This document shows, one piece after another, positions 1 through 33,989 of a stretch of 33,989 bases of DNA. The stretch spans positions 1 to 33,989 of the forward strand of contig PHDT01000023.1 of assembly GCA_002842695.1 (NCBI GenBank), given 5' to 3'. Under the pieces are notes generated by a model. It made no database searches. It had not been told where the DNA came from and was given only the letters and a program-made list of their open reading frames with translations. The position numbers were made by a program, and so were the translations under genes. Position 1 is the first letter of the stretch, and every line of letters begins with the position of its first letter. The stretch is from Bacteroidetes bacterium HGW-Bacteroidetes-10. GTDB lineage: Bacteria > Bacteroidota > Bacteroidia > Bacteroidales > UBA932.

Positions 1-158
1 TACTGGTTCTGCATGACATGCTGGGCCTTAACAACGAATTTTCTCCGAGATTTCTGAGAAGATACCATAACCTGCACGACGAAATACTCGGTGCAGTTCA
101 GAATTATATAAAAGACGTAAAAAGCCAGGATTTTCCTAATGAAAGAGAACAATACTAA
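1..158 (+). CDS. panB: 3-methyl-2-oxobutanoate hydroxymethyltransferase, C-terminal end (partial)
   Basis: Only the last 51 or so codons are present; the 5' part lies outside the window. The reading frame begins at base 3 and stops with TAA at 156-158. The peptide contains VLHDMLGL, then FSPRFLRRY and the C-terminal FPNEREQY, which I recognise as the end of ketopantoate hydroxymethyltransferase. That cytoplasmic enzyme makes ketopantoate for pantothenate and CoA synthesis from 2-oxoisovalerate and methylene-tetrahydrofolate. The stop overlaps the start of the downstream pseudouridine synthase by 20 bp, so the two are translationally coupled. PanB next to an RluA-type gene is an order I associate with Bacteroidales. 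Confidence 0.85.
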   Translation, partial: LVLHDMLGLNNEFSPRFLRRYHNLHDEILGAVQNYIKDVKSQDFPNEREQY

Positions 159-945
159 TAAACCGCTTAAGCCGGTGAAGAAAATAGTTCGCGGAGCGAA
201 GAGCAAGCACACAGATGTTGAAGTTTATAACTTTGAACCGGGCAGTGAGGAGCCGCAGGCTCTGAACCTTGAGATTCTCTTTGAGGATAATCACCTGATT
301 GTGATAAACAAGAGGGCAGGGGAGATTGTACAGGGTGACAAGACCGGAGACGAGCCTCTCAGTGAGAAGGTTGCACGCTTTATTGCTATGCGTGACCAGA
401 AGCCGGGCGAGGCATTCATTGGCGTACCCCACAGGCTGGACAGGCCTGTGAGCGGGATTGTGATCTTTGCCAAGACCTCCAAGGCTCTCGAACGCATGAA
501 CGAGATGTTCCGCAACGGCAGTGTAGACAAGAGATACTGGGCAATTGTTGCAGGCAAGCCTGCCGAGGATCAGGGCGAACTTCTCCATCACCTCACCCGC
601 AACGAGAAACAGAACAAGACCTATGCAACTGCGCTTCCAAAGCCTGGTTCAAAAGAGGCCAGACTCCGCTACAAATTCCTTGCTGGCGGCGACAGATACA
701 ACCTCCTCGAGATTGAACTGCTCACCGGCCGCCACCACCAGATCAGGTGTCAGCTTGCCGCCATTGGTTGCATCATCAAAGGCGACCTCAAATACGGAGC
801 CCCGCGCTCCAACCCCGACGGCAGCATCTCGCTCCACTCCCGCAGCGTCCGCTTCACCCACCCCGTAAAGAAGAGCGAAGTCTTCATCATCGCCCCGCCA
901 CCACAAGACAACCTGTGGAACGCGTTTCTGAAGATGCTGGAGTAG
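139..945 (+). CDS. RluA-family RNA pseudouridine synthase
   Basis: 268 residues. Isomerises uridine to pseudouridine in RNA; which rRNA or tRNA site cannot be read from the sequence. The family signature HRLDRPVSG is at about residues 98-106, with the catalytic aspartate at D101. Further conserved blocks are the KRYWAIVAG strand and LLTGRHHQIRCQLA near residue 200. The first 45 residues are basic and lack a recognisable S4 RNA-binding domain, so this resembles the short RluA-like class (RluC/RluD core without S4). The ATG at 139 lies inside the end of panB, consistent with a shared transcript. No terminator follows; the next 780 bp is repeat sequence. Confidence 0.9.
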   Translation: MKENNTNKPLKPVKKIVRGAKSKHTDVEVYNFEPGSEEPQALNLEILFEDNHLIVINKRAGEIVQGDKTGDEPLSEKVARFIAMRDQKPGEAFIGVPHRLDRPVSGIVIFAKTSKALERMNEMFRNGSVDKRYWAIVAGKPAEDQGELLHHLTRNEKQNKTYATALPKPGSKEARLRYKFLAGGDRYNLLEIELLTGRHHQIRCQLAAIGCIIKGDLKYGAPRSNPDGSISLHSRSVRFTHPVKKSEVFIIAPPPQDNLWNAFLKMLE

Positions 946-993
946 ATTTTTTTTGACACCCGGGCGGCTGTAACTAACATAAAATCAATGATT

Positions 994-1034
994 AACAAGT
1001 TGGTCTGACATCTCATATGTCAGACCAACTTGTT
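994..1034. repeat. 18-bp perfect inverted repeat, unit 1
   Basis: The left arm at 994-1011 (AACAAGTTGGTCTGACAT) is exactly complementary to 1017-1034, with a 5-nt loop CTCAT. Outer arms GCTGTAACT (967-975) and AGTTACAGC (1053-1061) enclose it. It lies 49 bp after the pseudouridine synthase stop but has no clear U-tract, so a terminator role is uncertain. Confidence 0.85.
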
Positions 1035-1216
1035 GTTTACTGGTGATGAGTGAGTTACAGCGGTGCGGGTCGGGCATGTGTCGCTCTGAAAATGGTTGAA
1101 TTGACAGGCTTTTTGGCACTTTTTTGAAAAGTGCAGAAAACCAAGCCTGATATGCGTTTTGAATCAAAATTTGCCCGACCCCGCAAGGCTGTAACATCCA
1201 GTAAATCAACGATAGC

Positions 1217-1253
1217 CACTTTGTCCCCGCGGATCATCCGCGGGGACAAAGTG
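1217..1253. repeat. 16-bp perfect inverted repeat, unit 2
   Basis: The arm CACTTTGTCCCCGCGG (1217-1232) pairs exactly with 1238-1253 across a 5-nt loop. The unit is flanked by CGACCC..GGCTGTAAC on the left and GTTGCAGCC..GGGTCG on the right, which also pair. It is repeated 306 bp downstream. Confidence 0.9.
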
Positions 1254-1522
1254 CCAATCGCAGATAGTCAGTGAGTTGCAGCCGCACGGGTCGAAGATAT
1301 TTTGTCTGTAATAATCATCGGAAACCAACGACAGGTATGATAAAACGACAACCACATGCAAGCATGAAAAACCTTTGCCGGAGGCTTACTCAAGCCGGGC
1401 CTGCCCGGCACCTTCTTTTTTGAGCGCCCAAACCAACAGATTGACAGGAATTTACAATAATTTTTAGATAAGATTTTCAGCCAGACCCGTATCGCTGTAA
1501 CATGTTGTAAATCAACGATAGC

Positions 1523-1559
1523 CACTTTGTCCCCGCGGATCAACCGCGGGGACAAAGTG
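1523..1559. repeat. 16-bp perfect inverted repeat, unit 3
   Basis: This carries the same stem as unit 2, offset by 306 bp. Loop bases are ATCAA instead of ATCAT, and one further outer base pair is gained (C1522 with G1560). The surrounding roughly 220 bp also matches unit 2, so this is a tandem duplication rather than chance. Confidence 0.9.
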
Positions 1560-1722
1560 GCAGTCGCAGATAGTCAGTGAGTTGCAGCCACACGGGTCGA
1601 AGATATTTTGTCTGTAATAATCATCGGAAACCAATGACAGGTTTGATAAAGCGACAACCACATGCAAGCATGAAAAACCTTTGCCAAAGGCTTACTCTCG
1701 CCGGGCCTGCCCGGCACCTTCT

Positions 1723-2313
1723 TTAAGCAAGAAATGATGAGACGTCCTCACCCCTGGCGGCGGCTTCGCGAATCTGGGTTGAGGAGATGTTGATCCGGGG
1801 AGCGGCGATGAGGCGGGTGCCGTACTTTTGGCAGAGAGAATCGGCATCAAAGCCTTTACGGGGGTATACCCAGACTTCGAATTCGTCAAGGAGGACCTGC
1901 CAGCTGTGCCATTTTTCGATGATGGCGAGGTTGTCGGCACCAATTATGAGGATGAGGTTTTCTCCGGGATAGATCTTGTCGCGCATTTCGCGCATGGTGT
2001 TGATGGTGTAGAGGGGAGGGGTCATCGAGAATTCGATGTCGGAGACATCTATTTGAAATTTTGGAGGAAGTTCGCCGGATATTTCACCAGGATTTTCGCC
2101 GGTGAGGCGGGTGGTTAGGCGGCGGGCTGCGGAGCGGACCGCCGCCAGTCTTTGTTGTGGTGTTGAGTTGGCGGCCTGGTCCTTGAGCGGGTTTTGCGGG
2201 CTTACCACAAGCACCAGCTTGTCAAGCCCGCCGTCGGTAAGAAGCCATTTTGAGATTGCGGCGTGACCGGTGTGAAACGGGTTGAAGGATCCAAAATAAA
2301 GGCCGGTTTTCAT
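1723..2313 (-). CDS. nadD: Nicotinate-nucleotide adenylyltransferase
   Basis: 196 residues, usual length for NadD. Transfers AMP from ATP to nicotinate mononucleotide to give deamido-NAD in NAD synthesis; cytoplasmic. The nucleotidyltransferase signature GSFNPFHTGH sits at residues 8-17 with H14 and H17 of the HxGH motif. The C-terminal ISSTQIR motif (near residue 177) is the second nucleotide-binding block of this superfamily. The start codon overlaps the gmk stop by one base (TAATG), so the pair is translationally coupled, an arrangement common in Bacteroidales. The stop lies directly against the repeat array, and unit 3 extends to within a few bases of it. Confidence 0.93.
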   Translation of the reverse strand: MKTGLYFGSFNPFHTGHAAISKWLLTDGGLDKLVLVVSPQNPLKDQAANSTPQQRLAAVRSAARRLTTRLTGENPGEISGELPPKFQIDVSDIEFSMTPPLYTINTMREMRDKIYPGENLILIIGADNLAIIEKWHSWQVLLDEFEVWVYPRKGFDADSLCQKYGTRLIAAPRINISSTQIREAAARGEDVSSFLA

Positions 2314-2885
2314 TATCTTTTGAAATAGGTTTCGACTGCCCTCTCTGCTTCGTGAAGCGACGATTCGAGTTTGTCGTTAGTGATAATCATATCAAAGCCG
2401 TCTGCATAGGTCATCTCAAGCGCCGCCTTGGCAACACGCTTTTCGATTGCCTCAGGAGAGTCGGTTCCTCTGTTTACCAGACGCTCACGCAGGGTTTCTA
2501 TTGACGGCGGGCTGATGAAGATTGCAAGCGCCTTGTCGCCGTATAGTTTTTTGAGGTTGAGTCCGCCAACAACATCTATATCAAACAGTGTTACATGTCC
2601 TTTTGCCCAGATTCTCTCCACTTCGCTTTTAAGGGTGCCGTAGTAAAATCCTTTGTATACCTCTTCGTGCTCAACAAATTCACCTGCGGCAATCCTGCTT
2701 TCAAACTCCTCCTTTGACAGAAAGAAGTACTCCCTGCCATTCTGTTCCTCTCCTCGAGGTTCGCGCGAGGTTGCCGATATTGAGAATTCCAGATAGTCAT
2801 ACCTGGTAAGAAGATGTTGTACAATCGTGCTTTTACCCGCCCCCGACGGAGCAGAAAAAATCAGCACATTTCTATCTTTATTCAC
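2313..2885 (-). CDS. gmk: Guanylate kinase
   Basis: 190 residues. Phosphorylates GMP or dGMP to the diphosphate with ATP. The P-loop SAPSGAGKST is at residues 11-20. The GMP-binding stretch SISATSREPRGEEQNGREYFF follows at about 35-55, and the lid region RLVNRGTDS..I.KR lies near 135-150. Full length. First gene of a two-gene operon with nadD on the minus strand; a short 34-bp gap separates it from the upstream creatininase-family gene, so all three may be cotranscribed. Confidence 0.95.
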   Translation of the reverse strand: MNKDRNVLIFSAPSGAGKSTIVQHLLTRYDYLEFSISATSREPRGEEQNGREYFFLSKEEFESRIAAGEFVEHEEVYKGFYYGTLKSEVERIWAKGHVTLFDIDVVGGLNLKKLYGDKALAIFISPPSIETLRERLVNRGTDSPEAIEKRVAKAALEMTYADGFDMIITNDKLESSLHEAERAVETYFKR

Positions 2886-2919
2886 TAATTCTGTATTTTA
2901 ATTTCCAAATATAAAAATC

Positions 2920-3687
2920 TTACTCCTCGTAAAGTTCCTCTTCACTCTCTGCCCGAGAGAAATCCAGAATAAATTTTCCGATTTTGTCCACGCAGTCATT
3001 TATAAATTTCTCGCCCTTCTCTGCTGTAGCCTTTGCAGGATTTCCCACTCCGGTATCTTCTGAGATGTATATCCAGCGGCGCGGAGTCCATGCCCATTTT
3101 TCACGGAGGCCTTCAATTTTGAAAAGTTTTTCGGCGCCGCGGCCCGCATCCTTTAGCGGCGCCACCAGTTCAGGTGCTTCGTGCAGCATTGCCGATGTCT
3201 CCAGCTCGCCTGCGTGGTCTCCCGGCTCGTCAAAGTATTTGTCGGCCTTACAGGCAGTCCACCAGTTTACTGAGGCCATAAGGATGTCCGGAAATTCAAG
3301 TGAGAGTTCGCGTATAATGGGCTGAAAAGCGTTTCCGCCGTGTGCGTTTATTATAATCAGCTTACGGATTTCGTGATTTTCAAGAACAAAGAGGATGTCC
3401 CGGATAATTGCAAGCTGAGTTGTGGGGTTCATGTGCATGCATAGCGGCACCTCCATCTGCCCGCTGTTTACTCCGTACGCTATTGAAGGCAGGACAATGG
3501 CTCCGGCCCCCTTCTTGTTTGCAATTCCGGCAGCCGCTGCCGATACCTTTTCGGCAAGAATTGTGTCTGTGCCGTATGGAAGGTGAAGGTTGTGGGCTTC
3601 AGTGGCTCCCCACGGAAGAATTGCAACATTGTAAATGGTATTTTTTACTGTGTTCCAGTTGGTTTCCTGAAGGATATGAGTTTTCAT
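2920..3687 (-). CDS. Creatininase-family amidohydrolase
   Basis: 255 residues. The family consists of cytoplasmic metal-dependent amidohydrolases (creatinine amidohydrolase, F420/mycofactocin relatives); the substrate here is unknown. The metal-binding pattern is visible: GATEAHNLHLPYGTD at 28-41 gives E30, H32, H35 and D41, NAHGGNA at 114-120 gives H116, and HAGELETS at 158-165 gives E161. All key residues are kept, so it should be active. The C-terminus is acidic (ESEEELYEE). It is divergent from fba and upstream of gmk-nadD on the same strand. No neighbouring redox-cofactor genes support an MftE-like role. Confidence 0.85.
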   Translation of the reverse strand: MKTHILQETNWNTVKNTIYNVAILPWGATEAHNLHLPYGTDTILAEKVSAAAAGIANKKGAGAIVLPSIAYGVNSGQMEVPLCMHMNPTTQLAIIRDILFVLENHEIRKLIIINAHGGNAFQPIIRELSLEFPDILMASVNWWTACKADKYFDEPGDHAGELETSAMLHEAPELVAPLKDAGRGAEKLFKIEGLREKWAWTPRRWIYISEDTGVGNPAKATAEKGEKFINDCVDKIGKFILDFSRAESEEELYEE

Positions 3688-3713
3688 CTGTTCCTGGTTT
3701 GATGCAAAGTTAG

Positions 3714-3741
3714 TGTTTCATGTTATTAATTTGTATTTTTG
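3714..3741 (+). promoter_or_regulatory. Predicted promoter for fba
   Basis: TATTTTTG at 3734-3741 matches the Bacteroidota -7 consensus TAnnTTTG. A GTTT-like -33 element lies about 17-20 bp upstream. The predicted start would be near 3745, which supports translation from the ATG at 3808 with a leader of about 60 nt. Confidence 0.5.
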
Positions 3742-3807
3742 CATGATTTTTGAATGAATCGGGGCAGAAAAAATCAAGATAATAATAACTCCAAACATAA
3801 TATAGTT

Positions 3808-4770
3808 ATGATTTCATACAAAGAACTTGGCTTGGTAAACTCTAAAGAGCTTTTTGCCAAAGCAGTAAAGGGCGGATACGCTATTCCGGCCTTCAATTTT
3901 AATAACATGGAGCAAATGCAGGCGATTATCGCTGCCTGTGTTGAGACCAAATCGCCTGTTATCCTTCAGGTTTCAAGCGGAGCACGCAAATATGCAAACC
4001 AGACTTTGCTAAGATATATGGCTCAGGGTGCTGTTGAGTACGCAAAAGAGCTTGGACAGAACATTCCTATCGTTCTTCACCTTGACCACGGAGACTCTTT
4101 TGAGCTGTGCAAATCCTGCATTGACATGGGATTCTCTTCAGTAATGATTGATGGTTCGCACCACTCTTTCGAAAAGAACATTGAACTTACAAAACAGGTA
4201 GTTGAGTATGCACATGCTCACGGCGTTACTGTAGAAGGAGAACTTGGTGTTCTTGCCGGTGTAGAGGATGAGGTTTCTGCTGAACACCATACCTACACTC
4301 AGCCTGAGGAGGTTGAAGAGTTCGTGAAGAGAACCGGTGTTGACTCACTTGCAATCTCTATCGGAACTTCACACGGAGCTTTCAAATTCAAACCTGGTCA
4401 AAAACCAGAAATCCGCCTTGACATCCTTAAAGAGATTGAGCAGAGAATCCCCGGATTCCCTATCGTTCTCCACGGTGCATCAAGCGTTCCGCAGGATGTT
4501 GTTGCTGACATTAACAAATATGGCGGCAAACTTGAGGACTCTATCGGAATTCCTGAGGACCAGCTTCGCAAAGCTGCTGCAAGTGCTGTTTGCAAAATCA
4601 ACATCGACTCAGACGGCCGCCTGGCTATGACCGCAGCAATCCGCAAGGTATTTGCTGAGAAACCTGCCGAATTCGACCCGCGCAAATACCTCGGCCCTGC
4701 CCGCGACGCCCTTCAGAATCTTTACAAACATAAGATTGTGAATGTGCTGGGTAGTAATGATAAGATCTAA
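3808..4770 (+). CDS. fba: Class II fructose-bisphosphate aldolase
   Basis: 320 residues from the ATG at 3808. An in-frame ATG at 3754 would add 18 low-complexity residues (NNN and similar); I prefer 3808 because MISYKELGLVNSKELFAKA is the natural start of this family in Bacteroidales. Cleaves fructose 1,6-bisphosphate to DHAP and glyceraldehyde 3-phosphate in glycolysis and gluconeogenesis. Zinc and substrate residues lie in VLHLDHGDS, EGELGVLAG, ISIGTSHG, LHGASSVP and KINIDSDGR. The codon usage looks that of a highly expressed gene. It stands alone and is followed by a strong terminator. Confidence 0.95.
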   Translation: MISYKELGLVNSKELFAKAVKGGYAIPAFNFNNMEQMQAIIAACVETKSPVILQVSSGARKYANQTLLRYMAQGAVEYAKELGQNIPIVLHLDHGDSFELCKSCIDMGFSSVMIDGSHHSFEKNIELTKQVVEYAHAHGVTVEGELGVLAGVEDEVSAEHHTYTQPEEVEEFVKRTGVDSLAISIGTSHGAFKFKPGQKPEIRLDILKEIEQRIPGFPIVLHGASSVPQDVVADINKYGGKLEDSIGIPEDQLRKAAASAVCKINIDSDGRLAMTAAIRKVFAEKPAEFDPRKYLGPARDALQNLYKHKIVNVLGSNDKI

Positions 4771-4830
4771 TTATCAAGGCTGATATTTAATACAGCAAAA
4801 AGGCTTCAAACCTGATGCTGCATAAGAATT

Positions 4831-4862
4831 GAGACTTCCTTTAACAGGGAAGTCTCTTTTTT
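4831..4862 (+). terminator. Intrinsic terminator after fba
   Basis: The stem GAGACTTCC (4831-4839) pairs with GGAAGTCTC (4848-4856) and is followed directly by a T-run to 4862. It lies 60 bp after the fba stop. Confidence 0.9.
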
Positions 4863-4885
4863 ATTTATAAGTATTTATGGCTGTA

Positions 4886-5049
4886 TAAGCTCAGCCAACG
4901 CAACGCATTTTTTCTTTACGCTTTTTTCTTCGTGTTTTCAGGGGCTTGCGGGACTCCTCGCTCCGCTCGTCAGACAGTCCTCAGCCTTTTTCCTGAAAAC
5001 ACTTCAGTAAAAAACTAAAAAAATGCGATTTTGCTTATGTCTGAGCTTA
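4886..5049. repeat. 164-bp imperfect hairpin element
   Basis: Outer arms TAAGCTCAG (4886-4894) and CTGAGCTTA (5041-5049) are perfect complements. A further inner pair is GTGTTTTCAGG (4932-4942) with CCTGAAAACAC (4992-5002), and T-rich and A-rich stretches between them also pair. The tip contains GGACTCCTCGCTCCGCTCG, a word I associate with dispersed Bacteroidales intergenic repeats. No ORF is present. Confidence 0.7.
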
Positions 5050-5207
5050 AACACTCTTATTATTCAATTCAAATTAATTTTTGAGACTTTCCAAATATCA
5101 GCAGAAGCCAATATATTATGCATAATCAATCAGTTATAAAACTTTTTGTCCTGTATGATATGATTAAATAATCAGCTTGATAAGTAGTCTAAAGTAAAAG
5201 AAAAAAT

Positions 5208-5555
5208 TTACCTGGCAGGATTCCTGAGAATGTACAGATTATCAGTGTGTTAAATTTTAAGAAAACAGAATCGTTCTGAGTTTTAAAAAGTGTTGTGCTT
5301 GATAATCAATTAATTGTTAGGAATCCTGCCAGGCAACGATTTGCGGATTATAAATGCGCGCGCAGCGCTGCACCTTCACCGGCAGCAAAGCTGACGGTAC
5401 CTTCTTTGAAGTTGGGAACAGAAAGATTTAACATGTCAGCCTAATTTACATGTATCAGAATATCAGTAAAATACAATGCCTGCTAATTGAAAAAATCTAA
5501 AATCAGAAATTGTAAATAGCTGTTTATTAGTTGTATGTAAATTAGGCTGACATGT
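5208..5555. repeat. Composite double-hairpin repeat, copy 1
   Basis: Two long inverted repeats are joined by a conserved linker. First pair: 5208-5225 with 5319-5336 (18 bp, one mismatch, 93-nt loop that itself contains CAGAA-TCG-TTCTG). Linker: 5356-5410, nearly identical to 11214-11268. Second pair: 5431-5450 with 5536-5555 (20 bp, perfect, 85-nt loop). No gene lies in 4771-5576. The element is next to the 3' end of the photolyase gene. Confidence 0.85.
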
Positions 5556-5576
5556 GCAATTTGTAAATACTCACAT

Positions 5577-6941
5577 TTAGCCTTTCAATGCCCTGGCATA
5601 TGTGGCCAGTGCTCTGTCGCGGGCGAATTTGTGGTCGACCATTGGTTTTGATTGTAATTCGGGCACCCAGCGGGTGATGTAGCGGCCGGCGGGGTCGAAT
5701 TTGCGGGCTTGCTCGGTGGGGTTGAAGACCCGGAAGTAGGGTGCGGCATCGCAGCCTGAGCCGGCCGCCCACTGCCAGTTGCCCACGTTTGAGGCGAGGT
5801 CGTAATCGAGCAGTTTTGAGGCGAAGTATGCTTCGCCAATCCGCCAGTCCACAAGCAGGTGTTTGGTGAGGAAGCTTGCGACCACCATTCTAACGCGGTT
5901 GTGCATATGACCGGTGGTGTTGAGTTCGCGCATCCCGGCATCTACCAGCGGGTAGCCGGTTTCACCGGCCATCCAGCGCTCAATTTCGGTCTCGTCATTG
6001 CGCCACTCAATAAGGTCGTATTGCCTTTTAAAAGAGCTGGTTGCAGAGTGAGGGAAATTGAAAATAATCTGCTGAAAGAATTCGCGCCAGATTATTTCGC
6101 CCAGCCAGGTGTCGTTATGTTCAAGAGCTATGGCTGCCACCTCGCGGACACTCACAGTCCCGAATCTCAGGTGAACTCCTATTCCTGTTGTCCCGTTCTC
6201 AATTGCCGGGTAGTCGCGGGTTTTGCCATAGTTATCAATAATTGAAAAGTCGGGGCTCCAGCGGGCATCCGGCGATTCGCATTCATTGAATCCAATATCT
6301 GCAAGCCCTGGAATTGAGTTAAAATTCTCCGCCGCCGGCAAAATTCTTCCGGCTAAAGCCGGCAGGGAAGCACTTTTCAGAAGATTTTCCCTGTCACCGG
6401 CCAGTGTTGCACGCCAGAGTTTAGAGTAGGGTGTATAGATGGTGTAAGGGTTTCCGTCTGTCTTGAGTACTTCGCGGGGGGAGAGGATCACATGGTCTTT
6501 GATTTTATGAAGGCCGATTCCCTTTGCCTGAAGCAGTGCCGCCACCTCTTTGTCCCTTTCAAGGGCGTATGGTTCGTAGTCGTCGCCGCAATAGACGCCG
6601 GCAATTGAGTTAACTGAATTAACTGAATTTGCTGAATTATCTGAATTATCTGTGCCGAGCGAATTTAAAAGTAACTCAAATGCCTCTGCCGGCCGGCCGT
6701 GGAGGCAGAGCAGTGAATCTTTGATGCCGGTAAGGGCAGAAATGTCTGAGTTGAGGTTGGTGAGTGCTTTATGAATGAAACTTACCCTTTTGTCTTCGCG
6801 TGAGGGGAGCTGGTCAAGAATTACAGTATCAAAAATGAACAGGGGCAGAACCCTCAACCCGCCGGCCAGCGCGGCCTCAAGTGCACGATTGTCTTTCAGC
6901 CTGATATCCCGCCTGAACCACACTATATTTACCCTCTCCAT
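5577..6941 (-). CDS. phr: Deoxyribodipyrimidine photolyase (class I)
   Basis: 454 residues from the ATG at 6941, which is preceded by a strong AGGAGG site; the in-frame ATG at 6968 lies upstream of the predicted promoter start. Light-driven repair of cyclobutane pyrimidine dimers with FAD. The N-terminal Rossmann domain (VWFRRDIRLKDNRAL) binds the antenna cofactor. The C-terminal FAD domain shows GIGVHLRFGTVSVREV, WREFFQQI, WMAGETGYPLVDAGMREL, HNRVRMVVASFLTKHLL, DYDLASNVGNWQWAAGSGCD and RVFNPTEQ. A loop carries 9-bp coding repeats (NSx units) at 6607-6651. Cryptochrome is the main alternative, but the full repair-type FAD site favours photolyase. Confidence 0.93.
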   Translation of the reverse strand: MERVNIVWFRRDIRLKDNRALEAALAGGLRVLPLFIFDTVILDQLPSREDKRVSFIHKALTNLNSDISALTGIKDSLLCLHGRPAEAFELLLNSLGTDNSDNSANSVNSVNSIAGVYCGDDYEPYALERDKEVAALLQAKGIGLHKIKDHVILSPREVLKTDGNPYTIYTPYSKLWRATLAGDRENLLKSASLPALAGRILPAAENFNSIPGLADIGFNECESPDARWSPDFSIIDNYGKTRDYPAIENGTTGIGVHLRFGTVSVREVAAIALEHNDTWLGEIIWREFFQQIIFNFPHSATSSFKRQYDLIEWRNDETEIERWMAGETGYPLVDAGMRELNTTGHMHNRVRMVVASFLTKHLLVDWRIGEAYFASKLLDYDLASNVGNWQWAAGSGCDAAPYFRVFNPTEQARKFDPAGRYITRWVPELQSKPMVDHKFARDRALATYARALKG

Positions 6942-6965
6942 ACTTTCCTCCTGTTTTCTTTCATA

Positions 6966-6973
6966 CAAACTTA
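6966..6973 (-). promoter_or_regulatory. Predicted -7 box for photolyase
   Basis: On the minus strand this reads TAAGTTTG, a full match to TAnnTTTG. The predicted start near 6962 leaves a short leader carrying the AGGAGG ribosome site before the ATG at 6941. Confidence 0.5.
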
Positions 6974-7067
6974 ATAAAATTTGTACCTTTATCTCTGAGT
7001 TACATTAATATCTTCATTAAGAAAAGCAGATTAATTTAACTGCGAATAACCCTCATAACCCCCAGCT

Positions 7068-8642
7068 ATGAAAACCGACAAAAAACTTCTCTTTCTGCTT
7101 CCGCTTGCCCTCTCGGCCGGAGCAACCGCGAAAGAGAATCAGCCCAACGAAAATCAACCCGACGGAAAAAGAAAGCTGAACATCGTCTACATCATGTCAG
7201 ACGACCACTCTTATCAGACAATCAGCGCATACGACAACAGGTATATTGAGACTCCCAACATCGACAGAATTGCTGCCGAGGGTGTGAGGTTTACCAACAG
7301 TTTTGTGGCCAATTCCATTTCCGGTCCGAGCCGTGCCTGCATGCTCACAGGTAAGTTTTCGCATAAGAACGGGATGATAAGCCATGCTACCCGATTTGAC
7401 AGCAGTCAGGTTACTTTTCCGGTTCTTCTGCGGGAGCAGGGATACCAGACTGCAATATTTGGAAAGTGGCACCTGAAGAGCGATCCTGTTGGTTTCGACA
7501 GATGGGAGGTTCTGGTAGGGCAGGGGCAATATTTTAAGCCCATTTTTATTACTCCCAAAGGGAGAGTGACCTACGACGGATACGCCACAAATGTCATTAC
7601 AGACCTCAGCCTTAACTGGCTTGAAAAGGAGAGGGATACAACAAAACCATTCTGCCTCATCATCCATCACAAATCTCCTCACAGGAACTGGATGCCGGAT
7701 ACTAGTGAGCTGAATCTCTTTGAGGATGTGAAATTTCCCATTCCGGATACCTTTTATGACGATTATGAGGGTCGCCCTGCCGCTGCCGGTCAGGAGATGA
7801 GTATTGCAGGCGATGAGATGGACTATGCATTTGATCTTAAGATGAATGACTCTTCTATTAACACCCGCCTTAAGGAGAACCTTACTTTTGCTTTGCGAAG
7901 GCTGACACCCCGCCAGCGTGAACTTTGGGACAGTACGTATAATAAACTGCTGAGGGAGTTTCTGGCAACCAAACCAACCGGAAAGGAGCTGGCAGAGTGG
8001 AAGTTTCAGCGTTACATGAGGGATTACCTTAAATGCATCAGAAGTGTCGACAACAATGTTGGCCGTGTTATGGATTACCTTCGCGAACACGGACTTCTTG
8101 AGAATACTCTGGTTGTCTACACCTCAGACCAGGGCTTCTATATGGGCGAGCACGGATGGTTCGATAAACGATTTATGTATGAGGAGTCATTCCGCACACC
8201 TCTCATTATGAGACTGCCTGACAGTTTTGGCAAACTCTCAAAAAGGGGAACCATTCCGCAGTTTGTTCAGAATGTAGACTACGCCCCAACCTTCCTCGAC
8301 CTTGCCGGAGTAAAGATTCCATCCGATGTTCAGGGTGAGTCAATTGTTCCGCTTCTTGAGGGCAAAGCTCCCGCATCATGGCGCAAGAGTGTATACTATC
8401 ACTATTTCGAATACCCTGCCGAGCACTCAGTCCGCCGCCACTACGGTGTGCGCGACAGCCGCTATAAGCTCATCCGTTTTTACGGCCATGACATTGTCAG
8501 ATACGAACTCTACGACCTTCAGGAAGATCCCGCCGAACTCCGCAATCTATACGAAAATCCTGCATATAAATCCACCCGCGAACGCATGCACCGCGAGCTG
8601 GAGAGACTGATGAAAAAGTACGACGACAAACCGTCGATTTAA
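7068..8642 (+). CDS. Exported S1-family sulfatase (Ser-type)
   Basis: 524 residues. An N-terminal signal peptide (LLFLLPLALSAGA) indicates export. Hydrolyses sulfate esters, probably from polysaccharides or mucin glycans; the exact substrate is unknown. Metal-binding DD is in YIMSDDHSYQ (D45, D46). The active-site motif is SGPSRACMLTGK with S85 at the formylglycine position, so maturation would need an anaerobic sulfatase-maturating radical SAM enzyme, which is not in this window. GKWHLK, HKSPHRNW and TSDQGFYMGEHGWFDKR complete the usual S1 active site. It looks full length and stands alone. Its position beside the sulfur island may be coincidental. Confidence 0.92.
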   Translation: MKTDKKLLFLLPLALSAGATAKENQPNENQPDGKRKLNIVYIMSDDHSYQTISAYDNRYIETPNIDRIAAEGVRFTNSFVANSISGPSRACMLTGKFSHKNGMISHATRFDSSQVTFPVLLREQGYQTAIFGKWHLKSDPVGFDRWEVLVGQGQYFKPIFITPKGRVTYDGYATNVITDLSLNWLEKERDTTKPFCLIIHHKSPHRNWMPDTSELNLFEDVKFPIPDTFYDDYEGRPAAAGQEMSIAGDEMDYAFDLKMNDSSINTRLKENLTFALRRLTPRQRELWDSTYNKLLREFLATKPTGKELAEWKFQRYMRDYLKCIRSVDNNVGRVMDYLREHGLLENTLVVYTSDQGFYMGEHGWFDKRFMYEESFRTPLIMRLPDSFGKLSKRGTIPQFVQNVDYAPTFLDLAGVKIPSDVQGESIVPLLEGKAPASWRKSVYYHYFEYPAEHSVRRHYGVRDSRYKLIRFYGHDIVRYELYDLQEDPAELRNLYENPAYKSTRERMHRELERLMKKYDDKPSI

Positions 8643-8661
8643 AACCTGGAGGAACATTTAG

Positions 8662-8691
8662 AAAAAAAAGAGACCACCCGCCGGTGGTCTC
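8662..8691 (-). terminator. Terminator of the SQR-tusE-dsrE operon
   Basis: GAGACCACC (8670-8678) pairs with GGTGGTCTC (8683-8691). On the minus strand the hairpin is followed by eight T (the A-run at 8662-8669), giving a textbook terminator about 55 bp after the dsrE-like stop. On the plus strand there is no U-tract. Confidence 0.88.
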
Positions 8692-8745
8692 TTCCGTTGC
8701 AACAGAATTGCAACTCTTGCGAATTAAAAAAACGCTCAGTTAAAT

Positions 8746-9249
8746 TTAGGTGAAAATAATCTGAGTGCGCTCCCCGGCGGCAAGTTCATAGAACTGGCCA
8801 ACCGTTATGATATCTTTTACATGCTCGCTCAGGTCCTCTTTTTTGAGTTTGAACATCTCGGCAGCAAGCTTGCATGCATAAATTTCGCCGCCTCCTGCTG
8901 TAATCAGTTCAAAAAACTCATCAACAGGCGGAATGTCCAGTGCAGCCATCTGGCTTTTCATCATGGCCGACACTCCTGCTTCAACTCCGGGAAGTACTCC
9001 CAGAATAGTCGGAAACGGCAGGCCGCCCGGCATTCGCATGGCCGGATTTCCTACTGTTCCTGTATGTAGTTTGTGCATCTGTTTTTTCGTAATTGCATCG
9101 AGGCCAAAGAATGTAAAGAACAGTTTTGCCTCAATGCCCTCCATTACAGCTCCGTTTGCCATAATGAGGGCTGCGTATACATCTTCAATAGTTCCCTTTG
9201 CACATATTATGCAAACTCTCTTAAGAGGTGTCTCTTTTTCTGCACTCAT
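8746..9249 (-). CDS. DsrE/DsrF-like family protein (sulfurtransferase type)
   Basis: 167 residues. Belongs to the DsrE-related proteins that carry sulfane sulfur as a cysteine persulfide in the cytoplasm. Seen: an N-terminal strand RVCIICAKGTIEDVYAAL with C13 and C16, a central region LFFTFFGLDAITKKQ typical of the DsrE2 group, and the conserved IYACKLAAEMF with C126 at the place of the active cysteine. The loop MPGGLPFP is preserved. Last gene of a three-gene operon after an SQR-like flavoprotein and a TusE-type protein, which supports a sulfur-relay job. Its partner and sulfur donor are inferred. Confidence 0.82.
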   Translation of the reverse strand: MSAEKETPLKRVCIICAKGTIEDVYAALIMANGAVMEGIEAKLFFTFFGLDAITKKQMHKLHTGTVGNPAMRMPGGLPFPTILGVLPGVEAGVSAMMKSQMAALDIPPVDEFFELITAGGGEIYACKLAAEMFKLKKEDLSEHVKDIITVGQFYELAAGERTQIIFT

Positions 9250-9297
9250 GGTTGTTTTGTTTAAACAGTTATTATTCAGCTTAAAATTTTATTCCCT

Positions 9298-9609
9298 TTA
9301 AATACAGCCTGTTGGTTTAGGGATGCCGGCAATCTTTGTTGCCTTTTTAAGCGGCGCACCGGGGAACAGAGCATAGAAATCCTTAACATCTACAATTCCC
9401 GATTTTCCGATTGACCGGATAGTGAGTGCATCTCCTGCAAAATGTCTTGTGCGGAGATAATCAAGAACGGCATAATGTTTATCGGTGAGTTCAATACCCT
9501 CCTCTTTGGCCACAGCACCGGCAACATCTTTATTCCATTGCTCCGGTTTAGTGAAGTAACCCTCTTCGTTTACTTCAATCATCTGACCTGCTAATTCTTT
9601 TTGTGCCAT
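9298..9609 (-). CDS. tusE: TusE/DsrC-family sulfur carrier, single C-terminal Cys
   Basis: 103 residues. The DsrC/TusE/DsvC fold is recognised from EVNEEGYFTKPEQWNKDVA, the helix block ELTDKHYAVLDYLRTRHF and the C-terminal arm IAGIPKPTGCI, with C102 as the penultimate residue. In dissimilatory DsrC a second Cys lies about ten residues earlier; here that position is threonine (KKATKIAG), as in TusE. It can therefore accept a persulfide on C102 but not form the intramolecular trisulfide bridge of DsrC. No dsrAB is in the window. It lies between the SQR-like gene and a DsrE-like gene, with 76-bp and 48-bp gaps. Confidence 0.88.
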   Translation of the reverse strand: MAQKELAGQMIEVNEEGYFTKPEQWNKDVAGAVAKEEGIELTDKHYAVLDYLRTRHFAGDALTIRSIGKSGIVDVKDFYALFPGAPLKKATKIAGIPKPTGCI

Positions 9610-9620
9610 AATTTCTCTGG

Positions 9621-9660
9621 ATTTATATGTTTGTTTACAGATTTATATGTTTGATTACAG
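9621..9660. repeat. 20-bp tandem direct repeat before tusE
   Basis: ATTTATATGTTTGTTTACAG is followed immediately by the same 20 bases with one change. It fills the gap between the SQR-like gene and tusE, about 12 bp upstream of the tusE start codon on the minus strand. Function unknown. Confidence 0.9.
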
Positions 9661-9685
9661 AATTATTCTGACGATTCTGAATTTG

Positions 9686-10936
9686 TTATTTTACGTGATG
9701 CTTTGGATACCTCTTTCCCATCATGGACATGTGATCTGTCACAGGGAGAGATCTTCCCGGCAACAGCAGGTTCCAGTACATCCATTTGAAAAACATCTTT
9801 CCGAAATAGTTGAGCCTTGTATCTTTAAGCAAACCGAAAGGGCCAATTACCGGATATGGGTAGACACCGGGAAGTGGCTCTGTGTCGTAGTTGAAGTCAA
9901 TCAGGGTTCCTTTGCTGTATGAGGTTACTATATAACAGTTTGCGTGACCGTCAAACTTTGCCTGCAGTGGTTTTCCCTCAATTGCACACAAAAGGTTTTC
10001 CACTACAACTTCTGCTGCAAAGTGAGCAACCGAACCGGCTTTGGAAGTTGGCAGATTTGCCGCATCTCCAATTACAAAAATATTTGAGTGACCCGCAGCC
10101 TGAAGAGTAAATTTGTCTGTAGGTACAAAATTCAGGTCATCTCCCAGTCCGCTTCTCTCTATCATATCATCTCCCTTGTTGGTTGGGATGGTTACAAGCA
10201 GGTCGAACTCCACTCCGGTTCCCGCATAGTCGATTATCTTTTTCGCGGCATTGTCAACCTCTGCAACATTGTAGTCAGGAATCACTTTTATGTTCTTCTC
10301 TTCCACCACCTTGCTAAGCATCTGAGTAGCTATCGGCTTTGTAAATACCCCCGGCAGAGGAGTAACAAGGCTGATTTCCACTTTGTCGCGCATCCCTTTT
10401 CTCTTGAAATAGGCATCGGCAAGGAAAATGAATTCAAGTGGGGCAACCGGACATTTGTACGGAAGTTCGGTTATGTTAACAACCATTTTGCCACCTTTCC
10501 AGGTTTCAAGATATTTTGCAAGAGCAACAGCTCCCTCAATTGTATAGAAATCAAAAATTTCCTTTCTCCACAAATCGCCCAGAAGACCCGGTGTCTCCTC
10601 GGGTGCTATGCGAGTGCCTGTGGCAATGATGAGAAAGTCGTAATCAAGAATTTTCTCTGAATTTTCCAGCAGGACCTTGTTCTCGTCAGTGACAATTTTG
10701 TCAATTTTGGCATAAATAATATTTACACCCTTTGGGAAAAAGTTCTTTTTTGGTTTGACTACGTCTGATTCGTTATAGATTCCAAATGGTACAAACAGGA
10801 AACCCGGCTGATAGTAGTGAGTTTTGTCCTGATCTACTACAGTTATGTTCCAGGTTTTGACAGGCAATTTCTTCCTGAGCTTGTTGGCCATGAGTGTTCC
10901 GGCCGTTCCAGCACCTAAAATAACTACATTCTTCAT
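9686..10936 (-). CDS. SQR-like FAD-dependent oxidoreductase
   Basis: 416 residues. Two-dinucleotide-binding flavoprotein of the sulfide:quinone oxidoreductase / FCSD group. FAD-binding GAGTAG is at residues 8-13, PGFLFVPFG at 44-52, IIATGTRI at 103-110 and the C-terminal FAD motif IFVIGDAANLPTSKAGSVAH at 286-305. C162 in YKCPVAPLE is the conserved SQR cysteine and C334 is a candidate for the C-terminal one; the first cysteine of classical SQRs has no counterpart near residues 120-130. Amphipathic C-terminal segments (FFKWMYWNLLLPG) could anchor it to the membrane. First gene of the tusE-dsrE operon, so sulfide or persulfide oxidation to quinone is likely but unproven. Confidence 0.83.
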   Translation of the reverse strand: MKNVVILGAGTAGTLMANKLRKKLPVKTWNITVVDQDKTHYYQPGFLFVPFGIYNESDVVKPKKNFFPKGVNIIYAKIDKIVTDENKVLLENSEKILDYDFLIIATGTRIAPEETPGLLGDLWRKEIFDFYTIEGAVALAKYLETWKGGKMVVNITELPYKCPVAPLEFIFLADAYFKRKGMRDKVEISLVTPLPGVFTKPIATQMLSKVVEEKNIKVIPDYNVAEVDNAAKKIIDYAGTGVEFDLLVTIPTNKGDDMIERSGLGDDLNFVPTDKFTLQAAGHSNIFVIGDAANLPTSKAGSVAHFAAEVVVENLLCAIEGKPLQAKFDGHANCYIVTSYSKGTLIDFNYDTEPLPGVYPYPVIGPFGLLKDTRLNYFGKMFFKWMYWNLLLPGRSLPVTDHMSMMGKRYPKHHVK

Positions 10937-10957
10937 ATCTTAAATATTTGAATCAAC

Positions 10958-10965
10958 CAAAGATA
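10958..10965 (-). promoter_or_regulatory. Predicted -7 box for the SQR-tusE-dsrE operon
   Basis: The minus strand reads TATCTTTG, a full TAnnTTTG match, 22 bp before the ATG. The predicted start is near 10954. Confidence 0.55.
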
Positions 10966-11009
10966 TATTAATCTTTCAATATAAATATTTGCTAATGGAA
11001 TTTATTTTC

Positions 11010-11025
11010 TGTGATATTGCTCACA
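11010..11025. promoter_or_regulatory. Crp/Fnr-type operator upstream of the SQR-like gene
   Basis: TGTGATATTGCTCACA is a perfect TGTGA-N6-TCACA palindrome (extended by one C/G pair on each side). Its centre lies about 63 bp before the predicted start near 10954, close to the -61.5 position used in class I activation. The same palindrome occurs at 17320-17335 beside the regulator gene. Confidence 0.72.
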
Positions 11026-11078
11026 GATTTTTCCAGAAAAAACAACTAAACAATATGCCAGATAATGGTTTCAGAGGG

Positions 11079-11390
11079 AAACTCTGGCAGAGTTTTTAGC
11101 AAGTTCTTGAATGTTAGGTAAGAACAATATTTTAGTTAGGTATTTTTTTAAATTTCAGAATAGTAATGTGCAGGTAATATGCAAGTTCGTAAAAACTCTG
11201 CCAGAGTTTTAAAGCGCGCGCAGCGCTGCACCTTCACCGGCAGCGAAGCTGACGGTACCTTCTTTGAAATACCACCTGCCCTTTTACCCCTGGGGAAAAG
11301 TGTCAGATCATTGATAAACAGGTCCTTATGCAAAACTGGAATTTTTCACAACTAGTTGTATATGTGGTGTTTGACACTTTTCCCCAGGGG
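11079..11390. repeat. Composite double-hairpin repeat, copy 2
   Basis: Same architecture as 5208-5555 with different arms. First pair: 11079-11098 with 11190-11209 (20 bp, perfect, 91-nt loop). Linker: 11214-11268, matching 5356-5410 at 54 of 55 positions. Second pair: 11287-11305 with 11372-11390 (19 bp, perfect, 66-nt loop). The second pair is related to the element at 24893-24996. The arms are also locally self-palindromic (CCCCTGGGG; AAACTCTGgCAGAGTTT), so alternative folds exist. Confidence 0.88.
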
Positions 11391-11431
11391 AAATTGCCCT
11401 GGAGTAAATGCACATTACTTGACATAGTGAT

Positions 11432-11461
11432 AAAAAAAAGAGACCGCTATATGACGGTCTC
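11432..11461 (-). terminator. Terminator of the Qmo-like operon
   Basis: On the minus strand GAGACCG pairs with CGGTCTC (11440-11446 and 11455-11461) and is followed by a run of eight T. It sits 55 bp after the qmoC-like stop. Confidence 0.88.
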
Positions 11462-11516
11462 AATTTCAGTATTAACAGCCAATACAAAGGCTGATTAATC
11501 TCTTTTGTGTTATCAG

Positions 11517-12587
11517 TTACTTCTTCGCAGATTCTGCCGGCACGCTTTTGCGAAGCTTGTCAAAGTACATTGCGAAAGATCTGTAAAGGAAGTGTGTCCA
11601 CTTGCCAAATGGTACAATTATCACTGCCCACTGTACAAGGATTGTGAAGTGAAGCAGGAAGAGCCAGAAGTTGTTCTCCAGGATCTCCAGGTCAATGAAT
11701 ACCTTTACAAAGAATGCTGTAACTCCCATCAGGAAGAGCCAGATTACAAAGAACCAGTCAGAGGGACGGGATTTTTTGCTTACCTGGTGCTTTTGCTTAA
11801 TGCGGCCCAGTACAAATACAAAGGTTACAATGAATACCACAGCACTAACTGCATAACCCAGCAGGTTCACAAAGATTGATTCATTTGAGAACCAGTCAAG
11901 GAATACAGTAGTAAACAGCAGTGTCAGGTAACCTATTACCAGTACAAAGTGGGCGAACCATCTTGCCTGATTGTCGTCGCAGCCGAGTGACCTCTTCTGA
12001 GTAAACATGTGAACAAACAGCTCTCCGGCAGATTTGTAATATGCCTTAAAGGGAACTTTGTATCCGGGTTTTACCACTGTCATGTACCACATTCTGATAA
12101 TGTTTGGCAGGAGGATTACTGCAAAAACAGTCGCTATTGCATACATCTCGAAGAGGTGTGCAAAGTGCATGATTCCCTCCTGGTCAAAAGATTGGGTGAA
12201 TGAATATACAATCACACCAACCGCAACAAGAATCATTGCAATTATGTTGGCTAAGCCAGATCTGTGAAATAAACCAGACAAACCTGTCCAGTCATATTTT
12301 GCTGTAAGCCATCTGCGCAGAGACATCATAAGCTCACCCGGATCTGCTGTCTGCGGACAGTTAACCGAACAATCGCCGCAATAGTAGCACAGCCATGGTT
12401 TCAGTGACGATTCCACACCCTTTTTATCTCCGGTTTCGCTCAGCCTCACCATTGATCTGGGGAAAGAATCCTCTCCGGTTGAGAGGGAGCAAACGGCTGT
12501 ACATGTACCGCAGTTGTAGCATTTGTTGAAATCAACTGCTCCGTATCTTTTTAGCTCTTTGCCGAATTTTGTATTAATTCTGCTCAT
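11517..12587 (-). CDS. QmoC-like membrane subunit (HdrC-HdrE fusion)
   Basis: 356 residues. The N-terminal HdrC-type domain carries two 4Fe-4S motifs: C23, C26, C29, C33 and C67, C70, C73, C77. It is followed by about six predicted membrane helices (112-131, 146-165, 211-232, 241-262, 278-300, 306-326). Histidines in or near the helices (H141, H144, H213, H313, H332) could ligate heme b. This is the layout of QmoC, which passes electrons between cytoplasmic HdrA-like subunits and menaquinone. Last gene of the operon. Its 5' end overlaps the small winged-helix-like gene by 14 bp, which indicates coupling. Alternative: another HdrC/NarI-type quinone module. Confidence 0.85.
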   Translation of the reverse strand: MSRINTKFGKELKRYGAVDFNKCYNCGTCTAVCSLSTGEDSFPRSMVRLSETGDKKGVESSLKPWLCYYCGDCSVNCPQTADPGELMMSLRRWLTAKYDWTGLSGLFHRSGLANIIAMILVAVGVIVYSFTQSFDQEGIMHFAHLFEMYAIATVFAVILLPNIIRMWYMTVVKPGYKVPFKAYYKSAGELFVHMFTQKRSLGCDDNQARWFAHFVLVIGYLTLLFTTVFLDWFSNESIFVNLLGYAVSAVVFIVTFVFVLGRIKQKHQVSKKSRPSDWFFVIWLFLMGVTAFFVKVFIDLEILENNFWLFLLHFTILVQWAVIIVPFGKWTHFLYRSFAMYFDKLRKSVPAESAKK

Positions 12588-12864
12588 TTTTCTTCAGTTT
12601 ATAGGTAAAGTACTCGTCCATATCGTCAACCTTCCCTGCAGCTACAAATCCAAACTTTACCATGGACATAAGAATGTACATTGTATGTTCCAGATTCATT
12701 CCGGTCTCTTTGCTAAGCTGGGCAATTGTCTTGTCTCCCTTTGAGAGAGATTCTGTTATGGCCTTTTTCTCTTTGTTGAACTGTTTCAGGTTGTTCTTCA
12801 CCTCTTCGGAAACTTTGCGCTCTTCGCGCAAAATTTTCACTGTCATAGTTTTTTCTTCCGACAT
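12574..12864 (-). CDS. Small winged-helix-like protein within the Hdr operon
   Basis: 96 residues, no close family recognised. A charged helical N-terminus is followed by TIAQLSKETGMNLEHTMYILMSMVKFGFVAA, which reads like helix-turn-helix plus recognition helix, and a short strand-rich wing (YFTYKLKKN). No cysteines, so no metal site. It is placed between the HdrA-like and QmoC-like genes (13-bp gap upstream, 14-bp overlap downstream), which suggests stoichiometric production with the complex. It may be a structural or regulatory subunit rather than a free transcription factor; this cannot be decided from sequence. Confidence 0.7.
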   Translation of the reverse strand: MSEEKTMTVKILREERKVSEEVKNNLKQFNKEKKAITESLSKGDKTIAQLSKETGMNLEHTMYILMSMVKFGFVAAGKVDDMDEYFTYKLKKNEQN

Positions 12865-12877
12865 ATCATTTTACGCT

Positions 12878-14614
12878 TTAAAGTGCAAGTACATCTATCA
12901 TATCCTCCATGTCGCGGTTTGTAAACGAGATGAGCTCTATCGAGTCCGACGGGCAAACAGGCAGGCACATTCCGCATCCTTTGCAGGTGCTCTTGTTAAT
13001 TGAAGCCTTCTGACCCCCGGCTGTTTCGACCATTGCAACAGCGTTAAACGGACATGCTTTGCTGCAGGCGTCACACCAGTTGCAGGTATCTGCATTTACA
13101 TATGCGATTATTGGCTCCAGTTCAAGTTCTCCCTTGCTCACAAAAGAGTGAGATTTTGCTGCAGCCGAAAGTGAAGAGTTAACTGACTCCATAACATTCT
13201 TAGGTCCCTGACAGGTTCCTGCGATTGTAATACCGTCAATTACAGTTTCAACCGGACGCAGCTTCATGTGAATCTCATTGTAGAAGTTGTCACGTCCTTT
13301 AGGAAGTTTAAAGAGAGTTCCAATGGATGTGTCGCTGTCCGGAACCATTCCTGTTACAAGAACAACCAGGTCTGCAATCACCTCAGATTCTCTCTTTTCA
13401 GTAAGAACATCCAGTGCCTTTACAGAAATTCCTCCCTCTGCAGCCGAAACTACAGGCGGTTTTTTGTCCATAAACTGAATATAAACATCTCCTTTAGAAT
13501 TAGACTCCTTGTAGATTAGCTCTTGTTTTCCGTATGTGCGGATACCCTTGTGGAAATGGAAATTCTCAATTTCCGGAGCAATTGCCCTCACATCAAGCGA
13601 AGCCTGAACGGCAGCAGTACAGCAGTATCTTGAGCAGTACTTGTTATCACCCTTAACCTGACGGCTTCCCACACAGTAAATGTATGCTATGGAGTTAATC
13701 TCTTTTCCGTTGTAAACCAGCTTGCCGGATCCGCCTTCAGCAGCCTTTTTCTGACCGCCCATAAGCTTTCTGAACTCCGGAAGGGTAATAACATTTGGAA
13801 CAGTTGCAAAGCCGAATTCCCCCTCTGCGGGTGTGTAGGAGTTGAAGCCTGTAGATACAAGAACAGATCCCGCATGAATCTCTTTTTCTGTATTACCCTG
13901 AGGACCCGATATTCTGACTGTCAGTTTAAAATCCCCTATGTTTCCGCGGGATGCGACAACCTCTGCATTTGTAATAAGAGTTATTCTCTCTTCAGAGGCG
14001 ATCTCTTTCTGAAGTCTTTCCAGAAGCTCTTTTCCCGAAATGTTCTCAGGACTGATTGTTTCAAGCTCGTTCAGCTTTCCGCCAATTTTGCTGTCTCTCT
14101 CAATGAGATAAACATCATCATTCATTCTGGCAAGAGAGATTGCAGCCTTAAGACCGGCCACACCTGCACCAATAACAGCAACAGCTCTCTTTGATTCTAT
14201 AACGATAGGTTCCAGCGATTCGGCCAGTCTTGCCTTTGCAATTGCAGCCTTAACAAGATGAATTGCCTTCTCTGTTGCACCCGGCTTGTTGTCTGAGTGT
14301 GCCCATGAGGCCTGCTCGCGTATGTTTGCGTGTACATAGTTGTATTTGTTCAAACCAGCCCTTTCACTTACACCCCTGAAAGTTGTAAGGTGAAGCTTTG
14401 GCGAACAGCTTGCAACCACTATCCCGCTTAAATTGTTTTCTTTAATATCGGCCTCCATATCCTTCTGATTGGAATCACCGCAGGCAAACATTGTTGTTTT
14501 GGCCATTATGACGCAGTCTTCGTCTTTAACCGCTTCACGGACCCTTTCAATGTCTACGTAGTCGGAGATATTTCCGCCGCATGCACATATATATACACCA
14601 AGTTTCTTTTTCAT
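12878..14614 (-). CDS. HdrA-like iron-sulfur flavoprotein (QmoB-like, no MvhD domain)
   Basis: 578 residues. N-terminal HdrA domain with GVYICACGGNI (C10, C12), then C45 in FACGDSN and C70 in VASCSPKLH. The FAD site GAGVAG is at 149-154, with YCSRYCC further on. Two C-terminal ferredoxin clusters are seen: CNWCDACSKACP and CKGCGMCLPVCP (within the last 75 residues). The insertion clusters found after the FAD site of full-length HdrA are not present. In SRB, QmoB continues into an MvhD domain; here that part is a separate gene upstream. Likely a cytoplasmic electron-transfer or bifurcation-type subunit; five bases separate it from the next HdrA-like gene. Confidence 0.87.
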   Translation of the reverse strand: MKKKLGVYICACGGNISDYVDIERVREAVKDEDCVIMAKTTMFACGDSNQKDMEADIKENNLSGIVVASCSPKLHLTTFRGVSERAGLNKYNYVHANIREQASWAHSDNKPGATEKAIHLVKAAIAKARLAESLEPIVIESKRAVAVIGAGVAGLKAAISLARMNDDVYLIERDSKIGGKLNELETISPENISGKELLERLQKEIASEERITLITNAEVVASRGNIGDFKLTVRISGPQGNTEKEIHAGSVLVSTGFNSYTPAEGEFGFATVPNVITLPEFRKLMGGQKKAAEGGSGKLVYNGKEINSIAYIYCVGSRQVKGDNKYCSRYCCTAAVQASLDVRAIAPEIENFHFHKGIRTYGKQELIYKESNSKGDVYIQFMDKKPPVVSAAEGGISVKALDVLTEKRESEVIADLVVLVTGMVPDSDTSIGTLFKLPKGRDNFYNEIHMKLRPVETVIDGITIAGTCQGPKNVMESVNSSLSAAAKSHSFVSKGELELEPIIAYVNADTCNWCDACSKACPFNAVAMVETAGGQKASINKSTCKGCGMCLPVCPSDSIELISFTNRDMEDMIDVLAL

Positions 14615-14619
14615 CTCGA

Positions 14620-15924
14620 TTACTGTGATTTTTGATTCAGATAACTTATTGCCTCCGTAGATGCAGCTCCTGCAGAGAGGATTGAATCCGGAATATCCTT
14701 TGGACCTGTTGCTGCTCCGGCAACAAATACACCGTCAATAGAGGTTTTTGCAGGGCTGAGAAGCGGGTCGCTCTGTTTTACGAAGGAGAGACCATCCAGT
14801 TCCAGTTTGTGACTCTTGAAAAGATCTGCAGCCTCTTTGTTTGGCTTAACACCAACAGAGAGAACAACCATATCGTGTTCTGCCTCCTTTAGTTTGCCGG
14901 TTGCAACATCTTCATATCTGAGAGTAAGGTTTCCGTTCTCCTTCTCGGTAATTTTACCAATTTTTCCCTTTACGAAGCGGACACCCATTGAAACAGCCTG
15001 TTCGTAGAACTCATCGTATCCCTTGCCAAACGCCCTTATATCAATGTAGTAGATTGTAATGTCTGCCATTGGAAGAGCTCCCAGCAGAAGCTGAGCCTGC
15101 TTGATTGAGTACATGCAGCAGATTTGTGAACAGATTGGGTTTCCCATTGAATCATCTCTCGATCCGGCGCAAAGTACATAGGCAATTTTATCCGGAACTT
15201 TTCCGTCGCTTGAACGAAGAATAGTGTGGAAGGGACGGGTAGGGGCCAGGAGGCGCTCCATCTGAATAGATGTTATCACATTTTTGGCCGTGCCGTAGCT
15301 GTATCTCGGAACATTTGTGGGGTCGTACAGTCTGAATCCTGTTGCAACAATTGCAGTTTTAACATTGAAGATATACTCCTTTGGCTTCATTGTAAAGTCG
15401 ATGCAACCCGGAGGGCACACCTTTTCGCACGCTCCGCAAAGAGTACAGTTATCAATATCAATTGCAGCCACCTTTGGGCTGGCTATGCTGAAAGGTATGT
15501 AAACCGCCTTTCTTCCAACAAGACCATACTGGAACTGGTCCTTTACAATCACAGGACATGCCTGCTCACAGAGCTGACATGCAGTACAATCCTCAGCAAC
15601 CACATAACGTGGTCTCTGAGTCATTTTAACCACAAAACTCTGCTCCCCAAGTTTGTCAATTGAGGTTATATCACTCTCTGTAAAGATTTTGATATTCGGA
15701 TGGCGGGATATTTCAGATACTTTTGGTGTAGTGATACATGCAGAGCAGTCCAGTGTCGGAAACACCTTGCTGAGCATAATCATTTTACCTCCCACTGAAA
15801 GCCTGCTCTCCACAAGAACTACCTTGTAGCCATTGTTTGCAAGATTTAGAGCTGCCTCTCCTCCTGCAATTCCTCCTCCTATAACGATAGCATCATAAGT
15901 GAGGGTTATTGGTTCTTTTTGCAT
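14620..15924 (-). CDS. HdrA-like iron-sulfur flavoprotein (QmoA-like)
   Basis: 434 residues. FAD motif GGGIAGG is at 16-22, followed by ESRLSVGGKM and LDCSACITTPK (C60, C63). Two inserted ferredoxin clusters follow: C113, C116, C119, C123 and C160, C163, C166, C170, plus C174. Later come AGSRDD, CSQICCMYS and FVAGAATGPKDIPDSI, all HdrA hallmarks. It lacks both the N-terminal CxCG domain and the C-terminal ferredoxin of full HdrA, the complement of what its neighbour at 12878-14614 retains. Together the pair adds up to one full HdrA set. Six bases separate it from the MvhD-like gene. Function: flavin-based electron transfer within a Qmo/Hdr complex, inferred. Confidence 0.87.
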   Translation of the reverse strand: MQKEPITLTYDAIVIGGGIAGGEAALNLANNGYKVVLVESRLSVGGKMIMLSKVFPTLDCSACITTPKVSEISRHPNIKIFTESDITSIDKLGEQSFVVKMTQRPRYVVAEDCTACQLCEQACPVIVKDQFQYGLVGRKAVYIPFSIASPKVAAIDIDNCTLCGACEKVCPPGCIDFTMKPKEYIFNVKTAIVATGFRLYDPTNVPRYSYGTAKNVITSIQMERLLAPTRPFHTILRSSDGKVPDKIAYVLCAGSRDDSMGNPICSQICCMYSIKQAQLLLGALPMADITIYYIDIRAFGKGYDEFYEQAVSMGVRFVKGKIGKITEKENGNLTLRYEDVATGKLKEAEHDMVVLSVGVKPNKEAADLFKSHKLELDGLSFVKQSDPLLSPAKTSIDGVFVAGAATGPKDIPDSILSAGAASTEAISYLNQKSQ

Positions 15925-15929
15925 AATTC

Positions 15930-16325
15930 TTATTTGTCGGTTTTCAGTAAATACTCATTAAAACTCTTTACCTGCTTTACAAAAGATTCGCTGCACACAG
16001 AGCAGATTGCCGCCATTCTAAGGCGGGCTGGCTCTATGTTTTTTTCTCTCATAAGCTCATGTGTCTTTTCCACCAGGGCTCCGGTCTTTTCTGTGCAACT
16101 CTCGCCATACATGCAGTCGCTTCCGTCTGCGGCAATGAATACACCGTCAAAACCCTTTTCATAGGCTCTTAATATCCACCTTGGTTTGATCCCGCTTGAA
16201 CATGGTACAGCTATGGTATAAACCTGAGGAGGATAGTGCAGCTTAAGAAGTCCCGCCATGTCAATGGCGGGATCTGAGATCTTTTCAGTAGAGAAAACCA
16301 GGATTTTTGCACTCCTATTGCTCAT
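15930..16325 (-). CDS. MvhD-like small iron-sulfur protein, stand-alone
   Basis: 131 residues. Resembles the delta subunit of F420-nonreducing hydrogenase (MvhD), which links HdrA to a partner and also forms the C-terminal domain of QmoB. Seen: LLKLHYPPQVYTIAVPCSSGIKP with C42, RAYEKGFDGVFIAADGSDC with C71, GESC with C77, and C108/C111 in ICSVCSESF. The N-terminal FCCxWC-type cysteine block of typical MvhD is missing (FSTEKISDPA in its place), so the usual 2Fe-2S site may be altered or built with the C-terminal pair. It sits exactly where a split-off QmoB tail would be expected functionally, ahead of the two hdrA-like genes. Confidence 0.78.
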   Translation of the reverse strand: MSNRSAKILVFSTEKISDPAIDMAGLLKLHYPPQVYTIAVPCSSGIKPRWILRAYEKGFDGVFIAADGSDCMYGESCTEKTGALVEKTHELMREKNIEPARLRMAAICSVCSESFVKQVKSFNEYLLKTDK

Positions 16326-16336
16326 CTCTTTTACTG

Positions 16337-16597
16337 TTAAATTTCGTTCTTACGCATGTAGATTTTGAAGTAGCCGTTCTCCTCGATTGTTCCGAGGTAG
16401 TCATGCCCCTGTTTTGAACACCATTTTGGTATATCTACCTTGGTTCCTTCGTCTGCAGAAAGTACCTCCATAATCTCTCCCTCTTCAATGGTTCCAAGGG
16501 CTTTCTTTGCCTCGAGAAGTGGTCCCGGACATGCTGTTCCTCTTGCGTCTACACTTTTGCTTACTTCCAAAGCTCTTAGTTCTTCTGTTGTCATCAT
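16337..16597 (-). CDS. tusA: TusA-family sulfur carrier
   Basis: 86 residues. Small cytoplasmic protein that carries sulfane sulfur as a persulfide. The signature DARGTACPGPLLEAKKAL has the CPxP motif with C23 as acceptor. A second Cys lies in KWCSKQGHDYLG (C60), a motif frequent in dissimilatory-type TusA. Two ATG codons are adjacent (16597 and 16594); either could be used. It is 11 bp upstream of the MvhD-like gene and 49 bp after DsrE2, inside the Hdr operon, consistent with the tusA-dsrE2 pairing known from sulfur oxidisers. Confidence 0.92.
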   Translation of the reverse strand: MMTTEELRALEVSKSVDARGTACPGPLLEAKKALGTIEEGEIMEVLSADEGTKVDIPKWCSKQGHDYLGTIEENGYFKIYMRKNEI

Positions 16598-16646
16598 GAT
16601 AATTTATGTTTTAAGGTTTATTCTTATTTATTCAGGTTGTTTTATT

Positions 16647-17213
16647 TTATATGAAAAGCTGAGCTGCACTCTCTCCTGCATCTGCAGCAAATGTTGCTGC
16701 ACCTGCATATGATAAATGAGGATAGTCAATAAACTCCTCTTTTTTGAAGCCCATAAGACCCATTGACATTTCACATACTATTATCTCAATGCCCAGTTCG
16801 CCTGCGGTTTTAAACATATCGTCCAGTGAGAGAACATTGTTTTTTCTCATCAGATATTTAATCATTACAGGTCCCATTCCGCACATATTCATATTGGACA
16901 GTTTAAGCGAATTCTTCCCTTTTGGAAGCATGAAGCCAAACATTTTTGAGATGAAATCTTTTCCTTTGGGGCTCTTTTTTGGATCCCTCAATGCGCTAAG
17001 CGACCAGAAAGAGAAAAACATCTTCACTTTTGTGTCCATGGCAGCCGATGCTATGCCTATTATCATTGAGGCCATAACTTTGTCCAGGTCACCTGAAACA
17101 ACAGCCATTGAAAGCTGATCTTTTCTGCTGTTTTCGATTTTTGTGATCTTCTTTTTAAGTTTTTCCACCTGCTCCTGAAGTTGGTTAACTTCTTGTTTTA
17201 GTTGCTCTTGCAT
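16647..17213 (-). CDS. DsrE2-family protein
   Basis: 188 residues. The N-terminal 30 residues form a Gln/Lys/Glu coiled coil (LKQEVNQLQEQVEKLKKKI). The DsrE2 core follows: LSMAVVSGDLDKVMASMIIG, FFSFWSLSAL, MFGFMLPKG, NMNMCGMGP (C111) and IIVCEMSMGLMGF with C147, the conserved persulfide cysteine of this group. Some DsrE2 proteins are membrane-associated; here hydrophobic patches are moderate. First gene of the seven-gene operon and divergent from the regulator gene. Sulfur transfer with TusA is inferred from the family and the adjacency. Confidence 0.87.
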   Translation of the reverse strand: MQEQLKQEVNQLQEQVEKLKKKITKIENSRKDQLSMAVVSGDLDKVMASMIIGIASAAMDTKVKMFFSFWSLSALRDPKKSPKGKDFISKMFGFMLPKGKNSLKLSNMNMCGMGPVMIKYLMRKNNVLSLDDMFKTAGELGIEIIVCEMSMGLMGFKKEEFIDYPHLSYAGAATFAADAGESAAQLFI

Positions 17214-17257
17214 GATTAATTAAAAATGTAATTGATAGTGTCAATAATTTTGGTGCA

Positions 17258-17265
17258 CAAAGAAA
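17258..17265 (-). promoter_or_regulatory. Possible -7 box for the DsrE2-Qmo-like operon
   Basis: The minus strand reads TTTCTTTG, one mismatch from TAnnTTTG, 45 bp before the ATG. If used, the start is near 17254 and the operator at 17320-17335 would be centred near -73, about one helical turn further than the site in front of the SQR-like gene. Weak call. Confidence 0.35.
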
Positions 17266-17317
17266 TAGATAAATAGACCCGAAATGAAGTAAATGTGTAT
17301 GATATGGACATAGTTTT

Positions 17318-17351
17318 TTTGTGATGTAAATCACATTAATTTGTAACTTTG
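17318..17351 (+). promoter_or_regulatory. Predicted promoter of the regulator gene
   Basis: TTTG (17318-17321) and TAACTTTG (17344-17351) match the Bacteroidota -33 and -7 elements with a 22-bp spacer. The start codon at 17356 begins only 5 bp after the -7 box, so the transcript would be leaderless or nearly so. Confidence 0.55.
17320..17335. promoter_or_regulatory. Crp/Fnr-type operator between regulator and Qmo-like operon
   Basis: TGTGATGTAAATCACA is a perfect TGTGA-N6-TCACA palindrome. On the plus strand it overlaps the -33 region and spacer of the regulator promoter, a position expected to give autorepression. On the minus strand it lies upstream of the DsrE2 operon promoter, a position expected to activate. 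Confidence 0.72.
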
Positions 17352-17355
17352 CAGT

Positions 17356-18033
17356 ATGAAAAACAATTGCTCTCTTTGTGACTATAAATCTGCTGCCGCA
17401 CAGAAGCTCACTCCGGATGAATTAAAAAATCTGGCACCAAATTGTGTAACCGTTAAATTTAAAAAAGGAGACACAATCATCAGGCAGGGCACATACTCCA
17501 CAAATGTTGCCTACCTGAAGAAGGGTCTTGTCAAAATTCACATAGACGGACCATATCATGTGCAGGTTGTCAGAATTGTAAAGCCTCGCAATTATCTTGG
17601 TCTGCCCACAACATTCGGGGACAAAATCAATCAGTATTCTGTTACTGCTATTGATGAGTCGGAGGTTTGTTTTATCGATATCACAACATTCCGCCAGATG
17701 CTTCAGATGAATCCGGATTTCACAAATCAGATTATGCTTGAACTCTGTAAAAGCGAGCTGGAGTCATATCAGAAATGTGTTAACAGGACACAGAAACAGA
17801 TAAGAGGAAAACTTGCGGATGTTCTGCTCGATTTCGCAGATAATATTTTCAAGGCAGATACCTTTACTATCAATGTTACTCAGGAAGATCTGGGGAACCT
17901 GGTAGATGCCTCAAGAGAGAGTGTCTCCCGTGTAATGGCGGAGTTTTCAAAGGATGGAATAATTGAGATGAAGGGTAAACAGGTTAAAATTCTGGATAAA
18001 ACTTCGCTTCAGCTTATCAGCAAAAAAGGATAA
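17356..18033 (+). CDS. Crp/Fnr-family transcriptional regulator with FNR-like cysteines
   Basis: 225 residues. The N-terminus carries CSLC (C5, C8), then C30; the effector beta-roll spans about 30-120. C105 in SEVCFIDITTF aligns by eye with the fourth Fe-S cysteine of E. coli FNR (C122 in SMVCEIPFETL), so a 4Fe-4S oxygen or redox sensor is plausible. After a dimer helix comes the helix-turn-helix VTQEDLGNLVDASRESVSRVMAEF. Its recognition helix SRESVSR keeps R187, E188 and R192, the positions that in CRP read TGTGA. Both TGTGA palindromes in the window lie in front of sulfur operons, so these are the likely targets. Confidence 0.88.
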   Translation: MKNNCSLCDYKSAAAQKLTPDELKNLAPNCVTVKFKKGDTIIRQGTYSTNVAYLKKGLVKIHIDGPYHVQVVRIVKPRNYLGLPTTFGDKINQYSVTAIDESEVCFIDITTFRQMLQMNPDFTNQIMLELCKSELESYQKCVNRTQKQIRGKLADVLLDFADNIFKADTFTINVTQEDLGNLVDASRESVSRVMAEFSKDGIIEMKGKQVKILDKTSLQLISKKG

Positions 18034-18035
18034 AA

Positions 18036-18671
18036 ATGGATACAGGAATGCCCGGTGTGCCGGCAGAAAGCAGCGGCAGGAACTATTTCAAATATGGTCA
18101 GAATGAGATCTTGCATTTGAAGAGAGTATGTCCCAGGCTTTCAGAAACAATAGATGAAAAAGGCATTCTGGTAAGAGAGGTGGTTCCGGATCTCTTTACA
18201 GCTCTTATATCCAGTGTAACCTCACAGCAGATTTCCGGCAAAGCTGCCCAGACAATCTGGAGAAGGTTTTCTGAACTGGTTGGGGAGATAACCCCGGAGA
18301 GGATTCTAGCCATTAATCCGGATGACATCAGAAAGTGCGGAATATCAGGCCGCAAAACCGAATACATTACAGGAATTGCAAAAGCTGCGGCTGATGGAGT
18401 AATCAGCTTTGATGCCCTCCGCTCTATGGAGGACAGCGAGGTTATTGCTAAATTATCTGCACTCAGAGGGGTTGGTGTCTGGACAGCCGAGATGCTGCTT
18501 ATCTTCTCTTTGCAGAGACCCGATGTGCTTAGCTGGGGTGACCTGGCTATCAAGAAGGGAATTATGAAACTTTACGGGCTGGAGTCTCTCACAAGGGAGC
18601 AGTTTGAAGAGTACAGAAGGCTCTTCTCTCCGTACAACTCTGTTGCTTCTCTCTATCTCTGGGAAATTTGA
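18036..18671 (+). CDS. HhH-GPD DNA glycosylase (AlkA / 3-methyladenine type)
   Basis: 211 residues. Removes alkylated bases in base excision repair. Seen: SSVTSQQISGKAAQTIWRRF (helical domain), ISGRKTEYITGIAKA, the helix-hairpin-helix LSALRGVGVWTAEMLLIFSL and the following RPDVLSWGDLAIKKG with the catalytic aspartate D169. No Fe-S cysteine cluster at the C-terminus, unlike EndoIII or MutY. It starts 2 bp after the regulator stop and is almost certainly cotranscribed with it. Length is typical of the short AlkA-like proteins lacking the N-terminal domain of E. coli AlkA. Confidence 0.88.
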   Translation: MDTGMPGVPAESSGRNYFKYGQNEILHLKRVCPRLSETIDEKGILVREVVPDLFTALISSVTSQQISGKAAQTIWRRFSELVGEITPERILAINPDDIRKCGISGRKTEYITGIAKAAADGVISFDALRSMEDSEVIAKLSALRGVGVWTAEMLLIFSLQRPDVLSWGDLAIKKGIMKLYGLESLTREQFEEYRRLFSPYNSVASLYLWEI

Positions 18672-18699
18672 ATCTGATAAATCCAGGCGTATCTTTTTG

Positions 18700-19509
18700 C
18701 TAAAACTGCTTGTAAATTAGCCAGAATGACATTGCGCATACAGCCAGTGCAATGGCGTAATTTATAAATCTTGCACCAAGCTTTACGGCAAACTTAGAGG
18801 CAATAAATGCTCCTGTGACGTTGCCAATAGCATATATGAGCGCAACAGGCCAGTTAATCTGACCATGCCAGATGAAAATTGAGAGGGCAAGAGGTGTGTA
18901 GATAACAACTGCAAACTGCTTGATTCCGTTTGCCCTGAGAATATCCAGCCCCAGCATATAGAATGAGCCAAAGATTATAAGTATTCCCACTCCTGCGTGG
19001 GTGAATCCGCCGTAAGCCCCAATAAATACAAATGCAATGAACTTTAATACTCCAAATTTCCTGCTCCTTTTCTCCATTTCCGGGGTAATCACCCGTCCCT
19101 CTCTGCCTTTCTGACTGTAGAGCAGAAGTACTGCCATAATGGGCAGCATGATTCCCATTGCAACTTCCATCACGGCCGGATTGAGAACAGCAGCAGCCTG
19201 AGCACCTGCTATTGAGCCTATTGCTACAGGGATTCCGACTTTTGTTCCCAGACCCAGATCGAGATATCCGCTCTTTTTGAAAACGACAGATGAAACTGCA
19301 AACTGGGCAAGTACGCCTACCCGGCTTGTGCCGTTTGCCACATTAATGGGCATTCCCATTGCCATAAAGAGAGCATAGGAGAGGGCCGTGGCCATTCCTG
19401 CCAGGGTATTTACAAAGCCGACAAATATTCCCACTCCTATGAGTATGGCAATAATCCCTGCCGAAAAGGGATCGCTTGTAAGAAGGTAGTCTGCCAGGGA
19501 TGTAAACAC
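18700..19509 (-). CDS. TauE/SafE (TSUP) family membrane transporter
   Basis: 269 residues with about eight hydrophobic segments and no signal peptide. The family exports sulfite, sulfoacetate or other sulfonates, or takes up sulfur anions. Typical features: VGFVNTLAGMATALSYALFMAMGMPINVANGTSRVGVLAQF near the N-terminus and the repeat-related GAYGGFTHAGVGILIIFGSFYMLGLD half. It faces the regulator-glycosylase pair convergently. It has its own predicted promoter (TACATTTG, minus strand, 19553-19560). Proximity to the sulfur operons suggests a sulfur anion, probably sulfite or thiosulfate, but the substrate is not readable from sequence. Confidence 0.85.
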   Translation of the reverse strand: MFTSLADYLLTSDPFSAGIIAILIGVGIFVGFVNTLAGMATALSYALFMAMGMPINVANGTSRVGVLAQFAVSSVVFKKSGYLDLGLGTKVGIPVAIGSIAGAQAAAVLNPAVMEVAMGIMLPIMAVLLLYSQKGREGRVITPEMEKRSRKFGVLKFIAFVFIGAYGGFTHAGVGILIIFGSFYMLGLDILRANGIKQFAVVIYTPLALSIFIWHGQINWPVALIYAIGNVTGAFIASKFAVKLGARFINYAIALAVCAMSFWLIYKQF

Positions 19510-19552
19510 AGTCGGTTATGAATAATTTGTCCTGATTACTAAAATTTCCGGG

Positions 19553-19560
19553 CAAATGTA
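19553..19560 (-). promoter_or_regulatory. Predicted -7 box for the TauE/SafE gene
   Basis: The minus strand reads TACATTTG, a full TAnnTTTG match, 43 bp before the ATG at 19509. No TGTGA palindrome is seen near it, so it may not belong to the Crp/Fnr regulon. Confidence 0.5.
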
Positions 19561-19594
19561 ACAATAAACTGTGCCATTTTGTCCAGTTTAGCCA

Positions 19595-19640
19595 TTTGGC
19601 AAAAATTTTGTTACTACTTTTGCGGCCTGAAAAGGGCCGC
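19595..19640 (+). promoter_or_regulatory. grpE promoter and 5' hairpin
   Basis: TACTTTTG at 19615-19622 fits the -7 consensus, with TTTG at 19595-19598 upstream (short spacer). The predicted start falls within the hairpin GCGGCC (19622-19627) / GGCCGC (19635-19640), so the mRNA would begin with or just inside a stem-loop. No CIRCE element was seen. Confidence 0.45.
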
Positions 19641-19692
19641 GATTTTGCATTGCAAATAATTGAAGGCAAATTTTATAATTTCAAACAGAGAG

Positions 19693-20262
19693 ATGAAGGA
19701 ACATAAGAAGCACAAAGCAGAAGAGAGAGAAAATATCCATAAGGAGAGTATAAACGAAGAGAATCAGCCTGTACAGGAGGAGCAAAACGGGAATGCTGAG
19801 ACAAATCAGCCTCAGGAAAAGAGTGAGACAGACAAAATTGCTGAGCTCAACGACAGATATATCCGTCTTGTAGCTGAGTTTGACAACTATCGCAGACGTA
19901 CAGCCAAGGAGAGAATGGATCTGGTTGTGAATGCTGCTGAAGAGACAATTAAGGGACTTCTTCCTGTTCTTGATGATTTTGAAAGGGCTCTTGAGATGCT
20001 CCACAAGGCAGAGGGGGATCATTCCGTGGCTATTGAGGGTACTGAGCTCATTTACACTAAGCTTTCGGGTTACCTTGCGTCAAAGGGACTAAAGAAAATC
20101 GAGGCAAAGGGAGAGGTGCTTGATACAGATCTTCATGAGGCTGTGGCGCAGTTCCCGGCACCGGATGATTCAATGAAAAACAGAATTATAGAAGTTGTTC
20201 AGCAGGGATATAAACTTAACGAGAAAATTATCCGCTTTGCTAAAGTGGTAGTGGGAGTTTAA
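19693..20262 (+). CDS. grpE: Nucleotide exchange factor GrpE
   Basis: 189 residues from the ATG at 19693 (an upstream in-frame ATG at 19660 would add 11 residues without homology). Co-chaperone that releases ADP from DnaK. Highly charged, Glu/Gln-rich N-terminal tail and coiled coil to about residue 50. The core shows LNDRYIRLVAEFDNYRRRTAKE, LLPVLDDFERAL, and the C-terminal beta domain VAQFPAPD..KNRIIEVVQQGYKLNEKIIRFAKVVVG. It is 24 bp upstream of dnaJ. dnaK itself is not in the window, as is usual in Bacteroidales. Confidence 0.95.
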   Translation: MKEHKKHKAEERENIHKESINEENQPVQEEQNGNAETNQPQEKSETDKIAELNDRYIRLVAEFDNYRRRTAKERMDLVVNAAEETIKGLLPVLDDFERALEMLHKAEGDHSVAIEGTELIYTKLSGYLASKGLKKIEAKGEVLDTDLHEAVAQFPAPDDSMKNRIIEVVQQGYKLNEKIIRFAKVVVGV

Positions 20263-20286
20263 CATACCGGCATATAAATATTTACG

Positions 20287-21456
20287 ATGAGCAAAAGAGA
20301 TTATTACGAGGTTCTTGGTGTCACAAAAGGCGCGTCTGCAGAAGAGATAAAGAAGGCTTACCGCAAGATGGCCCTTAAATTTCACCCCGATAAAAATCCG
20401 GGTAACAAGGAGGCAGAAGAGAACTTTAAGGAGGCTGCCGAGGCCTATGATGTACTGAGTAATCCGGATAAAAAGTCGAGATATGATCAGTTTGGTCATG
20501 CGGGAATGAATGGTGCCAGCTCCGGAGGTTATGGCGGAGGCGGATTCTCTATGGATGATATTTTCAGCCAGTTTGGGGATATTTTCGGAGGCCATTTTGG
20601 CGGATTCGGCGGCGGATTCGGCGGTGGTGGATTTGGCGGAGGAAGCAGAGGCGGAAGAAGGGTAAACAGAGGTTCTGATATTCGTATCAGGGTTAAACTG
20701 GATCTGAAAGAGGTAGCACATGGTGCCGAGAAAAAAATCAAGATAAATAAACAGGTTCCCTGCGGAGAGTGTGATGGAAAGGGAGCTAAATCTGAAGCAG
20801 ATATTAAGACTTGCGCTACCTGTAACGGAAGCGGTCAGGTTTCAAGAGTTACCCAGACAATCCTTGGCAGAATGCAGACAGCCTCTGTATGTCCGTCATG
20901 CGGAGGAGAGGGAAAGACTATCACTAAGCCTTGCGGCAAATGTGGCGGCGACGGACTGGTTAAGGAGAGTGAGGAGATAACTTTCAAAATACCGGCAGGT
21001 GTTGCTCAGGGAATGCAGCTTACTGTTCAGGGAAAGGGAAACGCAGCTAAAAGGGGCGGTATAAACGGTGATCTTCTTGTTGTTATAGAAGAGGAGGAGC
21101 ATCAGGATTTTCAGAGAGACGGAAACGATATCATTTACACCCTCTTTATCTCCCTAACAGACGCAATTCTGGGCGGAGATGCAGAGATTCCTCACTTTGA
21201 CGGCAAACTGAGAATTAAAATTGATGCCGGAACCCAATCCGGAAAGATTCTTCGTCTCAGGGCCAAGGGGTTGCCGGATGTTAACGGATATGGTCACGGT
21301 GATCTGCTGGTTTACATTCAGATATGGACACCCAAAAAGCTGGATAAGCAAGAGCGTGAAATGCTTGAGAAATTCAGAACATCTGAGAATTTCAAACCTA
21401 ATCCATCAAAGGATGAGAGAAACTTCTTTGACAGGATGAAAAAAATATTTTCATAA
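20287..21456 (+). CDS. dnaJ: Chaperone protein DnaJ
   Basis: 389 residues. N-terminal J domain with the HPD tripeptide in [10 protein letters not shown], which stimulates DnaK ATPase. A Gly/Phe-rich linker (about 75-125, many GGGFGG units) follows. The zinc-binding region has four CxxCxGxG-type motifs: [24 protein letters not shown] and CGKCGGDG. The C-terminal substrate-binding domains follow. Full length. Its stop overlaps the ATG of the M23 peptidase gene by one base. Confidence 0.97.
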
Positions 21457-23156
21457 TGAATATTGGAAAAAATATTCTTAAAGTGGCGATAGTATTTGTC
21501 GCCACTTTTTGCATGGGTACCCTGAATCTTTCATCGCAAACCTACCGCCTTCCGCTTAATCTGGCTCCTTCACTTTCCGGAAACTTTGGGGAGCTGAGGG
21601 CAACTCACTTTCACGGAGGTTTGGATTTTCGTGTGGGGGGAGTTTCAGGAGCTCCTGTTTATGCTGTTATGGATGGTTATATTTCAAGGCTTTCAGTATC
21701 ACCTTCTGGCTACGGGCATGCTCTCTACATTCAGCATCCAAACGGAAGGACCACAGTGTACGGCCATCTGATGGCATATTCTCCTGCAGTTGAAAAGTGG
21801 GTAAGAAATAATCAGTACGAAAAAGAGAGTTTTTCTGTGACTCTTTACCCGGATTCAACGATGTTTCGTGTTAAGAAGGGAGATCTGCTGGGTAAGGCCG
21901 GGAACACAGGCTCTTCAGGAGGACCTCACCTGCACTTTGAGATCAGAAATTCAGAAACTGAGATAACTCTTGATCCTGCAAAGGAGTGTAAGTACTCTGT
22001 TACTGATAACATTCCTCCTTTAGTTGAGAGGATTTCACTTTATGGGATCTCAAACAGTTCAAACCTTCCGGTGAGAACTTTTATAAAGAGTATTTCGGCT
22101 GCAGAGAAGCTGCCGGTTGAGGTTTCAGATACTTTCTATGTTGCTGTGGGAGCAATTGACAGGATGAATGCATCCGGAGCCCGCTTTGCGGTTTATGCAT
22201 ACAGGTACTACCTGGACAATGAGCAGATATTCAGCTTTAATACAGGCGGCATTTCATTTGAAAAAGGGCGGTATATTAATTCAATCCTTGAGTATCCGCA
22301 GAAAGAGAACTTTGGCAGAAGTATGATTAAAAGCTGGGTAGAGCCGGGTTCTGCTCTTAAGGGAAATATCCGTTCAAAAAATGAGGGTCTCTTTGTTCTG
22401 ATGGATAATGTTGAGCACACTGTAAGAGTTGAACTGGAGGACAACTCCGGAAATAAAACGGCAAAGAGTTTCAGAGTAAAGCGTAATTCCCGCCTCAGAC
22501 CGGCACTGCCAGATTCGGCTATGCTTTCCGCAGGTGTGCTGATGCCGTGGTACCTCCCAAATATCTGGGAAAATGGAAATTTAAGGGTTGAGCTTCCGGT
22601 GGGTTCGCTCTACAGTTCTGTGCTTTTTACTTCAGACAGCGTTCCTGCCCCTCCGGGAGGATTTCCGGTCTGGAGAGTTCACAACAGTTCAACTCCTGTT
22701 CATTCGGGTGCCAGAATCTCAATAAGGGCAGCTGTTCCATCTGATTTAAAAGAGAAGGCGTTTATTGCATCTGTTTCTGAAAACGGCCGTCTCTCATACA
22801 GGGGCGGAGAGTGGAAAGGGGAGCGGCTGGAAACCGGCCTTGGTCAGTTTGGAAAATATACGATTGCTTATGACACTGTTAAACCAAAAATTCTGCCTGC
22901 ACTTAAAGAGGGAGAAAATCTGGCCGGACGCAAAAGCATAAGATTTACTATATTTGACGAAATGTCGGGAATATCTTCATACAGGGTAACCGTAGACGGC
23001 AAATGGGTACTGGCTTCTTATGACCCAAAGAGCAGGTCGCTGGTTGCAGAACTTGACAGAGTGGTTACTCAAAGAGGCAAAAGACATACTGTTGAGGTAA
23101 CGGTATCCGACAGCAGAGCGAACAGTACAACCGTAACAAGGGAATTTATATGGTAA
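21456..23156 (+). CDS. Exported M23-family metallopeptidase
   Basis: 566 residues. Signal peptide NILKVAIVFVATFCMGTLNLSS. The LytM/M23 domain is close to the N-terminus: THFHGGLDF (H53, D57), VYGHL (H104) and GPHLHFE (H158, H160), so all zinc and catalytic residues are present. The remaining 400 residues are beta-rich and contain no repeats I recognise. Predicted to cut peptidoglycan cross-links or peptide stems in the periplasm. Translationally coupled to dnaJ (TAATG) and overlapping anmK by 7 bp; linkage to anmK fits a cell-wall turnover theme. Confidence 0.9.
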   Translation: MNIGKNILKVAIVFVATFCMGTLNLSSQTYRLPLNLAPSLSGNFGELRATHFHGGLDFRVGGVSGAPVYAVMDGYISRLSVSPSGYGHALYIQHPNGRTTVYGHLMAYSPAVEKWVRNNQYEKESFSVTLYPDSTMFRVKKGDLLGKAGNTGSSGGPHLHFEIRNSETEITLDPAKECKYSVTDNIPPLVERISLYGISNSSNLPVRTFIKSISAAEKLPVEVSDTFYVAVGAIDRMNASGARFAVYAYRYYLDNEQIFSFNTGGISFEKGRYINSILEYPQKENFGRSMIKSWVEPGSALKGNIRSKNEGLFVLMDNVEHTVRVELEDNSGNKTAKSFRVKRNSRLRPALPDSAMLSAGVLMPWYLPNIWENGNLRVELPVGSLYSSVLFTSDSVPAPPGGFPVWRVHNSSTPVHSGARISIRAAVPSDLKEKAFIASVSENGRLSYRGGEWKGERLETGLGQFGKYTIAYDTVKPKILPALKEGENLAGRKSIRFTIFDEMSGISSYRVTVDGKWVLASYDPKSRSLVAELDRVVTQRGKRHTVEVTVSDSRANSTTVTREFIW

Positions 23157-24220
23157 TAAAAATTATCGGTCTTATGTCCGGCACATCGCTGGACGGGCTT
23201 GACATCTGCTACACTAAGTTCAGCTACGACAAAGAGAGCGGAAAGTGGAACTACACAATACTTGCGGCTGAGGATGAACAGTACCCGGAAGAGCTGAAGC
23301 ATCAGCTTGCGACAGCTCAGAGTATGACAGCAGAGGAGTATGCACTGCTCAACTCAGACTACGGACTCTATCTTGGACGCAGAGTAAAGGCCTTTATAGA
23401 GCGTACAGGGGCCTCACCCAGGTATATTGCATCACACGGCCACACAATATTTCATCAGCCTTCAAAACGCTTTACAACGCAGATAGGCTCGGGTGCCGGG
23501 ATTGCTGCAGAGAGCGGGGTAGACACAATATGCGATTTCAGAACTGTTGATGTTGCACTTGGCGGGCAGGGAGCTCCGCTGGTTCCTGTAGGGGACAGAA
23601 ATCTCTTTTCTGAATATTCATATTGCCTTAATCTGGGCGGGTTTTCCAATATCTCATCGGATGGTGCGAACGGCAACAGAGTTGCTTATGACATATCTCC
23701 AGTTAATTATGTGCTTAATCACTATACCAGGCAGATTGGGCTTGATTATGACAAGGACGGAGAAATTGCCCGCAGCGGCAATGTAAATTCTGCTCTTCTT
23801 GAAAGGCTGAATAATCTCTCTTTTTACAGTCAGAAGGGACCAAAATCGCTCGGAAGGGAGTGGGTAGTGGGTGAGGTTATTCCTCTGATAGATGCATCTG
23901 CTGTTTCAATGGAGGACAAACTGGCAACATTCTGTGAGCATGTGGCTGTACAGATATCAAAGCATATAAGCGGTGGAAGCGTTCTTCTTACGGGCGGAGG
24001 TGCATTTAACAGGTATCTTGTTGAGAGAATGCAGGCTAATGCACCGCAGTGCAAATACTTTGTTCCGGATGCAAGAACAGTTAACTTCAAGGAGGCTCTT
24101 ATTTTTGCATTTCTTGGAGCTCTCTGGGCTGCAGATATGCCAAATTGCCTGAGCTCCGTAACGGGTGCAAAATATGATAATATTGGCGGTGCGCTTTATA
24201 AAAGTGGAATAAAGAGATAA
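23150..24220 (+). CDS. anmK: Anhydro-N-acetylmuramic acid kinase
   Basis: 356 residues, near the family norm of about 370. Cleaves and phosphorylates 1,6-anhydro-MurNAc to MurNAc-6-phosphate in peptidoglycan recycling. Conserved blocks: IGLMSGTSLDGLDICYTKF (ATP-binding), ASHGHTIFHQP, TICDFRTVDVALGGQGAPLVPVGDRNLF (contains the catalytic Asp), NLGGFSNIS, YDISPVNYVLNH and VLLTGGGAFNRYL. It overlaps the end of the M23 peptidase gene, and the two products would act on the same polymer. Confidence 0.94.
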   Translation: MVIKIIGLMSGTSLDGLDICYTKFSYDKESGKWNYTILAAEDEQYPEELKHQLATAQSMTAEEYALLNSDYGLYLGRRVKAFIERTGASPRYIASHGHTIFHQPSKRFTTQIGSGAGIAAESGVDTICDFRTVDVALGGQGAPLVPVGDRNLFSEYSYCLNLGGFSNISSDGANGNRVAYDISPVNYVLNHYTRQIGLDYDKDGEIARSGNVNSALLERLNNLSFYSQKGPKSLGREWVVGEVIPLIDASAVSMEDKLATFCEHVAVQISKHISGGSVLLTGGGAFNRYLVERMQANAPQCKYFVPDARTVNFKEALIFAFLGALWAADMPNCLSSVTGAKYDNIGGALYKSGIKR

Positions 24221-24225
24221 TATTT

Positions 24226-24256
24226 TTTGGTATCTTAAATATAATTTCTATTTTTG
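24226..24256 (+). promoter_or_regulatory. Predicted rplS promoter
   Basis: TTTG (24226-24229) and TATTTTTG (24249-24256) with a 19-bp spacer are the best Bacteroidota-type promoter in the window. The predicted start near 24260 gives a leader of about 70 nt that could hold ribosomal-protein autoregulation, but I see no assignable structure. Confidence 0.65.
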
Positions 24257-24330
24257 CAGTCCCAAAATAATAATGCAACCTCTTATACGAACCTGGGTGT
24301 CTGTAATGTTGCGCAAATACAGTTTTTACA

Positions 24331-24708
24331 ATGGATTTAATTAAAATTGCAGAACAAGCATTTGCCGGTGAGGTAAAAGTTTTTCCGGATTTCAAAGCCG
24401 GGGACACTGTTACAGTTACCTACAAAATCAAAGAGGAAAGTAAAGAGCGTCTTCAGAACTATCGTGGCGTTGTTATACAGAGAAGAGGAACCGGTACCAC
24501 CGAGACCTTTACTGTTCGCAAAATGTCAAACGGAGTTGGTGTTGAGAGAATTTTTCCTATTACATCTCCTTTCATCGAAGCTATTGAAGTTAACAAGAGA
24601 GGTAAAGTACGTCGTGCAAGAATCTTCTATCTGAGAAACCTGACCGGTAAAAAGGCTCGTATCAAAGAGAGAAAATACACAGCACCTCCTAAGAATACAG
24701 CGGAGTAA
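24331..24708 (+). CDS. rplS: 50S ribosomal protein L19
   Basis: 125 residues, slightly longer than E. coli L19 because of a short C-terminal extension (APPKNTAE). Located at the 30S-50S interface. Diagnostic blocks: [52 protein letters not shown] and [24 protein letters not shown]. It has its own promoter and is followed 14 bp later by tRNA-Arg on the same transcript. Confidence 0.97.
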
Positions 24709-24721
24709 ATCTCCACTTTCT

Positions 24722-24795
24722 GGCCCCGTAGCTCAACTGAATAGAGTATCTGACTACGGATCAGACGGTTACAGGTTTGAATCCTGTCGGGGTCA
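24722..24795 (+). tRNA. tRNA-Arg(ACG)
   Basis: 74 nt with a complete cloverleaf. Acceptor GGCCCCG pairs with CGGGGTC (one G-U), the D-arm is GCTC/GAGT, and the anticodon stem TCTGA/TCAGA encloses CTACGGA with anticodon ACG. T-arm is ACAGG-TTTGAAT-CCTGT. CCA is not encoded. It follows rplS directly. Confidence 0.95.
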
Positions 24796-24800
24796 CAAAA

Positions 24801-24833
24801 ACGACAATTGATTGATATCAGTTGTCGTTTTTT
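24801..24833 (+). terminator. Terminator after rplS-tRNA-Arg
   Basis: ACGACAATTGAT pairs with ATCAGTTGTCGT (one G-T) and is followed by a T-run, 5 bp after the tRNA. Confidence 0.85.
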
Positions 24834-24892
24834 GCGTTCATACCTGTCCTTGCCGGGCTCTGAGTCCGGCTCTGTGCCTCCCCGGCCCTATG

Positions 24893-24996
24893 CCTCAGAG
24901 GTAAAGTGTCAAATCATTGAACATTAGTGTTCTACAATATTTTTGCAATTTCTTTAACTCATTATTTTACAGCAATTTGACACTTTACCTCTGAGG
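24893..24996. repeat. Long inverted repeat related to composite repeat copy 2
   Basis: CCTCAGAGGTAAAGTGTCAAA (24893-24913) is a perfect reverse complement of 24976-24996 with a 62-nt loop. The inner part AAGTGTCA followed by ATCATTGA is shared with the second pair of copy 2 at 11287, whereas the outer part differs but still pairs (CCTCAGAGG in place of CCCCTGGGG). Short outer arms ATACCTGTC (near 24840) and GACAGGTAT (near 25033) flank it. Confidence 0.85.
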
Positions 24997-25058
24997 TAAT
25001 GCATTTGTGGAACGATAATTGTTTTGTGTAAGACAGGTATCATTTAATACACTGTATC

Positions 25059-25760
25059 ATGAAAAAACTAATACTAATTGCTGCTCTTTTTATCGGTAGC
25101 TTTTTTGCACCCACAGCAGCAGATGCTCAGATTGACATCAGAGTAAATATCGGCCTTCAGCCTATATGGGGACCTGTTGGATATGATTATGTAGAATACT
25201 ACTATATCCCCGAACTTGACATTTACTACTTTGTTCCCGGTGAGCAATTCATATACATGGTAAATGGCAGATGGGTTGCCAGATCTTATCTTCCTGCACG
25301 CTACAGGGACTTTGATTTTTTCAGAACCAGAGTAGTTGTTATTAATGAATACAGACCTTTCCTGCGACACAGCGAAATAAGGAGGATGTTCTCAAACTAC
25401 CGCGACTTCAGACCTTATATAACCATTCGCGACATTCGTGACCCGCGATATTACATCAACAGGCACCATCCGGAACACAGAAACTGGAAAAAGATGGAGC
25501 GCGACAGGCGTAACGACTATTACAAAAACCACAGAGACAACGACCGCGACCATGACCGTTACTACAGAGACAATGATCGCAACAAGGATTGGAGAAAGGA
25601 GCGTGAGAAGCAGTTGCAAAAGGAGCGCGAGCAGCGTGATGAGCGTTACAAACGTGACAACAACCGTGACAACAACCGCGACAAAAAAGGAGATGACCGC
25701 AAGAGTAAAAACAAACCCGAAGAGGGACCAAGACTCAAATACAAAAGAACATACAACTAA
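25059..25760 (+). CDS. Exported protein with Tyr-rich and highly charged halves
   Basis: 233 residues, family not recognised. Signal peptide KLILIAALFIGSFFAPTAADA with likely cleavage after ADA. The first half is rich in Tyr, Pro and Trp (VGYDYVEYYYIPELDIYYF). The second half, from about 135, is dominated by Asp, Arg, Lys and Asn with repeated DRD/NDRD/DNNRD units and no hydrophobic core, likely disordered. No cysteines after the signal and no enzymatic motif. Similar exported proteins are common in Bacteroidota; I infer a periplasmic or envelope role. It stands alone with its own terminator. Confidence 0.8.
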   Translation: MKKLILIAALFIGSFFAPTAADAQIDIRVNIGLQPIWGPVGYDYVEYYYIPELDIYYFVPGEQFIYMVNGRWVARSYLPARYRDFDFFRTRVVVINEYRPFLRHSEIRRMFSNYRDFRPYITIRDIRDPRYYINRHHPEHRNWKKMERDRRNDYYKNHRDNDRDHDRYYRDNDRNKDWRKEREKQLQKEREQRDERYKRDNNRDNNRDKKGDDRKSKNKPEEGPRLKYKRTYN

Positions 25761-25782
25761 TAAACTGTCCTTAATTATACAG

Positions 25783-25812
25783 AAGCTGCCGGAAAGATCC
25801 GGCAGCTTTTTT
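25783..25812 (+). terminator. Terminator after the exported charged protein
   Basis: AAGCTGCCGGA pairs perfectly with TCCGGCAGCTT (11 bp, 4-nt loop) and is followed by a T-run. Confidence 0.9.
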
Positions 25813-25836
25813 GTTTTACATTGACAACGCAGTTTA

Positions 25837-25857
25837 CCCCTGGGGAAAAGTGTCAAA
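25837..25857. repeat. Solo arm of the long inverted repeat
   Basis: Carries CCCCTGGGGAAAAGTGTCA, identical to the left arm at 11287-11305, but no complementary arm is found within a few hundred bases. It abuts the 3' end of the next minus-strand gene. Confidence 0.75.
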
Positions 25858-25864
25858 CGCAAAT

Positions 25865-26260
25865 TCACATGTCAGAAGTGAACCAAGCAATAGCAAGAAC
25901 AATTACCCCAAAAATTACTGTTGCAGGCTGCATCCATGATATATAACCAATGATTGACACCTGAACGGCTATCCAGGTAAAGGCTAAAAGTGCAGTTAGC
26001 ATTGAGATAAGTCTTGCTCTTTTCCAGTTGGCAAAGTTTGCAACGGAAGCAGTCAGAAATGAACCGCCCATAACTATCAGCAGAAAAAGGCTGGGAATTA
26101 AATATGAGTCAAAAGGGCTCCCTTCGAGCCACTCCAGAGGAACTCCTTCTGCTCCGGCAAGTCCGTAATATCCGCCGCCAAAAGCATTCAGCGCAGCAAA
26201 AGCAAAGAGTACTCCCAGAATATATCTGAGGGTTTTTGAGGTTTTGTTGTTGATTTTCAT
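25865..26260 (-). CDS. Small integral membrane protein, unknown function
   Basis: 131 residues with four predicted membrane helices (about 13-32, 52-72, 83-103, 108-127). There is a Gly-rich start (AFGGGYYGLAGAEGVP) after the first helix. No motif of a known transporter or enzyme. It is 15 bp downstream of the acetyltransferase gene on the same strand, so probably cotranscribed. A DoxX-like four-helix architecture is conceivable but not supported by any motif. Confidence 0.75.
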   Translation of the reverse strand: MKINNKTSKTLRYILGVLFAFAALNAFGGGYYGLAGAEGVPLEWLEGSPFDSYLIPSLFLLIVMGGSFLTASVANFANWKRARLISMLTALLAFTWIAVQVSIIGYISWMQPATVIFGVIVLAIAWFTSDM

Positions 26261-26275
26261 AGTCAGGAAAAATTA

Positions 26276-26764
26276 TCAGAGGTTTTTTTGCATCCAGATG
26301 ATATCAAACTGAACTCCTCCCTTGGTAATTATCTTTCCGAAACGCCCGCACTGGCTAAAGCCGTGTTTCTTGTGAAATGAGAGGCTTTGAGCATTTTCGG
26401 AGGAGATACTTGCAAGGATATACCTGATTCCCATTTTTCTCGCCTCTTCTTCCAGTTTTTCCAGCGCAAGCTTCCCAATCCCCTTTCCTGTAAATCCCTC
26501 TTTGATGAAATAGGTAATTTCTGCAGTCTCTTTGAATGTGGAGTGAGGGTTGTATGCCTTTAAAAAGCAAAATCCGGCAATTTCATCTTCAACAAAGATT
26601 GTGTATGCCGGAAACCCCTTCGTATGCTCCATGAACTTTTCAAAGTATTCGTGAGGCATAATTTTCTCAGGATATGCCGCAAGACTGTTCTCAATGTAAA
26701 AGTTGTAAATGTTCATTACGCCTTCGCAATGATCAAATGACATAGGCTTAAATGATGTTTTCAT
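26276..26764 (-). CDS. GNAT-family N-acetyltransferase
   Basis: 162 residues. Acetyl-CoA-dependent acyl transfer. Acceptor unknown; the overall pattern resembles phosphinothricin or L-amino-acid N-acetyltransferases (MNIYNFYIENSLAAYPEK, YFIKEGFTGKGIGKLALEKLEEEARKMG, SENAQSLSFHKKHGFSQCGRFGKI). The acetyl-CoA-binding QxxGxG/A-type loop is FTGKGIGK near residue 91-98. Full-length single domain. First gene of a short two-gene unit with the membrane protein. Confidence 0.85.
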   Translation of the reverse strand: MKTSFKPMSFDHCEGVMNIYNFYIENSLAAYPEKIMPHEYFEKFMEHTKGFPAYTIFVEDEIAGFCFLKAYNPHSTFKETAEITYFIKEGFTGKGIGKLALEKLEEEARKMGIRYILASISSENAQSLSFHKKHGFSQCGRFGKIITKGGVQFDIIWMQKNL

Positions 26765-26876
26765 AACTTTAAATATTTAAAGGAGCATTTTCAGTACAAA
26801 TTAAATCAAAAGTCAGATAACAATTATATTTTTGGTCCGTTAATCTGGAGTTTTAGTTAAAACTTTTTAAGATTCC

Positions 26877-28193
26877 CTACCGGGTTTTAAGCAGATTCTC
26901 AAACCATACAGCTGTAGCCGGGTTGCTTTTTTTACTAATTAAAGAGAGCAGTTCTGCAGTTGTTGAGATATTTTGTTTAATAATAGTGCCATACAGTTCA
27001 ATGAACTGCTCTTTCCCAATTTTTTGCTCCAGCTCACTGAGCAGTACGGCACCCTTATCATATATAACCTTGTTTACAGTTTTGTAGTCAGAGCCGTTTC
27101 TGTCAAAGTTCCAGATAGCCGGAGTTGAGTCAGAATTTTCTTTTTTAATCTCTATCAGTCTGTTGAATGTCTCATTTCCCTCACTCTCTCTTAATATCAT
27201 CATTGCACTGTATTCGGCAAAACTTTCGTTGAGCCAGTCTTCCCAGGTTGCCGGATTTGCCCTGAACCACCAGAGATGAGCAATTTCATGAGCAAAATAT
27301 CGTTTCAAAGGAATTTTATTCAGCTTATATTTTTCCTGATCAATTCCGCCAAGAACAATGCCGCCCATTCTTGCATATCCTCCCCCCATTGTTCGCTGCG
27401 ATTCAATAATTGTGACATCTGACATAAGTTCCTCACCTGTCCACTCCTCCATCAGAGATATCATATTACTCACCTCTTCAGATAACTCCTCTGCAAATTC
27501 ATTGCTGAAATTTTTATGATATATACTGATCCCGGCATCGGGGGTTCTTCCTGCAATATGTTTAATATCTCTTGACATGCAAACCACAATATCTGTAGTG
27601 GGATTGCGCGAAATAATTCTTGTCACCTCCTCTCTTTTTTCAACATCCCCAAGACCAAAAATTTCATATCCGGGCACATTATTTATGGTTACATTAAAAG
27701 TAAATAGCCTCGCGCCAAGCGGGCTGTAAGGAAACCAGGGAAGGTAAAGGCCTATTTCTGTCCAGTCAGCGCCGGTTACATTAGCGAACATATTTGAGGG
27801 TAATGTGCTGAGTTTTCCTTTATATGAGAATACAATTTCTGCGAATTTTCCCATCCCCTTTACCTGAGCTGCCTTAAGGCTGATTTTTCTTGCCATGGGC
27901 ATAAAGCGGCTATCGGATGTATCTGATATGACAGAATCGCACTTTGTGCCGTTAATACACATTTTTTCGATTGTCATATTACTGTCCAGGTATATGAACA
28001 GCTCCTTATCTTTAAAGTTTTCAAGATTGATTTCCAGTTTACCCTTAACAGATACATCTCCTGAAGCGGGATCAATATTGAGTACAATGTCGTAGTGAGA
28101 ATATTTGTTCAATTTTTCTCCCAGGCATAGAAATCCCATTTCTATAAAAATCAGTAATGTTAATGGTATGATAAGAAAATTGATTTTTTTCAT
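26877..28193 (-). CDS. Exported M1-like metallopeptidase (gluzincin)
   Basis: 438 residues. N-terminal signal or anchor (INFLIIPLTLLIFIEMGFLCL). The first 200 residues form an M1-like beta domain. The zinc site is HEIAH (H302, E303, H306) with the third ligand E323 in WLNES, 16 residues after HEIAH rather than the usual 18. The exopeptidase GxMEN motif is not present; YARMGGIVLGG occupies that place. Shorter than full M1 aminopeptidases (about 600-900), lacking the C-terminal helical domain. Proteolysis is likely; aminopeptidase activity is doubtful. Divergent from the beta-propeller gene. Confidence 0.82.
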   Translation of the reverse strand: MKKINFLIIPLTLLIFIEMGFLCLGEKLNKYSHYDIVLNIDPASGDVSVKGKLEINLENFKDKELFIYLDSNMTIEKMCINGTKCDSVISDTSDSRFMPMARKISLKAAQVKGMGKFAEIVFSYKGKLSTLPSNMFANVTGADWTEIGLYLPWFPYSPLGARLFTFNVTINNVPGYEIFGLGDVEKREEVTRIISRNPTTDIVVCMSRDIKHIAGRTPDAGISIYHKNFSNEFAEELSEEVSNMISLMEEWTGEELMSDVTIIESQRTMGGGYARMGGIVLGGIDQEKYKLNKIPLKRYFAHEIAHLWWFRANPATWEDWLNESFAEYSAMMILRESEGNETFNRLIEIKKENSDSTPAIWNFDRNGSDYKTVNKVIYDKGAVLLSELEQKIGKEQFIELYGTIIKQNISTTAELLSLISKKSNPATAVWFENLLKTR

Positions 28194-28274
28194 GTTTGTA
28201 TTGAATATTCAGTACAATAGACGATAACCTTCAAAAAAAAGTTGCAATTTTGAATTAAATATTGTCAATTTATT

Positions 28275-29312
28275 ATGAAAAAGCTTTTCTTTTCTCTTCT
28301 TCTATCGATATCGGTTCTGGAAATAAGTGCTCAGCAAGTTAAGTCATCTGTTTCTGTTAATGAGTCAATTCAAGGATTATACTTTGGACTAAGCCAGCCG
28401 GCAAATATTCCTGAACTCTTTGCTCCTGAAATTGTATCAGATGAATTATCCAACAGGGATGTTGCTATTTCAAACGACGGAAAGGAGATATACTTTGGGA
28501 TTTCAACTCCTGATTTCAGATATGCCGCAATTGTTGTTTCTGAAATGAAGAACGGACTCTGGAGCAAACCAGAGGTCGCATCTTTCTCCAGAGATTCAAG
28601 ATACAAGTTTGTTGAGCCGGCCTTTAGTCCTGACGGAAAGAGGCTTTATTTTGTATCAGATATGCCCAAAGCAGGTAACGAAAAGCCTGGTGATGAAGAT
28701 ATCTGGTATGTAGAAAGAACTCCTCAAGGCTGGAGTTCTCCGGTTAATATTGGTAGTCCCGTTAATACAGACGGAGGTGAATTTTTCCCATCTTTCACAA
28801 AAAATGGAGACATGTACTTCACAAGAAACGAGGCAGGAGTAAGAACTTCATTTATTTTTAAAGCTGTTTATAAAGATGGTAATTTCGTAACTCCTGAAAA
28901 GCTTCCTGAACAGATTAATTGCGGGATTGACAGGTTTAATGCATACATTTTTCCTGACGAATCCTTTGCAGTTGTACCTGCAGTAGATGTAGAGCCTGGA
29001 TTAAACGGAGCTTTCTATTACATTGTATTCAGAAATAATGATGGGTCATGGGAAAAACCTGTTAATATGGGCAAAGAGTTCAATACTCCGGTAGGAAGGG
29101 GATGGTCATTTTATATATCACCCGACAGAAGGTTTGCATTTTTCATGGCAACACTTAGAAAGACAGAATCTGGACATCCTGAAGTATTAAGTGTTGATTT
29201 TTTAAAATCTGAGTTTGCAAAACCTCAAAACGGGAATCCGGATATTTACTGGATAAGCACGGATGTTATAAGAAAGCTTGCAGCAGCGAATGGTAAGGAG
29301 ATTTTAAAATAA
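28275..29312 (+). CDS. Exported beta-propeller (PD40/TolB-like) protein
   Basis: 345 residues. Signal peptide KLFFSLLLSISVLEISAQ. Contains several WD40-like/PD40 blades: RDVAISNDGKEIYFGIS, VEPAFSPDGKRLYFVSD, FPSFTKNGDMYFTRN and YISPDRRFAFFMA. These are the pattern of TolB-type propellers that bind peptides or polymers in the periplasm. W/P repeats such as WSKPEV and WSSPVN suggest strand ends. No OmpA domain follows. The ligand is unknown. It is transcribed divergently from the M1-like peptidase with an 81-bp gap. Confidence 0.82.
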   Translation: MKKLFFSLLLSISVLEISAQQVKSSVSVNESIQGLYFGLSQPANIPELFAPEIVSDELSNRDVAISNDGKEIYFGISTPDFRYAAIVVSEMKNGLWSKPEVASFSRDSRYKFVEPAFSPDGKRLYFVSDMPKAGNEKPGDEDIWYVERTPQGWSSPVNIGSPVNTDGGEFFPSFTKNGDMYFTRNEAGVRTSFIFKAVYKDGNFVTPEKLPEQINCGIDRFNAYIFPDESFAVVPAVDVEPGLNGAFYYIVFRNNDGSWEKPVNMGKEFNTPVGRGWSFYISPDRRFAFFMATLRKTESGHPEVLSVDFLKSEFAKPQNGNPDIYWISTDVIRKLAAANGKEILK

Positions 29313-29325
29313 TTACCCAGCCTCA

Positions 29326-29676
29326 TTATTTTCCGGGGTTTTTATGTTTTTTTGGCTTTGGAAACGGAAGCTCTTTGTAAGCGGCCCTTAAAAGCTCGGC
29401 AAGGAAATCCCTGTCTTCAATTTTGTCACCAATTACAAACCAGCCATTTGCTCCGGGAAAAGGAGAGCCCTCGACAGCAGGAGAGTCTGTCAGCCTTTCA
29501 ATTACCTCTCTGCCTGCCTCAGTTGGTTTAATAAAGAGATTGTTGTCACATATGAGAGCAACAACCTTGTCTTCAAGATAGACTACATATTCACCCATCA
29601 TCTTTCTGAATCTGACAGGGCCTGCACCCTCCATCTGTCCAACTGCGAAAAGTGCGTAATCCTGAGTTGTTCCCAT
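29326..29676 (-). CDS. TfoX N-terminal domain protein
   Basis: 116 residues. The TfoX/Sxy N-terminal domain is seen in RKMMGEYVVYLEDKVVALICDNNLFIKPTEAGREVIE and ELLRAAYKELPFPKPKK. In gammaproteobacteria TfoX domains promote competence gene expression, but stand-alone N-terminal domains occur widely and their role is not established. No C-terminal helix-hairpin-helix half is present. Single gene; it ends 13 bp from the propeller gene, convergent with it. Confidence 0.85.
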   Translation of the reverse strand: MGTTQDYALFAVGQMEGAGPVRFRKMMGEYVVYLEDKVVALICDNNLFIKPTEAGREVIERLTDSPAVEGSPFPGANGWFVIGDKIEDRDFLAELLRAAYKELPFPKPKKHKNPGK

Positions 29677-29713
29677 AATTCCCGGTTGATATTATTGTTT
29701 TTATTTTAACGTT

Positions 29714-31009
29714 CTAATAAAGCGAAACGGCAACACTGCCGCCATATGAGAGTGAAGGGAGATCCGGCGAATTTTTGAAAATCGCATTGTTGCTTCTTGC
29801 GAAAGCCTTTAGAATAACTCCATCTGTGATGTGCCTTTCGATAAAAAGTGAACCGCCAAGGCTGATTCCTGCCCGTGAGGGAATATAGGAGCCAAAGTCA
29901 TTCTCTTTTAGTCCTGCATAACCCATCTCTGCAGTTGCTCCATACCTGAACAGGTTGGCTGCTCTTGCAGATATTACCGGCCCGGCTGTTATTGTATACC
30001 AGTTGAATGTAGGAACCGGTGAAGGGTAGATTGTAATTATGGGGTTGATAGAATATGTTGATGAACTGTTAACTGAGGCATTAATTATTATTCCGGTGTG
30101 CAGGGAGCTTTTTGAACTGCTATTTTCTGAGTCCTTTCCGTTTCCAAAATAGAATGCTCCTTCAACGGAGGCCGATCTTCCGGCAAGAGCTCTGTATTCA
30201 TTTCCGGACATTTTAATTATTCCCTGAATTTTTGTGAATCCCAGAGTGCTTCCAAAATATGAATAAGGAGTGTCGGGTACCCGGCTGAATTTCTGTTTCA
30301 TCTCCTCCCGCAGCAGATGCCTCTTACCAAAGATGAGATCTGCAAATATATAACCCAGCTCTGTTGAGAGTATTCCCATGCCAGCACCCGTTATAACATC
30401 GTGAATGTAGTGACTGTTATTCATTACCCTCATAATTGCCGTTGATGATGCCAGGCCATAGGCAGCTACTGAGTACCACGGAGACCTTGTAAGCCCGTAT
30501 TCGTGGTGAACCATGCTGGCACTCATAAAAGCAAGAGCTGTATGTCCGCTTGGGAAGCCATTATCTCTTGACCCGTCTGGTCTGGGCTCTTTGACTGTAT
30601 ATTTGATTGCATTTACAGTTCCTGCCATTATTACGGCAGAAATGGCATTAGTAGTGATAAGCCTGGTCCAGTCACTTCTGCCATCAATTCCTGAAATTTT
30701 TAGTCCGTAAAGTAGCGCAACAGGCGAATATTGTACATATTCATCAAGAGTAGAAGAGTAATCAGGAGTGTAATTGTCTCTTAGCATCTGGAACATTATT
30801 CCCGGCTTGCCATACATTGCACTCCCTGCGGCAATTAGTGTTGCCGGCAAAATCAGCCGTCCGCCGTTTGCTCTGGAAAATAATTTTTGTTTACCCTGAA
30901 AATTAATTGAACCACTGACACTGTCAGCATTAAATGAAGAGGTAGTCTGACCGGCAGCAAAGCCTGCTGAAAATATGACCAGAATTATAAAGGCTATTGC
31001 TTTTTTCAT
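29714..31009 (-). CDS. PAP2-family phosphatase with outer-membrane-like C-terminus
   Basis: 431 residues. Signal peptide AIAFIILVIFSAGFAAG. The acid phosphatase/PAP2 triad is visible: KYTVKEPRPDGS, then GFPSGHTALAF and SHYIHDVITGAGMG, giving Lys, Arg, Pro-Ser-Gly-His and His-x3-Asp-like residues. Likely a lipid phosphate phosphatase (for example undecaprenyl-PP or LPS phosphate). The last 170 residues alternate polar and aromatic residues and end in YGGSVAVSLY, a pattern of outer-membrane beta-strands; this fusion is an inference from composition. Near cardiolipin synthase, which fits envelope lipid metabolism. Confidence 0.83.
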   Translation of the reverse strand: MKKAIAFIILVIFSAGFAAGQTTSSFNADSVSGSINFQGKQKLFSRANGGRLILPATLIAAGSAMYGKPGIMFQMLRDNYTPDYSSTLDEYVQYSPVALLYGLKISGIDGRSDWTRLITTNAISAVIMAGTVNAIKYTVKEPRPDGSRDNGFPSGHTALAFMSASMVHHEYGLTRSPWYSVAAYGLASSTAIMRVMNNSHYIHDVITGAGMGILSTELGYIFADLIFGKRHLLREEMKQKFSRVPDTPYSYFGSTLGFTKIQGIIKMSGNEYRALAGRSASVEGAFYFGNGKDSENSSSKSSLHTGIIINASVNSSSTYSINPIITIYPSPVPTFNWYTITAGPVISARAANLFRYGATAEMGYAGLKENDFGSYIPSRAGISLGGSLFIERHITDGVILKAFARSNNAIFKNSPDLPSLSYGGSVAVSLY

Positions 31010-31024
31010 TTGATGATAAAATTA

Positions 31025-32500
31025 TTAAAGTAGCGGGCTTAGTAACCTTGCGAATGATTCCTTAATCTGATTCTTAATCCCTCTTTTTGCCCACTTTGAA
31101 CCGGCCAGCGAAATGCACCGCTCTGTATCCTTAATGAACTGCCTGTCCAGCTGGAGAGTTATCTCGCTGTTATATATTATGCTTGTTATCTCAAAGTTGT
31201 GTTCCATAGAGCGGTTATCAAAATTGGCAGATCCTACAATACAGAATTCGCCGTCAATGCTAATCACTTTCGAGTGGTTAAAGCCTTTAGAAAAGAGGTA
31301 TACCTTTACCCCAGCCTCAAGCATCTCTGCTGCGTATGACAGAGAACACCAGTGTGTAATAGGGGAGTCCCCCTTTTCTGGTATCATCAGACAAACATCA
31401 ACACCTCCCAGTGCTGCGATTTTAAGTGCATTTAGCAGAGTCTCATTTGGAGTAAAATATGGAGTTATCAGATAAATGTGCTTGGTTGCCTTTGATATTG
31501 CACCCATATAGCACTGCATAATGCTTGACCAGTCACTGTCGGGACCTGATGCAATAATCTGGGAGTAATATCTTCTCTCAGAAGCTTCAAAAGTTACATC
31601 TGGGGTAATAAAGGAAGGGAAGTACTTTTTCTTTCTTCTGAACTGCTGATTGATAATGAAGTATCTGTCCAGAAGGAAGCTTGACTGGAGCGATGACACT
31701 GACTCACCCACAATCTTCATGTGAGTGTCTCGCCACTCCTCAAAATTCCCTCCGTTATAATAGCGGTCAGCTATGTTAACTCCCCCCAGAAAACCCACTA
31801 CGCCATCCACAACAAGGATTTTACGGTGATTTCTGTAGTTAATACGTGAGGTGGGAGAGAGGAATTTAACAGGGGCAAATGCCAGAACTTCAATTCCTGC
31901 TTTTGTGAGTTGCTCTCTGAATGAAGAAGAGAGATTCCAGCAGCCAACATCGTCATAAATGAGCCTGACCTCAATACCGGAATTTGCTTTTTCAATTAGT
32001 AAATCCTTAAATCTGTTACCTGTAATATCATCTTCAATTATGTATGACTGCAGGTGGATATGCTGTTTTGCCTCCCCAATGCTCTGAAGCATCGCATCAA
32101 GAGAATCCCGGCCCGAAAAATAGATTTCAATCTGAGAATTGAGACCCAGTACGCTTTTGTTACCCTTTATGTTAAGATTGATTAACTTTCTGAACTTTCG
32201 CAAATCTTCAGGCAGAAGCTCTGGCTTGCTGTTGAACTCCTTTAATTGTCTGTAGCTGTTTAATCTCCTGAATCTTTCGTCTCTTACTCCCTTCCTGTTG
32301 TAAATCTTTGTCTTCCTGAAATTTTGTCCAAACAGGATATAGACAATAAGCCCGATATATGGCAGCATTAAAATTACCACAATCCAGGAGAGTGATTTTA
32401 CGGGGTCGAGTTTTTTATAAATGATTGCCAGCGAAGCATATATGGCTAGCACCAGGTATGACAGATACAAAATGACTGATATCATCTCCCAATATGTCAT
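31025..32500 (-). CDS. cls: Cardiolipin synthase (PLD family)
   Basis: 491 residues. Two N-terminal membrane helices (about 7-27 and 37-57) precede two phospholipase D motifs: NHRKILVVDG (H225, K227, D232) and NHSKVISIDG (H409, K411, D416), each followed by the GG/GS-N block. Condenses two phosphatidylglycerols to cardiolipin at the membrane. Length and organisation match bacterial Cls type A. It is 12 bp downstream of menG and may share its transcript. Confidence 0.92.
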   Translation of the reverse strand: MTYWEMISVILYLSYLVLAIYASLAIIYKKLDPVKSLSWIVVILMLPYIGLIVYILFGQNFRKTKIYNRKGVRDERFRRLNSYRQLKEFNSKPELLPEDLRKFRKLINLNIKGNKSVLGLNSQIEIYFSGRDSLDAMLQSIGEAKQHIHLQSYIIEDDITGNRFKDLLIEKANSGIEVRLIYDDVGCWNLSSSFREQLTKAGIEVLAFAPVKFLSPTSRINYRNHRKILVVDGVVGFLGGVNIADRYYNGGNFEEWRDTHMKIVGESVSSLQSSFLLDRYFIINQQFRRKKKYFPSFITPDVTFEASERRYYSQIIASGPDSDWSSIMQCYMGAISKATKHIYLITPYFTPNETLLNALKIAALGGVDVCLMIPEKGDSPITHWCSLSYAAEMLEAGVKVYLFSKGFNHSKVISIDGEFCIVGSANFDNRSMEHNFEITSIIYNSEITLQLDRQFIKDTERCISLAGSKWAKRGIKNQIKESFARLLSPLL

Positions 32501-32512
32501 GGCAACTCCTCC

Positions 32513-33226
32513 TTACTTTTTTTCTGCAGTGTAAAGTACGGCTACTCCGCCGGTAAGGGGTCTGAACCTTACTGTTTTGAATCCTGCTTTTTCCATTTCT
32601 GAGCAAAATGCCTCATATTGAGGGAATTCGCTTACAGATTCAGGCAGATAAGTGTAGGCACCCATATCCTTGGATATAATCTTTCCGATTATTGGAAGAA
32701 TATTGTGGAAGTAAAATGTATACAGAAATCTCCAGAGTTTGTTTTTTGGTGATGCAAACTCAAGTATGGCCAAATCTCCCCCCGGTGTCAGGACACGGAA
32801 GATTTCAGAAAGAGACTGAGCCCTGTTTTCGAAGTTTCTTATGCCAAATCCAATGGTAACCAGATTGAAACTTGCTTCAGGAAAAGGGATTTCATCTGCT
32901 GAGGCAAGTACAAATACCGGAACCGGAGTGGAGGTAAACGGAAGCGTTGAGGATTTTTCGACAGCCCTGTCGAGCATTTTCTGTGCGATGTCTATGCCGG
33001 TAACCTTAACGCTTTTATGGTACAAAGCTATCGCAATATCTCCGGTGCCGCTTGCAACGTCCAAAGCAGTGGCAGGAGATTTTTTTATTACCTCTCTGAT
33101 GAGCCTCTTTCTCCATCTTTTGTCAATTCCAAGTGAGAGCAAATGGTTCAAAAAATCATAGCTGCCGGCAATACTGTTGAACATTGCCGATATTGTCCCT
33201 CTCTCTTTACGGATCCCTTCTCCCAT
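32513..33226 (-). CDS. menG: Demethylmenaquinone methyltransferase
   Basis: 237 residues. The SAM-dependent methyltransferase core shows LDVASGTGDIAIAL and the UbiE/MenG signatures MFNSIAGSYDFLNHLLSLGIDKRWR and VTIGFGIRNFENR. In a Bacteroidota-type organism it makes menaquinone from demethylmenaquinone; no ubiquinone genes were seen. It supplies the quinone that the Qmo-like and SQR-like proteins would use. It is 1 bp downstream of the AIR-synthase-like gene and upstream of cls, so a three-gene operon is likely. Confidence 0.93.
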   Translation of the reverse strand: MGEGIRKERGTISAMFNSIAGSYDFLNHLLSLGIDKRWRKRLIREVIKKSPATALDVASGTGDIAIALYHKSVKVTGIDIAQKMLDRAVEKSSTLPFTSTPVPVFVLASADEIPFPEASFNLVTIGFGIRNFENRAQSLSEIFRVLTPGGDLAILEFASPKNKLWRFLYTFYFHNILPIIGKIISKDMGAYTYLPESVSEFPQYEAFCSEMEKAGFKTVRFRPLTGGVAVLYTAEKK

Positions 33227-33227
33227 G

Positions 33228-33794
33228 TTAGCCTATGTAGTCTGATATAAAACCAAAAGAGGTATCATCCATGCGGAGCTCACCTTTTGTAACGTGACCA
33301 AGCAGTGTGAGAGGAAGAACATTGTTGTATATGAAATCTACAAACTTGCCCTCTTTATCTGCCGATACGCTTATTAATATTGCTGAATTCTTGTCTCTGA
33401 AGAGAAAGTCTTTGTCGTTCATTTCCGCATCGCCGGTGATGTCAAATCCGAGTTTCTTTACTCCGCAGGCCTCAATAAGACCGCAAAATAATCCGGTCTT
33501 ATCAAGAATGTGGGCGCTTGTTACCATCTCCTGTGAGATGGCATCATACAGTATTTCAAGAAGGGAGCTGTTGTCCTTAACATGAGTTCTGTATTCGCCC
33601 AGAAGATATATTGTGTCTCCTTTTTTGACGAAATTCATAGGTACGTTATGCCCGTCCCTGGCAAACTGCGTATCGAACGGACTTTTTGCAAATTTGGCAA
33701 CCCTGTCGCGGAGTTCTGTGCTTTCGGAGAGAATCTCTCCAATCTCTGTAAGGTCGTCAATTGTTGCAATCTGTTTTTTAAAGTTGTCGTTCAT
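33228..33794 (-). CDS. AIR-synthase C-terminal-domain-like protein (PurL/PurM relative)
   Basis: 188 residues. The pattern resembles the C-terminal AIRS domain of PurL: FVKKGDTIYLLGEYR near residue 55, VTSAHILDKTGLFCGLIEAC in the place of the usual SAHDISEGGL-type motif, then FLFRDKNSAILISVS (compare FLFGESQSRVVVS) and LPLTLLGHVTKGELRM at the end. The N-terminal ATP-binding AIRS half is absent, so it is unlikely to be a complete synthase. In the operon before menG and cls. It could be a stand-alone relative with a structural or binding role. Confidence 0.6.
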   Translation of the reverse strand: MNDNFKKQIATIDDLTEIGEILSESTELRDRVAKFAKSPFDTQFARDGHNVPMNFVKKGDTIYLLGEYRTHVKDNSSLLEILYDAISQEMVTSAHILDKTGLFCGLIEACGVKKLGFDITGDAEMNDKDFLFRDKNSAILISVSADKEGKFVDFIYNNVLPLTLLGHVTKGELRMDDTSFGFISDYIG

Positions 33795-33868
33795 GCCGTT
33801 TATTCATTAAATATTACGCTAAGTTACGAATTTTTTCAGAAAGTATTTTAAAATATCAAAAACCATAT

Positions 33869-33876
33869 TATCTTTG
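33869..33876 (+). promoter_or_regulatory. Predicted -7 box for tRNA-Leu
   Basis: TATCTTTG matches TAnnTTTG, 12 bp before the tRNA. A T-rich stretch near 33846 may serve as the -33 element. Confidence 0.6.
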
Positions 33877-33888
33877 CACTCCCTAACC

Positions 33889-33974
33889 GCCCAGATGGTG
33901 AAATTGGTAGACACGCTACTTTGAGGGGGTAGTGCCGTAAAGGTGTGCAAGTTCGAGTCTTGTTCTGGGCACCA
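33889..33974 (+). tRNA. tRNA-Leu(GAG)
   Basis: 86 nt with a long variable arm. Acceptor GCCCAGA pairs with TCTGGGC. The anticodon stem CTACT/GGTAG encloses TTGAGGG, giving anticodon GAG. T-arm is GCAAG-TTCGAGT-CTTGT. The 3' end ACCA is encoded, unlike tRNA-Arg in this window. Confidence 0.94.
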
Positions 33975-33989
33975 AGGATAATTCACTGA

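Follow-up and report, generated by a model that had tools for sequence, protein, structure and literature searches.

A conserved TusA-DsrE-Qmo/HdrA-type operon of Bacteroidales and its possible role in sulfane-sulfur reduction

In the window, a stretch of 33,989 nucleotides of a Bacteroidota genome, we found two operons (modules A and B, Table 1) in which every named gene is an intact open reading frame (ORF). Module A is conserved in the loci that were examined, is preceded by an operator that goes with a dedicated regulator gene and is separate from the apr-linked Qmo. Judging from its sequence, it may encode a quinone-linked HdrA/Qmo-type complex that trades electrons with the sulfane sulfur bound to TusA and DsrE, which would likely be reduced to sulfide; we assign a probability of about 0.5 to this reading. 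The profile matches agreed with the original prediction as to the places and families of the named genes, and its idea of a sulfur relay combined with an Hdr/Qmo complex in a Bacteroidota host was supported.

Table 1. Features of modules A and B and of their surroundings in the window
Feature	Position	Strand	Remarks
Module B	8746..10936	minus	type III sqr-tusE-dsrE2; separate operon
Second DsrE2-type protein, module B gene 3	8746..9249	minus	PF13686, 90.4 bits
TusE, single-Cys DsrC-family protein	9298..9609	minus	PF04358, 92.7 bits
Type III SQR-like flavoprotein, module B gene 1	9686..10936	minus	NF049943, 644 bits (cut-off 525)
Operator TGTGAN6TCACA, copy two	11010..11025		predicted; before module B
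Module A	11517..17213	minus	dsrE2-tusA-mvhD-hdrA/qmoA-hdrA/qmoB-u96-qmoC; CRP/FNR-type gene divergent from it
QmoC-like membrane subunit	11517..12587	minus	HdrC-type [4Fe-4S] pair and membrane domain
U96, 96 aa	12574..12864	minus	predicted winged helix; part of the operon
QmoB-like HdrA flavoprotein, 578 aa	12878..14614	minus	HdrA2 model, 458 bits; without MvhD domain
QmoA-like HdrA flavoprotein, 434 aa	14620..15924	minus	HdrA2 model positions 132-561, 494 bits
MvhD/FlpD-type protein	15930..16325	minus	PF02662, 99.5 bits; 131 aa, own gene
TusA sulfur carrier	16337..16597	minus	PF01206, 83.9 bits
DsrE2-type sulfur carrier, module A gene 1	16647..17213	minus	PF13686 (DrsE_2), 150.6 bits
Operator TGTGAN6TCACA	17320..17335		predicted; before module A
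CRP/FNR-type regulator	17356..18033	plus	PF13545 and PF00027; divergent from module A
HhH-GPD glycosylase	18036..18671		outside the conserved unit
TauE	18700..19509		family match; outside the conserved unit

All of the relatives of module A were found via QmoC and the best 80 of 187 were taken as loci; the counts thus describe the closer relatives. Among the 48 loci that had at least 7 kb of upstream flank, tusA, mvhD, both hdrA genes and qmoC were present in every one (48/48), as was a leading gene of the DsrE family, which was DsrE2 in 36 loci and a different 141-aa DsrE-family gene at the same position in the remaining 12. U96, which had been omitted from the original prediction, was a gene of its own in 68 of the 80 loci, whereas in 12 it formed the C-terminal part of the QmoB-like protein (five of these fusions were identified via tblastn and seven by eye on the C-terminal sequence). 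It had no family match in Pfam or NCBIfam, the mean pLDDT of its AlphaFold2 model was 86.7, and we propose it as a candidate subunit of the complex. The ten genes that had been predicted to form one set did not co-occur as such; the seven-gene core did in the examined loci, but the SQR gene stood beside it in only one of the 58 loci whose downstream flank was 3 kb or longer. The glycosylase and TauE, the latter found in only 4 of 48 loci, do not belong to the conserved unit.

C147 of the module A DsrE2 (42 extracted rows, window included), C23 of TusA (57 rows), five cysteines of the MvhD/FlpD-type protein (59 rows) and eight cluster cysteines of the QmoC-like protein (80 rows) were all invariant; additionally, His 141, 144, 193, 213, 313 and 332 of the latter were conserved at 0.91-1.00 in the 80 rows. 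Both of the DsrE2 proteins of the window exceeded the cut-off of Pfam DrsE_2 and were below the cut-off of 210 of NF047629, against which the two scored 97.8 and 60.4 bits, and TusA exceeded the Pfam TusA cut-off while its 47.7 bits against the equivalog NF001423 were below the cut-off of 78. The QmoA-like and QmoB-like proteins were both below the HdrA2 model cut-off of 1100, and the QmoC-like protein (155.6 bits) was below that of NCBIfam qmoC (300). The QmoA-like protein is homologous to the solved HdrA chains 8rvv and 5odc, and the QmoB-like protein has a C-terminal Fer4 pair. Module A has no HdrB gene and codes for no other persulfide-cleaving site of a known kind, a point against the reductive reading. 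In seven loci, the QmoA-like ORFs were 902-966 aa long; in the one that was scanned, L063, there is an NAD(P)H oxidoreductase domain of the GltD type, and this connects the complex with NAD(P)H.

A QmoC-like protein that was at least 57% identical was found in 45 of the 393 sampled Bacteroidales genomes, the source genome included, as well as in one fragment; this figure counts the protein irrespective of its gene neighbours. In the wider class, 53 of the 395 genomes matched it at E 0.001, and because most of the protein was matched in only six of them (the source genome, G277 at 62% and four others at 36-50%), the remaining matches being short Fe-S stretches, the module is patchy beyond the order sample. 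The viral contigs that were scanned with the QmoC-like protein yielded no relative. Among the cultured hosts, Labilibaculum euxinus A4 carries module A. In the QmoC tree, long branches were flagged, and its one firm result is that the apr type splits off. The TusA-linked rows did not form one clade in it; there were three label changes, with a hydrogenase-linked row within, which weighs against the proposed reading. No TusA-DsrE-Qmo-like operon of Bacteroidales was found by titles, abstract openings or passages of the literature searched, and none is described in the passages of PMC11129491, PMC13293266, PMC10504309, PMC12142623, PMC9040765 and PMC4911364.

The regulator gene was divergent from module A in 40 of the 48 loci, and C5, C8 and C105 of its product were invariant in 45/45 sequences. 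The exact operator palindrome was present in 39 of the 44 matching intergenic regions, the window included (shuffle mean 0.01), and FNR-type boxes (TTGAN4TCAA) were present in two of the 44, which is not above the shuffles (mean 0.56, largest 3). Only three exact sites exist in the source genome (2.41 Mb), the third of them within an ORF; as the reversed control pattern occurs five times there, three sites are no excess and it is their placement that counts. In five other hosts, no exact operator was found in module B, and the variants that were present deviated from it at one or two positions; joint control of both modules is therefore evident only in the source lineage. Three unlinked DsrC operons had no operator in front of them within two mismatches, so a common regulator with them is not established. 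Further exact sites in the CF and GWF2_40_14 genomes were all inside ORFs, and four additional intergenic ones in Labilibaculum make a wider regulon possible there.

Module B was found in seven of the 35 genomes that were searched as a whole (the source genome and 34 of the 80 hosts, picked mainly for their long flanks), and it adjoins module A only in the source genome and one near relative. Its SQR, which was over the cut-off in seven of the 35 genomes, matches the model of the type III selenoprotein subtype; its ORF is free of internal stops, and Cys at 162 and 334 were present in 7/7 copies of the module, as were C16 and C126 of its DsrE2. By its name SQR is oxidative, which does not sit easily with a reductive role. 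C102 was the sole Cys column of TusE in 7/7 copies, as had been predicted, and the protein of the window is thus not a two-cysteine DsrC. Such a DsrC, with both CysA and CysB ten residues apart, is encoded on contig C18, unlinked to the modules and near the one CCG (HdrB/D-type) protein of the source genome, which is TmcB/DsrK-like. A DsrC/TusE-family protein was found in just 12 of the 35 core-bearing genomes, and the predicted single relay from DsrE via TusA and TusE to the complex is hence not general.

In the source genome, which is 93.5% complete, there was no match for PF01077 (dsrAB-type), aprA, PF01747 (sat) or PF00384, nor for HdrB, which aligns well with the original prediction. PF01747 was found in 0/35 genomes, PF00384 molybdopterin oxidoreductase was missing from 15/35, and PF01077 was matched in 11/35, always within ORFs of 561-844 aa. 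DsrA and DsrB are shorter than this.

If module A works reductively, its Apr-independent complex would consist of the QmoA-like, QmoB-like and QmoC-like proteins together with the detached MvhD and U96, and TusA and DsrE would be its own carriers. Sulfane sulfur would be loaded as a persulfide onto DsrE/TusA and released reductively as sulfide at the HdrA/MvhD side, with QmoC meanwhile exchanging electrons with menaquinone. On its own, menaquinol reduces sulfane sulfur only weakly. The flavin of HdrA therefore probably uses electrons from quinol together with those of a low-potential donor (NAD(P)H or ferredoxin), which is an existing proposal for Qmo. It is feasible that the complex is an electron sink in fermenting anaerobes, that module B, under the same operator here, connects similar carriers with the sulfide/polysulfide chemistry of the quinone pool, and that the unlinked DsrC operon with its TmcB/DsrK-like protein offers a second thiol/disulfide route. 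More tentatively, module A could represent a sulfane-sulfur respiration that needs neither DsrAB nor HdrB nor molybdenum and that occurs in about one in ten Bacteroidales species, judging by the QmoC-like protein, with a confurcating flavin quinone complex, TusA/DsrE instead of the hydrogenase of related HdrA/QmoC loci and U96 as a new component. The passages of PMC11129491 describe sulfide-tolerant isolates, among them a Labilibaculum strain, that were not seen to oxidise sulfide in culture; this is weak evidence because that strain differs from the one of locus L070 and the cultures were anoxic.

It is also conceivable, albeit rather unlikely, that the TusA/DsrE persulfide or sulfide is oxidised and that the electrons pass via HdrA/QmoC to menaquinone and then to cytochrome bd or another acceptor; the SQR of module B would then be the entry step, and the oxidised product would be exported, perhaps via TauE. 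The carriers are of the same kind as in the sHdr oxidation pathway, and oxidation with menaquinone is energetically easier than reduction with menaquinol. Moreover, SQR is under the same operator in the source genome, TauE is two genes away from the regulator, and cytochrome bd in 34 of the 35 genomes makes an oxidant usable, which also speaks against reduction. For sulfur disproportionators, passages of PMC4911364, with the work cited there, propose this direction for Qmo with Hdr, i.e., sulfane sulfur is oxidised to sulfite. However, module A lacks HdrB and the sole CCG protein that was found in the genome is TmcB/DsrK-like, SQR and TauE are as infrequent as described above, and the source genome has no PF01077 or aprA match.

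That the complex controls cytoplasmic persulfide, for sulfide tolerance or thiolation supply, and does not support growth by respiration appears unlikely. The three invariant cysteines of the regulator could be a thiol or Fe-S sensor, some record labels (SulCav, Zod) suggest sulfidic places, and passages of PMC11129491 suggest such a role for the heterodisulfide reductase genes of the sulfide-tolerant isolates; on the other hand, if detoxification were its only task, a quinone complex of the membrane that needs two flavoproteins and several Fe-S sites would seem an expensive solution. Despite the QmoABC-like domain set, it is highly improbable that the genes are a canonical Qmo displaced from the AprAB with which it works, and, barring genes lost in assembly gaps, this is refuted for the examined genomes: aprA was over the cut-off in only four of the 35, the source genome being among the 31 without it, and these four hosts have a separate apr-linked qmo operon beside aprA that is 23-39% identical to module A, which is therefore not the Apr partner, and in the tree a very long branch (support 100/100) separates the apr-linked QmoC. 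The refuting condition of the original prediction that concerned aprAB thus had a split outcome: aprA does occur in four genomes, but next to a qmo set that belongs to it.

Although Bacteroidales often inhabit anoxic and sulfidic environments, they are rarely regarded as sulfur respirers, since surveys look for markers such as dsrAB, aprAB and psr. A sulfur-reducing role of the operon would mean that such surveys have overlooked a group of organisms that reduce sulfur. The gene set links sulfur carriers with an electron-transfer complex in the membrane and lacks the usual sulfate/sulfite enzymes, which suggests a little-studied sulfur route, for respiration or redox balance.

The sulfur-oxidising heterodisulfide reductase-like (sHdr) system also combines TusA/DsrE-type carriers with an HdrA-type complex, as module A does. 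It includes HdrB with CCG domains and the lipoate-binding protein LbpA, whereas module A has the quinone subunit QmoC and no HdrB, and no lipoate-binding protein was named among the 26 window proteins that were scanned. In three members of the class (L113-L115), HdrA, MvhD and QmoC homologues occur as in module A but adjoin apparent [NiFe] hydrogenase subunit genes, identified by reading, where module A has TusA/DsrE; HdrABC-MvhADG is a related known system. The YTD cluster (yedE-tusA-dsrE), described in passages of PMC13293266 for sulfur disproportionators, likewise unites tusA with dsrE-family genes, but it is described there without Qmo/HdrA genes, and its yedE was not seen in module A. In sulfur disproportionators, Qmo and Hdr-type proteins were proposed to act on sulfane sulfur, and an HdrA of the HdrL type, which carries NADH/FAD domains and is described for them, sets a precedent for the fusion of GltD with the QmoA-like protein; unlike the source genome, these organisms have Apr, Sat and Dsr, and the passages of PMC4911364 and PMC12142623 on which this rests contain no TusA-DsrE-Qmo operon. 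The apr-linked type I QmoABC of sulfate reducers and sulfur oxidisers (apr co-occurrence was judged by aprA) resembles module A in its two HdrA-derived flavoproteins, MvhD domain and QmoC with HdrC-type clusters and a membrane domain, but it fuses MvhD to QmoB; module A has a separate mvhD gene, the extra U96, TusA and DsrE in the operon and no aprAB. Compared by its description in PMC10504309, type II QmoABC, with QmoAB of V. moutnovskia and Ammonifex as reference members, comprises, like module A, HdrA-like Qmo proteins of hosts that lack Apr, and the section on it names no TusA or DsrE partners. The role of these Apr-less, HdrA-like Qmo complexes is called open in that section, and module A offers a concrete system for testing it in cultured hosts.

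Profile matches confirmed the gene families that the original prediction had named in the window, and their ORFs were intact. The genes form two operons that are separated by 580 bp, here called modules A and B, and the table lists them together with the divergent regulator gene.

Features of the two operons and their surroundings
Feature	Position	Strand	Remark
dsrE2	16647-17213	-	start of module A
tusA, then mvhD		-	module A, downstream of dsrE2
QmoA-like HdrA flavoprotein gene		-	module A, after mvhD
QmoB-like HdrA flavoprotein gene	12878-14614	-	module A, after mvhD
U96 gene	12574-12864	-	module A, after QmoB-like gene; 96-aa protein without family match
QmoC-like membrane protein gene	11517-12587	-	end of module A
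Repeats and hairpin	11079-11393		between modules A and B
Type III SQR, single-cysteine TusE and second DsrE2-type protein genes	8746-10936	-	module B
CRP/FNR-type gene	17356-18033		divergent from module A

A scan of the genome collection with the QmoC-like protein as the query returned 187 relatives, the best 80 of which were kept; the titles of the latter read as Bacteroidota, save two that were titled Chlorobi/Chlorobiota. Genes were counted in the 48 of these 80 loci that had at least 7 kb upstream. The core of module A co-occurs, with tusA, mvhD, both hdrA genes and qmoC each present in all 48 loci, while DsrE2 was found in 36 and the divergent regulator in 40. Where DsrE2 was lacking (12/48), another DsrE-family gene of 141 aa precedes tusA. 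The linkage of the TauE exporter, which had been included in the set, is not conserved (4/48), and the HhH-GPD glycosylase beyond the regulator gene is likewise a neighbour without conserved linkage. A QmoC-like protein at an identity of at least 57% was present in 45 of 393 sampled genomes of the order, the own genome counted, in addition to one fragment; in a class-wide sample (n = 395), matches spanning most of the protein were found in only six genomes. One contig of genome G277 carries two copies of module A (L111 and L112), whose QmoC proteins are 62% and 38-41% identical to that of the window; genes reading as acetate kinase and phosphate acyltransferase lie downstream of the second copy.

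The proposal that all ten genes form one co-occurring set did not hold, as SQR follows qmoC in only one of the 58 loci whose downstream flank spans 3 kb or more, that of a near relative (L031) with a 96% identical QmoC. Type III SQR exceeded the model cut-off in seven of the 35 genomes that were searched whole (the own genome and 34 hosts of the kept loci, picked mainly for long flanks), and TusE and a DsrE2-type gene come after it in all seven (the window, the near relative and five others). All five other hosts have a second CRP-type gene, divergent from module B, and the two of them that were scanned have a DUF1641 gene between SQR and TusE. Because these three genes recur elsewhere, mostly apart from module A, module B is an operon in its own right, which in this lineage ended up next to module A. 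The stretch between the modules contains inverted repeats with AAACTCTGGCAGAGTTTT cores as well as an imperfect hairpin of 52 nt, possibly left over from that event.

U96 is encoded by a separate gene in 68/80 loci; in the other 12 (five found by tblastn, seven by eye) it makes up the C-terminal end of the QmoB-like protein. It is therefore a likely subunit of the complex. Its predicted structure is a winged helix (mean pLDDT 86.7), and since the best Foldseek matches of this model were ArsR/MarR-type repressor folds (E 1e-3 and above), a DNA-binding role may also be considered. The QmoB-like protein of the window has 578 aa versus a median of 643 aa, and an inserted stretch of the longer copies (e.g., in L049) is, by eye, missing from it. 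QmoA-like ORFs of 902-966 aa occur in seven loci, and the one that was scanned (L063) contains a GltD-type NAD(P)H oxidoreductase domain. In three class members (L113, L114 and L115), an HdrA/QmoC/MvhD set adjoins genes that, by eye, look like Mvh-type [NiFe] hydrogenase genes; a CRP-type gene was read in L113 and L115, with a tblastn match in L115 only.

From the 80 loci and the window, 44 intergenic regions separating the regulator gene from module A could be excised, and 39 of them contain the palindrome TGTGAN6TCACA (shuffle mean 0.01). The own genome has three such sites, one ahead of each operon in the window and a third within an ORF; the site also precedes SQR in the near relative. We infer that the divergent CRP/FNR-type regulator binds this operator. 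Its C5, C8 and C105 are invariant in 45/45 sequences, and it is possibly an Fe-S or persulfide sensor; C141 is kept in 95% of 44 sequences.

PF01077 (the dsrAB-type model), aprA and PF01747 (ATP sulfurylase) had no match in the own genome, and neither had PF00384 (molybdopterin oxidoreductase); as the genome is 93.5% complete, the absence of each is likely rather than certain. PF01747 was absent from all 35 genomes, although this model misses the E. coli-type sulfurylase, which would therefore escape. The only CCG (HdrB/D-type) protein found in the own genome, on contig C18, ranked best with TmcB, then HmcF and DsrK, all under their cut-offs. Encoded close to it are a DsrC whose two cysteines are ten residues apart and a membrane protein that weakly matches HmcE/TmcC (28 and 25 bits). 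In 7/35 genomes, a CCG match was located no more than 2 kb from a two-cysteine DsrC. The C18 operon of these three genes (L129:8450-10710) is unlinked to the window, lacks DsrAB and is followed by a cysteine desulfurase-family gene; operons of this type also occur in Bacteroidales bacterium CF (L130) and in L131.

Because TusA and a DsrE-family protein are present in all loci counted, the gene content suggests that the complex acts on sulfane sulfur that these carriers bring in persulfide form. The sulfur would be loaded on TusA C23 and DsrE2 C147, conserved alignment columns that we take to be the persulfide sites expected in these families; QmoC would, by homology, connect the complex to the quinone pool, and a low-potential donor would help to reduce the carried sulfur to sulfide. 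Reduction is favoured since the searches revealed no sulfite or sulfate enzyme and most such hosts are anaerobes. The complex may instead oxidise sulfane sulfur: cytochrome bd is common (34/35 genomes, the own counted), SQR lies behind the same operator in this genome, and PMC4911364 reports that Qmo, together with Hdr, has been proposed to oxidise sulfane sulfur.

In the genomes examined, module A is not the Apr-linked Qmo. In the four of the 35 genomes with aprA above the cut-off, matches to both HdrA-type proteins, MvhD and QmoC lie in a row adjoining aprA, with identities to the window proteins of 31-34% (QmoA-like), 26-28% (QmoB-like), 35-39% (MvhD) and 23-25% (QmoC-like). In the QmoC tree, the rows of these four apr loci separate on very long branches at a support of 100/100, and in the two genomes with listed ORFs (L117 and L120) the QmoB-like and MvhD parts share one 703-aa ORF. 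All four genomes (L117 to L120) have aprA beside the qmo genes, but no PF01747 match. In canonical QmoB, MvhD is a domain of the protein, whereas in module A it is a separate gene. Heterodisulfide reductase genes are described in PMC11129491 for sulfide-tolerant isolates that include Bacteroidota, in which sulfide oxidation was not observed in culture. No description of a TusA-DsrE-Qmo-like operon was found in the accessible parts of the open-licence literature searched.
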